From Methanocaldococcus sp. (GTDB lineage: Archaea; AGJL01; Methanococci; Methanococcales; Methanocaldococcaceae): 64,000 bases of DNA. Every line of letters begins with the position of its first letter. Position 1 is the stretch's first letter. Both the position numbers and the translations under genes were made by a program. Location: assembly GCF_024490875.1 (NCBI RefSeq), contig NZ_JACCLX010000016.1:1-64000 (forward strand), given 5' to 3'. A model generated the notes under the pieces. That model ran no database searches. It saw nothing but the letters and a program-made list of their open reading frames with translations, and was not told the DNA's origin. Positions 1 to 64,000 of this stretch are shown here, piece by piece.

Positions 1-364
1 TCCCTCGCTAAAAATTGTTATTTTTTTATTTAGAGGCTTTTAATTTATTATTTTTTAATTTTAAGGAATTTTATCAAATTTCGAAGGGTCTTTTATTTTG
101 ATTAATTTGAATATTTGACTTTATTAAATTATTAAGATTTTTAGGAGATTTTATTTAATTGTTTTTATCTTAAATTTTCCCTGATAAATAAATTAATATT
201 AAAAATTTCAAGGGATTTTAAGCAAATAATTAAGAATAGAAAAATTTATATATAAGTTCGGAGGTATATAAATAACAGGGGTAATTGACCCTCCGAAATA
301 TAACCCATATATAAAGAAGTATAATAAAGTAATTTTAGAAAATTATCTCTTCAAATTGTGCTCT
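1..364 (+). promoter_or_regulatory. CRISPR leader (long repeat), copy 1
   Basis: This AT-rich non-coding segment is nearly identical to 30283-30646 and in both places ends directly at the first CRISPR repeat. It matches the arrangement known in M. jannaschii, where a long repeat precedes short tandem repeats. A TATA-like box (TTTATATATAAG, about 245-256) lies some 110 bp before the first repeat. A possible hairpin has CGGAGG at 259-264 pairing with CCTCCG at 290-295; in copy 2 the 3' arm is CCTTCG, which still pairs through G-U. The window begins inside this leader, so the true left end is not visible. Confidence 0.8.
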
Positions 365-636
365 GTTTAAAATCACATCCCAAAGGAGATGGAAATTAAA
401 TATATCTATTGCATTTATATCTATCTCCAATATAAGTTTAAAATCACATCCCAAAGGAGATGGAAATTCTTTTTTCTTAAATACCCGTATAATACCCTCA
501 TTACCCGTCTAAAATCAGGCCCCAAAGGGGAAAGGCAAAAAGAGGCATTGCTTCTTTTAAGAAGCAATGCATCCCGGGTATTCCAATAGGGCGGAGCCCT
601 ATAGGTATATAATCAGGCCCCAAAGAGGATGGAAAT
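365..636 (+). CRISPR. Short degenerate CRISPR array, copy 1
   Basis: Four repeat units are visible at 365-396, 436-467, 507-538 and 605-636. The core is AAAATCA, then a GGCCCCAAAGG-like palindrome, then GGATGGAAAT. The first two are identical; the third ends in GGAAAGGCAAA and the fourth lacks the GTTTAA start, so the array decays away from the leader. Spacers are about 39, 39 and 66 bp. The third 'spacer' is a double-hairpin element also present at the same place in the second array. No complete cas gene is near. Confidence 0.75.
541..606 (+). repeat. Double-hairpin element, copy a
   Basis: This is a composite of two short palindromes. The first is GCATTGCTTC...GAAGCAATGC (about 546-571). 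A linker ATCCCGGGTATTCC follows, then AATAGGG-CGGAG-CCCTAT (about 581-600) and a TATA end. The same order appears at 30753-30821 on this strand and, inverted, at 30195-30256 and 20512-20583. It occupies the whole third spacer of the CRISPR array. Confidence 0.7.
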
Positions 637-870
637 ATAAATTTTTTAATAACATAAAATATTTATAAGTTTTTATATTTGCATAGTTTTTAAGAGTAAT
701 AACGAACCTCGGGAAAATCTCAATCTGGATATTATAAAATAAGAAAAATAACAAAAAAATATTATAGCAATATGAAAAATTTTAAAATCATAATATTATT
801 ATAATAAAAAACAAAATTTTTTTATGATTTGATATTATCAAATCCCGAGAGTAAATATTATACAAATATG
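637..870. repeat. Conserved right flank of CRISPR element, copy 1
   Basis: This non-coding segment is strongly similar to 30849-31090, so the repeated unit is longer than leader plus array. It contains CTCGGG at 708-713 and CCCGAG at 844-849 as an imperfect inverted pair around an AT-rich core with ATATTAT-type repeats. In both copies it ends a few dozen bases from the 3' end of a minus-strand gene (cobN-like here, mcm in copy 2). I see no open reading frame worth calling. Confidence 0.7.
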
Positions 871-907
871 AAAATTTATAAAAATTATACTACACATTCA
901 AAAAAAT

Positions 908-3900
908 TTATTCATTAATTTTTACTTTCCAAGAAGTATCTATGGTTATAATTCCACCTTGATACTCACCATAATCATCATTATAAGATTCTTCAATATT
1001 TCCTTCTATATCCAAATAAATTTTTTTAAGTTCATCAATATTTTCTCTCTTAGTTTTCCATAAACCTCTTTGATAAGCCTCCAACAATCTTCTTGAAATT
1101 TCTTCTAATGCATATATATTATGTTTTTCAAAAAACTTTCTATTTTTCTCATCTTTTACAAATGTGTTAAATATCTCATCAAATACCCAACTATCTACTT
1201 CCTTAGTTGTAGCACTCCAACCATAAACTCTTCCTATTCTTTTAGCAATGTCTCCAGCCCCTTTGTATCCATGCTTTTTCATCCCTTCAATCCACTTTGG
1301 ATTTAGTAACTTTGTTAAAGTAACTCTCTCAATTTCTTCTTTTAAAGTTCTTATAGCAACATTTTTTGAATTTCTTGTATCTCCATAATACGCCTTAATT
1401 TTTTTATTCCTCAAAACTCTTGCAGCGTTAGTTAATCCTCCATGAGTTCCAAAGTAGCAACAACATCCAAGTAAGTTATATTCATCAGTAACAACTTTAT
1501 TAAATGTTAAATCAACTGTTTTTAATAAACTTTTAAAAATTTCTGTAGATTTTTTACCATACACATTCTTTCCATAGGCATAAGAATTCCAATACACAAA
1601 TACATCCTTTAAATCTTCATCATTCTCCCAAGCACTTGCATATACAGCATATTTAACTCCATTTCCATATGTTCCAGGAGGAGAGCAGAAAATTCTAAAT
1701 GTTGCCTCTCTAAAAGATAACTTGTTATTTAATCCTTCAATTACATGTTTTTTTACAAAATTCATATTTATTGGCTCGTCTAACTTAGATACTTTCATTA
1801 TTGCTTCATCAATAAGTTCTATACAATTTGGAAACATATCTCTTATTATTCCACTAACTCTTATAGTAACATCAATCCTTGGTCTTTTTAATTCATCTAA
1901 TGGGATTATTTCTAAATCAACAACTTTTCCTCCTTTATAAATGGGTTTAACTCCTAATAAATGTAATATCATTCCCATACATTCTCCATCTGCCCACATT
2001 ATGTCAGAAGCCATCCAATATAAAGCAATATTTTCAGGATATTTTCCTTCATCCTCTAAATATCTTTCAATTAATTTTTCAGCCAACAAAATCCCAACTT
2101 TATAGGCAGATTTTGTAGGAACTCTATATGGATCCAATGTGTAAAAATTCCTTCCTGTTGGTAGTATATCATAGTTACCTCTTGAAATTAATCCAGAAGC
2201 TCCAGGCTCTATATATCTTGCGTCAATTCCTCTTAGTAAGGATTTTATTTCATCAGTTTTCTCAATTCTTTCATTTATTTCTTTAATTATTCCCTCCAAT
2301 TTTTTATTTTCAATACTTTTTCCATTTAACACATTTTCAATTTTTTTCTTTAAATCTTTCTCTTTATATTCATATTCCAATATATTTTTTATGAATTCCA
2401 CTCTTCTATCTCCTTCAGGTAGTTCTCCAAAGATGTGCATTCCATCATTGCATTTTGAGTTCTTTATCATTTCTAAAGTATCTCTTATTTCATCAAACAA
2501 TTCTTTAAAGTTTTCATGAATTTTTCCTTCTTTTTCTATTTTTTTAATTTTTTCTTTTATTTTTACTAAGTTAGTTTTTTTCACTTCTTCAATAATTAAA
2601 TGTTCTAATTGATGTTTTCTTGAAGTATCCATTTCCTTTAAATATTCCTCTATGTAGCTGTTTAAAGTTTCTAACTCTTCACTAAATGCGTCTACCATAA
2701 CTGTTTGTAAATGATCTACAATAGTAGCATAACTTCTTCTTTTTGCTATAGATCCTTCTGGTGGATTATCTGAATTATAAATATAAAGGTGAGGAATATC
2801 CCCTATACAGATATCAGGGAAACATTCATTGGATAAACCTACATTTTTCCCAGGGAGAAATTCTAATGTTCCATGAGTTCCTACGTGTATTATAATATCT
2901 CCAATGTCATTAAAGTATTTATATGTGGCAATATATTGGTGAGTTAGTGGGCAATATGGGTCGTGCAAAATTTTACAAACTCTACCATCACATCTTGCCC
3001 CTGCACAGCCTCTTTTTGGTTGGACACAAACATAAATGTTTCCAAACTTTAAGCCAGTTATAACTATCTTGTTTTTACCATCCACTTTGTATATCATTCC
3101 CGCTGGAATATCTTTTCCATTTAAATCTCCCCAAGTTTCTAAAATCTTGTTTTTCACATTTTTAGGGAGTTTATTAAAGTCTTCATAATATTCTTCTTCA
3201 TCCATTAAATATAAGTATCCTCCTTTTGAGATAATTTCCTCAACAGTAGTCCATCTAAACTCTGAAATTGCCTTCTTTTGTAAGATTAATTTAGATAAAT
3301 CCTCTCCACTTTCAGGGATATTTTCTACATTATATCCTTCTTCTTTTAATTTTTTCATTATATTCACAACACTTTGAAGACTGTCCAAATGAGCCGCACT
3401 TCCTATTGTTGCCTCTACGGAGGCACAGGCATTGTTATGTAAAACAAATATAACTTTTCGATCTTTTTTAGGTTTATATTTCAATTTAATCCATCTTTTT
3501 ATTCTCTTAACAACTTTTTCTATTCTTTCTTCAATTCCAAATTTTTTTTCAAAACCATTTTCATTTTCTGTAGTTCCAATTATAATTGGTTCTATAACCC
3601 CTTCAAATTCTGGTAATGCAATAGTCCAACCAATATCTGCAGATAATCCTTGACTGTCATTTTTCCAATCCTCATAGCTTTTATAGTAACTCATTATTGG
3701 ATGAAATACTGGAATATCTAATTTTTTAAGTATATCAACCCCAGAGATTTTATTTAAATTTCCTCCATCTTTTACAGTTCCCAATGGAAATGATAATAAG
3801 TTAATTAACGCATCTATTAATGGTTTATCATCCTTAAAGAAGTATTTTAAAATGCTCTCTCCCCCACCTAAGGCATTTAACTCTTCACACTTAGCCCCAT

Positions 3901-4465
3901 AAGAAAATACTGGAATTACATTAAATTCCTCCTCTAATTTATTTAAAAGTTTGTTAATTACATCCATATCGTCATTAACTAAGTAATGCCTTGAAAATAA
4001 AACTCCTACTGTATATTTTTTATCAAAATTAACATCATCTAAAAATTCATCTAATTCTTCATAGATTTTTCCTTTATAGTAAATTCCTTGGAATGGTTTC
4101 TTTATAACCTCTTTATCTTCGCCCATTAAATACAAAATCATGTTTTTAAAATTATCAATTCCTCCATAAGTTGTAAATAGATAACACTTAGCAGATTTTT
4201 CAGAATTCCAAAAACTTGGGTCTTGTGAAACAATTATAATGTTTTCATTTAATTTCTTTATTTTCTCTAGATCAATATCATCTGATGATGTTTTATATAT
4301 AAAAACTAAATCAGAGTTTTTAACATCTTCTAAAAATTTATTATCGATTGGATTTCTATTAGAATATATTTTATATTCAATATTATAACCTTCTTTTTTT
4401 AACTCATCCAATGCCTTTTTTAATATTGAGCAATAAGATCCCCACATATAAAATAGAATTTTCAT
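908..4465 (-). CDS. cobN: CobN-like cobaltochelatase / Mg-chelatase large subunit
   Basis: This is the large subunit of an ATP-dependent metal chelatase (CobN/BchH family), 1185 residues, cytoplasmic. In methanogens the likely substrate is a corrin precursor for B12, although chelatase homologues can be misassigned between cobalt, nickel and magnesium. Family signs are the cysteine-rich stretch around residues 480-500, the HVGTHG block near 530, a second GTHGG block near 1008, and the overall length. The start follows a GGTGGT ribosome site. The small AAA partner (ChlI/ChlD-like) is not adjacent. The only other B12 gene in the window is cbiD at 51683. Family assignment is firm; the metal is inferred. 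Confidence 0.85.
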   Translation of the reverse strand: MKILFYMWGSYCSILKKALDELKKEGYNIEYKIYSNRNPIDNKFLEDVKNSDLVFIYKTSSDDIDLEKIKKLNENIIIVSQDPSFWNSEKSAKCYLFTTYGGIDNFKNMILYLMGEDKEVIKKPFQGIYYKGKIYEELDEFLDDVNFDKKYTVGVLFSRHYLVNDDMDVINKLLNKLEEEFNVIPVFSYGAKCEELNALGGGESILKYFFKDDKPLIDALINLLSFPLGTVKDGGNLNKISGVDILKKLDIPVFHPIMSYYKSYEDWKNDSQGLSADIGWTIALPEFEGVIEPIIIGTTENENGFEKKFGIEERIEKVVKRIKRWIKLKYKPKKDRKVIFVLHNNACASVEATIGSAAHLDSLQSVVNIMKKLKEEGYNVENIPESGEDLSKLILQKKAISEFRWTTVEEIISKGGYLYLMDEEEYYEDFNKLPKNVKNKILETWGDLNGKDIPAGMIYKVDGKNKIVITGLKFGNIYVCVQPKRGCAGARCDGRVCKILHDPYCPLTHQYIATYKYFNDIGDIIIHVGTHGTLEFLPGKNVGLSNECFPDICIGDIPHLYIYNSDNPPEGSIAKRRSYATIVDHLQTVMVDAFSEELETLNSYIEEYLKEMDTSRKHQLEHLIIEEVKKTNLVKIKEKIKKIEKEGKIHENFKELFDEIRDTLEMIKNSKCNDGMHIFGELPEGDRRVEFIKNILEYEYKEKDLKKKIENVLNGKSIENKKLEGIIKEINERIEKTDEIKSLLRGIDARYIEPGASGLISRGNYDILPTGRNFYTLDPYRVPTKSAYKVGILLAEKLIERYLEDEGKYPENIALYWMASDIMWADGECMGMILHLLGVKPIYKGGKVVDLEIIPLDELKRPRIDVTIRVSGIIRDMFPNCIELIDEAIMKVSKLDEPINMNFVKKHVIEGLNNKLSFREATFRIFCSPPGTYGNGVKYAVYASAWENDEDLKDVFVYWNSYAYGKNVYGKKSTEIFKSLLKTVDLTFNKVVTDEYNLLGCCCYFGTHGGLTNAARVLRNKKIKAYYGDTRNSKNVAIRTLKEEIERVTLTKLLNPKWIEGMKKHGYKGAGDIAKRIGRVYGWSATTKEVDSWVFDEIFNTFVKDEKNRKFFEKHNIYALEEISRRLLEAYQRGLWKTKRENIDELKKIYLDIEGNIEESYNDDYGEYQGGIITIDTSWKVKINE

Positions 4466-4582
4466 AATACCACCATAATAATAAAAGTTTATAATTACTA
4501 CTAAGTATTAATTTTTTATAGATTTTATTACTATTTATAATTTATCATTAAAAATCATGATAGATTTCATAAAAATAAAAAT

Positions 4583-5431
4583 TTAAAAAACAGATGCTCC
4601 TTCATTGTTTGGTTTTGTTAAAATAACCTTTCCATACTTATTTAATTTCTCTTTTACTCTATTCAGATTTTCATCTTCAACTATAGCTATATAACTCGGC
4701 CCAGTTCCTGATAATCCAGATGTTAATGCCCCTGCTTCTAAGGCGTCTATTGCTATTTTTGTAGGAAAGTTTAACGCAGATGCATATAAAATTCCATTTA
4801 AAAACAAAGCATTAAAGTAATTTCCACTCATAGCCTCTTTAAAGGCTATTTCAACATAATCTTTAATTAGTTTCATCCTATTGACATTCACATTCTTTTC
4901 AAAGTTTGGAATTAAAACTACAACATTTAAATCTTCTGGCATCTTATCTCTTTTTAATATCTCTCTCTTTAAATTGTCAGTTATAGTTATTCCTCCATAG
5001 TATGAGGCAGTAGCATCATCATAAGCCCCAGTAACAGTTAATTTTTCATCGAAACTTGATTTTATTCCTAAGTTTATTATTAACTCATCATCAATTTTTT
5101 CTCCCAAAGCGTCAAATGTTGCTAAGACAACAGCGTTAGATGTGGCTGAACTACTACTCAAACCTGATTTTATTGGGATTTCTGTCTTTGTTTCTACATA
5201 AGCAGAGTAGTTTAAACCAAAATAGTCCAATGTATTTTTTACACATCTTATTATTAAATTTGGCTTAATATTGGGATTATCTAATACTTTTCCTTCAATT
5301 TTATTTTTACCATCGTCTATTAACTTAACTCTTGCATAAACCTTTAAATTTAAACCAAAGGCTGAACCTTTGCCCGTTGCTATTGCATTTATTATTGTCC
5401 CTGACGCTAATGCATAAGCATTTCCTTCCAT
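4583..5431 (-). CDS. aroK: Archaeal shikimate kinase (GHMP family)
   Basis: This phosphorylates shikimate to shikimate 3-phosphate in aromatic amino acid synthesis. It is the archaeal GHMP-type enzyme, unrelated to bacterial AroK. The GHMP ATP loop ([12 protein letters not shown]) lies near residues 86-98 and the C-terminal GLSGTGPSY motif near 243. I place the start at the ATG at 5431, preceded by GAGGAG inside the end of the upstream nuclease gene. A longer reading to 5470 is possible but would overlap that gene and lacks a ribosome site. Shikimate dehydrogenase lies one gene upstream on the same strand, so the two steps are clustered. Confidence 0.92.
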
Positions 5432-5441
5432 AAATTTCTCC

Positions 5442-6029
5442 TCAGTTGTTGCTCCAATTCCATAAGCCAATTTTATTTATCTTTGCCTCTCTCTCAATTT
5501 TTAAAAATTCTTTTTCTAATTCAAACTTACTTATATAAACTCTCGCATAGCCGTATTTTAAAAGTTCTTCATTAAAGTTAATATAATTACTACCATTTTT
5601 TATAAAAATATATGCCAAGTATCTTCCATACTTATCCTTTTTTGGAGCCTCATTATCAAAAACTACAATAACAGTTTTATTATCTAACATTTTCTTTGCA
5701 AAATCTGTTGCTTTATAGCCCCAAATTTTTAAGTATGTTGTATTAGATATAGGAGTTCCATTCAATAAAAAATATTCATATGGATTATTCTTTTTATGTG
5801 TCTCTGGTGTATCAACTCCCAATAATCTTATTTTATACAATCTTCCATTGGACTCTACATATATAGTATCTCCATCAACTACTTTAACAACCTTTCTATA
5901 AAAATGTTCATGACTATTTATAAAATCCTCATTACTATTATAACCATTATGATGATGACTGAAACATCCAGAAACTATAACAAAAAATATTAAAAATGGG
6001 ATTATAATAAAATATAGTTTGAATTTCAT
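5442..6029 (-). CDS. Thermonuclease-like secreted lipoprotein
   Basis: This is a staphylococcal-nuclease-fold protein of 195 residues. The N-terminus has a hydrophobic segment ending in a lipobox-like VSGC (Cys22), so the protein is probably exported and membrane anchored. The SNase features are [18 protein letters not shown] (catalytic Arg and Glu) and [10 protein letters not shown] (second catalytic Arg). It probably degrades nucleic acid outside the cell. The start is ATG 6029 with GGTGA just upstream; an upstream GTG at 6041 is less likely. It ends 11 bases before the shikimate kinase start, so the two are probably cotranscribed although functionally unrelated. Confidence 0.88.
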
Positions 6030-6053
6030 AATATTCACCAATTAATTTATAGT

Positions 6054-6911
6054 TTATTTTTTATTTCCAAAAAGAGTGTTAATTATTGCATTTTTCATAA
6101 CTTCAATATTTGGCTCAATTCCTGTCCATATTTTAAATGCAACAACTCCTTGATAAATTAACATTCCTAAACCGTTTATTGTTTTAGCCCCAACTTTCTT
6201 AGCCTCTTTTAATAGAGTTGTCTCTAATGGATTATAAATTAAATCCATAACTACCATATCTGGCTTTATCTGATCAGCTTTAATTATTGGTTCAACATCA
6301 ACATTTGGATACATCCCCACTGGAGTGGCGTTAATTATAATATCAACATCACTAAAATCATTATTTAAACTACTAAATTTAACTTCCTCACCAAATTTTT
6401 TATTTAGTTTCTCAGCAATCTCTTTTGCCAATTTTTCTGCCTTTTCTACAGTTCTATTTGCAATTATTATATTATTATCTTTTGCTAATTCAAATGCCAC
6501 AGCCCTTGCCGCTCCTCCTGCTCCTAATATTAATATTGTCTTATCTTTAACTTTACCAATTTCTTCCTCTAAAGATAATCTTGCTCCAATGCCATCAGTA
6601 TTATATCCAATTGCCTTATCATTCTCTATTTTTATTGTATTAACCGCCCCAATTAACTTAGCACTTTCATCTAATTCATCTAAATATTTAATAATTTCGA
6701 CCTTATGAGGTATAGTTACATTAAATCCAACAATTCCTAAAGCCTTAGCCCCATCTATTACATACTTTAATTTTTCTGGAAGAACATCAAACGCTAAATA
6801 TACATAGTTCAATCCTTTATCTTTAAATGCGGCGTTATGCATTATTGGAGAAAAAGAATGTTCTACTGGATGTCCTATTAATCCGACAACTTTGGTTCTT
6901 GCATCTATCAT
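6054..6911 (-). CDS. aroE: Shikimate dehydrogenase
   Basis: This reduces 3-dehydroshikimate to shikimate with NADPH. The substrate loop (VEHSFSPIMHNAAF), the catalytic lysine in NVTIPHK, the NTDG aspartate and the nucleotide motif GAGGAARAV followed by NRT are all present. Length is 285 residues, typical of a stand-alone AroE. The start is ATG 6911; the GTG at 6920 overlaps the GTGAT ribosome site and is rejected. It precedes the nuclease and shikimate kinase genes on the same strand. I see nothing unusual. Confidence 0.95.
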   Translation of the reverse strand: MIDARTKVVGLIGHPVEHSFSPIMHNAAFKDKGLNYVYLAFDVLPEKLKYVIDGAKALGIVGFNVTIPHKVEIIKYLDELDESAKLIGAVNTIKIENDKAIGYNTDGIGARLSLEEEIGKVKDKTILILGAGGAARAVAFELAKDNNIIIANRTVEKAEKLAKEIAEKLNKKFGEEVKFSSLNNDFSDVDIIINATPVGMYPNVDVEPIIKADQIKPDMVVMDLIYNPLETTLLKEAKKVGAKTINGLGMLIYQGVVAFKIWTGIEPNIEVMKNAIINTLFGNKK

Positions 6912-6975
6912 AAATATCACTTAATATTTTTGTAAAATAAAAAGAATAATTATAAAAATAAAAATTTTAAAATAT

Positions 6976-7557
6976 CTATTTTTTGATTAATTTAATGACC
7001 TCTGCTACTTTTTTACCTAAGTTTCTTGCAGTTTCTAATCCTATTTCATCTTTTTCACAATCTCCCGGGCTTTTTCCTACTCCTGTCCCTCCATAATGTG
7101 CTGTTGGGTCATTATCTCCAACGACAATCATTGAGTGAATTAGGAAGAAATTATGGATTTGTTGAATTGTTGTTTCTTGCCCACCATTTCTACTTGCTCC
7201 TACTGCTATAGCCCCCCCAACCTTATTTCTCAACTGGAAACCAATTCTTAAAGGTCTTGACCTATCCATTAACATTTTTAATTGAGCAGAAACTCCCCCA
7301 AAATAAACTGGTGAGCCGAGAATAATTCCATCAGCCTCTTTCATCTTTTCTAAGATTGGATCAATATCATCAAGTATTTGGCAATATCCTGTCTCTTTAC
7401 AAATGTTACAACCTAAACATGGATTTAATTCCTTTCCAGCCAATGATATAAACTCTGTTTCAATTCCTTCCTCAGTAATTGCGTTTAAAGATTCTCTAAC
7501 TAATAAACTTGTATTTCCGTCAGGTCTTGGACTTCCACTAATTCCTATAACTTTCAT
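6976..7557 (-). CDS. Iron-sulfur flavoprotein (Isf family)
   Basis: This is an NADPH-dependent FMN-reductase-like flavodoxin fold with an extra [4Fe-4S] site. The FMN loop GSPRPDGNTS is at residues 8-17. Cysteines at 47, 50, 53 and 59 form the compact cluster motif known from methanogen Isf. GSPVYFGGVSAQLK near residue 80 is typical of the family. It probably moves electrons from ferredoxin in oxidative-stress or metabolic redox reactions. Length is 193 residues. It stands between aroE and a YjbQ gene with no clear functional link. Confidence 0.9.
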   Translation of the reverse strand: MKVIGISGSPRPDGNTSLLVRESLNAITEEGIETEFISLAGKELNPCLGCNICKETGYCQILDDIDPILEKMKEADGIILGSPVYFGGVSAQLKMLMDRSRPLRIGFQLRNKVGGAIAVGASRNGGQETTIQQIHNFFLIHSMIVVGDNDPTAHYGGTGVGKSPGDCEKDEIGLETARNLGKKVAEVIKLIKK

Positions 7558-7596
7558 ATTTTCACCTTATATTGTTATTTTTTAGTTTTTTATTTA

Positions 7597-7998
7597 TTAT
7601 TTATTTTCAATTATCTTTACATAAAATTTTCTTAATCTTGGTCCGTCAAATTCAGCAAAAAATATTCCCTGCCAAGTACCAAGTAATGGTTTTCCATCTT
7701 TAATAATAACAGTTTGAGAACATCCAATTAAAGAGCTTTTTATATGAGCGTCAGAATTTCCCTCCAAGTGGGTAAAATTCCAATTTTTAGGAATAAGATA
7801 AGAAAGAAAATTTATTATGTCATATTTAACTGACGGATCTGCATTTTCATTTATAATTATTCCAGATGTAGTGTGAGGAGCATATATTACAGCAATTCCA
7901 TCCTTAACCTTTGATTGAGATATCGCTGAGATTACATAAGAGGTTATATCTACTAACTCTTCCCTTTTAGTTGTTTTTATTTGATACTCAAATAGCAT
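7597..7998 (-). CDS. YjbQ/UPF0047 family protein
   Basis: This is a 133-residue single-domain protein. The conserved APHTTSGIIINENADP segment and the HLEGNSDAHIKSSLIG segment carry the family's histidines, and LGTWQGIFFAEFDGP is the usual C-terminal block. Weak thiamin phosphate synthase activity has been reported for some members, but the physiological role is unsettled. The start follows a GGTGAAAT-like site. It is the last minus-strand gene before a switch to the plus strand at 8104. Confidence 0.9.
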   Translation of the reverse strand: MLFEYQIKTTKREELVDITSYVISAISQSKVKDGIAVIYAPHTTSGIIINENADPSVKYDIINFLSYLIPKNWNFTHLEGNSDAHIKSSLIGCSQTVIIKDGKPLLGTWQGIFFAEFDGPRLRKFYVKIIENK

Positions 7999-8103
7999 TA
8001 TTTCACCAAAGTTTATATTATTAAAGATTAGAGTAATTTTTAAATAGTTTTATATCCAAATAACCCACTCATACTACAATTTTAATTTTAAGGTGAGAAT
8101 AAT

Positions 8104-9918
8104 ATGAGTATTAAAAGTAAGTTATCAATTTTATTACTAATCTTATATATTATATTAGGAGCGTTTATTCAATATAATGGAATATCACAATTTAAATCTT
8201 TACCTTCTCCAATTTATGGTGGAGATTACTATTATCAGATGGGAGTTATTTGGCATATTAGAGAAGGTGGCAATCCATTAGAAAGTTCATCAATACTTGG
8301 TGGGATACCAGGTTATTTACCTGTCTATGGCTATTTATGTGCTAAATTTTGTGATTTGTTTAATTTAGATACAATGAAGGGAATGTTTTATTTTTCAATA
8401 GTTATATTTATTGTAAGTAGTGTTATATGGTTTTATTTATTTAGAGTTTTATTTAAAGATGATTGGATTGCATTAATTGGTGTGGTTTTAGCTAATGGTA
8501 TAAGTTCATATCCTATATTAAAATATACTAACTTTACGCACCAAATTATGCTACCTTTATTTGTTATTGCTTTATATCTTACATATAAAGAAAGAAAGAT
8601 AATTTATTACGCCTTATTGGGATTGATTTATGGTTTATTAACTCTATCTCATATGGTTGCATTTATTGGAGCAACTTTAATAATATTAATCTTTATTGTT
8701 TATGAAATATATAAAAATAGGGATAAAATAATTGATTATTTAAAAGAAAACATAATAAAATGGGGAGTTTTTGGAATAATTGCAGTGCCTATTTTGATGC
8801 TTTACTGGTATAAGCCATTATTTATCTACCATCTACACAGACCTTATGATAGGTTACATATGGATATTATAGATTTTGGTAGATTAGATGTGCAAATAAT
8901 GTTTTTATTTGACATGATTAAAACATATTTATTAAATTTTTCATCTATTGGAAATATTATAAGCACTTTATTAGTTTGGTTAGGAATATATGCATATTAT
9001 AAATCAGAAAACAGTATAGAGAAAGAATTTATTAAAATATTTGGAATTGGTTCTTTATTTGCTACATTTTGTTATTTTATAACTGAGCCATTATTAAAGA
9101 TACACTTTGTTCCTACATATATGCATAGATTTTATCTATGGCTGTTAGCTATTCTTATAGGGCTATTTGGATTAAAATATATAAAAGAGCGCTTTAAACT
9201 ATATGATAATAAAAATATTATTGTATTTGGAGTTTTATTTATTCTATTATTTGCTAATACTACCTTTGCATTTGTTAATTACATAAACAACAATAAATGG
9301 GCTAATGTCGGAAAGCAGCCATTACCTGAAATGTATAAATCTTTACAACATTATTTACTAACACATACTAATGTAAATGATGTAATTTTATCAACAAAAG
9401 AATTAAGTTTTATGATTCATGCAATTAGTGGAAGAAAGGTAATGGTTATTAGATGGGCACAACTTAATGATCCATATATTGACTTATCTCAAAGAGATGT
9501 CGATGCGGCTATAATATTGTATGGAAATAACACAAAGAAAAAATTAGAATTAATAAAAAAGTATCATATAAAATATTTATACTGGGACTATAATTGGATA
9601 AGTTCTGAATTTGAATTTGATAGGTATGGTAGGTTAATTGGAATATATGATCCATTAATGGCATTAGATAAGCCGAAATATAGGGAAGAATTAGATAAGT
9701 ATGGAGTAAAATATATTCCAATAAAATTCTGGCTAGATCCTGCAAATAGAAACAAATATGTAAGAAAGTTTAATGTTTTAATAATATCCCCACAAAATTA
9801 TTATAACTTTACAAATCCTTGGAAGCCAGATTTAAATAAGTATTTAGTTGAAGTTTGGAACTATACTTATAATGGTAAAAAAATTGCTGTATTGTATAAA
9901 ATAAATATTTCAAATTAA
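8104..9918 (+). CDS. Multi-membrane GT-C-like glycosyltransferase candidate
   Basis: This is a 604-residue protein with about ten membrane segments in the first 400 residues and a soluble C-terminal domain. The first outer loop has GGDYYYQMG (about residues 38-46), an acidic motif placed as in GT-C enzymes that use lipid-linked sugars. The C-terminal part (GRKVMVIRWAQLNDPY) resembles the loop region of STT3/PMT-like proteins in style, but I do not recognise the exact family. It starts at ATG after AGGTGAG. A polyprenyl-sugar synthase follows 27 bases later, which supports a joint role in surface glycan assembly. Confidence 0.6.
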   Translation: MSIKSKLSILLLILYIILGAFIQYNGISQFKSLPSPIYGGDYYYQMGVIWHIREGGNPLESSSILGGIPGYLPVYGYLCAKFCDLFNLDTMKGMFYFSIVIFIVSSVIWFYLFRVLFKDDWIALIGVVLANGISSYPILKYTNFTHQIMLPLFVIALYLTYKERKIIYYALLGLIYGLLTLSHMVAFIGATLIILIFIVYEIYKNRDKIIDYLKENIIKWGVFGIIAVPILMLYWYKPLFIYHLHRPYDRLHMDIIDFGRLDVQIMFLFDMIKTYLLNFSSIGNIISTLLVWLGIYAYYKSENSIEKEFIKIFGIGSLFATFCYFITEPLLKIHFVPTYMHRFYLWLLAILIGLFGLKYIKERFKLYDNKNIIVFGVLFILLFANTTFAFVNYINNNKWANVGKQPLPEMYKSLQHYLLTHTNVNDVILSTKELSFMIHAISGRKVMVIRWAQLNDPYIDLSQRDVDAAIILYGNNTKKKLELIKKYHIKYLYWDYNWISSEFEFDRYGRLIGIYDPLMALDKPKYREELDKYGVKYIPIKFWLDPANRNKYVRKFNVLIISPQNYYNFTNPWKPDLNKYLVEVWNYTYNGKKIAVLYKINISN

Positions 9919-9945
9919 ATTTACATTATCAATTGGGGGCTATCT

Positions 9946-10650
9946 ATGAAAAAAGTTTCAATAGTAATTCCTGCATATAATGAAGAAAAAACAATAAAAA
10001 AAATCTTAGAAAAAATTTTAAAAGTTAAGTTACCCTTAGAAAAAGAAATTATAGTAGTAAATGATGGTTCAACGGATAGAACTAAAGAAATAGTTGAAGA
10101 ATTTATAAAGAATCATCCAAATGAAAACATCAAACTTATAAATAAAAAAAATGAAGGAAAAGGTAGTGCTTTAAAAGTAGGGATAAGACATTCAACTGGT
10201 GATATAATAATAATTCAAGATGCTGATTTAGAGTATGATCCAAATGATTACCTTAAATTAATAAAACCAATATTGGAAGGAAAAGCAAAAGTTGTATATG
10301 GATCAAGATTGAGAAATCTTAAAAATAAATATTCCCATTTATCGTTTTTAATAGGAGGTTTGATAATAACCTTAATTACAAATATTCTTTATTTTACATT
10401 TTTAACTGATGAGCCTACATGTTATAAAGTATTCCACAAAGAATTGAAAGATATCTTAATAAACGCCGAAGGAGATAAATTCGATTGGGAACCAGAAGTT
10501 ACTGCAAAGATTTTGAGGAAAGGCTATAAAATTTATGAAGTGCCAATAAACTATTATCCAAGAACCTTAAAAGAAGGTAAAAAAATACGATGGAATGATG
10601 GAGTTGATGCAATTTTAACACTTTTAAAATGGCGATTTAAAAAATTTTAG
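9946..10650 (+). CDS. Family 2 glycosyltransferase, DPM1-like
   Basis: This is a GT-A fold enzyme of 234 residues, probably loading a sugar from a nucleotide donor on to dolichyl phosphate. Visible motifs are [21 protein letters not shown], the metal-binding DADLEYDP and the TDEPTCYKVFH segment typical of DPM1 relatives. It has a single hydrophobic stretch near residues 130-150. The ribosome site is GGGGG. Its immediate upstream partner is a GT-C-like membrane protein, which would be a natural acceptor of the lipid-linked sugar. The sugar is unknown. Confidence 0.85.
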   Translation: MKKVSIVIPAYNEEKTIKKILEKILKVKLPLEKEIIVVNDGSTDRTKEIVEEFIKNHPNENIKLINKKNEGKGSALKVGIRHSTGDIIIIQDADLEYDPNDYLKLIKPILEGKAKVVYGSRLRNLKNKYSHLSFLIGGLIITLITNILYFTFLTDEPTCYKVFHKELKDILINAEGDKFDWEPEVTAKILRKGYKIYEVPINYYPRTLKEGKKIRWNDGVDAILTLLKWRFKKF

Positions 10651-10657
10651 AATAATA

Positions 10658-12466
10658 TTATTTCACTTTTAAAATAGTTATATTATTTTTACAGTATATT
10701 TTTTCAAAATATGAACTATTTTTAAAGAATTTATAATTTACAGATGAATTTTTTGGAATAAATATATATTCTATGTTATTATCTTTACAAAATTGAACAA
10801 ATTCTTTATAATTGTAGTTCCAAGTATAGTTAATTATCTCTTTTGCAGTGACATTTTTAAATGTATTTAAATTACCATAACAAAATACACACTTATTATT
10901 GGTAAATATTGGAATAAATTGCCCAGCATCTTGACCAAAATTTAAAAATAGTTTATTAGTTATATTATTTTCATTTATAAAATTGAAAACTTTTATTTCT
11001 TCATTACCTACTAAATAAAAATTCCAATAAAATTTTGGAGATTTTTGATATGTTACAAATGCATGATATCCTAAAATAATTAAAATAATCCCTACAATTA
11101 AATATTTTTTGTAATTATTTAAAAATCTATTACTTAAATAATATAATCCACAACCATAAAACAAAGGCATTAATATTTGGAAATTATAAAACCATCTTGT
11201 ATAATTATATAAAGCACTGAAAAATGGTATTTTTAATCCAAAGAGGTATCTATTTAATAACCAAAATATCATTAAAATACAGTAAAAAATGAAAAACCCT
11301 TTCTTATTTTTTATTAAAAATATACTTCCAAAAATATACAGACCAATATAAATGAGTGAGACCATCAACAAAAGTAATATTGTATAGAATCCATATGGTT
11401 TAGATATTAAATCTAAATATAAAGATATAACTGAGGCAGATCCAAAACCACCTAATATTACCACACCTATTATTTTATAAATATAAACAACAGAAATATA
11501 TTTAGAATTATTTACATGAGAGTAATTAATAATCTCTCTAATAAGTTTTGAATATATAATTACCATAGAGGAAACTATTGAAATTAAAAAATATTTCATG
11601 TAATTGATAATATTTTCATAATTTTTATAAATAATTTCCCATAATATCAAAGAAATAAGAAATAACACTAACATTAAAAATGGAAATGAATGTGTAAATA
11701 TTAAACTAAATACTCCAAAACTAAACAAATGTAAGTAAATATTATCTCCACTATTTCTATAATTCATTAAAAAAGCAATTAATATTAAAAATATACTGTA
11801 TCCTAGGGTGTTAGGATATATTGCCTTTAACAAAATTCTATAAAATTCATAATTTAATGGAACAAATAATGCAGTATATAAACCTAAACCTTCCTTTAAA
11901 CTTTCTCCTATGTAATAATGTGCTAATACAAATAAAACTATTGTATAAAACTCTATAAAATATATAGTCTTAGGAATTTCTTTAAAATCTATAGATAAAA
12001 AATATACAAAAGAGTGAAATCCAGAAGGATAAGACCAATATCTCTTAAATTCTTCATTTGTGTAGAATATAGTTTTTTCTAACATAATAGCTTTAATTTT
12101 ATACATGTGAAATTGTGAATCCCACATCTCGCAGGGATATTTTGGTAATACAAAATAACCTATAATTAAAGAAATTAAAATAATAAACAATAATATCCTA
12201 AGTTTTAATGAGTTTGTAAAGTTGAATGAAAATATTAAGTTTATATTTTTCTTCCAATATTTTTTATAGTAAAATATACAAGCAATAAATAATGGCAGTA
12301 TATATAACAGTTTATACATAGGAATTCCTAAAAATGATAAAACATAAGAAACCGATATGATATATAACACTGTAATAAATGGTGTAGTTATTACTTTCTC
12401 TTCATCTTTCAATGGATTTAGTAAATATATTAATAACAATATTAATATAAATAATAGTATTTCCAT
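10658..12466 (-). CDS. Polytopic membrane protein, GT-C-like
   Basis: This 602-residue protein has about twelve to fourteen hydrophobic segments and a C-terminal soluble tail of about 120 residues. The first long outer loop holds CEMWDSQFHMYKIKAI (around residue 115), a WD...H pattern seen in archaeal GT-C-like membrane proteins. The tail (QDAGQFIPIF, CVFCYGN) looks like an outer-facing domain. It lies tail to tail with the DPM1-like gene and divergent from the permease at 12500. It is probably an envelope glycosyltransferase, but the family name is not certain. Confidence 0.55.
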   Translation of the reverse strand: MEILLFILILLLIYLLNPLKDEEKVITTPFITVLYIISVSYVLSFLGIPMYKLLYILPLFIACIFYYKKYWKKNINLIFSFNFTNSLKLRILLFIILISLIIGYFVLPKYPCEMWDSQFHMYKIKAIMLEKTIFYTNEEFKRYWSYPSGFHSFVYFLSIDFKEIPKTIYFIEFYTIVLFVLAHYYIGESLKEGLGLYTALFVPLNYEFYRILLKAIYPNTLGYSIFLILIAFLMNYRNSGDNIYLHLFSFGVFSLIFTHSFPFLMLVLFLISLILWEIIYKNYENIINYMKYFLISIVSSMVIIYSKLIREIINYSHVNNSKYISVVYIYKIIGVVILGGFGSASVISLYLDLISKPYGFYTILLLLMVSLIYIGLYIFGSIFLIKNKKGFFIFYCILMIFWLLNRYLFGLKIPFFSALYNYTRWFYNFQILMPLFYGCGLYYLSNRFLNNYKKYLIVGIILIILGYHAFVTYQKSPKFYWNFYLVGNEEIKVFNFINENNITNKLFLNFGQDAGQFIPIFTNNKCVFCYGNLNTFKNVTAKEIINYTWNYNYKEFVQFCKDNNIEYIFIPKNSSVNYKFFKNSSYFEKIYCKNNITILKVK

Positions 12467-12499
12467 TCTCTTTCACCTAGCAATACTTGGTGAGTTATA

Positions 12500-13693
12500 A
12501 TGCTAAATCTTCCATATTTAATTTTAGGCATAATATGTGGAACTATTACAGGTTTATTTCCAGGCATTCATCCAAATAACATTGTTGCATTGTCGTTCTT
12601 AATTATACCATTTTTTGGAGTAGATAATTATATTCCATTTTTAATTGGTTTAGTTATAACTCATTATTTTATAAATTTCATCCCATCAGCTTTTTTAGGG
12701 GTGCCTGATGATGAAACTGCAACCTCTGCTTTACCAATGCATAGATTAACATTAAATGGAAAAGGTTTTGAAGCAATTGTATTGGCTGGATTTGGAAGCT
12801 ATTTAGGTGTTATTTTTTCAATAATTATTACTTTATTTTTAATATTTATCTTAAATGTTGATATTAACTCTTTTTATCATTCAGTAAAGCCATTAATTCC
12901 TTTTATTTTAATTACTTTTGTTATTTATCAAATTTTAACATCAAAATCAATTTGGGAGATTTTGGTCATATTTTTATCAGGAATATTTGGAATAGTTGTT
13001 CTATATTGCAATAATGCTTATAACATAACATTAACAGCAATATTTACCGGAATGTTTGGGATTCCTTTGCTTATAAATAATTTAAAAACCTACAAAATAA
13101 AAAGTCAGATAATAACATTCCCTGATTTTAATATAAAGTTTTTAAAATCGTCTTTTTTTGCTTCTATTGTAGGATTTTTTAGAATATTTTTGCCAGGAGT
13201 TAGTGGAGCCCAATTAAACTATATTTTGAGTAAAATTTTAAGTGAAAAGGATTTGAAAAACTTTATAATATCTCAGGGGAGTATTATTTTATCTAATGAA
13301 GTTTTTTCTTTACTCTCTATAATTTTTATAGGAATTGGTAGAAGTGGAGTTGCAAGAGCTATACAAATTCTAAATGCTAATATTGATATAAATATAGCAA
13401 TATTTTCTATTCTAATTTCTTCCACAATTGCATTAATTATTCTGATAAATTTGTCTAAATACATCCTTATTTTTATTAGAAAAGTTAATTTTAAATATCT
13501 ATCTCTATTTTTTATAATATTTTGCTCACTTGTAATAGTTATTGGAAGTTATAATACATATTTAAGTTATCATATTATTGTATATTTAACATCAATTTGT
13601 ATAGGACTTTTAGCATTAAAAAGTCAATCCAATCTATCAAATATGATGAATGTCTTAATATTTCCAACGATATTGTATTTTTTAATGGGATAA
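12500..13693 (+). CDS. TctA-like (DUF112-related) permease
   Basis: This is a 397-residue membrane protein with about ten segments. The N-terminus GTITGLFPGIHPNNI and the following FLGVPDDETATSALP block resemble the paired glycine/proline motifs of the tripartite tricarboxylate transporter TctA family, in an archaeal single-gene form. No TctB or periplasmic TctC is adjacent, so transport of tricarboxylates should not be assumed. The start is ATG after GGTGAG. The next gene begins one base after its stop, so they share a transcript. Confidence 0.7.
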   Translation: MLNLPYLILGIICGTITGLFPGIHPNNIVALSFLIIPFFGVDNYIPFLIGLVITHYFINFIPSAFLGVPDDETATSALPMHRLTLNGKGFEAIVLAGFGSYLGVIFSIIITLFLIFILNVDINSFYHSVKPLIPFILITFVIYQILTSKSIWEILVIFLSGIFGIVVLYCNNAYNITLTAIFTGMFGIPLLINNLKTYKIKSQIITFPDFNIKFLKSSFFASIVGFFRIFLPGVSGAQLNYILSKILSEKDLKNFIISQGSIILSNEVFSLLSIIFIGIGRSGVARAIQILNANIDINIAIFSILISSTIALIILINLSKYILIFIRKVNFKYLSLFFIIFCSLVIVIGSYNTYLSYHIIVYLTSICIGLLALKSQSNLSNMMNVLIFPTILYFLMG

Positions 13694-13694
13694 T

Positions 13695-14651
13695 ATGGAT
13701 TTAAAAAGTCAGATTTTAAATAAAAGAACGATACTTTCTTTTATAATATCTTTGGGAATACTTCTATATATCTTTTCAAAAATAGATTTGGATAAATTAA
13801 TATTAATATTAAAACATACAAAGATTTTTTATTATTTTTTGGCAATAGTAATGTTCTATACTGCAATATTAATTAGAAGTTATCGTTGGAAAATTTTCTT
13901 AAAAAATGTGAATATCGATTTAAAATTAAAAGATGCTTTTATAGTGTATTATCTTTCAATGTTTGTAAATTCATTAGTTCCTGCTAAGTTAGGGGATATT
14001 TATAGAGGATACTTATTAAAAAAGAAAACTAATAAGTCAATATCATTGGGATTTGGGACTGTTTTTATTGAAAGAGTTTTTGATTTGGTAGCGATGATTA
14101 GTTTATTATTTATCTCTGCTTACTTATCTTTTAAATCAGATATTCCAAAGGAAATAATTTATTCAATAAAATGGGGAATTATTATAATTTTATTTTTGAT
14201 TTTTCTAATTTTTGGTTTTTTAGTAGTTAATAGTAAGATAACTTTAAAAAATAAAAAATTAGAGGCAATATTGATTAATTTTGAGAAAGGTTTAAAATCA
14301 GTAAAACTAAATACTCTCCATTTATTGATAACTTTATCTTTTATTGGATGGTTTATTGAGGGACTGACTATTTATTTTATATTTTTAGCATTAAATCTAA
14401 ATTTAGAAATCTTATTTGGAGTATTTTCTGATTTAGCGTCTTCTTTATTAACTGCAATTCCTATAACTCCATCAGGACTGGGAATTGTAGAGTATGCGTT
14501 AATGTATATATTAAAACTGAAAAATATAGATGAAAATACGGCCTTTGCAGTTCTTATTTTATATCGTCTAATATCATATTTCTCAGTTGTATTGTTTGGG
14601 GCGATAATGTTTTATATCGTTGAGGGAAATATTCTAAAAGAATCTAAATAG
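13695..14651 (+). CDS. Flippase-like membrane protein (UPF0104 / LPG-synthase TM family)
   Basis: This 318-residue protein has about seven to eight membrane segments. Family landmarks are RSYRWKIFLKN (residues about 62-72), YYLSMFVNSLVPAKLGDIYRGYLL (about 88-111) and PITPSGLGIVEYALM near the C-terminus. Members include AglD-like proteins of archaeal glycosylation and the transmembrane part of MprF. Its position after a permease and close to a DPM1-like enzyme fits a lipid-linked glycan role. Exact substrate unknown. Confidence 0.75.
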   Translation: MDLKSQILNKRTILSFIISLGILLYIFSKIDLDKLILILKHTKIFYYFLAIVMFYTAILIRSYRWKIFLKNVNIDLKLKDAFIVYYLSMFVNSLVPAKLGDIYRGYLLKKKTNKSISLGFGTVFIERVFDLVAMISLLFISAYLSFKSDIPKEIIYSIKWGIIIILFLIFLIFGFLVVNSKITLKNKKLEAILINFEKGLKSVKLNTLHLLITLSFIGWFIEGLTIYFIFLALNLNLEILFGVFSDLASSLLTAIPITPSGLGIVEYALMYILKLKNIDENTAFAVLILYRLISYFSVVLFGAIMFYIVEGNILKESK

Positions 14652-14688
14652 GACTTTCACGCTTTATATTTTTGCAAAAGTCCTATTT
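14646..14688 (+). terminator. Hairpin at 3' end of 13695-14651
   Basis: A perfect 12-base inverted repeat, AAATAGGACTTT at 14646-14657 and AAAGTCCTATTT at 14677-14688, straddles the stop codon. The loop is 19 bases and T-rich. It sits between two genes in the same direction and may mark the transcript end. The arms recall the palindromes near 20520 and 25590, so it may be a member of the same dispersed family. Confidence 0.5.
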
Positions 14689-14795
14689 AAAAATGAGAAT
14701 TATTAAATTACACTTCCAAAAATACAAGTATAAACATAAATATCTAAAACTATCATTATATGATAAAACAATAAAATATTATTGGTGATAATGTT

Positions 14796-16349
14796 ATGAA
14801 ACTTACATTTAACTTAAAAGGAAAATTAATTTTTAGTAAAGAGTTAGATGAAGATGCAAAAAAAGAAGTTGAAGAAATTTTAAAAAATGCTGACCAAATT
14901 TTTTTAAAAGGAGTACCTAAGGGAAAAGAGGATGAGGCGTCAAAAATTATAAACTATGAATTTGAAGGGAATATTTTAAAGATAACTATTGTTTCTGGAA
15001 GATATACAAGGGCTCATGAAGGATTAATTAGATTAAGAAAGCCATTAGCAGAAAAATTAGGAAAAAACTTTAAAATTGGAGTTAGAGGAATTGAAATAGA
15101 CAATTATGTAATAACAATAGAGACAGAAAATGATATATCTAAAAAATTAGAGGGAGTTAAAGTTCCAGAGTGTGAGGCAAAGGTTGAAGGGAATAAAATT
15201 ATATTGATATTTAAAAATATTGGAGAGAGTGAATTAAAGAGAAATATTATTGATAGAGCAATAAAGTTTGTAAAATCTGAGTTAGAAAAGGAAGAGGATT
15301 TAATATTTAAAGTTTGTAAAATACCACCTGGAACTATAATTAAAGAGTACAAAGCAAAAAGAAAAATAACTTTTGATAAAGATCCAACAGAAGTTGCTGA
15401 AAAATTAGGTTGGGTTAAAAAATTCCCCGGAAGAGGTCAGTGGTTTTATACTCCACCAATAACAGCATTGTTTAGGGCATTTGAAGATTTAATAGTTAAT
15501 GAAATTGTAAAAAAAATTGGCTTTGAAGAATGTCTATTCCCTAAATTAATTCCTTTGGAAATTATGTATAAAATGAGGTATTTAGAGGGATTGCCAGAGG
15601 GAATGTATTATGTTTGTCCTCCAAAAAGAGAACCAGAACTTTTCAACGAATTTGTAAATGAGATGATGATTAAAAAAGAGATTCCAAAAGAGAAATTAAA
15701 ATCACTACTTAGAGACCCAGGCTATGTTTTAGCCCCTGCTCAGTGTGAGCCATTTTATCAATTCTTTGAGGGAGAGATTATAGATGTAGATAAGCCAATA
15801 ATGTTCTTTGATAGAAGTGGATGGACATATAGATGGGAAGGAGGAGGAGCAAAGGGATTAGATAGGGTTAATGAATTTTTAAGGATAGAATGTGTTTGGA
15901 TTGGAAGTCCTGAATTCGTTGAGGAAATTAGGGACAAAACATTGAGATATGCTGAGAAATTGGCAGAAAAACTTGATTTAGAGTATTGGACTGAGGTTGG
16001 AGATGACCCATTTTACTTAGAAGGTAGAAAAAAGGAAGAGAGAGGAATAGAATTTCCAGAAGTTCCTAAGTATGAGATGAGATTACTTCTACCTCATATA
16101 AAAGACGAAAGAAAAGGAGTTGCGGTAACATCAGCAAATGTTCATGGAACGCACTTCGTTGAAGGTTTTAGAATTAAAGATTATATGGGGAGGAAGGTTT
16201 GGACAGGTTGTACTGGATATGGAATAACAAGGTGGGTTGTTGGATATTTAGCTCAATATGGGTTTGAATTTGACGATTGGCATCCAATAATAAAGAAAAA
16301 AATTAAAAAATTGCCAGAAGTTCCGAAATTAATAACTTGGCCAAAGTAA
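14796..16349 (+). CDS. serS: Seryl-tRNA synthetase, methanogen type
   Basis: This charges tRNA-Ser (and tRNA-Sec precursor) with serine. It is the rare type-2 SerRS of methanogens: 517 residues, an unusual N-terminal tRNA domain (1-165), and a class II core. Putative zinc ligands are Cys317 (in PAQCEPFY), Glu365 (in LRIECVW) and Cys472 (in TGCTGYG), matching the metal site known in the M. barkeri enzyme by spacing. [14 protein letters not shown] is motif 3. The start is ATG after GGTGAT. Confidence 0.96.
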
Positions 16350-16418
16350 AAATTTAAATTAATTTATTATTTTTCACTTTTTAATTTTAACTTATTATAT
16401 TATATTTACGGTGAGAAA

Positions 16419-17861
16419 ATGATAATTAAAAAAATAAAGATTAATATTTCTCCATTAGATGTTTATGAACAAATATGTGGAGAGAATACTTTTTTATTAG
16501 AATCTGCCGAAGGAGTTCCAAAGGTTGCGAGATATTCAATATTAGGAAAAACTGAAGGAAAAGTAATATTCAAAAAAAATAAGTTAAAGGTTGAGAGTTT
16601 TACAGAATTGGGTGATAAGGTTAAAGATTTAGAGGGAAAATATGAATGTCCATTAGACGCTTTAAGAGTTGTTAGAAATGAGTGTCTTAAATATTTAGAT
16701 ATTGGCAATATTGAACCTGTGCCAAGATTTAAAGGAGGATTAGTTGGATATTTAAGTTATGATATTATTAGATACTGGATTGATTTATCTAATATTACTC
16801 CAAAACCTGTAAATGACTTAAATTTTCCTGATGCAGAGTTTTTCATAGTCAAGGATGTTATATCATTTGACTTAAAAGAAAAAACAGTTAATTTAATATC
16901 TGACAATGAAAAAAACATTGATGAATTAAAAAAAATTATAGAACAAGTTAAATTTAATAATGTTGAGAAAAAAGAAAAAGAAGAAAATATTTCCAATGAT
17001 AGAGAATTAAAGATAAAATCTAATATGAGTAAAGAAGAATTTATCAATGCAGTTAATAAGGCTAAAGAGTATATCTTTGCAGGAGATATATTTCAAGTAG
17101 TTTTGTCAAGAAGAATTGAAATTGATTTAAATGATTTAAATCACCTAAAAATTTACAAAAAAGTTAGAGAAATTAACCCCTCTCCATATATGTATTATTT
17201 GGACTTTGGAGATAGAAAAATTATTGGCTCCTCACCAGAAATTTTAGTAAGAACTGATATGGTAAATAAAAAGAGGTTAGTTATAACAAGACCAATTGCG
17301 GGAACTATCGGAAGAGGAAAAACTGAAGAAGAAGACAAAAAATTAGAAGAACAATTATTGAATGATGAAAAAGAGAGATCTGAACATGTTATGCTTGTAG
17401 ATTTAGCAAGGAACGATATTGGAAAGATATCAAAATTTGGAACAGTTAAAGTTACTGATTTTATGGTAATAGAAAAATACTCTCATGTTCAGCATATTGT
17501 TAGCAATGTAGTTGGTGAATTAAAAAATAACTACGATTCATTTCTTTCTGTAAAGGCTACATTTCCAGCGGGAACTTTAAGTGGAGCTCCAAAAGTTAGG
17601 GCTATGGAAATCATTGAAGAGTTGGAAAAAACATATAGAGGTCCTTATGGAGGAGGAGTTGGCTATTTCGGATGGGATGACTTGATGGATATGGCAATAA
17701 CAATAAGAACTTTTGTAATCTCAAAAAATAAGGGGTATATACAAGTAGGTTGTGGAATTGTAGCAGATTCTATACCAGAAAAAGAATGGGAAGAAACTGA
17801 AAAGAAAGGACTGGCTAATGTTAAAACAATTGAGAGTCTAATGAAAGAAAAATATAAATAA
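16419..17861 (+). CDS. trpE: Anthranilate synthase component I
   Basis: This converts chorismate to anthranilate with TrpG-supplied ammonia. The tryptophan feedback motif LLES is near the N-terminus (TFLLESAEG). The chorismate-binding core has [38 protein letters not shown] and [12 protein letters not shown]. Length is 480 residues. No trpG or other trp gene is adjacent, so the pathway is dispersed. The start follows GGTGAG. I see no leader peptide or attenuator. Confidence 0.95.
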
Positions 17862-17862
17862 G

Positions 17863-19446
17863 TTATTTATTCCAAAATTCGTTATAAAATAGATCAAAAT
17901 CTTGGTTGTATTTTTTGCCTATTTTTAAGGCAATTTCAGCCTTTGCCAATTCTCTCCCAAAATATGCGGCATGGTCTAACTTTTTTATTAAATTTAACCT
18001 TATTGCAGTTTCATAAATCTCCTTTGGTTTCTTCCCTCTAATCATCAATGTAGGTTCTCTTCTTTTGTTAAAATATATAACTACAATCTCTTTATTTTTT
18101 CTATCAATTTCTATTTTAAAACTACCTTCGTCTAATATTTGTTTTTTATTCTCCTCAGCTTTAATTATTGGAACATTGTATCTATTAAATGTATATTCCT
18201 CATCAAATCTTTTATCTTTATAATTTATTAAATTAAATCCTACATCTTTGGGTAATGAATTTCTCTTTTTAGCTAAAAACATCATTTTTGAAGCAATTTT
18301 TAACTCTTTTATAGAGAATTTACATTTTGCACTGGCCTCAGGAGTAAATAATATATTAGCATTAATTTCAGAGGCTATTGCCGCTAATAATGCATTAACT
18401 CCATTACTATCAGCATCAAAAAGTTCAGTAACATTTCCTACACCAAAAAATAAAGGTATATTATTTCTTTTTTTAAATTCTCTACAGGCAATTACACTCT
18501 CTATAAAGTTACACCCAAAGTTATTTATTGGCTCTAAAATAGGATCTGCAACTATTTTTTCTATTCCCTCATAAATCAATTTTTTTATAATATCTTCTAA
18601 GGATTTAACTTTTCCCTCAATAGTTTCTGGAACATAGTTTTTTTTATAGTTTGTTGGTAAAACAACTATTGCAGTGTCAGAATCTTTTAAATAAGGTAGT
18701 AATTCATTTAAATTTCCACCATCAACGCTTAAAATCATATCTACTCCCAAATTAATTGCCTCTATTAATTCATTAGTGTTTAATGTATCTACACTAACTG
18801 GCTTATCAGTAATATCTCTAACAATTTTTAACATATTCTTAATTTTATCTTTGTTGTTTTCATTGCTAACCATTCCTAAATCTATCATATCAGCCCCACT
18901 TTCTAAGTAATATATTACTTTTTCCTCTAATTCCTTTTCATTTAGCCATGGAGCATGGACTATTTCTCCCAAAACTCTCATTGGAAATTTATCACCAACT
19001 TTTAAAGAACCAATTTTTATATCTCCTTCTCCCAGTTCTTGCTCTTCTGCTTTTTTTATCTCCTCCTCACATTTCTTTTTAATAATCTCTAAAAGTTGTA
19101 AATCAGCATAATCCTTTGTAGAAAGTTTTATTTTATCTAAATTTTCTATAAGTAAAGGAAGATCTGAGGCATCTCTTGTAGATTTATAACATTTTATTCC
19201 AGTTTCCTCTTCAACTTTCTTTAAATCATGCCTTATCAATCCAGTAACTAAAACAAAATCGTAAATATCTTTTAATTTTTTGCCTAATTTATCTTCTAAT
19301 TTTTTGATTTCTTTAATTATTAAATTAGGAGTTAAAAAAGCGGCTACTGATATATTGGCGATATGAACATCAACAAACTCATATTTTTTTATAGCATTTT
19401 TAACTTTTTTTTCTGCCAACTTTCCAGTTATTATTAAGATTTTCAT
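17863..19446 (-). CDS. Dihydropteroate synthase-related protein
   Basis: This 527-residue archaeal protein has an N-terminal domain of about 160 residues, a pterin-binding TIM barrel and a C-terminal DUF4346-like domain. Barrel landmarks are MIDLGMVSNEN, KPVSVDTLNTNE and IVADPILEPINNFG. The family is annotated as dihydropteroate synthase-related, and its true reaction, presumably in methanopterin or another pterin route, is not established. The start is ATG 19446 after GGGGAT. It converges tail to tail with trpE, with one base between the stop codons. Confidence 0.82.
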   Translation of the reverse strand: MKILIITGKLAEKKVKNAIKKYEFVDVHIANISVAAFLTPNLIIKEIKKLEDKLGKKLKDIYDFVLVTGLIRHDLKKVEEETGIKCYKSTRDASDLPLLIENLDKIKLSTKDYADLQLLEIIKKKCEEEIKKAEEQELGEGDIKIGSLKVGDKFPMRVLGEIVHAPWLNEKELEEKVIYYLESGADMIDLGMVSNENNKDKIKNMLKIVRDITDKPVSVDTLNTNELIEAINLGVDMILSVDGGNLNELLPYLKDSDTAIVVLPTNYKKNYVPETIEGKVKSLEDIIKKLIYEGIEKIVADPILEPINNFGCNFIESVIACREFKKRNNIPLFFGVGNVTELFDADSNGVNALLAAIASEINANILFTPEASAKCKFSIKELKIASKMMFLAKKRNSLPKDVGFNLINYKDKRFDEEYTFNRYNVPIIKAEENKKQILDEGSFKIEIDRKNKEIVVIYFNKRREPTLMIRGKKPKEIYETAIRLNLIKKLDHAAYFGRELAKAEIALKIGKKYNQDFDLFYNEFWNK

Positions 19447-19555
19447 AATATCCCCATTAAACAACTAAATTATTTATAAATATTAAATTACAAAGCTATA
19501 AATAAAGATTTGACTAACACAATATAAATAAAAATTTGTTGTTTTGGGTGGAAGT

Positions 19556-20257
19556 ATGAAGTTTATTAAAAAGAATGATATTGATTTTGATGAACCACTA
19601 ATTATTGAAGCGTTTCCTGGAACTGGATTAGTTGGAAGTATCGCCGCCTATCAAATAATAAAAGAATTGAAATTAAAATACTTTGGATACTTTGAAATAG
19701 AGGGAATTCCTCCAATAACTACAATTGAAAATGGGACTCCCTATCCACCAGTAAGGGCTTATGCAAATAAAAATTTAGTTATACTCTTTTCAGATGTAAT
19801 TATACCACCAAACAGTATTAATAGATTAGCTGAATTAATAGTAAAAACTTTTTCAGATAATAAGCCAAAGTTATTCGTTTCACTTGGTGGATTAATTGCT
19901 GGGAAATCAGAAAAAGTTTTTGGAATAGCCAACAAAGAGAAATTATTGGAAAATTTAAAAAATTATGTTGAAATATTTAATTTTGGAGTTTTAGGAGGAA
20001 TTAGTGGAAATTTATTAATAAAATGTGATGATAACGGATTTGACGCTATTGCACTCTTGGCAGAAACTGTAGGAGTTCGTCCAGATCCAAGAGGAGGAGC
20101 TAATTTATTAGAAGTGTTAAATAAAATGTTTAATTTAAATGTTAATGTTGAGAGTTTAATCAAAGAGGCAGAAAATATAGAAAACAAACTCAAAGAATTG
20201 GCTGAACAACATTTAAAGATGATGTCTAAGAAAAAGGAATATCCTATGTATATCTAG
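19556..20257 (+). CDS. PAC2-family protein (proteasome assembly chaperone-like)
   Basis: This is a 233-residue protein. EAFPGTGLVGSIAAYQI at the N-terminus is the family signature, and GVRPDPRGGANLLEVLNK near residue 180 is conserved in the archaeal branch. The C-terminus is a charged helix. PAC2 relatives help assemble the 20S proteasome in eukaryotes and the archaeal role is inferred. The start is ATG 19556 after GGGTGGA. The stop codon is followed at once by the first palindrome of the 20258-20583 cluster. Confidence 0.8.
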   Translation: MKFIKKNDIDFDEPLIIEAFPGTGLVGSIAAYQIIKELKLKYFGYFEIEGIPPITTIENGTPYPPVRAYANKNLVILFSDVIIPPNSINRLAELIVKTFSDNKPKLFVSLGGLIAGKSEKVFGIANKEKLLENLKNYVEIFNFGVLGGISGNLLIKCDDNGFDAIALLAETVGVRPDPRGGANLLEVLNKMFNLNVNVESLIKEAENIENKLKELAEQHLKMMSKKKEYPMYI

Positions 20258-20583
20258 CCATAGAGGGGGTTTCACCCCCTCTATTGGTATACTTCCCCAT
20301 TAGTTTGTATTTTTATTTCCATAGGGCTCTGCCCTATTGTTATACGCCGCATAGAGGGAAACCCTCTATTGCTCCATAGGGGGCTCCGCCCCCTATTGGT
20401 ATACCCCCGAATATTTGCCTTTTTGTTTAATTTTGGGTATCCCGAACCATAGGGGCGTAACCCCTATTGGTATACCCCAAAATTTTTTGATGAACCTTTT
20501 AGAAAAAGGTTCATACCAATAGGACGAAGTCCTATGGTTCGGATACCCGGGATGCATTATCTAGCTTCGCTCGATAATGCCTC
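20258..20583. repeat. Cluster of small palindromic repeats
   Basis: This 385-bp gap between genes holds at least seven hairpins. Five share the form CCATAGGGG-loop-CCCCTATTGGTATA: 20258-20287, 20319-20339, 20350-20371, 20374-20398 and 20447-20470. A sixth in inverse orientation is at 20517-20537. Further palindromes lie at 20493-20512 (GAACCTTTT/AAAAGGTTC type) and 20553-20580 (GCATTAT...ATAATGC). Loops and arm lengths differ while pairing is kept, which suggests selection on structure or successive insertions. Local GC is well above the surroundings. No gene fits. Confidence 0.75.
20512..20583 (-). repeat. Double-hairpin element, copy d
   Basis: Read on the minus strand this is AGAGGCATTAT-hairpin-ATAATGC, then ATCCCGGGTATCC, then CCATAGGA-CTTCG-TCCTATTGGTAT. 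The order and linker equal those of the elements at 541-606 and 30753-30821, although the arms of the first hairpin have changed together (ATTATC and GATAAT type in place of ATTGCTTC and GAAGCAAT). Confidence 0.65.
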
Positions 20584-20642
20584 TCAAATTAAATATCTAA
20601 GGAAGATAGAAATAATATTCTATTGGCTTATTTGGTGAAATT

Positions 20643-20987
20643 ATGAGAGTATATGGAATATTTGGAATTAAAGAGAGTGCTATAAATGAGTTAATAGAAA
20701 ATCACATAAAAACATTCACTATAATAAATGCCTATAACTTAGAAACTTTAAAAAATCTAAAAGAAGGAGATTTTATTTTTATAACATCGACTTTAAAACA
20801 GGATTTAAGAAATGGTAGCGAAGGAGTATTATGTAAGGTTTTAGAAGTTTCAATAATTCCTCAAATTATTACTGGATTTGAAGAGAAGGAAGTAATTGCT
20901 GGGAGATTAAAGGTAGAAATGTTGGGCTTTGCAAAATGTTCTATAACTAATTCTGAATTCATTGAAATAAGATTTAGAACATTTTAA
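20643..20987 (+). CDS. DUF473 family protein
   Basis: This is a 114-residue soluble protein of an uncharacterised archaeal family. The conserved pattern TFTIINAYNLETL followed by GDFIFITS and DLRNGSEGVLCKVLEV fits what I recall of DUF473. No catalytic residues are evident; it may be a small beta-barrel. It starts at ATG after GGTGAAATT and its stop overlaps the 3' end of the helicase gene on the other strand by four bases. Confidence 0.75.
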   Translation: MRVYGIFGIKESAINELIENHIKTFTIINAYNLETLKNLKEGDFIFITSTLKQDLRNGSEGVLCKVLEVSIIPQIITGFEEKEVIAGRLKVEMLGFAKCSITNSEFIEIRFRTF

Positions 20988-22960
20988 TTTATTTCTTTTT
21001 TATCTTCTTTTTGTTTTTTATACTCATTTTCTATTGATTTAGCCCATTTAATCATCTCATTATAAACTTTATCAGTTTTTAATAAATTTTCATTTCCTAT
21101 TAAAATTAACTTTCTCTTAGCTCTTGTTATAGCCACATTTAACCTTCTCAAATCTTTTAAAAATCCAAAATTTTTTGTTCTTACAAATGATATAACAATA
21201 GCCTCATTCTCCCTACCTTGAAATCCATCTACCGTATTAACTTCTACATCTATATTGTGCTCTTCAAACAACTTTCTCAAATATCTAACTTGGGCATCGT
21301 AGGGAGTAATGACATTTGTAGGAATTTTATACTTCAAAAGTTTTTTAACAACTTCTAAAACCTTCTCTGCCTCTTCTATATTGTAGTAAGAAGGAGATTC
21401 CTTATCTCTCCTTTCTAAACCATCAACATTTATAAACTGAACTGGAATTTCATTTATAATATCTCTATCTTCCTCATCAACTTCTTCCTCTTTGACTAAA
21501 TCCATTAATGTAATGTTTTTAACGCTCTCATCTGCCTTTAATTTATTGTCATAAAACATTCTATTTGGAAACTCCATAATTTTCTCATTCATCCTATATT
21601 GAATTTTTAGTATAGATGAAAATTCAGGATATTTTTTTATTAATCTTTCAAAAAGCGTCTTTTTTAATTCTTCATTCTCACTTAAAACTGTTGGTGGTAA
21701 CTGTTTATGATCTCCAGCCATAATTAATTTTTTTCCTTTAATTATTGGTATTAAACAGGAAGGCTCCATCGCTTGACTACCCTCATCAATAACTACAACA
21801 TCAAACTCCCATCCTTTTAATATTTCTGAGCCAGCCATTGAGTTTGTAGCAACAATAACATCTGCCTCACTTAAAATTTCATTTATAATTTTTTCAGTAA
21901 TATCTTCTAAATTATTGATTATTTTTTTAATTTTTTTATTTCTTATAATCCACTCTGCCATACTTGCAATTTTTTCTTTTGGAACTCCTCTATAATCTTT
22001 TCTTCTCTTAGCTACTTTTAATATTTGTTCATCACTCATTCCCCTTCTCCATCTTGGAGATGGTTTTAAAAATTTATCTCTATCTTCTTTAATTTCTTTG
22101 ATTTTTTTTCTTAAAGATAAAATTTCTTGATATTTTTCGTGATTTTCAATTAAGTAAGGTAATGAATGTTGAATTAAATCTTTTGAAATTCTTGTAGGAT
22201 GTCCTATTCTAACAACCTTTAAGTCAGGATATTTTTTAACTAAATATTCCAAAATGTTATCTGCCGCAATGTTTGAGTCAGCAGTAGCTAAAACCTTATG
22301 TTTATTAAATCTAACCTCCTGAACAATAACCTCAGTTAAAGTTCTCGTTTTTCCAGTTCCCGGAGGGCCATGTATTAAATATAAATCTTTACTTAAAACT
22401 GCTTTTTTAACAGCCAACTTTTGAGATTCATTTAAACTTTTGTCGTAAAATTCTAATTCAATATCTACCCTAAAAGGTTTTTCTGGATGTTCTATACCTA
22501 AAATTATATATGCTAATTTATCTCTCTTTTTTGCAAATTCTCTCAAAGCCTCTTTCATTCTCTTAAATGTAATGTCATTGACATATAAGTCAATTCTAAC
22601 TCTTTCTTTATAAACCCACTTTGGAACATCTACATCAAAGGCAACATCTATAAAGTTTTTTCCTACATAAATGACATTAGCGTATAAATCACTCTCCAAA
22701 GGGTTATTTTTACTTATTAAGACAACATCTCCGGGAGAGATTTCTGTTTTAAATGGTTTTTTCCTACCAAATCTAACAATTGTGCAACCTAAACTTTCTC
22801 CTAAGAATTTTCCTTTTAAATTTAAAATAGCCCTTCCAACATTTTCTCTCTTTTTTCCTAACCTAATTATCTCATTTTTATGAAAATCCATTTCACACTT
22901 TCTTTCAATTTCAATTAACTTCATAAACTTCCTTACATATAAATCTATTAAATTCATCAT
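20984..22960 (-). CDS. SF1 helicase, IGHMBP2/Upf1-like
   Basis: This is a 658-residue ATP-dependent DNA or RNA helicase. The N-terminal beta-barrel is about residues 20-150. Helicase motifs run GPPGTGKTRT (I, near 201), VVIDEGSQAMEP (II), GDHKQLPP (III), QYRMNEKIMEFPN (IV), VNTVDGFQGRENE (V) and RRLNVAITRAKRKL (VI). It is similar to the uncharacterised M. jannaschii helicase MJ0104 (from memory). Two ATGs (22960, 22957) follow GGTGAT and the second has better spacing. Substrate unknown; a repair or R-loop role is plausible. Confidence 0.88.
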   Translation of the reverse strand: MMNLIDLYVRKFMKLIEIERKCEMDFHKNEIIRLGKKRENVGRAILNLKGKFLGESLGCTIVRFGRKKPFKTEISPGDVVLISKNNPLESDLYANVIYVGKNFIDVAFDVDVPKWVYKERVRIDLYVNDITFKRMKEALREFAKKRDKLAYIILGIEHPEKPFRVDIELEFYDKSLNESQKLAVKKAVLSKDLYLIHGPPGTGKTRTLTEVIVQEVRFNKHKVLATADSNIAADNILEYLVKKYPDLKVVRIGHPTRISKDLIQHSLPYLIENHEKYQEILSLRKKIKEIKEDRDKFLKPSPRWRRGMSDEQILKVAKRRKDYRGVPKEKIASMAEWIIRNKKIKKIINNLEDITEKIINEILSEADVIVATNSMAGSEILKGWEFDVVVIDEGSQAMEPSCLIPIIKGKKLIMAGDHKQLPPTVLSENEELKKTLFERLIKKYPEFSSILKIQYRMNEKIMEFPNRMFYDNKLKADESVKNITLMDLVKEEEVDEEDRDIINEIPVQFINVDGLERRDKESPSYYNIEEAEKVLEVVKKLLKYKIPTNVITPYDAQVRYLRKLFEEHNIDVEVNTVDGFQGRENEAIVISFVRTKNFGFLKDLRRLNVAITRAKRKLILIGNENLLKTDKVYNEMIKWAKSIENEYKKQKEDKKEIN

Positions 22961-22989
22961 ATCACCATTAAAAATTATTCAAAATTAAT

Positions 22990-24291
22990 TTAAACTAACT
23001 CACCTACAATTATATTGTCTTTATTTCTCAAAATTCTCACTTTAACATTCCTTCCAATCAGACTTTGTTCATTTTTTACATTAATTATTTGAATTACTCT
23101 ATTTTTGGATACTCCTAAAACTTCACCTTTAATTCTTCCATCTAAAACTACATTAGCTTTAATAATTTCTCCTACTTTAAAAGGATATGGCAGTCTTTTC
23201 CTTTTGTGAGTTCCAAAATCTTTTGGAGTTAATATTAATTTTACATTAATCCCCTTTTTTGCATATTCTAACTCATACTTTCTTAACAAATTATAAAACT
23301 TCTCAAAATCCCAAACTTTCATTTTTTTTGGTCTTCTACCAAATTGATAAACTCTACATAACTGGCAACCTAAAATAGGGTCTTTTTTTCCAGTTATTGG
23401 ATTTATAATATTTTGAGGAATTTTTTGTTCTAATTCAACAGCATAGTCAATAACTCTTTTAAATTCTTCATCGTTTATGTTTGGCAACAAAAGAGGAGCA
23501 ATTAATAAATGAATTTTAGAATTTTTTATATACTCTGCAATGTCTAAAATTTTTTCTATTTTATAATCTTTTCTACCAGAAAGCATTTTTGCCATATTTT
23601 TATCTAAAGCATTTATAGACAAGTTTATTCTATGCAATCCTGCCTCTTCTAATTCATCTATTAATTTATAAGTTAATGTAGTTCCATTACTTTGCATTGA
23701 AACTATTCCATTACCTTTTTTGTTAATCTCAGATAACTCCTGAACTAAATCGACTAAGGGATAATATAAAGAAGGTTCTCCCTGCCCATCTAAATGTGCC
23801 TCAATAAATTTATTTTCTTTAAATTCAACAATTTTTTTATAATTTTCAATTAAATACTCTAAATCTACATAATAATCATTTTTTCTGGTTTTTGAAAACT
23901 CTCCTTCATCAACAGAACAAAATATGCAGTTTAAATTACAACCACAATGTCCTCTAACCTGTATTATATTTCTTCCTCTCTCAATCAATCCAAAGGCAGT
24001 ATGCCCAATCAATGGAATTGGTTCATTTATATATATAGTTCTCCTTTTTGTTATCTTACTCTTCAAATTATTGGCTATACTGTAAGAGATTAAGTTTAAA
24101 ATTCCAACTTTTATATTCTCTGCTCTTTTTGGATGGGCGTTAATTTTTATTATTGAATTTTCAATTTCAACCTCATTGTAGGGAATATCTACTTTAACTT
24201 CATAAATTTTATTGATTTCTAAAATTAAAGTATTTCCAATGTTTTTAACATCAGTAATCATCCTATATTTTGATAGATCTAAAATTACCAT
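22990..24291 (-). CDS. Radical SAM protein with C-terminal TRAM-like domain
   Basis: This is a 433-residue radical SAM enzyme. The cluster motif is CGCNLNCIFCSVDEG near residue 118, giving CxxxCxxC. The C-terminal 60 residues (GEIIKANVVLDGRIKGEVLG...) look like a small RNA-binding TRAM-type beta barrel. Extra cysteines in ILGCQLCRVYQFGRRP may bind a second cluster. An RNA-modifying role is plausible but unproven. The start is ATG 24291. An upstream TTG at 24303 is unlikely. Confidence 0.8.
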   Translation of the reverse strand: MVILDLSKYRMITDVKNIGNTLILEINKIYEVKVDIPYNEVEIENSIIKINAHPKRAENIKVGILNLISYSIANNLKSKITKRRTIYINEPIPLIGHTAFGLIERGRNIIQVRGHCGCNLNCIFCSVDEGEFSKTRKNDYYVDLEYLIENYKKIVEFKENKFIEAHLDGQGEPSLYYPLVDLVQELSEINKKGNGIVSMQSNGTTLTYKLIDELEEAGLHRINLSINALDKNMAKMLSGRKDYKIEKILDIAEYIKNSKIHLLIAPLLLPNINDEEFKRVIDYAVELEQKIPQNIINPITGKKDPILGCQLCRVYQFGRRPKKMKVWDFEKFYNLLRKYELEYAKKGINVKLILTPKDFGTHKRKRLPYPFKVGEIIKANVVLDGRIKGEVLGVSKNRVIQIINVKNEQSLIGRNVKVRILRNKDNIIVGELV

Positions 24292-24430
24292 AATCTCACA
24301 CAATATTTTAAATATTTACATTAATAAATTTATCTAAAAATAAAATCCAATTAACTTTTTAAATTTTAATTTTGAAAAAATAGAATTTTGTGTTTTAAAA
24401 TTTTAAACAAAAAAATTAAAATTACAAAGA

Positions 24431-24518
24431 TGGTGCGGGGGACGGGATTTGAACCCGCGAACCCCTACGGGACCAGACCCTCAATCTGGCGCCTTTGGCC
24501 AGGCTTGGCGACCCCCGC
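24431..24518 (-). tRNA. tRNA-Leu (GAG)
   Basis: The acceptor GCGGGGG pairs with CCCCCGC, the anticodon stem CCAGA/TCTGG has loop TTGAGGG giving anticodon GAG, there is a long variable arm, and the T loop is GGTTCAAATCC. CCA is encoded (24431-24433). Read 5'-3' from 24518. Decodes CUC and CUU codons. Confidence 0.95.
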
Positions 24519-24547
24519 TCTCTATTAGAAAATTTTATTATATAACA

Positions 24548-24560
24548 TTTATATATAAAC
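24548..24560 (-). promoter_or_regulatory. TATA box for tRNA-Leu
   Basis: GTTTATATATAAA on the minus strand lies 30-42 bases upstream of the tRNA-Leu 5' end, at the spacing expected for an archaeal promoter with little 5' leader. Confidence 0.6.
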
Positions 24561-24570
24561 CTTACGCCGA

Positions 24571-24583
24571 AAAATATATATAT
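24571..24583 (+). promoter_or_regulatory. TATA box for tRNA-Met
   Basis: AAAATATATATAT lies about 35-47 bases before the tRNA-Met 5' end. Together with the minus-strand box at 24548-24560 it forms a compact divergent promoter pair. Confidence 0.5.
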
Positions 24584-24617
24584 GAGTAATGAATATGGCT
24601 ATATTGGTATCTTATGT

Positions 24618-24730
24618 GCCGAGGTGGCTTAGCTGGTTATAGCGCCCGGCTCATACGGATATCCTAGGCATTTACGCCTGGGTCCTGGGAAACCGGGAGG
24701 TCGAGGGTTCGAATCCCTCCCTCGGCACCA
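24618..24730 (+). tRNA. tRNA-Met (CAU), elongator, with intron
   Basis: The acceptor GCCGAGG pairs with CCTCGGC, the anticodon stem is CCCGG/CCGGG, the loop begins CTCATA (anticodon CAT), the T arm is GAGGGTTCGAATCCCTC, and CCA is encoded at 24728-24730. An intron of about 36 bases follows the base after the anticodon. It folds as a hairpin (AGGC-ATTTAC-GCCT) and has GGA/TCC pairing consistent with a bulge-helix-bulge splice site. I recall an intron at this site in M. jannaschii. Confidence 0.93.
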
Positions 24731-24912
24731 TTTATTTTATTATTTTATCACATTATATTTATTAATTTGAGTATTGAAATATAACAATAAAATGGGAAAT
24801 TCTAAGTTAGGTAATACTCCTTATTATGAGGGAGGCGTAATATTTTTTCTAAATTAGGTATTATTATTCTTTATCTATAAATACAGAGTGTGAATATCAA
24901 CTGGGGAAAACT

Positions 24913-25589
24913 ATGAAACTTAAAACTATAAAACTACCTATCTTAATATGCCGTTTAAAAACGAATGAACCATTAAAAAAATCTCAAACTCCCTATCTAA
25001 GAGGATATATTTTAAATATATTTGGTAAAGAAAATTATGTGGAGTTGCATAATCATAGCGGGAAATGGTTTTGTCTATATCTATCCAAAAATACAGTATA
25101 AAATCATTAGTGGAGATGCTGTTTTAATTGGTATAAAAGAGGGAATAAATATTTTAGGAGAGATTATTTTAGACATTAGAGAGTTGAATTTGAAAGGGGA
25201 AGTTTATAAGGTTGTAAATGGTTATGCAAAGGTTAAATTTGAAGAATTTGGAGTGACAGATGATAAAATATAAGTTTATCTCTCCATGGATTGCTTTGAA
25301 TAAGAAAAATTATTTAAAATATAAAGAGTTGGATGATGAAGGAAAAAAAGAACTGTTAGAAAGGATTTTAATTGGAAATGTTTTGTCAATGAGTAAGTAT
25401 TTAAATTACACTGTTGAAGAAAAACTAAAAGCAGAGTTTTTAAAATTTGATGATTTAGTTGTTAAATACAAAGGCAATAAGTTTATTGGCTTTTTTGGAG
25501 AATTTTTAATTAACTTTAATATTCCAAATTATTTAGGAATTGGTAGAAAAGTTTCTAAGGGCTTTGGAAGTGTTGTTAGAATACCATAG
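24913..25589 (+). pseudogene. cas6: Cas6b-like CRISPR RNA endonuclease, frameshifted
   Basis: Three overlapping reading frames together give one Cas6b-like protein of about 225 residues. Part one (from ATG 24913 after GGGG) has TPYLRGYILN and ends near ELHNHS. The frame then shifts near 25060 to NGFVYIYPKIQYKIISG and GIKEGINIL. It shifts again near 25260 to KYKFISPWIALN and ends with the glycine-rich GIGRKVSKGFG typical of Cas6. Each shift needs a single base change, so the gene is probably inactive unless these are sequence errors. No other cas gene is visible in the window. Cas6 would cut transcripts of arrays such as those at 365 and 30647. Confidence 0.72.
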
Positions 25590-25617
25590 ATAGGACTTTG
25601 CTTCCTTTATTGGCATA
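25584..25617. repeat. Palindromic element after cas6 remnant
   Basis: CCATAGATAGGAC...TTTATTGGCATA has the ends (CCATAG, ATTGGYATA) of the palindrome family seen at 20258-20537, with a decayed centre. It overlaps the stop codon of the cas6-like remnant. The rest of 25618-26211 is AT-rich with no gene, RNA signature or strong repeat that I can support. Confidence 0.45.
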
Positions 25618-26211
25618 TATTTCTATTTTGTTTGTTAATTTTATTATCTAATTTTATTATCCTTATTTTAATGGACTACCGATTTAAACCCTACCAACTA
25701 TTGCTTATTTTATACTCGAACTCCTATATAAATCTTTCTTTTAACACTCGATTTTTCTGACTGCCTGATTATCAAAGTGTTTATAAGAGTAAGAAAGGTT
25801 ATGCAAAGTATTTATTAAATAAAATGCACAACCATAAACAAAAATCTCAATAATTATGGAATATTTTATATAAAATAAGTTTTATTTATCTATGAGATAT
25901 ACAAAATAAAAATAAACAATCAAAATCTCTAAAAAATCTAAATTTTAATAGGAAAAAATTAGTAATACTTTTTACTAATTTTAAAGCAAGAAAGTAAAAT
26001 TAAAAAATCTAATATATATTAAAAACTTTATTTACAACATATTCTTTTATTAACTCTAATATCCATAGGGAATTTCTCATTCTCAATAATATCAAAAATT
26101 AAATAAATTTATTGGCTTCTTCAAAATCTTTTTGTTTTTTTAGTTTTTATTATATAGAAAAAGTAGTGAATGTAATAAATAAAATAACGATTAAAATTTT
26201 ATGGTGTAACA

Positions 26212-26763
26212 ATGAAAATTATAGTTTGCATAACCGGAGCGAGTGGAGTTATCTATGCAAAGAGATTATTAGAAGTTTTAAAGGATAAAGTAGAAATAGA
26301 TTTAATTATATCAAACTCTGCAAAAAAAATAATTAGAGAGGAGTTAAACATTGATTGGAAAGAGTTAATAAAATTTGCCACAAATTATTATGAAAATGAT
26401 GATTTTTTTTCACCAATTGCCTCTGGCTCTAATAAGTTTGATGCAGTCATAGTTATTCCTTGCTCAATGAAAACACTATCAGCAATTGCTAATGGTTATT
26501 CATCAAATTTAATAGTTAGAGTTTGTGACATTGCTTTAAAAGAGAGAAGAAAATTAATTATTATGCCGAGAGAAATGCCACTAAATAGCATACATTTAGA
26601 AAACATGCTAAAATTGTCAAATTTAGGGGCTGTAATAATGCCACCTATTCCAGCGTTTTATCACAAACCAAAAACTGTTGATGATATAATAGATTTTGTT
26701 GTTGGAAGAGTTTTAGACATTTTAGGGATAGAAAATAATTTATTTAAAAGATGGGGTGAATAA
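26212..26763 (+). CDS. ubiX: Flavin prenyltransferase UbiX
   Basis: This makes prenylated FMN, the cofactor of UbiD-type decarboxylases, from FMN and dimethylallyl phosphate. Motifs are [14 protein letters not shown] at the N-terminus, [18 protein letters not shown] in the middle, and [18 protein letters not shown] followed by [15 protein letters not shown]. Length 183 residues is standard. It starts at ATG after GGTGTAAC. SRP54 follows after 32 bases. Confidence 0.93.
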
Positions 26764-26795
26764 TTTTAAAAATTAAGAAAATAGTGGTGATATTT

Positions 26796-28151
<1,356 letters not shown>

Positions 28152-28272
28152 TTATTCCTATTTTCTATTTTTATTTTTTATTGTTTTATTTTTTTATTTG
28201 AAAATATTTTATGAAAATTTTTATATGCTATATATTAAAAAATAATCTAAAAATCTTTTAGAGGTTAGAATT

Positions 28273-29796
28273 ATGAAAACAATTCAAGAAATTAACGAAA
28301 AAATTAAAAAAGGAGAGGCAGTTGTAGTAACGGCGGAAGAGATGATAAAAATCGTAGAAGAGGAAGGGAGTAAAAGAGCATCTGATTATGTTGATGTAGT
28401 TACAACAGGAACTTTTGGGGCAATGTGTTCATCTGGTGTATTTATCAACTTTGGACATTCGGATCCTCCTATAAAGATGCTAAAAATATATTTAAACAAT
28501 GTTGAAGCTTATGGTGGTTTAGCGGCTGTTGATGCATATATTGGAGCCTCTCAACCAAATGAAGATCCTGATATTGATATCAATTATGGAGGAGCACATG
28601 TCATAGAGGATCTCGTTAGAGGAAAGGAAATTGAACTATATGCAGAAGGATATACAACAGACTGCTATCCAAGAAAAGATGTAAATGTTAAGATTACTCT
28701 AAAAGATGTTAATCAGGCTATTATGGTAAATCCAAGGAATTGCTATCAAACATACGCGGCGGCAACAAACAGTAGAGAGGAGAAAATTTATACTTATATG
28801 GGAATACTACTTCCAGAATACAGTAATGTTCATTACTCAGGGGCTGGGCAGTTAAATCCTCTACAAAATGACTATAATCCTCAAACTAAATCTTATAATA
28901 CAATAGGTATTGGGACAAGAATATTCTTAGGAGGAGGGATTGGATATATAATAGGGGAAGGAACTCAACATAATCCTCCATTTGGGACATTGATGGTAAA
29001 AGGAGATTTAAAAACAATGGATCCAAAATTTGTAAGAGCCGCTACAATGCCAAGATATGGAAGCACATTATATATTGGAATTGGTGTTCCAATACCTGTT
29101 TTAAATGAAAAAATTGCTGAAATATGTGCAATTAAAGATGAAGATATTGAAGTGCCAATTTATGATTATGGAGTTCCAAGGAGAGATAGACCATTAATAG
29201 CAAAAACTAATTATAAAGAATTAAGGAGTGGAAAAATAACTTTAAGGGTTAATATAGATGGAAAAGAAGTTGAAAAAACTGTAAAGACGGGGCCAGTATC
29301 AAGTTATAAAATGGCAAGGGAAGTTGCTGAAACATTAAAAAAATGGATTTTAGATGGAAGATTTTTGTTAACTGAAAGGGTTGATAATTTAGGAAGAGCT
29401 GAATGTAAGCCAATGAAATCTCCAATTACATTAGTTAGAGATATACTAAGTAAGCCACCAATAGTTGCGCCGAGTAATATAACAATAATGGAAGCTGCTA
29501 AAATTCTAATTGAACACAATATAAACCACTTACCAATAGTTGATGAATATGGTAAATTAATAGGAATTATAACATCTTGGGATATTGCCAAAGCATTAGC
29601 ACAAAATAAAACTACAATTGAGGAAATTATGACAAGACATGTAATTACCGCCTATGAAAATGAGCCTGTTGATCATGTAGCTAAAAAAATGAGTGAGCAT
29701 AACATTTCAGGAGTTCCAGTTGTTGATGAAAATAGAATAGTTGTGGGAATTATTACATCAGAAGATATTTCAAGACTCTTTGGGGGGAAAAAATGA
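28273..29796 (+). CDS. DUF39/HcyBio + CBS protein for homocysteine biosynthesis
   Basis: This is a 507-residue protein with a DUF39 domain (about 1-385) and two C-terminal CBS domains (about 390-505). Conserved cysteines Cys52 (GAMCSSG) and Cys131 (TTDCYPRK) correspond to those linked in Methanosarcina to sulfur insertion into aspartate semialdehyde to give homocysteine. The CBS pair of the M. jannaschii homologue (MJ0100) binds S-adenosylmethionine-type ligands, so feedback by methionine products is plausible. The next gene overlaps its stop by four bases and supplies ferredoxin clusters, so the two act as a unit. Confidence 0.88.
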
Positions 29797-30188
29797 AGAA
29801 AAAAATATTCTATTGGACAGATTCCGAGCATATAAATAAACCAGTTATCTCTGACACTATTTTAAATACCGGAGTGAAAATAAATATTTTAAAAGCAAAA
29901 GTAGAGCCTCAAGAGGCATTTTTAATATTAGAGTTATTTGGTAGTAAGGAACAAATTGAAAATGCATTAAAATATTTATCAAAATTTGGAGAGATTGAAG
30001 AAATTTCTAAAGTTATAAAAAGAGATTTGGAAAAATGTGTTCATTGCGGATGCTGTATAACTCAATGTCCATTAAATGTGATTTATTTGGATGAAGATTA
30101 TAATGTAGTTTTTAAAGAAGAGGAATGTGTTGGATGTAAAAACTGTATGAAAGCCTGTCCATTCAAAGCTATTGAGATTATTGAATAA
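29793..30188 (+). CDS. NIL-domain ferredoxin, partner of DUF39 protein
   Basis: This is a 131-residue protein with an N-terminal NIL domain (1-78) and two [4Fe-4S] motifs: [11 protein letters not shown] (about 84-94) and [11 protein letters not shown] (about 113-123). In methanogens this gene pairs with the DUF39 protein for homocysteine formation, probably providing electrons for persulfide reduction. The ATGA overlap with the upstream gene indicates translational coupling. A palindrome of the CCATAGGG family starts seven bases after the stop. Confidence 0.88.
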
Positions 30189-30194
30189 CTACAA

Positions 30195-30256
30195 CCATAG
30201 GGTTTCGCTCTATTGATATACACCCTATGCATTGCTTTTTAAAAGAAGCATTGCCT
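30195..30256 (-). repeat. Double-hairpin element, copy c
   Basis: On the minus strand this reads AGAGGCAATGCTTC...AAGCAATGCAT, a linker GGGTGTATATC, then AATAGAGCGAAACCCTATGG. The order is as in the elements at 541-606 and 30753-30821, and the pairing of the second hairpin has partly decayed. It separates the NIL-ferredoxin gene from the second CRISPR leader. Confidence 0.65.
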
Positions 30257-30282
30257 CTTTTTTATTATTTATAATATATTCC

Positions 30283-30646
30283 TCCCTCGCTAAAAATTTT
30301 TATTTTTTGATTTAGAGGATTTTAATTTATTATTTTTTAATTTTAAGGAATTTTATCAAATTTCGAAGGGTCTTCTATTTTAATGAATTTTAATATTTAA
30401 TTTTATTAAATTATTGAGATTATTTCCTAATTTTTTTAGTTTATTTTTATCTCTAATTTTCCCCGATAGTTAGATTAATATTAAAAATTTTAAGGATTTT
30501 TAAAGTAATAACTAAGAATAGAAAAATTTATATATAAGTTCGGAGGTATATAAATAATAGGGGTAATTGACCCTTCGAATCATAACCCATATATAAAGGA
30601 GAATAATAAAGTAATTTTAGAAAATTATCTCTTCAAATTGTGCCCT
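30283..30646 (+). promoter_or_regulatory. CRISPR leader (long repeat), copy 2
   Basis: This aligns base for base, with scattered differences, to 1-364 and likewise begins TCCCTCGCTAAAAA (from 30283). The TATA-like box and the possible CGGAGG/CCTTCG hairpin are kept. Its left boundary is clear: similarity starts at about 30283, after the double-hairpin element and a T-rich run. Confidence 0.82.
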
Positions 30647-30848
30647 GTTTAAAATCACGCCCCAAAGGGGATGGAAATTCTCTTTTTGTCCTTTAAAACT
30701 ATATTTTGTTGTTATATTAGTTTAAAATCAAGCCCCAAAGGGGAAAGGCAAAAAGAGGCATTGCTTCTTAAAAGAAGCAATGCATCGGGGGTATCCCAAT
30801 AGGGCGAAGCCCTATGGGTATAAAATCAGGCCCCAAAGGGGATAAAAG
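30647..30848 (+). CRISPR. Short degenerate CRISPR array, copy 2
   Basis: Three repeats are visible at 30647-30678, 30720-30751 and 30818-30848. The first has the full GTTTAAAATCA, GCCCCAAAGGGG, ATGGAAAT form. The second ends GGAAAGGCAAA, as does the third repeat of the first array. The last lacks the GGAAAT end. The first spacer (41 bp) is unlike any in the first array. The second is the double-hairpin element. Confidence 0.75.
30753..30821 (+). repeat. Double-hairpin element, copy b
   Basis: AGAGGCATTGCTTC...GAAGCAATGCAT, then GGGGGTATCCC, AATAGGGCGAAGCCCTAT and GGGTATA. It is nearly the same as 541-606 and takes the same place, between a CRISPR repeat ending in GGCAAA and the last degenerate repeat. 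Confidence 0.7.
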
Positions 30849-31090
30849 TATTTAAATTCTTTATTTTTTTAATAATATAAAATATTTATAGATTTATATA
30901 TTCACATCTTTTTTAAGAGTAATACTGACCCTCGGGAAAATCTTGATCTGAATATTATAAAATATGAAAAATATAAAAAAAATATTACAATAATATGAAA
31001 AATTTCAAAATTATAATATTATCATAATAAAAATTTTCTATTTTTTATGATTTAATATTATCAAGTCTCGAGCATGAGTATTATAGAAGT
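30849..31090. repeat. Conserved right flank of CRISPR element, copy 2
   Basis: This is the counterpart of 637-870. It holds CTCGGG at 30931-30936 and TCTCGAG at 31066-31072 as the outer inverted pair, with AATATTAT-type repeats between. It ends just before the 3' end of the mcm gene at 31104. Confidence 0.7.
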
Positions 31091-31103
31091 TTCATAAAAA
31101 TAC

Positions 31104-33221
31104 TTATAATAAACTCCAAAAGCCTAATTTTGGATTGTAAATATCTCCTGATTTCTTTAAATATTCCAATGCAGTTTCTACATCTTTCTCTGACAAGCCA
31201 ATATTTAAAGCTCTATCATAAATCTCTTCCTCAGGGGCTAAGCCATCGTTTCTTAAATTAACGATTTCCCTAATAATATTTAAGACAGCATCCATTTTAT
31301 CTCTTCTTGATTTTGGAGTTCCTGCTATTTTATCTAAATCTAATGTTCCTGATTCTGGGTCATAGGCTACTTGCTTTAAACATTCATCAATAATATTTAT
31401 AGCAACTTCAGCATCAACATCTTCAACTTTATTTGATAATCTAGCCTTTGCGTGCATCTCAGATATTCTCACAATTGCCTCTAACTGCCTTGCAGTTATT
31501 GGTATTGGGTTATCTCCCTCTCCCAACTTTCTCATCTCTAAGTAATATTTTTTAATCATTTTCTTTGCCTTTTCAGTTAAATATGGCATAATTAATTTAG
31601 TTTCGTCAAACTCTCCCAAGTATAAATCTTGATTCTCTTCTATGTATGCGCAACTTCTTGCATATATAATATAATATTTTAGTAGTCTCTCATCTACAAC
31701 AATTCCATCAATTTCAATTGACCCCAAGATTTTATAATCTTTCGTAGCTGACTCAATGTGTGTGTTTAATATATGCTCTGCTATCTCCTCATCTTCTTTC
31801 CTGTTAGGAATATCCATCAGTGGAAATATTAAGTCGAATCTACTTAATAATGGAGCGGGAATATCGATCTGCTCTATTACAGTTAAATTTCTATCAAATC
31901 TTCCCCTCTTTGGATTGCACGCAGCTAAAACTGCACACCTTGCAGGAAGTTTAACATTAATTCCTCCCTTATTTACGTGTATTGTTTGGCTTTCCATTGC
32001 CTCTAATATATATTTCATTACATTCTTATCAACTGTTAATTCATCTATACAAGCAGTTCCTTCATTAGCTCTAACAAAAACTCCTGGTTTAACAACCCAA
32101 CCATCTCCAATTTCTGTTGCTTCCCTAATAACATTTGCAGTTAAACCTCCACCAGTGGCTGTTGTTACTGATGCATAAGCATTTTGAGGAAACAGCCTTG
32201 CAATTCTTCTAAGCATAGTGGTTTTTCCAATTCCTGGGTCTGTAATTAATAAAATATGACTGTCTCTTCTTAAAGGAGTTCCATCTGGTAAGAATTTAAA
32301 TGCTCCTTTAATTTGTTGCAAAAATATTGCTTTTTTAACCAAGTCATAACCTTTTATCTGAGAAATCATAAAGTTTGATAAAATGTCAATAATATTTTTC
32401 TTTTTTCCTAATTCATTTAAAGTTTCTATCAATTCCTCATTTCCTAAAATATCTCTAACTTCAATTTTTTGATAACTCTCTGCAATTTTAACATAATTAC
32501 TTTTAACAAAAATTTCAAATACTGGTATTTTTGGCTTCGTTTTCTTCTTTAAAACTGTTCCTACAACATCCACTCTTCCAGAATAGATTCCCGGACTGTT
32601 TTCTAAGAATACTTTTATACTTCTTGGAGGGTCGTCAGGGTTTTTCATTAAGTCAATTGGTTGCTGAATCTCTAACTCCTGTATATTTATATATGTAGAT
32701 TCCTCGTAATCGATAACCATTTCTTCTTTGCAATCTCCATTGTTACAAATAACCTTAGGTAGTTCAAAGTAGTTATGTATTGTCTTATATTTTATATTTC
32801 CACATCTTGGACAGACATAACAGGCTCTTTTTAATAAAGCACAAACTTTTCCCGCCTTAACTATTACCCCTTCAAATTTAACTAACTTATTTATGTCAGA
32901 TGAGGATATTTCCTCAATTAATTTTTCGCAACCTTTTGGATTTTTAAATGCAATCTGTATTTTTTCTAACTCTTTATCCTCTCCAAACAATTCGATATAT
33001 GTCCTTTTAAAAATATCTAAAATTATCTCTTCAATCTCTTTAGGTCTTTCTATAATTAAATCATTAACTTCACAGGCATCAGGAAAGTGCATTAAAAACT
33101 TTTCTATGTCAAATTCAAAAATATTATTTTTAATTAAATTATTTGCTAACTCTTCCTTAATAAAACTCTTTATTTTATACTCATATTTCGACTTAACATA
33201 TTCTTCGTCGAAGTTTACCAT
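31104..33221 (-). CDS. mcm: MCM replicative helicase homologue, divergent
   Basis: This is a 705-residue MCM-family AAA+ helicase. The N-terminal domain has a zinc site CPRCGN...CNNGDC near residues 138-163. The core has Walker A as TDPGIGKTT rather than the usual GDPG(T/V)AKS, Walker B ACIDELT, sensor 1 AACNP, and arginine finger LLSRFDLIF. A winged-helix tail follows (about 630-705). Methanococcales carry several MCM paralogues, some from integrated elements, so this may or may not be the main replicative helicase. It lies directly beside a CRISPR element. Confidence 0.88.
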   Translation of the reverse strand: MVNFDEEYVKSKYEYKIKSFIKEELANNLIKNNIFEFDIEKFLMHFPDACEVNDLIIERPKEIEEIILDIFKRTYIELFGEDKELEKIQIAFKNPKGCEKLIEEISSSDINKLVKFEGVIVKAGKVCALLKRACYVCPRCGNIKYKTIHNYFELPKVICNNGDCKEEMVIDYEESTYINIQELEIQQPIDLMKNPDDPPRSIKVFLENSPGIYSGRVDVVGTVLKKKTKPKIPVFEIFVKSNYVKIAESYQKIEVRDILGNEELIETLNELGKKKNIIDILSNFMISQIKGYDLVKKAIFLQQIKGAFKFLPDGTPLRRDSHILLITDPGIGKTTMLRRIARLFPQNAYASVTTATGGGLTANVIREATEIGDGWVVKPGVFVRANEGTACIDELTVDKNVMKYILEAMESQTIHVNKGGINVKLPARCAVLAACNPKRGRFDRNLTVIEQIDIPAPLLSRFDLIFPLMDIPNRKEDEEIAEHILNTHIESATKDYKILGSIEIDGIVVDERLLKYYIIYARSCAYIEENQDLYLGEFDETKLIMPYLTEKAKKMIKKYYLEMRKLGEGDNPIPITARQLEAIVRISEMHAKARLSNKVEDVDAEVAINIIDECLKQVAYDPESGTLDLDKIAGTPKSRRDKMDAVLNIIREIVNLRNDGLAPEEEIYDRALNIGLSEKDVETALEYLKKSGDIYNPKLGFWSLL

Positions 33222-33364
33222 AGTATCACGTAAATTATTTGGTTTTTAAATTATTTTGAATTTAAAATATTTAAATATAATATTCTTTAAATTTTAGTAG
33301 TGTTTGGATATACGTTAGTATTGGATATTGTATTATTTAAAATTAAAATAAGATTTTTAAATGT

Positions 33365-34000
33365 TTAAATATATCTATTAGAACTTTCTCTATACAAAAC
33401 CCCAAAGTAATATGCAGATACCAAAGATAAATAAAAAGTCCCAAAAATTACTCCAAATATATATAAAATATATCCAATTATAGGAATCCTTAATATTATT
33501 GCTAACATTATACCAAATATAATACCTACAAGAATTAATATAGTATATGCTAATACATATCTTCCAAGCACTGACTTTATTCTCATTAGTATTTCCTTAA
33601 ATTCAAATAAAGCGAAAAATCTTTTCTTTATAGCATAGTTAGCAATAGCCATTGGATAGATAAACAAAAGCACAAGATATACACAAATCCATAATAATAA
33701 GAGAGTGTCTATAAGATTTTTACTAAAATTGAAATAGCGGGATAATAAAGCAATTACAAAAAGGACAATTAGTAATATAACCCAATAAAATAAATAGGCA
33801 AAGCCTTTAATAAATTTGTCTTTTAGATTATCCCACTCTGGGAGTTTTTCTTCTCCTTTTATAACATTTTCAAAAGTTTCTACAATATAACCAAATACTA
33901 TAAAATCAACAATTGGAATATATATTAAAACACTTCCAATTATAATTTTTATTACCCATTTTTCATCTTTCATAGGAAAATTTAAACATTCGATAAACAT
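33365..34000 (-). CDS. DUF4013 family membrane protein
   Basis: This is a 211-residue protein with about five hydrophobic segments. The loop GEEKLPEWDNLKDKFIKGFAY (about residues 49-69) is the conserved feature of DUF4013 membrane proteins, which occur in many methanogens with unknown function. The start follows AGGAGG. It stands alone between mcm and pycB. Confidence 0.72.
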   Translation of the reverse strand: MFIECLNFPMKDEKWVIKIIIGSVLIYIPIVDFIVFGYIVETFENVIKGEEKLPEWDNLKDKFIKGFAYLFYWVILLIVLFVIALLSRYFNFSKNLIDTLLLLWICVYLVLLFIYPMAIANYAIKKRFFALFEFKEILMRIKSVLGRYVLAYTILILVGIIFGIMLAIILRIPIIGYILYIFGVIFGTFYLSLVSAYYFGVLYRESSNRYI

Positions 34001-34128
34001 AATTTACCTCCTAATATTATTAATATAGGATAACTTTATATAATAAATATAGCAATATAAATGCCACAAATATTGTTTTCTATATTGTTTCCTATTCTAT
34101 TTTAAAATAGATATAATGAGGGATAAGA

Positions 34129-35832
34129 ATGGTTAAAATAACTGATACTACTTTTAGAGATGCACAACAATCCTTAATAGCCACAAGGATGAGAACTGAG
34201 GATATGTTGCCAATTGCCGAAAAGATGGATGAAGTTGGGTTCTATTCTATGGAAGTTTGGGGAGGAGCTACTTTTGATGTCTGTATTAGATATTTAAATG
34301 AAGATCCTTGGGAGAGGTTAAGAGAGTTAAAAAAGAGGATTCAAAATACTCCATTACAGATGCTTTTAAGGGGGCAGAATTTGGTTGGTTATAGGCATTA
34401 CCCTGACGATATAGTTGAAAAATTTGTAATTAAAGCATACGAAAATGGAATTGATATATTTAGAATTTTTGATGCCTTGAATGATGTAAGAAATATGATA
34501 ACTGCTATAAAGACTGCTAAAAGAGTAGGGGCAGAGGTTCAAGGGGCGATATGTTACACAATAAGTCCAGTTCATACAATTGATCAGTATGTAGAATTAG
34601 CAAAAAAGTTGGAGGAATTAGGTTGTGATACAATATACATTAAAGATATGGCAGGATTATTAACACCTTATGAAGGTTATGAGTTAGTTAAAAGACTTAA
34701 AGAAGAAGTTTCAGTCCCTGTTGGGGTTCATAGTCACTGCACAAGTGGATTGGCTCCGATGACATACATAAAGGTTATTGAGGCAGGGGCAGATATTGTA
34801 GATTGTGCAATATCTCCATTTGCTATGGGAACTTCTCAACCACCAACAGAGAGTATCGTGGCGGCGTTAAAAGGAACTAAATACGATACAGGATTGGATT
34901 TAAAATTATTAAATGAAATTAGAGATTACTTTATGAAGGTTAGAGAAAAATACAAAATGTTAATATCCCCAATCTCCCAAATTGTAGATGCAAGAGTTTT
35001 AATATACCAAGTTCCAGGGGGAATGTTGTCAAACTTAATTTCACAACTTAAAGAGCAGGGTGCCTTAGATAAACTTGAAGATGTCCTAAAAGAAATACCA
35101 AGAGTTAGAAAAGATTTAGGTTATCCTCCATTGGTTACTCCTACATCTCAAATTGTTGGAACTCAGGCAGTTTTGAATGTCTTAACTGAGGAAAGATATA
35201 AAATTATCACTAATGAAGTTGTTAATTATGTAAAAGGATATTATGGAAAGCCACCAGCACCAATAAATCCAGAATTATTAAAGAGAGTTTTAGATGAAGG
35301 AGAAAAACCTATTACATGCAGACCTGCTGATTTATTAGAACCAGAATGGGAAAAGGTAAAGAAGGAAGCAGAAGAAAAAGGCATTGTGAAAAAAGAAGAA
35401 GATATCTTAACATATGCTCTATATCCACAAATAGCAGTTAAATTCTTAAGAGGAGAGTTAAAACCTGAACCAATACCAAAAGAGAAAGATATAAGAAAGA
35501 TTTTAGAAATTCCAACAGAGTATATTGTTGAAGTTGATGGAGAAAAGTTCGAAGTTAAAATTGAGCCAAAGATAGGAACTGAATTGAAAAGAAAGAAAGA
35601 AATTATTACTGCTGAAATTGAAGGAGCAGTAACATCTCCATTTAGAGGAATTGTAACAAAAATTAAAGTTAAAGAAGGAGATAGAGTTAAAAAAGGAGAT
35701 GTTATTGTTGTATTAGAGGCTATGAAGATGGAGCATCCAATAGAAAGCCCTGTTGAAGGAACTGTTGAGAAGATATTAATTGACGAAGGAGATGCCGTAA
35801 ATGTAGGAGATGTAATTATGATTATAAAATAA
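34129..35832 (+). CDS. pycB: Pyruvate carboxylase subunit B
   Basis: This carries the carboxyltransferase and biotin carrier of two-subunit pyruvate carboxylase, making oxaloacetate. The carboxyltransferase domain begins [10 protein letters not shown] (residues 6-15) with the metal-binding HSHCTSG loop near 203. The C-terminal biotinyl domain has the biotin lysine in EAMKMEHP near residue 533. Length is 567. It precedes the A subunit by 43 bases in one operon with aIF5A downstream. Confidence 0.96.
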
Positions 35833-35875
35833 TCTAAATAATTCAATTAACCTTTTTTATGTTAGGGTGGAAAGT

Positions 35876-37381
35876 ATGTTTAACAAGGTTTTAATTGCGA
35901 ATAGGGGAGAAATTGCCATTAGAATTATAAGAGCATGTTGGGAACTTGGAATAAAAACTGTTGCAGTATATTCTAAGGCAGATAAAAAATCTTTACATGT
36001 TTCTTTGGCAGATGAGTCATACTGTATAGGAGAACCTCCAGCGGCGAAGAGTTATTTAAATATGGAAGCAATCCTAAATGTTGCTGAAAAGGCAAAAGTT
36101 GATGCAATTCATCCAGGATATGGATTCTTAGCAGAAAATGCTGAATTTGCAAGGGCTGTAAAAAAGGCAGGTTTTGAATTTATTGGGCCTAATCCAGATG
36201 CCATAGAGGCAATGGGTAGTAAAATTAATGCTAAAAAAATTATGAGAAAGGCCGGAGTTCCTTTAATACCTGGAAGTGAAGGGGCTGTTGAAGATGTTGA
36301 TGAGGCAATAGAAATTGCGGAACAGATAGGATTTCCAGTTGTTGTAAAGGCCTCCGCTGGCGGTGGCGGAATGGGAATGAGTGTTGCCTATAATAAAGAG
36401 GAATTAAAAGAAGTTATTGAGTCAGCAAGAAATATTGCAAAAAGTGCATTTGGAGACCCAACGGTATTTATTGAAAAATACTTAGAGAATCCAAGACATA
36501 TAGAGATACAGTTATTAGGAGATAAGCATGGAAATATTATTCATTTAGGAGATAGAGAGTGTTCAATTCAAAGAAGACATCAAAAGTTGATAGAGGAGGC
36601 TCCGTCTCCAATAATGACTGAAGAGTTAAGAGAAAGGATGGGGGAGGCTGCAATCAAAGCAGGTAAGGCAATAAATTACGATAGTGCAGGGACTGTTGAA
36701 TTTTTATATGAAAATGGTAACTTTTACTTCTTAGAGATGAATACAAGGATTCAGGTTGAGCATACAGTTACAGAACAAGTTACTGGAATTGATTTAGTTA
36801 AGGCTATGATTAGAATAGCGGCAGGAGAGGAGTTAAATATAAAGCAAGAAGATGTTAAGATAAGAGGACATGCTATTGAGTGTAGAATTAACGCGGAAGA
36901 TCCTTTAAATGATTTTGTTCCTTGCTCTGGAAAAATAAAACTTTATAGATCTCCTGGAGGGCCAGGAGTTAGAATAGATAGTGGAGTTTGTGGGGGAGCT
37001 GAAATTCCACCATATTACGATCCAATGATTGCAAAATTAATAACATATGGAAATAGTAGAGAGGAGGCAATAGCAAGGATGAGAAGGGCTTTAAAAGAAT
37101 ATGTTATTGTTGGTGTTACCACAAATATTCCATTTCATAGAGCTGTTTTAGAAGAGGAAAACTTCTTAAAAGGAAATTTATCAACACACTATGTTGAACA
37201 AAATATGCCTAAATTAAAGAAATTGATGGTCAAATATGCTTTAGAATCAAGAGATCTATATAGTGTTGTTTCAGAAAAAGTCTTTGAAAAAAACAAAAAG
37301 ATTGCTGCAGCAATTGGTGGTATATCAATGCATATTAACCTTATAATAAAAGAAAATAATCAAGAATATAAAGGAGAGTAA
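35876..37381 (+). CDS. pycA: Pyruvate carboxylase subunit A (biotin carboxylase)
   Basis: This ATP-grasp enzyme carboxylates biotin on PycB. It begins [17 protein letters not shown]; the glycine-rich ATP loop [11 protein letters not shown] is near residue 160, [14 protein letters not shown] near 287 holds the catalytic Glu and Arg, and RINAEDP follows. Length is 501 residues with a short C-terminal extension beyond the usual end near 455. The start is ATG 35876 after AGGGTGG. Confidence 0.96.
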
Positions 37382-37447
37382 TATTTATATAACATAAAGA
37401 AATAGTTATAAAAAACCTCTTTAATGAAATTAGTTAAAGGTGATAAA

Positions 37448-37849
37448 ATGCCAGGAACTAAGCAAGTTAATGTTGGTTCATTGAAAGTAGGACAGTATGT
37501 TATGATTGATGGAATCCCATGTGAAATTGTAGATATCAGTGTTTCAAAGCCAGGAAAACACGGAGGAGCTAAGGCAAGAGTAGTAGGAATTGGGCTATTT
37601 GAGAAAGTTAAAAAAGAATTCGTTGCTCCAACATCAAGTAAAGTAGAAGTTCCAATAATCGACAGAAGAAAGGGACAAGTTTTAGCAATTATAGGAGATA
37701 TGGTTCAAATAATGGACTTACAAACTTATGAAACCTTAGAATTACCAATTCCAGAAGGTATTGAAGGTTTAGAACCAGGATGTGAAGTAGAGTATATAGA
37801 GGCAGTTGGTCAGTATAAAATAGCAAGAGTTCTTGGAGGAAATAAATAA
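37448..37849 (+). CDS. eif5a: Translation initiation factor aIF5A
   Basis: This is a 133-residue elongation and initiation factor that relieves ribosome stalling. The hypusine loop [11 protein letters not shown] carries the lysine to be modified, followed by an OB fold. The start is ATG 37448 ([11 protein letters not shown]) after GGTGAT; an ORF start 24 bases earlier has no support. It follows pycA by 66 bases and may share its transcript. Confidence 0.96.
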
Positions 37850-37854
37850 ATTAT

Positions 37855-38577
37855 TTAAATTTCAAAAACACCATTTACAGTTCTTATATTGACATTATTT
37901 ATATATTTCTTTGCTATTTTTCCCAATTCTCTTAGTTCTTTTTCTTTTGGAGAGGGTAGTTTTCTAAATTCTTTATTATAAGCATCTTTTGGTTCAAATT
38001 GTTGAATAACATATAAATCACAATTTTTAACAGTTTTTGCTATTTCCTTAATATCACTTTTATCCATAACCTTTGGAACATATGTAGTTCTACATTCAAC
38101 AAATACATTATTTTTTTTACATAAATCAATAATTTTTAATATTTTATTTTTAATAGTTTCTCCATCTTCTTTACATTTTGTAAATTCCTTATATTTGTCA
38201 AATCTACATTTTACATCAACAGCTACATAATCAATAAGATTGTGATTTATTAAATATTCAATAACTTCTGGATTAGTTCCATTAGTGTCAATTTTCACTG
38301 GAAATCCATTTTTTTTCGCATATCTTGCTATTTCAATTACTGCATCTTTTTGTAGAGTAGGTTCTCCCCCACTTATAACTATTGCCTCAGAGAAGAAAAA
38401 ATCTATATTTTTAAATAACTCATCCACAGTCATTTCATTTTTATGCTCTAAGATATATTTTAAATTGTGACAATATGAACATCTCATATTACAACCATAC
38501 AAAAATATAACAGAAGAGCATTTTTTTGGATAATCAATTGTTGATAAATCTACAATTCCAGAAACGAGAACTTTCAT
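37855..38577 (-). CDS. Radical SAM activase, NrdG/PflA-like
   Basis: This is a 240-residue radical SAM protein with CNMRCSYCHNL (CxxxCxxC, near residue 29) and GGEPTLQKD near 76. It matches the archaeal group called anaerobic ribonucleotide reductase activators. The reductase (NrdD) is not nearby, so the partner is inferred from family only. The start is ATG after GGTGAAAAT. It converges on aIF5A with five bases between genes. Confidence 0.85.
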   Translation of the reverse strand: MKVLVSGIVDLSTIDYPKKCSSVIFLYGCNMRCSYCHNLKYILEHKNEMTVDELFKNIDFFFSEAIVISGGEPTLQKDAVIEIARYAKKNGFPVKIDTNGTNPEVIEYLINHNLIDYVAVDVKCRFDKYKEFTKCKEDGETIKNKILKIIDLCKKNNVFVECRTTYVPKVMDKSDIKEIAKTVKNCDLYVIQQFEPKDAYNKEFRKLPSPKEKELRELGKIAKKYINNVNIRTVNGVFEI

Positions 38578-38619
38578 ATTTTCACCATATCAATTTTTAT
38601 TATTATCAATTTGAAAATG

Positions 38620-39033
38620 TTAATATAATACTAACTCATCAATTGACATATAGACAAGCATTAACCTAATCATATAGATTGTTAAAGGTAAATATTCATT
38701 ATAATGATGATAAGGTTGATTTAATATAATCTCAAATATAGCTATTATAATTCCGACTATTAAAAATGTTCCATCTATTTTTAGTAATTTTTTAAGTATT
38801 GGATTTCCTTCATTAAACCAATAAATCCCAATTAAGATACAGGTTGAAAATAAAAGAGTAGTAATGACATACAACAAATAACTAATTTCATCAGTACATT
38901 TAAATTGTATGATTAGTAGATAGAAACTAACAATAACTGATAAGAATAATATTCCAAACCAAATAATACTACCAATTATAAGCCCCAATCTTTTATTTTT
39001 CAGTTTTTTATTTTGCATTTCATTTATATCCAT
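38620..39033 (-). CDS. Small membrane protein, unknown
   Basis: This 137-residue protein has about four hydrophobic segments and a charged N-terminus (NEMQNKKLKNKRLG). I do not recognise the family. The start is ATG 39033 after GTGAT. It is the last of a run of four minus-strand genes for membrane or surface proteins. Confidence 0.6.
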   Translation of the reverse strand: MDINEMQNKKLKNKRLGLIIGSIIWFGILFLSVIVSFYLLIIQFKCTDEISYLLYVITTLLFSTCILIGIYWFNEGNPILKKLLKIDGTFLIVGIIIAIFEIILNQPYHHYNEYLPLTIYMIRLMLVYMSIDELVLY

Positions 39034-39148
39034 AACTATCACTTAATTTTTGTTAAAGTTTATTTTAATCTATAAATATTTATACATTGTTATTTTGTGT
39101 ATAATATTGGAACTACTATAATCAAACCAAATAATAAAAAATAAAAAT

Positions 39149-39553
39149 TTATTTGTCTAAATAATGTACAATCTTTTCAGAAATAAACCCAATCAATGGA
39201 AATCTAAACCATTTTCCACCAGAGGAATAATATGTTCCTAATAAAATTGGTGTTATAACAACTAATAGATACAATATTCCAAAAACAATCTCTAAATTAT
39301 CAATCATAGGATTTTGAGTGTTTATGGATAAAATAAAAATATATTTACAAATAGATTTAAAGAATGGGATCGATAGGGATATAAATTCCAATAAAATTAT
39401 GTGAATAAACATTGCCTGAATTGAATGGAATAATATAAATTTATTTTTCCTAAAAATAATAGCAAATATCAAAGGAACTAAAACTGGAAGTATTATGAAG
39501 GATATATAAGTTAAAGATGCCAAAACATACTCCATATTTATATTTTTTGTCAT
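39149..39553 (-). CDS. Small membrane protein, DUF4870-like
   Basis: This 134-residue protein has three to four membrane segments. The order of a first segment, RKNKFILFHSIQA, and a last GKWFRFPLIG block resembles DUF4870/Tic20-like proteins, whose function is unknown. It starts at ATG after GGGG. The neighbour at 39568 lies 14 bases upstream on the same strand. Confidence 0.6.
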   Translation of the reverse strand: MTKNINMEYVLASLTYISFIILPVLVPLIFAIIFRKNKFILFHSIQAMFIHIILLEFISLSIPFFKSICKYIFILSINTQNPMIDNLEIVFGILYLLVVITPILLGTYYSSGGKWFRFPLIGFISEKIVHYLDK

Positions 39554-39567
39554 AAATACCCCCTTTA

Positions 39568-40050
39568 TTATGAATTATAATCTATTTTTAATTTATTTAA
39601 ATATTTATAAATTATCTTTATTATTAAACCAATCAATATCCAACCATACATAGATAGAGGAATTACTACAAAAGGACTGTAATAATAAATTCCACTCATA
39701 TTTTTAGGAACAAATAATTTAACATAGATAAATAAAGGAAATGATAAAATATTATATGGAAATTTTGGAATGTCAAATTGTAAAAAAGGAATTATTAATC
39801 CAAAAACTGCTAAAAATAACAAAAATTTATCTTTTCTTAAAATATACAGTGTAGTTATAATTATACCCATAACCAAAAATAATTCTAATATGTATAAATA
39901 TGGATTTATACTTAAGAATTGTAAAATTAACACTATAAAACATAATATAGACAGTATTAAGAACGACTTATCCTTTTTAACAATATATAATATAGATGAG
40001 ATGATAAATAAAACTCCATATATTAGAACGTTTAAAATACTACTATTCAC
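39568..40050 (-). CDS. Membrane protein, unknown
   Basis: This 160-residue protein has about five hydrophobic segments and almost no charged loops apart from KKDK and RKDK turns. The KKDKSFLILSILCFIVLILQF and RKDKFLLFLAVFGLIIPFLQF stretches are an internal repeat, so it may have arisen by duplication of a two-helix unit. The start appears to be GTG at 40050. Family not recognised. Confidence 0.55.
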   Translation of the reverse strand: MNSSILNVLIYGVLFIISSILYIVKKDKSFLILSILCFIVLILQFLSINPYLYILELFLVMGIIITTLYILRKDKFLLFLAVFGLIIPFLQFDIPKFPYNILSFPLFIYVKLFVPKNMSGIYYYSPFVVIPLSMYGWILIGLIIKIIYKYLNKLKIDYNS

Positions 40051-40155
40051 CTTTATAATTTTATAAGAATAAATTTTCTTTCAATATATTTAAAATTTTC
40101 TATATTAGTGTATAATGAAAGTTTAGTAAAAATATTAATGTAAATAAAAAGTAAT

Positions 40156-41649
40156 TTAATTTTTCTTCCATAAAATATAACCAAAAATTAAAATTATTGC
40201 TATAACAATTCCAAGTAAGTAATAATTCGTCAGATTATTACTAGATTTATCAGTAATTATTTTGTTATTAGAAGACTTTTGGATATTTTCACTTAATTTA
40301 TTCAAATTAGCAATTTTTTTATACGTTCCATTGTTAAAGATATATAATGATGAATCATTTCCAATTAAAATAAAGTATCTTCCATTATAACCAACATCTA
40401 TTGAATTTAAATTGTCTATATCTATTTCAACAACTTTATTATTTTGTAAGTTAATTTTTTCAATTCCATAGAGGTAGGTTTTAATATCATAGGTATAATT
40501 TTTATTTTCTTCTATATTGCTTTCTAACTTCGGTAAATCATTAATATTCACAACCTTTTCTCCAACCTTTACTTCTTTATATTCTGTAAGATATAGAGGA
40601 GGGGTTTTATTATACTCTCTATATTTTTCTACGGTTTCTTTAGTAATATTATTTTTAACTTTAACCTTTTCTATTCTCCAAATTTCCATAACTGCCTTTT
40701 TGGGGTAAATTAAATAAATGTCATCTTTATTTATTGGAAAAACTTTATATATACTCTTATTTACACAAATAGTTTTTATTAAATTTAAGTCATTATCTAA
40801 AAGATATAATTTATTTTCTCCTACACAAATCCAGTAATTTCCATATTTATTATAAACTATTTGACATAATGAATAATTAAAGTATTTAAAATCGTAAAAT
40901 ATATTGTTATATTTCACTAAGAATTTTAAATAATTATCTACATATTTTAAACTGGTATCATTTTTCATATAAACGACTGAAAAAATCCCATTACCATAAA
41001 TAAGCCAATATTTTCCTTTTGGATTGTAATCAAAACAATAATTTATTGGTTCAAATTCATAAAAATAATAATTCTTAGAGTGATTTATATATTTAAACAA
41101 TTTAAACAAATACTTACTCAAATTTAAGTTTAAACCATAAAAACTATCTCCAATCCATATTAAGTTATTTGTAGTTGAGTTATATTTTAATTCAACCAAT
41201 ATTGGCTCTGCTCCCATACCTTCTTTATTATTAAAACATCCTAAAGCATCATTATTATTACTTTTTAGATTGTAAAATTCTCCTAAATTAAAACTATATA
41301 AATATAGTGTTCTATCGTTAATATCCAATTTACCAATACTACAACCATCCCAAGCATTACATACGATAAAAGTTCGATTTCCCAAGATAAAACTATCCTT
41401 ATAATATAAATATCCAAAATGTCTGTTAATCTCTTCATTGGAGTATGTTTTATTTAGATAAACAATATACTTTGGAGTTATATTTTTCAGAGTTCCATTG
41501 TATAAATAAATGTTATTATTATAAATTATAATCAAAATGTCTCCATTATGTTGAATAGAACTCCATTTGCTATCTGATGCATTAACTGGGAGAATTGATA
41601 TTAATATAAAAAAACTTAATAAAATTAGGAAATTCTTTTTTATTATCAT
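40156..41649 (-). CDS. Secreted, C-terminally anchored beta-propeller-like protein
   Basis: This 497-residue protein has a signal peptide (about 1-24, ending PVNA), a large outer domain and a C-terminal membrane helix (YYLLGIVIAIILIFGYIL) with a KK tail. The outer part has spaced repeats of the type G-x-YWL-x-G-N...LY, for example GKYWLIYGNGIF, GNYWICVGENKLYL and GRYFILIGNDSSLYIF, which suggests propeller blades. Many Asn-x-Ser/Thr sites fit an N-glycosylated surface protein. No known domain name can be given. Confidence 0.6.
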   Translation of the reverse strand: MIIKKNFLILLSFFILISILPVNASDSKWSSIQHNGDILIIIYNNNIYLYNGTLKNITPKYIVYLNKTYSNEEINRHFGYLYYKDSFILGNRTFIVCNAWDGCSIGKLDINDRTLYLYSFNLGEFYNLKSNNNDALGCFNNKEGMGAEPILVELKYNSTTNNLIWIGDSFYGLNLNLSKYLFKLFKYINHSKNYYFYEFEPINYCFDYNPKGKYWLIYGNGIFSVVYMKNDTSLKYVDNYLKFLVKYNNIFYDFKYFNYSLCQIVYNKYGNYWICVGENKLYLLDNDLNLIKTICVNKSIYKVFPINKDDIYLIYPKKAVMEIWRIEKVKVKNNITKETVEKYREYNKTPPLYLTEYKEVKVGEKVVNINDLPKLESNIEENKNYTYDIKTYLYGIEKINLQNNKVVEIDIDNLNSIDVGYNGRYFILIGNDSSLYIFNNGTYKKIANLNKLSENIQKSSNNKIITDKSSNNLTNYYLLGIVIAIILIFGYILWKKN

Positions 41650-41700
41650 TTTATCACCAAAATGTTTAAATAAAAAATTAATAAAAATAATAAATATTTA

Positions 41701-42534
41701 TTACCATTCTGGACAAGTATATCTAACTCTATCAATGACTTCCTTTTTTGTATCAAAATAATATGCCCTCTGTGGCCAAATATCGCCAACTACTGAATCT
41801 TTCTGTGCATTAACGTATTCACATGCTCTTAATACTTTATTATAATTGCTAAGAACTTGGCTATCTGCTTCCAATTCGATATATGAATTCCAAGATGCTT
41901 CCCATATCCAGTTTAAAATCTCAACTAACTTATTATATGTATATTAAGAACCATCTTGCATTGTATTTCTTTGATAATAATTTGGCTGACAAAATACATA
42001 ATTAAAATATTTCATGGTATTTTGTACTCCAGAATCTTCAAGTTGTTGAATTGATCTCCCTCCTAATGAGGGAATCCATATAAATTGTTGATATTGCTCG
42101 TTTCTTATGTAGTTAGATAACTCATTTAACTCATAATCGGTTATATAACCCCATTTAACTTGCCCACAAGATTCTAAATTCCAATAGAATCCAATTTGAT
42201 AACCACTTGTATTGTCATATACTCCATCTATATAACCTTTCCAATAATCTAATCCTCTTCTTTCTCCACGATTACTACAACCTTCTTTATAATAAGGAAT
42301 TGCAACAAAGTAGTCTATTCCTCTTAAATGATGGTCTATCCATTTTCCAAGTTCTTTACCATCATTATATCCATCAATATATAAAAAGCCACTTTGTGGT
42401 ATATCTTTCCCTTCACTAACTTCCAAAGCAATTGCATAGTTAAAATTTCTATTTAGTAAATCGTTTACATTTCCATTAAATCTTTTTTCATATTTATAGT
42501 CATATCCAAAATACCATAATGCAAAACTTCCCAT
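41701..42534 (-). pseudogene. DUF4855-like gene with in-frame stop
   Basis: The first part (42534 to 41947, 196 codons) has GIDYFVAIPYY, GFYWNLESCG, QFIWIPSLGG and FCQPNYYQ, a pattern like DUF4855 proteins. A TAA at 41944-41946 stops it. The same frame then stays open for about 80 codons (NKLVEILNWIWEASW, QRAYYFDTKKEV, RYTCPEW) to a stop at 41701. The joined reading of about 276 codons looks like one protein, so a single substitution probably broke it. The start follows GGTG. No signal peptide is visible. A kink-turn hairpin lies 37 bases upstream. Confidence 0.55.
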
Positions 42535-42570
42535 ATCTATACACCAACTAAACTTTAAGATTATTGATAA

Positions 42571-42601
42571 GGCTCAGCTTCTATATAGAAGCTTCATCGC
42601 C
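42571..42601 (-). ncRNA. Kink-turn hairpin (L7Ae-type site)
   Basis: On the minus strand the 31 bases fold as stem GGC, bulge GAU, GA, stem AGCUUCUA with a short loop, then AGCU, GA, GCC. This is a textbook kink-turn: a three-base bulge followed by tandem G-A pairs between two helices. The helix of the long arm is perfect. It lies 37 bases upstream of the DUF4855-like gene. It could be a leader element bound by L7Ae, a small RNA, or a relic of a box C/D RNA. Confidence 0.55.
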
Positions 42602-42819
42602 ACTTTATTTTTGTAAAGTTATATTTTCCAATTTTACGATAGAATTATTTTAGTTTTTAAATATTTATACATTACTGAGTTATTTATGATTCTTCCAATA
42701 AAATACACTACTTAGCAATGTATAAAAAGATTGATATTAAAGTTCTTAATAATAGTAAAATAGTAAATACTTTAAAAAAGTAAATTAATATTATTATAAA
42801 AAATAAAAAAATAAAATCA

Positions 42820-43659
42820 TTATTTAGCAAAGTATTTTAAAACATCCTTTTCTGTAATAATTCCCTTTATTCTCATATTTTCATCAACCACAGGCAAAGC
42901 CCCTATATCATTGGTTACCATAATTTTAGTCACATCTTTCAATTTGTCTCCTTCTTTTGCAGTTATAACATCTCTTATCATTATTTCCTCCATTCTCACA
43001 TTTGTTATTTCTCTAACATTTCCAGTCTGTAAGTGATTAAATGCCCAATCACTACCTAAAAGTCTAATAAAGTCAGTTGATGTTATAATTCCAACCAATT
43101 TCTTTTCACTAACAACTGGTAATCTTCTAAACTTATTTCTAACCATAGTTCTCGCAACATCTTTTAATCTCTCCCCTGGCGTAGCAAAAATAACTTTTCT
43201 CGTTATGTAATCATCTATAACTTCATTTTCATCTATCCTATCTAATAATGCTCTAATTACATCCCTTTCAGTAATCATTGATATTAATTGATAGTCATCA
43301 TTGACTATTGGAACTCCACCAACGTTTTTCGTTAAGAAGGTTTCTATTGCGTCATCCAAATCAGCATTTTCTTTAAGTGTAATAACATTTTCTTCCATTA
43401 TTTCTCTAACAGGCTCATTTATTGCGGCATATAGATTTCTATTATGTTTTTCTCTCGTTAAATTGTATTTTGAGCCCCCTCCCATAAAATCTACAATATC
43501 CATACTTGTTAATATTCCTACCAATTTGTTATTTCCAGGATTTACTATTGGTAATCTTCTGTATTTATTTTCGTTCATCGTCATTAAAGCCTTTCTTATT
43601 GTAGTAGTTGGATATATGTAAATTATTTCTTTATTTTGAACAACCTTCATTACTTTCAC
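42820..43659 (-). CDS. Four-CBS-domain nucleotide sensor
   Basis: This 279-residue protein is made of four CBS motifs (about 5-65, 85-145, 150-210 and 220-279), each with the (R/G)xPV(V/I) and GI(I/L)T(S/E)xD pattern. It is very like MJ1225, an archaeal relative of the AMPK gamma subunit that binds adenine nucleotides (from memory). No kinase partner is adjacent. It is divergent from the UPF0216 gene at 43811. Confidence 0.88.
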   Translation of the reverse strand: MKVMKVVQNKEIIYIYPTTTIRKALMTMNENKYRRLPIVNPGNNKLVGILTSMDIVDFMGGGSKYNLTREKHNRNLYAAINEPVREIMEENVITLKENADLDDAIETFLTKNVGGVPIVNDDYQLISMITERDVIRALLDRIDENEVIDDYITRKVIFATPGERLKDVARTMVRNKFRRLPVVSEKKLVGIITSTDFIRLLGSDWAFNHLQTGNVREITNVRMEEIMIRDVITAKEGDKLKDVTKIMVTNDIGALPVVDENMRIKGIITEKDVLKYFAK

Positions 43660-43810
43660 AATCTCGCCCTCGCAAAACCTTTTTAATGCAAAAATTCAGA
43701 AATTAAATTAATATTAAAAGTATTATTAAAGTATTATAACCAATATATATTTATTAAATACCTTATAAAATATTTTGCTATTTTTATCAAATACTATAAA
43801 TGTGATATTC

Positions 43811-44218
43811 ATGGAAGACAAAAACTTAGATAGAATTATTAAAGGAATAATAAGAGAATTTAAAGTATCATTTAAAAGAAAAAGATTAAAAGATTTATTA
43901 AATGAAGAGAAACCTCATATAATAATCAACGGTAAGAGGCATAGAATAAAGAGGAGAGAGCTTGAACTTCTAAGAGAGATAGGTAGTAGTGAAGATTTAA
44001 AGATTCCAATAGTTTTAGAAGTAGATCCTTCATTAGGTGGAGCTATAAAAGTTAGTGGTAAAGAAGAGGTAAAAGTAATTTCAAAAATATTAGGGAGAGA
44101 TATAAATATGTTCTCAGAGGAAGATGTATTATACATATATAAACCAGAGTTGAGGATCGTTAGAAGAGAACTACCAACAACAACTCAAATTATATTTAAA
44201 TTTTCTTTATACGATTAA
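43811..44218 (+). CDS. UPF0216 family protein
   Basis: This is a 135-residue archaeal protein of unknown function. HIIINGKRHRIKRRELE and LEVDPSLGGAIKVSGKEE are the conserved blocks. Its basic charge suggests a nucleic acid contact, which is inference. I take ATG 43811 after GTGAT; a longer reading from 43775 lacks a ribosome site. Confidence 0.82.
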   Translation: MEDKNLDRIIKGIIREFKVSFKRKRLKDLLNEEKPHIIINGKRHRIKRRELELLREIGSSEDLKIPIVLEVDPSLGGAIKVSGKEEVKVISKILGRDINMFSEEDVLYIYKPELRIVRRELPTTTQIIFKFSLYD

Positions 44219-44235
44219 ATTAGTAAGTGATAATT

Positions 44236-44403
44236 ATGAAAAGAAAAAAATATTATGGAAAAGATCCAATAAAAAGACTTTTATATGAAAAAAGAGAACA
44301 AATCTTTAAATTTTTATTTATTATGAATATATGGGTTTGGCTATCTGTATTTATTGGAGCAATTATATTTATATTTTTGATGGTAAAATATTCTTTAACA
44401 TAA
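44236..44403 (+). CDS. Small single-span membrane protein
   Basis: This is a 55-residue protein with a basic N-terminus (MKRKKYYGKDPIKRLLYEKR) and one hydrophobic segment (about 28-50). GTGAT stands six bases before the ATG. It lies between UPF0216 and an MrpF-like gene with short gaps on both sides, which supports translation. Family not recognised. Confidence 0.6.
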   Translation: MKRKKYYGKDPIKRLLYEKREQIFKFLFIMNIWVWLSVFIGAIIFIFLMVKYSLT

Positions 44404-44416
44404 ATATGGTGATAAA

Positions 44417-44698
44417 ATGAATTTCATAGTTTGGCTGTTTGCAATTATTGCATTAAGTTTCTCAGCATTGGTAGGTTTAAGATTAGCATTTAAAAAAGGA
44501 ACAGCCAATGTTTTAATTGGTGAATCTATATTGACAGCAGTTATTGGTACTTTACTAGTAGTAATTTCTCAAAAATACAATATTGCCTTTGCTAATAATA
44601 TAGCATTGGCTATATTTATATGTGGTGTTGTTGGTGCATTTGCATTCTGTAAGGTAATAGGTGAAAATAATGGATCAAAGGCAAAACATCCAAATTAA
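44417..44698 (+). CDS. MrpF-like small membrane protein
   Basis: This 93-residue protein has three hydrophobic segments. ALVGLRLAFKKGTANVLIGESILTA follows the spacing of MrpF/PhaF subunits of cation/proton antiporters and related hydrogenase subunits. No other mrp or hydrogenase gene is near, so it may act alone or with a distant complex. The start is ATG after GGTGAT. The next gene starts 28 bases before its stop, in another frame. Confidence 0.5.
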   Translation: MNFIVWLFAIIALSFSALVGLRLAFKKGTANVLIGESILTAVIGTLLVVISQKYNIAFANNIALAIFICGVVGAFAFCKVIGENNGSKAKHPN

Positions 44699-45383
44699 TA
44701 AAGAAGATATATTTATTGTAATTCCAGCATATAATGAAGAGAAAATGATTTCAACAACTTTAAAAAATTTGAAAAAAGAAGGATATAAAAACATAATTGT
44801 TGTTGATGATGGTTCAAAAGATAAAACTTACGAATTGGCAAAAAAAGAGGATGTTATTGTGTGTAGGCATATATTAAATAGAGGATTGGGAGGAGCATTA
44901 GGAACTGGAATTAAATGTGCTTTACTCTATAAACCAAAGGTTATTGTTACTTTTGACGCTGATGGACAACATCATCCTAAGGATGTTGAAAAAGTCGTAA
45001 AGCCAATATTTGAGGGATATGATTTTGTTATAGGTAGTAGGATGATGAACAAAAATGAGTTAAAGAATATGCCATTAGTTAAAAGAATTGGAAACTTTGG
45101 ATTAAATTTTATAACTTACTTGATGGGTGGTTATTTAGTAACTGACAGCCAAAGTGGTTTAAGGGCATTTTCTTATGAAGCGGTAAAAAAAATTGTTAAG
45201 GAGTTAAAGAGTGATAAATACGAAGTTTCGTCAGAATTTTTAATTTTAGCAAAAAAATTTAATTTAAAAATTAAGGAAGTACCAATAAAAACAATATATA
45301 CTGAATATTCAATGGCAAGAGGAACCAATGTTAAGACAGGATTTAAGATTTTATTTAAGTTGATTATGCAGAAATTAATTTAA
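44670..45383 (+). CDS. Family 2 glycosyltransferase, DPM1-like
   Basis: This 237-residue GT-A enzyme has [21 protein letters not shown], the metal-binding DADGQHHP and [11 protein letters not shown]. It resembles the M. jannaschii glycosyltransferase MJ1222 (from memory). It probably moves a sugar to dolichyl phosphate or a related acceptor. I take ATG 44670, with GGTGA eight bases before it; the GTG at 44661 is part of that ribosome site. Translation is coupled to the MrpF-like gene. Confidence 0.85.
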
Positions 45384-45394
45384 TTAGTGAGAGT

Positions 45395-46663
45395 ATGTTA
45401 CTTAAAAATTGTAGAATAGTAAAAGATAATAAGATTGTTGAATGTGATATTTTAATTGAAAATGGTAGAATTAAAAAAATCTCTAAGAATATAAATATAG
45501 ATGATGAAAAAGTTAATTTAAAAAATTATATTGTCATTCCAGGAGTTATTGATGCTCATGTCCATTTTAGATGGGGAGAAAGTGAAAAGGAGGATTTTTT
45601 AAGTGGAAGTTTGGCAGGAATAAATGGAGGAGTGTGTTTTGCCATAGATATGCCTAACAATAAGCCTCCAATAACTACAAAAGAACTTTTTTATAAAAAA
45701 CTTGAAGACTGTAAAAAAGAGAGTAAAATAAACATATTTTTAAATTTTGGCGTTACAGAAAAAAATTATCTTGAAAATGTAAAGGAGGCTATGGCTTATA
45801 AAATATTTATGGTTAAATCTGTGGGTGATTTATATATTGAAGATTATTCAAAGTTAAAAGATATTTTAAATCAAAATAAGCGTTTTTGTATTCACGCGGA
45901 GCATAAGGATATAATTAATAAAAATATGGAAATTTATAAGTTAGAGAGTTGGATAGACCACTGTAAAATAAGAGATGAAAAATCAGAAGTTGAGGCAGTT
46001 AGAGAAGTTATAAAAACCCTACTATTTATTGATAAAGTTGGGAAATATAAGCCACATATTCATTTTTGTCATATATCTACAAAAAAATCATTGGAAATAA
46101 TAAAAGATGCAAAACAAAGATTAAAAAATGTTAAGATAACTGTTGAAGTTACTCCCCACCACATTTATTTAAATAAAGATATGGCTGAGGAATTAAAAGG
46201 TTTTGGAAAATTTAATCCACCCTTGAGGAGTAAGGAAGATAACATAGCGTTAATTAAAGGTATTATAAATAAAGATGTTGATATAATCGCCTCTGATCAC
46301 GCTCCACATCTATTGGAAGAGAAACTTAAAGATGTTAAAAACTGTCCTTCTGGAATTCCTGGAATTGAGACTATCGTTCCATTAACTTTAAATTTAGTTA
46401 ATAAAAATTTAATAACATTATTTGACGCTATAAGGATATTATCAGAGAATTCATCTAAAATATTTAATATAAATAACAAAATTGAAGAGGGTAATTTGGC
46501 AAATTTAACTATTGTTGATTTGAAAAAAGAAGGAAAAATTAATGCTGAATTATTCAAATCTAAGGCAAAATTTAGTCCTTTTGATAAATTTATAGTTAAA
46601 GGATTTCCAATTTATACAGTAGTAAATGGGAAATTATATGATGCAATTGGAAATATTATTTAG
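45395..46663 (+). CDS. pyrC: Dihydroorotase
   Basis: This closes carbamoyl aspartate to dihydroorotate in pyrimidine synthesis. The metal site includes [10 protein letters not shown] (residues about 54-63), a lysine in [10 protein letters not shown], histidines in FCHIS and VTPHHIYL, and DHAPH near 300. Length 422 is typical of class I enzymes. The start follows GTGAGAGT, and the glycosyltransferase ends 11 bases upstream. Confidence 0.94.
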
Positions 46664-46701
46664 TTTTATTTAAAACTAATTATTGGTGTTCGGTGTTATG
46701 T

Positions 46702-47091
46702 ATGATGGAAAGGATAACTATTACGATTCAAAAAGATCTTTTAAAAGAGTTAGACGAGATTACAAAAGAATTAAATAAATCAAGATCTGAAATTATTCGA
46801 GAATCTTTGGAAAATTATGTAAAAAAATATGAGTGGCTTCATAGAATAGAATCAAAGGCAGGAGATATAACAGTAATATTCCCAAAAAAAATATATAAGC
46901 AGATATTAGATATTGAAAAAAAATATAAAGATGTTATCTTAGTTTCTTTACAAGTTTTTGTTAATGACGAACTTCTTAGAATTATTGTAGTTAAAGGTCA
47001 TCAAGAAAGAATAATTGAATTAACTGAAAAGTTAAAAAGTTTAAATAATGTAAAATATGCAAAATTAACAACAGTAGGAGTTTCTAAGTAA
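46702..47091 (+). CDS. NikR-like ribbon-helix-helix regulator
   Basis: This 129-residue protein has an N-terminal ribbon-helix-helix DNA-binding domain (RITITIQKDLLKELDEI, SRSEIIRESLENYV) and a C-terminal ACT-like domain with the NikR layout. The nickel ligands of NikR (His...His-x-His...Cys) are not seen: the region reads ILVSLQVFVNDELLRIIVV. It may sense another ligand. GGTG stands before two ATGs (46702, 46705); either could be used. It lies between pyrC and gatE, so its targets cannot be read from context. Confidence 0.75.
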   Translation: MMERITITIQKDLLKELDEITKELNKSRSEIIRESLENYVKKYEWLHRIESKAGDITVIFPKKIYKQILDIEKKYKDVILVSLQVFVNDELLRIIVVKGHQERIIELTEKLKSLNNVKYAKLTTVGVSK

Positions 47092-47103
47092 AAATTTAAA
47101 ATT

Positions 47104-48999
47104 TTAAATGATTTCTTCTAATTTTTTTCTTAAAATGTCATTTACTAGTTTTCCATCAGCTTTTCCTCTTAATTTAGCCATACATCTACCCATTAAAAAT
47201 CCATATGCTTTTAAACCTTTTTCTTTAACCACATCTAAATGCTCTTTAATTATATTTTCTATAATTTTCTCAACTTCTTCTTTTGATAATCTTTTTAGTC
47301 CTTTAATTTCTAAGATTTCATTTATATTTTTATCAGGATATTCACAAAATCCTTTTAAAACTTCAATAATCCCTTCCTTAGCAATTTCTCCATTAGACAG
47401 TGCATTAAATAATTCCTCAAAATGTCTATTTTCTAATTTATTTATGTCATAACCTTCTCTTCTAATCTCTTTTAATGTATTTTCTAATGTAGTAGCAATT
47501 AATGAAGGCTTAATATTTTTGAATTTATTGCATAAGTATTCAAACAAATCAACGTAATAGCTTAAAACCATTTTTTTTGCCAATTCATCATTTAATTTAT
47601 ATTCTTTCTTAAATCTTTCAAATTTCTCTTCTGGAAGTTCAGGCAAATTATTTTTTATTTCTTCAATCATCTCCTTCTTTATAGTTATTGGAGGTATATC
47701 TGTTTCAGGATACATCCTTGCGGCTCCGGGAAGAGGTCTTAAATATGCTGTATTTCCATCACTTAAAGCCTTTCTTGTCTCCTCTGGAACACCAATTAAT
47801 GCTTCCTTAGCCCTTTCTATAACAGCCTCTAATGCCTTATCAACTTTACTTTCTTCATCTGCAACTATAACTATGGCATCTTTTTCATTTGCATTTAAAT
47901 ATTCTCTAAGTTTTTTAACATCTTTTTCAGTAATTCCATATTTTGGTAATTCATCTGTATGAAAGATTCCTCCTACTCCGGCTATAACCTTAGCCCTATC
48001 TGAAAATTCAGTCCCCAATCTCCTACCTGGCTGAATTTCTCTACCAACCAAACCAGAAAATCCTTTTAATAAAACTGCTTTAACCTTTCCATTCTTTTTC
48101 TTTAAAGCGTTTTGTATAATTTTTGATTTACAATCTTTAAATATTTCTGTAACATCATATATCTTCTCAACAACTTCTGCATTTCTTTTTCTTAATTCAT
48201 CTCTAATCTTTAATAAGTTTAGTTGTCTTATAACTTCATTTTCAACAACTTTTTCAATTAAATCTAAATCTTGCACTCCTTTAACTTCAATTCTTGTTCC
48301 ATCTTTAATTGATATATTTATATCTTGTCTTATAGTTCCCAATCCTCTTTTAACCTTTCCAGTAGCTCTCAAAATTTCCCCAATTCTTCTTGCCGCTTCT
48401 TTAGCCATTTTTGGTGTTTTAATGTCTGGGGCCGTAGAAATTTCTACCAATGGAATTCCCAACCTGTCTAAGTTATAAACAACTGCATCATCCCTCTCTT
48501 CAATTTTTCTTGCGGCATCCTCTTCCAAACATAGACTTGTTATCCCTACTTTACCTTCAGATGTTTCTATATATCCATCTCTTGCTAAAAATATAGTCCT
48601 CTGAAAACCAGATGTGTTAGAGCCATCAATAACTATCTTTCTCATAACATAGGCAACATCAACAATAGACATATTCATCAATAAAGCCACTTCTAACGCT
48701 ATCTTTAAAGCCTCTTCACTTGGTAAATGTGGGGGCTCTTCATCTAATTCAACCAAACAAGTTGTGTCATTGTAATATTGATAAATATATTTCTTTCCTT
48801 TCCTTGCCTCTATTAAAGCCGCTCTATCAACTTCTCCCATCTCACTCAAAGAAGGTCTTAAAACTCTAACAATCTCTCCATCTGGCTCATCATCTCTTAA
48901 AATAGTAGGACAGTGGCAGAATAACTTTCTCTTTGTATTTAACTGTTGATGAATTTCCAATCCAACCTTTAAACCAATTTTTTCATAATCAATCTCCAT
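47104..48999 (-). CDS. gatE: Glu-tRNA(Gln) amidotransferase subunit E
   Basis: This archaeal GatB-like subunit phosphorylates and amidates Glu-tRNA(Gln) with ammonia from GatD. Motifs are GLEIHQQLNTKRKLFCHCP at the N-terminus, GFQRTIFLARDGYIET, and a C-terminal tail domain ending MGRCMAKLRGKADG. Length is 631 residues, including the AspRS-like insert. It lies 41 bases downstream of gatD on the same strand. Confidence 0.96.
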   Translation of the reverse strand: MEIDYEKIGLKVGLEIHQQLNTKRKLFCHCPTILRDDEPDGEIVRVLRPSLSEMGEVDRAALIEARKGKKYIYQYYNDTTCLVELDEEPPHLPSEEALKIALEVALLMNMSIVDVAYVMRKIVIDGSNTSGFQRTIFLARDGYIETSEGKVGITSLCLEEDAARKIEERDDAVVYNLDRLGIPLVEISTAPDIKTPKMAKEAARRIGEILRATGKVKRGLGTIRQDINISIKDGTRIEVKGVQDLDLIEKVVENEVIRQLNLLKIRDELRKRNAEVVEKIYDVTEIFKDCKSKIIQNALKKKNGKVKAVLLKGFSGLVGREIQPGRRLGTEFSDRAKVIAGVGGIFHTDELPKYGITEKDVKKLREYLNANEKDAIVIVADEESKVDKALEAVIERAKEALIGVPEETRKALSDGNTAYLRPLPGAARMYPETDIPPITIKKEMIEEIKNNLPELPEEKFERFKKEYKLNDELAKKMVLSYYVDLFEYLCNKFKNIKPSLIATTLENTLKEIRREGYDINKLENRHFEELFNALSNGEIAKEGIIEVLKGFCEYPDKNINEILEIKGLKRLSKEEVEKIIENIIKEHLDVVKEKGLKAYGFLMGRCMAKLRGKADGKLVNDILRKKLEEII

Positions 49000-49040
49000 T
49001 TTATCACCGTAAATTTACACATTTATTTAATAACAGTTAT

Positions 49041-50294
49041 TTAATAACAGTCAAATCTACTCCTATATTCAATTTCTCCAATTAAATTTTTGTTGATTAA
49101 TCTTTTAACTTCCTCTGGCTCATAATTTCCTAAGAGATACATTAATTTAACTAAGGCAACCTCTGGTAACATATCTTCACATCCAATAACTCCTAACTTT
49201 TGCAATTCTCTACCATTTGAATAAACATTCATATTCACTCTTCCATTTATCGTTTGAGTTGTCATAACGACAATAACATCATTATCTATCGCATACTTTA
49301 TGTCATCAAATATATAATCTGGAGCATGTCCCAATCCAGTTCCTTCTAAAACAATTCCTTTATAACCTTTATCAACATAAAATCTAATAATATCCCCATC
49401 CATACCCGGATAGATTTTTATTAATGCCACTTTTTCCTCTAAGTTAGTGTTTATTTCTACATTTTTTGTATTTTCTGATTTTTCCACTTCTTGCAAATAA
49501 ATAATTTCCTTTGTGAATGGATTTATTTTTGCAACAGGGATTGTATTTATAGATTTAAATGCATCCCTTCTTGAAGAATGACATTTTCTAACTTTAACTC
49601 CTTTATGTAAATAACAGAATGTATCTCCACTCTCCCCGTGCATAACAACATAAACCCCTTTAATATTCTCTTTTGCTGCTAAGACAGCACTTATTAAGTT
49701 TAAAGGAGCATCTGATGAAGGTCTGTCACTACTTCTCTGAGCACCAACTAAAACTATTGGAACATCTGCCTTAACCATAAATGATAATGCTGAGGCAGTA
49801 TAACTCATTGTATCTGTTCCATGTGCTATAACAATCCCATCAGCCCCATCTTCTATCTCTTTTTTAATCTCTTCGGCAATCTTTTTCCAATACTCTGGCT
49901 TCATATTTTCGCTTAGTATATTTAAAATAGCCCTCCCTTTTATATTGGCAATATCTAAAAGTTCTGGAACTGCCCTAATTAAATCATTTGCTGTAAAAGA
50001 GGGATGAACAGCCCCTGTTTTATAATCCACTTTTGATGCAACAGTTCCACCAGTGGATAAAATAGACACTGTTTTTAAATTTTCATTCTTTTTAATATTT
50101 AAAGGAGGAAGTTCATACTTTGGCTTTTCTCCCTTGGCTACAACTTCAATATTTTTTATATTTTCTTTTAGTATACCAACGTTATAACCGTTTTTCATCT
50201 TTATTGTTATAATATTTTCATCTGTTGAAGGTAATAAGAGACCTTCAAAAATTCCTTTATCTGTTTCTATTTTGACGATATCTCCAACCTCCAT
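49041..50294 (-). CDS. gatD: Glu-tRNA(Gln) amidotransferase subunit D
   Basis: This L-asparaginase-like subunit releases ammonia for GatE. A small beta-barrel (1-70) precedes the asparaginase core, with STGGTVASK near residue 80, [10 protein letters not shown] near 157 and [14 protein letters not shown] near 184. Length is 417. The start follows GGTGAAAT. gatD-gatE is the normal archaeal operon. Confidence 0.96.
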
Positions 50295-50422
50295 TATTTC
50301 ACCTTATATTTTTACTATTTATAGAAATTAAAGTATGAAAAAAAATATAAAAATCTTTATTATAAAAATTAAAATAAGTTCAAATATTTTAATTAATATG
50401 TTTAAAATAAAAAATAAAAAGT

Positions 50423-50481
50423 GGCGTCAGTTCGCCCATCACTCATCACAGTTCAGCAGCTACTCCGTTCATCATCCGCCA
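50423..50481 (-). ncRNA. Box C/D guide sRNA
   Basis: On the minus strand all four boxes are in order: GATGATGA (C, about 50476-50469), CTGA (D', 50456-50453), GTGATGA (C', 50449-50443) and CTGA (D, 50430-50427). A terminal GGCG/CGCC stem encloses them. Guides of about 12 bases precede D' and D. The D guide contains ATGGGCGAA, complementary to TTCGCCCAT, which I recall as part of the 23S rRNA A-loop region; by the fifth-base rule the methylated base would be the C of TTCGC. The D' target is not identified. Confidence 0.88.
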
Positions 50482-50528
50482 TTATTATTATTTTAAATTT
50501 ATAGTATATAATTCTATTGGTGGTTCGT

Positions 50529-51662
50529 ATGAATGTTGAGGAAATAAAGAAATACATAGAAAAAAATTACAATAAATTGCCAGAAGGTTGTAAGCAGTGC
50601 GTTAAGGGAGAGAAGTTAGTTTTATTTATTACTGGAATTTGTAATAGTAATTGCTATTATTGCCCACTATCTGAAAAAAGAAAAAATAAAGATGTAATAT
50701 ATGCAAATGAAAGATTGATTACAACTGTTGAAGAGGCAATTGATGAGGCAAAGTTATGTAGTAGTAGAGGAGTTGGTATAACAGGAGGAGATCCTTTACT
50801 AAAAATAAATAGAACTGTAAAATTTTTAAAGGCTTTAAAAGATGAATTTAAAGAGTTCCACGCTCATCTATATACTACGCCAGAAAGTGTAACTGAAGAT
50901 AAATTAAAAATATTAAAAGAAGCTGGTTTGGATGAAATAAGGTTGCATCCAACAAAGATATTTAATGAAGGATATAATGAGGAGTATGTAAAATTTTTAT
51001 GTGATAAGTTGAGTTTATGTAATAAATATATTGAAGATGTTGGCGTTGAAATTCCAGGGATTCCAAATATGGAAAATGAGATTTTAAAGTTGGCTGAATC
51101 TGTTGATGGATTAGCAAAATTTATGAATATTAATGAATTTGAATTTTCTGAAGAAAACTATTATGAATTAGAAAAGAGAGGGTTTTATCCAAAGAATGAT
51201 GTTAGTAACGCTATAGCAGGAAGTGAAGAAACATCTTTAAAAGTTATTAAAGAATTTAAAGGAAATATGTTTATCCATTACTGTCCATCAGTTTTAAAGG
51301 ATGCTATTCAAATGAAAAATAGACTTATAAATAGGGCTAAAAATGTTGCTAAACCTTATGAAGTAATAACTGACGAGGGTTTATTATTAAGAGGAATCAT
51401 GATTTTTGATAATAAAGAGGATTTAAAAGAAATTGCAAATATATTGGAAGAAAATGAGATAGAGTTTGAAATTATTGACAATAAAATTTATTTAAATCCA
51501 TTTATATTGGAGGATATTATAGATGAGATGAAAAGGCAAAGATTTCCAATAACCTTTTCAGCATATATTTCAGAGGTTTATCCTACATCTGACGCTCTTG
51601 AAGTGGAAAGAATTCCCTTAATAACTAAAAAGTTGAGATTTAGAAGAAGGAGAAGAAGATAA
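50529..51662 (+). CDS. Radical SAM protein
   Basis: This 377-residue protein has CNSNCYYCPLSEKR (CxxxCxxC, near residue 34) and GITGGDPLLK near 80. A pair of cysteines upstream (GCKQCVKG) and one downstream may hold an extra cluster. The C-terminus is highly basic (RFRRRRRR), suggesting an RNA substrate. The start is ATG 50529 after GGTGG. CbiD follows 20 bases later but a link to B12 is not shown. Confidence 0.8.
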   Translation: MNVEEIKKYIEKNYNKLPEGCKQCVKGEKLVLFITGICNSNCYYCPLSEKRKNKDVIYANERLITTVEEAIDEAKLCSSRGVGITGGDPLLKINRTVKFLKALKDEFKEFHAHLYTTPESVTEDKLKILKEAGLDEIRLHPTKIFNEGYNEEYVKFLCDKLSLCNKYIEDVGVEIPGIPNMENEILKLAESVDGLAKFMNINEFEFSEENYYELEKRGFYPKNDVSNAIAGSEETSLKVIKEFKGNMFIHYCPSVLKDAIQMKNRLINRAKNVAKPYEVITDEGLLLRGIMIFDNKEDLKEIANILEENEIEFEIIDNKIYLNPFILEDIIDEMKRQRFPITFSAYISEVYPTSDALEVERIPLITKKLRFRRRRRR

Positions 51663-51682
51663 AGAAAAATAAGGGAAATAGT

Positions 51683-52786
51683 ATGATATATGATTTTAGA
51701 AAAAAATCAAAATTTGGTTATACCACTGGCTCTTGTGCCACTGCTGGGGCTTATTCAGCATTGTATTATTTAAAATTTGGAAAAAAACTTGATTATGTTG
51801 AAATTGAAAATTTAAATGGAGATAAGTTAATCATTCCAATAAAAAAAATTGAAAAATTAGATGATAATAGAGCGAGGGCAGTAGTTGTTAAAGATGCTGG
51901 AGAAGATATAGATATAACTAATGGCGTTGAGGTTATAACTGAAGTTGTATTAAAAAAAGGGAAAAGAGATGTTGTAATTAAAGGTGGGGAAGGAGTAGGA
52001 ATAGTTACTAAGGATGGTTTGCAGGTAAAAAAAGGAGAGTATGCAATAAATCCAAAGCCAAGGGAGATGATTAAAACAAATCTATTAAAATTGCTAAATG
52101 ATAATGAGATGGTTGAAGTTATAATATCAATACCAAAAGGTAAAGAGTTATCTAAAAAGACATTAAATCCTAAGTTAGGGATTATTGGTGGATTGTCAAT
52201 ATTAGGAACCACTGGAATAGTTAGACCTATGTCTAACGAGGCTTATATGAATTCTTTAGTACCTCAAATAGATGTAGCATTGGCAAATGGATTTAAAAGA
52301 TTAATTTTTGTTCCTGGAAATATTGGAGTAAGATTTGCTAAACAAATATTAAAGGCAAAAGATGAGGAAATTATTGAGGTTTCAAACTTTTGGGGATTTA
52401 TGCTCGATAAAGCAAAAGAGAAAGGTGTTAAGGAAATAATAATATTGGGGCATGCTGGGAAAATAATTAAGTTATCTGGTGGAATTTATAATACTCACTC
52501 AAAAGTTGCTGATTGTAGAAATGAGATTTTAACTGCCTATTCCTCTTTATTTATTGATGATAAGGAGGATTTAAAGAAAATTTTATATTCAAACACTACT
52601 GAGGAAGTTTTAAAAATTTTAGAGAAAAGAGGAGTTTTAAAAGATGTTTTTAATCTTATAGCTAAAAGAGTTGTTGAAAGAGTTAGTGAAAGATGGAATG
52701 GAATTAAATTTGGATGTATAGTTGTAGATATGAAAGGGAACATATTAGGAAGTTATCTAACTGATTTAAACAATAAAAATAAATAA
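51683..52786 (+). CDS. cbiD: Cobalt-precorrin-5B C1-methyltransferase CbiD
   Basis: This adds the C1 methyl group in anaerobic B12 synthesis. Conserved segments are FGYTTGSCATAGAYSALYYL at the N-terminus, LGIIGGLSILGTTGIVRPMS in the middle and ILGHAGKIIKLSGGIYNTHS near 260. Length 367 is normal. It is the second corrin gene in the window, far from the CobN-like gene. Confidence 0.95.
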   Translation: MIYDFRKKSKFGYTTGSCATAGAYSALYYLKFGKKLDYVEIENLNGDKLIIPIKKIEKLDDNRARAVVVKDAGEDIDITNGVEVITEVVLKKGKRDVVIKGGEGVGIVTKDGLQVKKGEYAINPKPREMIKTNLLKLLNDNEMVEVIISIPKGKELSKKTLNPKLGIIGGLSILGTTGIVRPMSNEAYMNSLVPQIDVALANGFKRLIFVPGNIGVRFAKQILKAKDEEIIEVSNFWGFMLDKAKEKGVKEIIILGHAGKIIKLSGGIYNTHSKVADCRNEILTAYSSLFIDDKEDLKKILYSNTTEEVLKILEKRGVLKDVFNLIAKRVVERVSERWNGIKFGCIVVDMKGNILGSYLTDLNNKNK

Positions 52787-52797
52787 TAGAGGATAAA

Positions 52798-53728
52798 ATG
52801 GACGAAATAACAATAATTGAAATAATTAAAAAAACCTTAAAGTATTCTAATAATTATATTACAAAAGGAATTGATGATGATTGTGCAATTATAAAGATTA
52901 ATGATAATCTTTATTTAGTTTTTACAACAGATATGATGATTAAAAAAACTCACATTCCTTCTATATTTAAACCCTACGAAATTGGAGGGAGAATTTTAAC
53001 TGCAAATGTTTCTGACATTGCATCTATGGGTGCTAAACCTTTGGCGTTTTTATTGTCAATATCTTTATCTGAAAAAGAGGCAAATGAAAATTTTATTAAA
53101 GAACTCTACACTGGTTTAAATGATTTCTCTAAACTGTATGACTGTCCAGTAGTTGGTGGAGATACAAATAAAGGAGATGAACTAATTTTATCAGGCTCTG
53201 CAATTGGGATAACAGATAATCCAATTTACAGGAAGGGAAATGTTGGAGATTGGATATGTGTAACTAACGATTTAGGGAGAGTTTATTGTGCCTTAACCTT
53301 ATACTATATGTTTAAAGATAAAAAAATTAGTAACAGTGAGTTTAAAAAACTCTGTGAGAAATATCCTAAAATTATTGAAAAATTAAAAAAACCTATCGCG
53401 AGAGTTAAAGAAGGAATTTTAATGAATAAATATATAAGTGGATGTTGCGATATTTCAGATGGTTTGGGGAAAGAAATTAAATATTTTAAAAATTTTGAGT
53501 TATATGAGGATAAAATCTATAAATTAATTCCAGAAGATGTTATTGAATTTTGTGAAGAATTTAATCTTAACCCTATAAAAGTTGTTTTAAACAGTGGAGA
53601 AGAGTTTGAACTTTTATTTACAACATCAAAATATAATAAAGTTAAAGATATTGTAAAGGATTATTCAAAAATTCACAAAATTGGCAGAATTATAGAAAAA
53701 GGGCAGTTTATAGATGGAGAACAATTTC

Positions 53729-53757
<29 letters not shown>
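52798..53757 (+). CDS. thiL: Thiamine-monophosphate kinase
   Basis: This makes thiamine diphosphate from thiamine monophosphate. The AIR-synthase-like fold shows GIDDDCAI, TDMMIKKTH, ANVSDIASMGAKPLAF and VVGGDTNKGD, with DISDGLGKE near 220. Length is 319. Its 3' end overlaps the start of the archaeosortase-like gene. Confidence 0.92.
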
Positions 53758-55032
<1,275 letters not shown>

Positions 55033-55061
55033 ATTTTATAAAGAATTATTAAGGTGATGCT

Positions 55062-56084
55062 TTGAGTGAGGATTTAATTGTTATTGATGGTAGTTATTTA
55101 GAAGGTGGAGGACAGATTGTTAGGACCTCTGTAAGTTTATCTGCATTAACGCAAAAACCAGTAAAAATAATAAACATTAGAAAAAAAAGAAAAAATAAAG
55201 GTTTATCTCATCAACATGTTGCATCTGTTAAGGCAGTAAAAAAACTTTGCAATGCAGAAGTTTATGGGCTGTATGTTGGTTCTGAAGAGTTAATTTTTAT
55301 TCCTTCAAAATTAGCTCCAAAAGATTTTGAGATAAATATAGGAACTGCTGGTAGTATATCCTTAGTTATACAGACATTATTACCTTTATCCTTAGGGATT
55401 GATAAAAAATTTACAGTGAAAATTAAAGGAGGAACTGATGTTAAGAAATCTCCACCAATAGACTACGTTAAAAATATAACTCTAAAAATTCTCAAAGATT
55501 TTGGAATATTGACTGAATTGAAAGTATTAAAAAGAGGATTTTATCCAGAAGGTGGAGGAGAAGTTATTTTTACAGTTAAGCCATCAAAAATTAAAAAATT
55601 TAACTTAATAGAGCATTCTAAATCTGATTTAGTTGAGGGAATTAGTTATGTGCAAAATTTAGATGTAAATATAGCGAGAAGAATGAGAAAAAAGGCAGTA
55701 GAATTATTAAATAAAGAAAAACTAACTCCAAATATAAAAATAGAAACTTCAAGAGGTTTATCCACTGGGGCAGGAATTGTATTATGGAACGACACTATTG
55801 GAAGTAGTTGTTTGGGTGAAAAAGGATTGAGGGCAGAAATTGTTGCCGAAAGGGCTGTAAGAGAGTTATTGGCAGCAAGAAATACGGGAATGGCTTTAGA
55901 TAAATATATGGGAGATCAAGTTATTCCATTTTTAGGATTTGGTAAAGGAATAGTTGGAGTTTCAGAAATTACAAATCATACAAAAACTAACATTTGGGTG
56001 GTTAAGCACTTTTTAGATGTAGATTTTGAAATTAAGGAATATAAGGAAAATAGTTGTAGTGGTTATACTATTGAGGTGATTTAG
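55062..56084 (+). CDS. rtcA: RNA 3'-terminal phosphate cyclase
   Basis: This makes 2',3'-cyclic phosphate RNA ends using ATP. It begins [20 protein letters not shown], with the family's [10 protein letters not shown] and PEGGGEVIF blocks and the adenylated histidine in VVKHFLD near the C-terminus. Length is 340. The start is TTG after GGTGATG; an ATG within that site hits a stop at once. Archease follows without a gap. Confidence 0.93.
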
Positions 56085-56504
56085 ATGTTTGAATATTTTG
56101 AAACTACTGCAGATATGGGTGTTATTGCTAAGGGGAAAAGTTTAGAAGATGCCTTTAAAGAAGCGGCTAAGGGACTTTTTCACATAATGGTAGATATAGA
56201 CAAAGTTGATAAAAAAGAAAAAATAGAATTTGAAGTGTCAGGAGAAAATTTAGAAGAACTTTTATATAATTTCCTAAATGAGTTGATTTTTTATAGTGAT
56301 GTAGAAAATTTAGTTTTTAGTGACTTTAACATAAAAATTGAGAAAGATAATAATGGATATAAATTAAAATGCATAGCATATGGAGAAAAAATAAACAAAG
56401 AAAAACATAACATAAAAGAAGAAGTAAAAGCAGTAACTTACCATAAAATGGAAGTTAAAAAAGAAGAAGATATGTGGATAATAAAATATATAGTTGATTT
56501 ATAA
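56085..56504 (+). CDS. Archease
   Basis: This 139-residue protein activates the RNA ligase RtcB and may aid tRNA methyltransferases. The metal-site start is [12 protein letters not shown], and the C-terminal end has [19 protein letters not shown] within the rtcA end is its ribosome site. The rtcA-archease pairing fits RNA repair; rtcB itself is not in the window. Confidence 0.92.
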
Positions 56505-56509
56505 AAAGA

Positions 56510-56570
56510 GGCATCAGTCGGCTTGCTACTCATCATCACTCAGACGGGGATAAACGTCATCATCTGCCGG
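56510..56570 (-). ncRNA. Box C/D guide sRNA
   Basis: On the minus strand: GATGATGA (C, about 56564-56557), CTGA (D', 56543-56540), GTGATGATGA (C', about 56539-56530), CTGA (D, 56517-56514), enclosed by GGCA/TGCC. Guides are GTTTATCCCCGT before D' and GTAGCAAGCCGA before D. The D' guide partly matches a GGGGATAA segment of 23S rRNA, but the match breaks down, so I give no target. It lies antisense just after the archease gene. Confidence 0.88.
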
Positions 56571-56646
56571 ATACATATAGAGTTAATGTTTTATAATTTA
56601 TATTATAAAACAAATAAATTAGATTGTGACAAAATTAAAAAGATTA

Positions 56647-56718
56647 ATGGGAGAGTTACCAGTAGCACCATTTGAAAGAATATTGAAGAAGGCAGGAGCA
56701 GAGAATAACATATGCTAA
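56647..56718 (+). pseudogene. Truncated archaeal histone
   Basis: The 23-codon frame begins MGELPVAPFERILKKAGAE, clearly the N-terminus and first helix of an archaeal histone, then runs to NNIC and a stop. The remaining two helices (about 45 residues) are absent from all frames downstream. In M. jannaschii a full histone gene stands beside UMP kinase (from memory), so this seems a remnant of that gene. The rest of 56719-56907 is AT-rich without other signals. Confidence 0.8.
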
Positions 56719-56907
56719 AACCTTACAGTAATATTATAATTATGTTCCACCTTTTTATTTTTTGTGGATATTAATTTAAATATTTAAATATATTGTAAAA
56801 TAATTAGTAGAAGGTAGAAATAAAAAGTTTGGTAAGATTAATTTTATATACCAAGTATGTTTTGTTTTTATTAGCAAAAATACTCATTATATACTTTTGG
56901 TGATAAA

Positions 56908-57588
56908 ATGAGAATTGTTTTTGATTTGGGTGGTTCAGTTATAATGCCAAAGGAAGGAGCGAATGCTAAAAAGATTAAAGAATATGCAGATGTTTTTAAA
57001 AAGATAAAAGATGAAGGGCATGAAATAGCGATAGTTGTTGGAGGAGGAAAGACAGCAAGAGAATATATAAGTATAGCAAGAGAACTTAAAGCTAATAATA
57101 GTTTTTGCGATGAAATTGGAATAATGGCTACGAGAATGAACGCAATGATTTTAATTTCAGCATTAGGAGACTATAGTATAAAAAAAGTTCCAACATCTTT
57201 TGAAGAGGCAGAATTAATTTTAAATTTAGGAAAGATTCCAGTTATGGGTGGAACTCATCCGGGTCATACTACTGATGCTGTTTCTGCCTCATTGGCAGAG
57301 TTTATAAACGCTGATCTATTAGTTATAGGAACAAATGTAGATGGTGTCTATAATAAAGATCCTAATAAATATAAAGATGCAAAAAAATTTGATAAAATTT
57401 CTGCAAAACAACTCGTTGATTTAGCCTTATCATTTTCATTAGAGGCAGGATCATCATCAGTTATTGATCTATTAGCGGCTAAAATTATTGAAAGATCTAA
57501 ATTAAAAGTAATAGTTGTTAAAGGAACTCCTGAAGAACTTTTAAATGTTAGTAAAGGAATAGTAAATGGAACAATAATTGAGGGATAG
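56908..57588 (+). CDS. pyrH: UMP kinase
   Basis: This phosphorylates UMP to UDP and is of the archaeal amino-acid-kinase-fold type. Motifs are FDLGGSVIMPKEG at the N-terminus, VVGGGKTAREYI, MGGTHPGHTTDAV and NVDGVYNKDPN. Length is 226. The start is ATG after GGTGAT. The zinc-ribbon gene follows after two bases. Confidence 0.95.
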   Translation: MRIVFDLGGSVIMPKEGANAKKIKEYADVFKKIKDEGHEIAIVVGGGKTAREYISIARELKANNSFCDEIGIMATRMNAMILISALGDYSIKKVPTSFEEAELILNLGKIPVMGGTHPGHTTDAVSASLAEFINADLLVIGTNVDGVYNKDPNKYKDAKKFDKISAKQLVDLALSFSLEAGSSSVIDLLAAKIIERSKLKVIVVKGTPEELLNVSKGIVNGTIIEG

Positions 57589-57590
57589 AT

Positions 57591-57785
57591 ATGAAAATTC
57601 CTAAACATAGGCATTGTTTAAATTGTGGTATCTCAATACCTCCAGATCAGGTTTTTTGTTCAGAAAAATGTAGAATGGAGTATATGCAAAGAAGAAAAAG
57701 AATGTTAAGAACTCAATATATGTTTTTAGCAGTAGCCCTACTTATAATTTTATATTACATAATTTCAATAGAATTTAAAATCTAA
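57591..57785 (+). CDS. DUF2116-type zinc-ribbon membrane protein
   Basis: This 64-residue protein has a zinc ribbon (HCLNCGISIPPDQVFCSEKC, residues 8-27), a basic linker (MQRRKRM) and one C-terminal membrane helix. The function is unknown. It is translationally coupled to pyrH, with two bases between them. Confidence 0.8.
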   Translation: MKIPKHRHCLNCGISIPPDQVFCSEKCRMEYMQRRKRMLRTQYMFLAVALLIILYYIISIEFKI

Positions 57786-57821
57786 AACCAAAAATTATTT
57801 AAAACAATGGTTTCAATTTAG

Positions 57822-57947
57822 TTATGTCTATTGTCCTGACTCCTCTATATAGGAGTTGGGACTTGTCGATGATCCAGTGGATATTCTATCCCTTTAACCC
57901 CAAGGGGATAGATAAATGATGAAACTGGTGAGGCATAGGGGGATAAC
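57822..57947 (+). ncRNA. Structured RNA candidate upstream of rps6e
   Basis: This GC-rich island in an AT-rich gap of 318 bp can fold into at least three stems: outer GTTAT/ATAAC, then ACTCCT-CTATAT-AGGAGT (57839-57856), then TCTATCCC...GGGATAGA (57885-57913) above CCAGT/ACTGG. The last arm holds AUGAUGA and a possible tandem G-A kink-turn. It could be an H/ACA-type guide, another L7Ae-bound RNA or a leader for rps6e. A strong AAAGGAGGT site precedes rps6e 156 bases later. I cannot name the family. Confidence 0.5.
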
Positions 57948-58103
57948 TAATTAAAATTAAAAATTTAAACTGTTTTATTATAGAATTAAAAAGATAAATT
58001 AAAATTAAATTTAAAAAACTGAATAACTAAATAAGTTAATATATTACAACAAATAATAAAAAATTAAAAAATTAAATAAAACAACATAAAGGAGGTAATT
58101 ACT

Positions 58104-58496
58104 ATGCCTACAGCAAAGTTTGTTGTTGCAGATCCAAAAACTGGGAGATGCTACCAAATAGAGGCAGATAACACTCCATTAGTTGGAAAAAGAATAGGAG
58201 AAACATTTGACGGTAGTATATTAGGATTAGAAGGATACAAATTAGAAATAACTGGAGGTTCTGATTCAAGTGGATTTCCAATGAGACCTGATATCCACGG
58301 AAGTAGAAAAGTTAGAGTCTTATTAAGTGCTCCACCAGGATTTAGACCAAAAAGAAAAGGAGAAAGAAGAAGAAAAACAGTAAGAGGAAATACAATAGCC
58401 CCAGATATTGTCCAAATCAATTGTAAAGTTGTTGAATATGGTGAAAAATCAATTCCTGAGTTGTTAGGATTAGAAGGTGGGGAGCAAAGTGAATAA
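58104..58496 (+). CDS. rps6e: Ribosomal protein S6e
   Basis: This small-subunit protein is 130 residues, the short archaeal form without the eukaryotic phosphorylated tail. [18 protein letters not shown] begins it and the basic [18 protein letters not shown] is the rRNA-binding segment. The ribosome site AAAGGAGGT is among the strongest in the window. aIF2-gamma follows after 237 bases of AT-rich sequence with no other feature. Confidence 0.96.
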
Positions 58497-58733
58497 ATGT
58501 TAAAATTAGTATAATTTATTTTTCATAGTTAGTTTTTAAATGAATCTCAGTAAATTCATTTTTATTCTTTAATACTATTTTTTACAACATTAAATATAAA
58601 TAATGTGGAAACACTATAATGTTTTAAAATATCGTTAATGTCATAAATAAAACTTAATATTTACACATTATTAATCTTTATTAGTTGTTAAGATTATTTC
58701 AATAAATTAATTTAATTAACATGGGGGATAATT

Positions 58734-59969
58734 ATGGCAAAGAAAAAACAATCTAAACAGGCAGAAGTTAATATTGGAATGGTTGGTCATGTTGATCACG
58801 GAAAAACAAGTTTAACAAAAGCATTAACTGGAATCTGGACAGACAGGCATAGTGAAGAGTTAAGAAGAGGGATATCAATTAGATTGGGATATGCAGATTG
58901 TGAAATAAGAAAATGCCCTCAATGTGGAACTTACACAACTAAACCAAGATGTCCAAACTGTTTAGCTGAAACTGAATTTTTAAGGAGAGTTTCATTTGTA
59001 GATTCTCCTGGGCATGAAACATTAATGGCTACGATGTTATCAGGAGCCTCACTAATGGATGGGGCAATTTTGGTTATAGCCGCCAATGAACCATGTCCAC
59101 AACCTCAAACAAAAGAGCATTTAATGGCTTTGGAAATCTTAGGAATTGATAAAATTATTATCGTTCAAAATAAAATTGACTTAGTTGATGAAAAACAGGC
59201 AGAAGAAAATTATAGACAGATAAAGGAATTTGTTAAGGGAACTATTGCTGAAAATGCTCCAATAATCCCAATCTCTGCTCATCATGAAGCAAATATTGAT
59301 GTTTTATTAAAGGCAATACAAGATTTTATTCCTACGCCTGAAAGAGATCCTAACGCTACACCAAGAATGTATGTTGCAAGAAGTTTCGATATAAATAAGC
59401 CAGGAACTGAAATTAAAGATTTAAAAGGAGGAGTATTGGGAGGAGCAATAATACAGGGTACTTTCAAAGTAGGAGATGAAATTGAAATTAGACCAGGGAT
59501 TAAGGTAACTGAAGGAAATAAAACATTTTGGAAACCATTAACTACTAAAATTGTCTCATTAGCTGCTGGAAATACAATACTTAAAAAAGCACATCCGGGA
59601 GGTTTAATTGGGGTTGGGACAACATTAGATCCATACTTAACAAAGTCAGACGCATTAACTGGAAGTGTTGTTGGCTTGCCAGGAACACTCCCTCCAATAA
59701 GGGAAAAAATTACTATAAAGGCTAATTTATTAGAGAGAGTCGTTGGTACTAAGGAAGAGTTAAAAATTGAGCCATTAAGAACAGGAGAGGTTTTAATGCT
59801 GAATATTGGAACTGCTACAACTGCAGGGGTTATAACATCAGCAAGAGGAGATATAGCAGATATAAAATTAAAAATACCAATATGTGCAGATATTGGGGAT
59901 AGAGTGGCTATAAGTAGAAGAGTAGGATCAAGATGGAGATTAATAGGATATGGAACTATTGAAGGATAA
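58734..59969 (+). CDS. eif2g: Initiation factor aIF2 gamma subunit
   Basis: This GTPase brings initiator tRNA to the ribosome. [16 protein letters not shown] (G1), DSPGHETLM (G3) and NKIDLVDE (G4) are intact. A zinc knuckle CPQCG...CPNC lies in the effector region (about residues 62-77). Length is 411. The start is ATG after GGGGGAT. Confidence 0.97.
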
Positions 59970-60082
59970 TTTAAATTTTACTTTTGTTATTTTCAGATCA
60001 TAAAATTCATTTATTAAAATTGACTTTTTAACTTTTTAATTGTTTGAATTTTAATTAAAAAACTCTATTGGAGGGATTTAAT

Positions 60083-62038
60083 ATGAGATATCTAATAACA
60101 ACTGCCTTGGCATATACGAATGGGCCTTTACACTTAGGTCATGCAAGAAGTACTTATATTCCAGCGGATATTATGTATAAATACTTAAAATTAAAAGGAG
60201 AGGATGTTATACATATAGGAGGGACAGACAATCACGGAGTTCCTATTGTATTAACTGCTGAAAGAGAAGGGACAACACCTGAAAAGATTGTTGAAAAATA
60301 TCATAAAGAAATTAAAGAGGATTTAGATTCTTTGGGAATTGAGTTTGATGCTTTTGGGAAAACACACAGTGAGATACATATAAAAACATCTCAAGAGTTT
60401 TTTTTAAAGTTAAAAGAGAATGGGTATATTTATGAGAAAGAGATAGAGCAATTTTACTGTGAAAATTGTAAAAAATTTCTGCCAGATAGATATGTTGAAG
60501 GAATCTGTCCATACTGTGGAGGGGAGGCAAGAGGAGACCATTGTGAAGTTTGTGGGAGACATTTGGAGCCTTATGAGTTAAAAGATCCATACTGTGTTAT
60601 ATGTAAAGGAAAACCAGTTATTAAAAAGACAAAACATTATTTCTTTAAATTAAGTGCTTTAAAAAAAGAGTTAGAGGAATATATTAAAAATTCTGAAGAA
60701 ATGCCTGAACACGTTAAAAATATGGCGTTAAATTGGATTAAAGAGTTGCACGATTGGGATGTGTCAAGGGATCTAAATTGGGGAGTGCCAATTCCAGGAA
60801 CAAATCAAGTAATGTATGTTTGGTTAGAGGCACCTATTGGTTATATCTCATTTACAAAGATGTTAGGGGATGTTTGGAAAAAATATTGGTTGGAAAAAGA
60901 TACAAAGATTTATCACTTTATTGGAAAAGATATCACTGTTCATCATGCAGTATTTTGGCCAGGTATGTTAATAGCTCATGGAGAGTATAATCTACCAACA
61001 TCTGTAATTAGTGGAGGTTATCTAACCTTAGAAGGAAAAAAGATGAGCACTAGTAAAAAGTGGGTTATTTGGATTAAAGATTTCGTTAAATATTTTGATG
61101 CAGACTATTTGAGATACTATTTAATAATGTCTGCCCCTTTATTTAAAGATTGTGATTTCTCATTTGATGATTTCAAAAATAAGATTAACAATGAACTTAT
61201 AAATATAATTGGGAACTTTACACATAGAGTTTTAACATTTACGCATAGAAAGTTTAAAAAGGTTCCAATAGTAGATGAAAAGAGATTAAAAGAGGATGAT
61301 AAAAAGTTATTACAAAAATGTGAAGAAACTATTAATTTAGTTGATAAAAATATAAGGAGTTTCAAATTTAGAGATGCCTTAGTTAATATATTGCATCTTG
61401 CTATTGAGGGGAATACTTACTTCCAAAAGATGGAACCATGGGCTGTAAAGAACGAAAAAAGATTGGAAGAAATATTATATACTTGCTGTAAAGTGGTTAA
61501 AACCTTAGCATATTTATTGTATCCATATATGCCTAAAAAGTCTCTTGCTTTGTTGGATTTAATGAATGAAGAACTTGATTTAAATTTAAAAGGAAATGAG
61601 TTAAAAAAACCAAAGATTATATTTAAAAAGATAGATGATAAAAAGATAGAAGAGATGAAGAAAAATCTCTATAAAAATAAAGAAAAAGAAGAAAATGAGA
61701 AAGAAAAAATGGAACAAATAGATATAAATTACTTAGAAAAAATTGATTTAAGAGTAGGAGAAGTTGTTGAGGCTGAAGATATACCTAAATCAAAAAAACT
61801 TTTAAAATTAGTTGTTGATTTAGGAAATGAAAAGAGACAAATAGTTTCAGGAATTAAAAATTACTATAAACCAGAGGAGTTAGTTGGTAAAAAAGTGATT
61901 ATTGTATGTAATTTAAAACCTGCCAAGTTGTGTGGAGTTGTATCTGAAGGTATGATATTAGCGGCTGAAGATGATGAAGGAAAAGTTTGTCTATTAACAG
62001 TTGATAAAGATATAAAAGCAGGGAGTAAAGTAAGATAA
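60083..62038 (+). CDS. metG: Methionyl-tRNA synthetase
   Basis: This charges tRNA-Met. The class I signature GPLHLGHAR is at the N-terminus and KKMSTSKKW near 317. Two zinc knuckles (CENC...CPYC and CEVC...CVIC) lie about residues 127-172. A C-terminal OB-fold tRNA-binding domain (about 550-651) is fused, beginning [13 protein letters not shown] lysine/glutamate-rich linker precedes it. The start is ATG 60083 after GGAGG; a TTG upstream is part of that site. Confidence 0.97.
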
Positions 62039-62117
62039 AAATAATAAAATTACTTTAAAACTCCTTTACTTTTTTACTTTTTGTTAAAATAAAAAATTAA
62101 AAATTGACTTTATTATT

Positions 62118-64000
62118 TTAATAAGTTCCCATCATCTTTGGAAATGCTTCATAATATCTCTTTTTAAGTTCGCTTACATCTAAATTGATAACCTCTTTTT
62201 TGTTAATAGTTATTTTTAATTTATTGTTTTTTTCAACTTTTCCAATTACATAAGCATTGCCTAATTTATTTAAAACTTTATCTTTGTTTTCCTCACTAAC
62301 AGATAATATAATTCTCCCAGATGTTTCAGAAAACAGTAATATATCTTCTCTTAAATTATTTTTATTGTATTCAGTTAAATCTACATTTAAGCCAACATTG
62401 TTTATTATTACCATCTTTGCTAATGCTACAGCCAATCCTCCTCTTGAACAATCTACTGCCTCATTGACTAAACCTTCCTTTATAACTTCCCTTACTTCAG
62501 AATATATATTCTTTTCCATCTCTAAATCAACTCTTGGAACTTTTCCATTTTCAGTATTATGTATAACTTTGTAGTACTCACTACCTCCCATTTCATCTTT
62601 AGTTTCATTAGTTATAATTAAAAGGTCTCCTTCTTTAATCTTGTTAAATACAGAAGGAACTTTTTCAACATTTTCTATTTTACCTAAAACAAATATTGCA
62701 GGAGTTGGATTTATTGGATGTTCATTTCCATTAATAATGGTTTCATTGTATAAACTTACATTTCCTCCAACAACTGGAATTTCAAAGAATTCTGCCGCAT
62801 CTGATAAACCCCTAATACATTCTGAAAGTTGCCAGAATCTCTCTGGTTTTTCAGGATTTCCAAAGTTTAAATTATCGAGCATTGCTATTGGTTCAGATCC
62901 AACTGTTGCTAAATTTCTAACTGCTTCAGCAACTGCATTTATTGAACCAACATAAGGATTTAACTTACAGTATCTTGAATTACAGTCGGTAGTTAATGCT
63001 ATACCCATTGGATATACTTCGTTTATCCTTAGCACAGCCGCATCTTTTCCTGGCTTTATAACTGTTCTAATTTGAACATCGTAGTCATACTGCTGATATA
63101 TCCACTCTTTTGAACAGATATTAGGACTTTCGAGCAATTTTAACAATACTTCATTTAAATCCTCAGGCATTTTTATTTTTTCTTTATCATCTTCTTTTTC
63201 TTTAATATCTTCTCTTCCCTCTCTATCATATAGTGGAGCTTCACATAATAAATCCAATGGCAAATCAACTACCATCTCTCCATTATATTTTGCTATAATT
63301 CTCTTTTCAGGAATAGTTTTTCCAATAACTGATGCAGGTAATTCAAATTTTTTAAAGATTTTAATTATTTCTTCTTCACTTCCTGGTTCAACAGCCAATA
63401 ACATTCTCTCCTGACTTTCAGAAACCATAATTTCGTAAGGAGATAGAGGCTCTCTCAATATAACATTTTCTAAGTAAAGTTCGCAACCAACTCCTCCACC
63501 ATAGCACATTTCAGATGACGCTCCTGAAAGTCCTGCCGCACCCAAATCTTTCATTGCCTTAACTTTTCCTGTTTTCACGGCCTCTAAGACAGCATCAATT
63601 AAACATTTTTCAGCGAAAGCATCTCCAACCTGAACACAAGGTCTTTCTTCCTCACTCTCTTCAGTTAAATCTTTTGACGCGAATGAAGCCCCTCCTATTC
63701 CGTCCCTACCTGTAGATCCAACTAATATTAAAGACAAACCTGGTTCTTTGGCTTTTCCTGTAATGATTTCATTTTCTTTAACTAAACCTACACATACGAC
63801 ATTCACTAAGTTGTTGTAATCAAAGGAACTGTCGAATTCACACTCTCCACCAACAGTTGGAACACCGATTCTGTTTCCATAATCTCCTATTCCTCTAACA
63901 ACTCCATCAATTAGCCATCTAACTTTATCTTTTTCTTTTCCATTAACATCTCCAAATCTTAAAGGATCCATTAATGCAATTGGCTTAGCACCCATTGACA
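62118..64000 (-). CDS. purL: Phosphoribosylformylglycinamidine synthase II (5' end cut)
   Basis: This makes formylglycinamidine ribonucleotide in purine synthesis. Visible are [59 protein letters not shown] and, in the second half, [13 protein letters not shown] and [10 protein letters not shown]. The reading frame is open to the window edge at 64000, so roughly the first 100 residues lie outside. What is present is 627 codons of a protein usually about 720-730 long. Confidence 0.95.

Follow-up and report, generated by a model that had tools for sequence, protein, structure and literature searches.

CRISPR Cassettes of the Window

The window, i.e., the whole 64,000-nucleotide stretch of Methanocaldococcus sp. 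DNA analyzed here, carries two CRISPR arrays on its plus strand. The first one begins with the contig itself, at window base 1: its leader (1–364) is followed by two normal repeats (...GGAGATGGAAATT; repeat family D3) with two normal spacers (365–506), by a last full repeat (507–540) whose 3' end is altered, GTCTAAAATCAGGCCCCAAAGGGG and AAAGGCAAAA replacing ATGGAAAT, and by a 65-bp double-hairpin element, hereafter EL (541–605), whose end adjoins the first base of a degenerate terminal repeat (605–637). A trailer conserved between the arrays (638–830) completes this cassette. In the second array, a leader recognized by homology (30283–30646) precedes one normal repeat with one normal spacer (30647–30719), a last full repeat with the same altered 3' end (AAAGGCAAAA; 30720–30753), EL (30754–30818, assigned by BLAST match, RNA fold and comparison of the repeat flanks), and a terminal repeat with conserved trailer (30818–31060) homologous to the end of array 1.

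The leader (1–300 versus 30283–30582, 87% identity), the array end (507–638 versus 30720–30851, 89%) and the trailer (642–810 versus 30865–31033, 86%) are all duplicated, so that the entire leader-array-trailer block is present twice in the window at 82–89% identity. The two EL copies are thus paralogues and not separate captures; a separate capture by each array was ruled out, leader, EL and trailer having been duplicated together. The trailer motif is also a dispersed repeat in its own right, with 53 matches in the genome of the window, often paired about 320 bp apart (e.g., C26:55719–56254, C9:41146–41682 and C27:34333–34852).

Structure and Copies of EL

EL is the final unit of both arrays and, as proposed in the initial annotation, these last units are homologous double hairpins, 89% identical between 541–605 and 30754–30818. 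In both copies, stem 1 is formed by GCATTGCTTCTT/AAGAAGCAATGC and stem 2 by CCNATAGGGC/GCCCTATNGG; in array 1, sequence and fold place hairpin 1 at 545–570 and hairpin 2 at 583–605. Both copies fold much better than shuffled sequence, with RNA folding z values of -4.1 and -4.9. EL has no terminal inverted repeats, its ends (AGAGGCATTGC and CCCTATGG) being non-complementary and each hairpin being an internal palindrome, and no match to a known Rfam family was found at the arrays.

In the 1.47-Mb draft genome of the window, BLAST retrieved about 13 near-full-length copies, with E values down to 1e-28, which excludes a chance origin of the matches. Two occurrences outside the arrays had been put forward within the window. 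The one at 30197–30258, on the minus strand, is a genuine yet diverged copy (82–83% identity, E about 1e-12), located about 25 bp upstream of the array 2 leader and oriented away from it. The other one, at 20512–20583, is only partly the same element: it is a mosaic relative, situated within an intergenic cluster of related palindromes on the minus strand (20259–20583), which possesses hairpin 1 but has its second hairpin inverted compared with the arrays; a direct BLAST match to EL spans only 16 nt. The fixed order of the two palindromes is hence a property of the array copies that does not extend to some of the dispersed ones.

A Dispersed Palindrome with Long Target Duplications

The comparison set comprised 14 genomes of the genus (G000–G013, G000 being the genome of the window), 11 of which contain EL matches. 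Among 70 copies examined outside arrays, 25 lie between directly repeated stretches of host DNA (median 37 bp, most of 21–63 bp) that score higher than the 99th percentile obtained with mismatched flanks. Their geometry is asymmetric: the right copy of the target adjoins EL, whereas on the left a short filler, usually A/T-rich, separates the target from EL. The 45 remaining copies have no detectable duplication; some of them sit in clusters of several palindromes, and some are possibly ancient.

Occupied and empty sites at three loci confirm that EL inserts with target duplication. Between cas4 and cas1, EL duplicates 50–51 bp of the cas4 3' end (L030/L215 at G004:343792–343855, L222 in G013 and L214 in G011), two target copies surrounding it in G004, G011 and G013 versus a single one in G000–G002, G005–G007 and G010. 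At G004:1446333, a 50-bp target occurs twice in G004 only, and one read-through copy is present in eight other genomes. Similarly, a target of about 60 bp is doubled at G013:698865, with a single read-through copy in other species. As for the enzyme, the REP-type Y1 transposase (PF01797) is absent from G000 and from 12 of the 14 genomes, being present only in G007 and G013; mobilization of EL by a REP/RAYT system was therefore ruled out for G000.

The Same Geometry Inside Arrays

In the arrays, the repeat core runs to GGGG and is followed by the filler, by EL and by the terminal repeat from its base 1. The following repeat adjoins EL with its first base in all resolved copies of G000 and G005 and in most copies of G006, and the left flanking repeat is devoid of the normal 3' handle in all arrays resolved across these three genomes. 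The duplicated target corresponds to the initial ~24 nt of this CRISPR repeat at the array end, and the complete unit amounts to the 65 nt of EL plus 10–18 nt of filler. As this geometry is the one found outside arrays, the natural reading is that EL inserted into a terminal repeat, of which about 24 nt were duplicated. The fillers differ between genomes (AAAGGCAAAA in G000 versus AAAATAATATTAATTA and similar sequences in G005 and G006) and, because of this, one or a few array insertions are both possible; independent insertions in different species are conceivable from these sequences.

Such a unit is hardly reconcilable with an ordinary spacer of invader or chromosomal origin that was subsequently copied along with its array, an origin that we regard as highly improbable. 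Only the placement of EL between two CRISPR repeats speaks for it. By contrast, EL exceeds the spacer range, normal spacers (n = 250, extracted within limits of 25–55 nt) having a median length of 39 nt and a maximum of 53 nt. Furthermore, the preceding repeat is altered and carries a filler, and copies of this sequence outside arrays have target duplications of their own. No protospacer was found either in viral contigs, phages and plasmids, weak evidence when taken alone since viruses of Methanocaldococcus are probably scarce in these collections. Taken together, the length of the unit, the lack of a handle, the dispersed copies and the absent protospacer led us to discard this origin. The view of the initial annotation that EL is no captured sequence in the normal sense is thus upheld by its many non-array copies, by its recurrence at the same array-end position in four genomes and by its target-duplicating geometry, and the proposal that it was inherited with or inserted into the arrays agrees with both the cassette duplication and this geometry.

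Guide RNAs generally need a repeat-derived 5' handle. As the repeat preceding EL is devoid of the normal 3' handle and EL matches many chromosomal sites, a working guide RNA is unlikely to arise from this unit.

EL at Array Ends Across Genomes

In G000, 11 distinct arrays end in EL (L001, L002 = L013, L003–L010 and L012). In each of them, EL is preceded by a repeat whose 3' end is altered and followed by a degenerate terminal repeat and then by the trailer, of which only the start is conserved in L003. Five complete arrays of this genome are without EL (L172–L176); there, the terminal repeat passes directly into the same trailer (e.g., L172 and L173), an arrangement that represents the empty allele.

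Homologues of the leader are found in G000, G005, G006 and G010. EL ends seven of the nine arrays of G005 (one of them truncated), eight of the nine chromosomal arrays of G006 and at least one array of G010, a genome in which the array L206 has no EL and in which a homologue of the first flanking gene of the window also lies downstream of L206. These array-end counts concern genomes other than those with different repeat types (G001, G002, G004, G007 and G013). As G005 and G006, each with a single-contig chromosome, show the same structure, an artefact of the draft assembly was ruled out. A small separate replicon or contig of G006 (C2, 5142 bp; L200) has a leader with just one degenerate repeat.

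When arrays were matched by their upstream flank, the orthologous sites A and B proved to carry EL in G000, G005 and G006, and sites D and E to be mixed. Comparison of 250 distinct spacers, whose genome labels are incomplete, revealed none in common, while EL does recur at orthologous arrays. EL identity reaches 92% within a genome versus 85% between genomes, the orthologous pairs averaging 87%, which suggests, on a small sample of three such pairs, that copies are homogenized within genomes.

Some copies depart from the terminal position. One array of G006 (L227, G006:C1:1346824–1346890) has an internal EL besides the terminal one and one of G005 (L198, G005:C1:293409–293635) a tandem duplication of the EL unit, features suggestive of array fusion or unequal recombination. 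In G005, an orphan EL with one repeat and neither array nor leader upstream (L228, G005:C1:749907) is possibly the scar of an array deletion.

Might CRISPR repeats be the preferred target of EL, entered repeatedly through an integrase making long staggered cuts, possibly off-target Cas1–Cas2? The duplications outside arrays (median 37 bp) are close to the length of a CRISPR repeat, Cas1 is found in genomes carrying EL in arrays, EL adjoins repeat base 1 exactly and one G006 array contains an internal copy. However, the duplications range from about 21 to 63 bp, which does not fit a ruler-like integrase, the repeat is duplicated over ~24 nt only and not in full, array copies are nearly all distal and not leader-adjacent, and the shared flanks indicate one insertion per lineage followed by copying. 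Neither outside arrays (21–63 bp) nor inside them (~24 nt) do we find the fixed, repeat-sized duplication of a Cas1–Cas2 product, and we give this route little credence.

Growth and Apparent Collapse and Regrowth of Arrays

The initial annotation had also surmised that EL closes arrays to further use. This is contradicted by the arrays themselves: EL is leader-distal, and EL-bearing arrays hold up to ~35 leader-side spacers, the largest number being that of L194. A closing function was thus ruled out, EL arrays being either long or rebuilt. Three G000 arrays are instructive with respect to the latter. In L008 (G000:C27), every repeat bears the handle of the EL-flanking repeat, from which this array has apparently regrown; in L175 (G000:C12), every repeat bears the handle of the terminal repeat; L176 (G000:C37) consists of a leader and one repeat only. 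Together, they look like a natural series of collapsed or regrown arrays. Collapse and repopulation of arrays, a conserved trailer or anchor end and degenerate terminal repeats have been reviewed (PMC8047081).

Origin and Role of EL

The explanation that we favor, and consider probable, is that a dispersed palindrome long ago entered a terminal repeat and was then inherited and copied with the leader-array-trailer cassette, EL being a passenger and possibly an anchor. EL belongs to a family of short palindromes scattered across the genus; in a single ancestral insertion, one copy would have entered the last repeat at the leader-distal end of an array, duplicating approximately the first 24 nt of the repeat and yielding the succession of repeat core, short A/T-rich filler, EL and full terminal repeat. 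The cassette would then have been multiplied and homogenized within genomes, carrying EL along. Since new spacers enter at the leader, EL would stay leader-distal and form the most ancient fixed portion of the array, and its loss would occur only through recombination collapsing the array onto its terminal repeat. Most likely, EL is a tolerated passenger which at most stabilizes the array end. Against this explanation stand the absence of the Y1 transposase from G000, the lack of terminal inverted repeats in EL, the fillers that differ between genomes and the 45 non-array copies without detectable duplication; besides, the persistence of EL in most arrays could reflect selection.

Such persistence, at most array ends of four genomes despite spacer turnover, is indeed a first argument for the view that EL has become a domesticated module of array ends, serving as an anchor against collapse or as a hairpin insulator or terminator blocking antisense entry, with leader-side EL copies acting likewise on sense read-through. 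A second one comes from the minus strand, where hairpin 1 is directly followed by 5–6 T in all nine scored array copies of G000 and in all six leader-side copies, versus merely one of 42 dispersed copies. These counts are not independent, the G000 array copies being probably of one origin; moreover, the adjacent T-run is missing from the array copies of G005 and G006, leaders without EL display the leader-side T-run too, and five complete G000 arrays do without EL. With EL-less leaders sharing the T-run and G005 and G006 array copies lacking it, an insulator role is just a possibility, and domestication as a whole appears to us rather unlikely, albeit deserving consideration.

EL-type palindromes are also found no more than about 30 bp from where the leader starts, facing outward, at roughly one quarter of leaders (30197–30258 in the window; L049, L056, L072, L078, L083, L115, L138 and L210), and the array filler of G000, AAAGGCAAAA, resembles the leader-side junction AAGGCAAATTATAAAAA. 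A somewhat more doubtful proposal is that palindromes making long duplications were recruited on both sides of the multiplied CRISPR cassettes, where they would face inward and act as insulators or anchors; if true, mobile repeats would shape the start and end points of arrays.

Under the insertion and copying that we favor, EL accounts for a spurious "spacer" that turns up repeatedly and would be listed by array finders as shared immunity, and it provides a fixed marker to compare fast-changing arrays across species. It also documents the insertion of a dispersed palindrome with 21–63 bp target duplications, for which the responsible enzyme can now be searched. Finally, EL-bearing, collapsed and apparently regrown arrays within one genome constitute a useful test case for array turnover.

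Relation to Known Systems

Suyama, Lathe and Bork (2005, FEBS Lett 579:5281; cited in PMC2229807) reportedly described palindromic repetitive DNA elements in Methanocaldococcus jannaschii. By this description, these are short palindromes scattered, like EL, through a genome of this genus. G004 contains EL-type copies throughout. In the open-access literature, we found no account of copies residing in CRISPR arrays, nor of such long duplicated targets.

MITE-like elements such as YPAL of Yersinia, whose target duplications vary from 3 to 26 bp and which also has internal inverted repeats (PMC2229807), are like EL small, non-coding and palindromic, with target duplications of variable length. 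EL displays the target site duplications and the empty alleles expected of this class; its duplications are longer than those of YPAL (median 37 bp) and, unlike typical MITE-like elements, it has no terminal inverted repeats. REP/BIME sequences are also extragenic palindromes, often arranged in mosaic clusters, but the Y1 transposase (PF01797) associated with REP is absent from G000, the genome of the window. Regarding array ends, EL arrays share with the known trailer and anchor ends a stable distal part and altered terminal repeats (PMC8047081). In the EL arrays, a dispersed palindrome takes the place of an ancestral spacer as the anchor unit.
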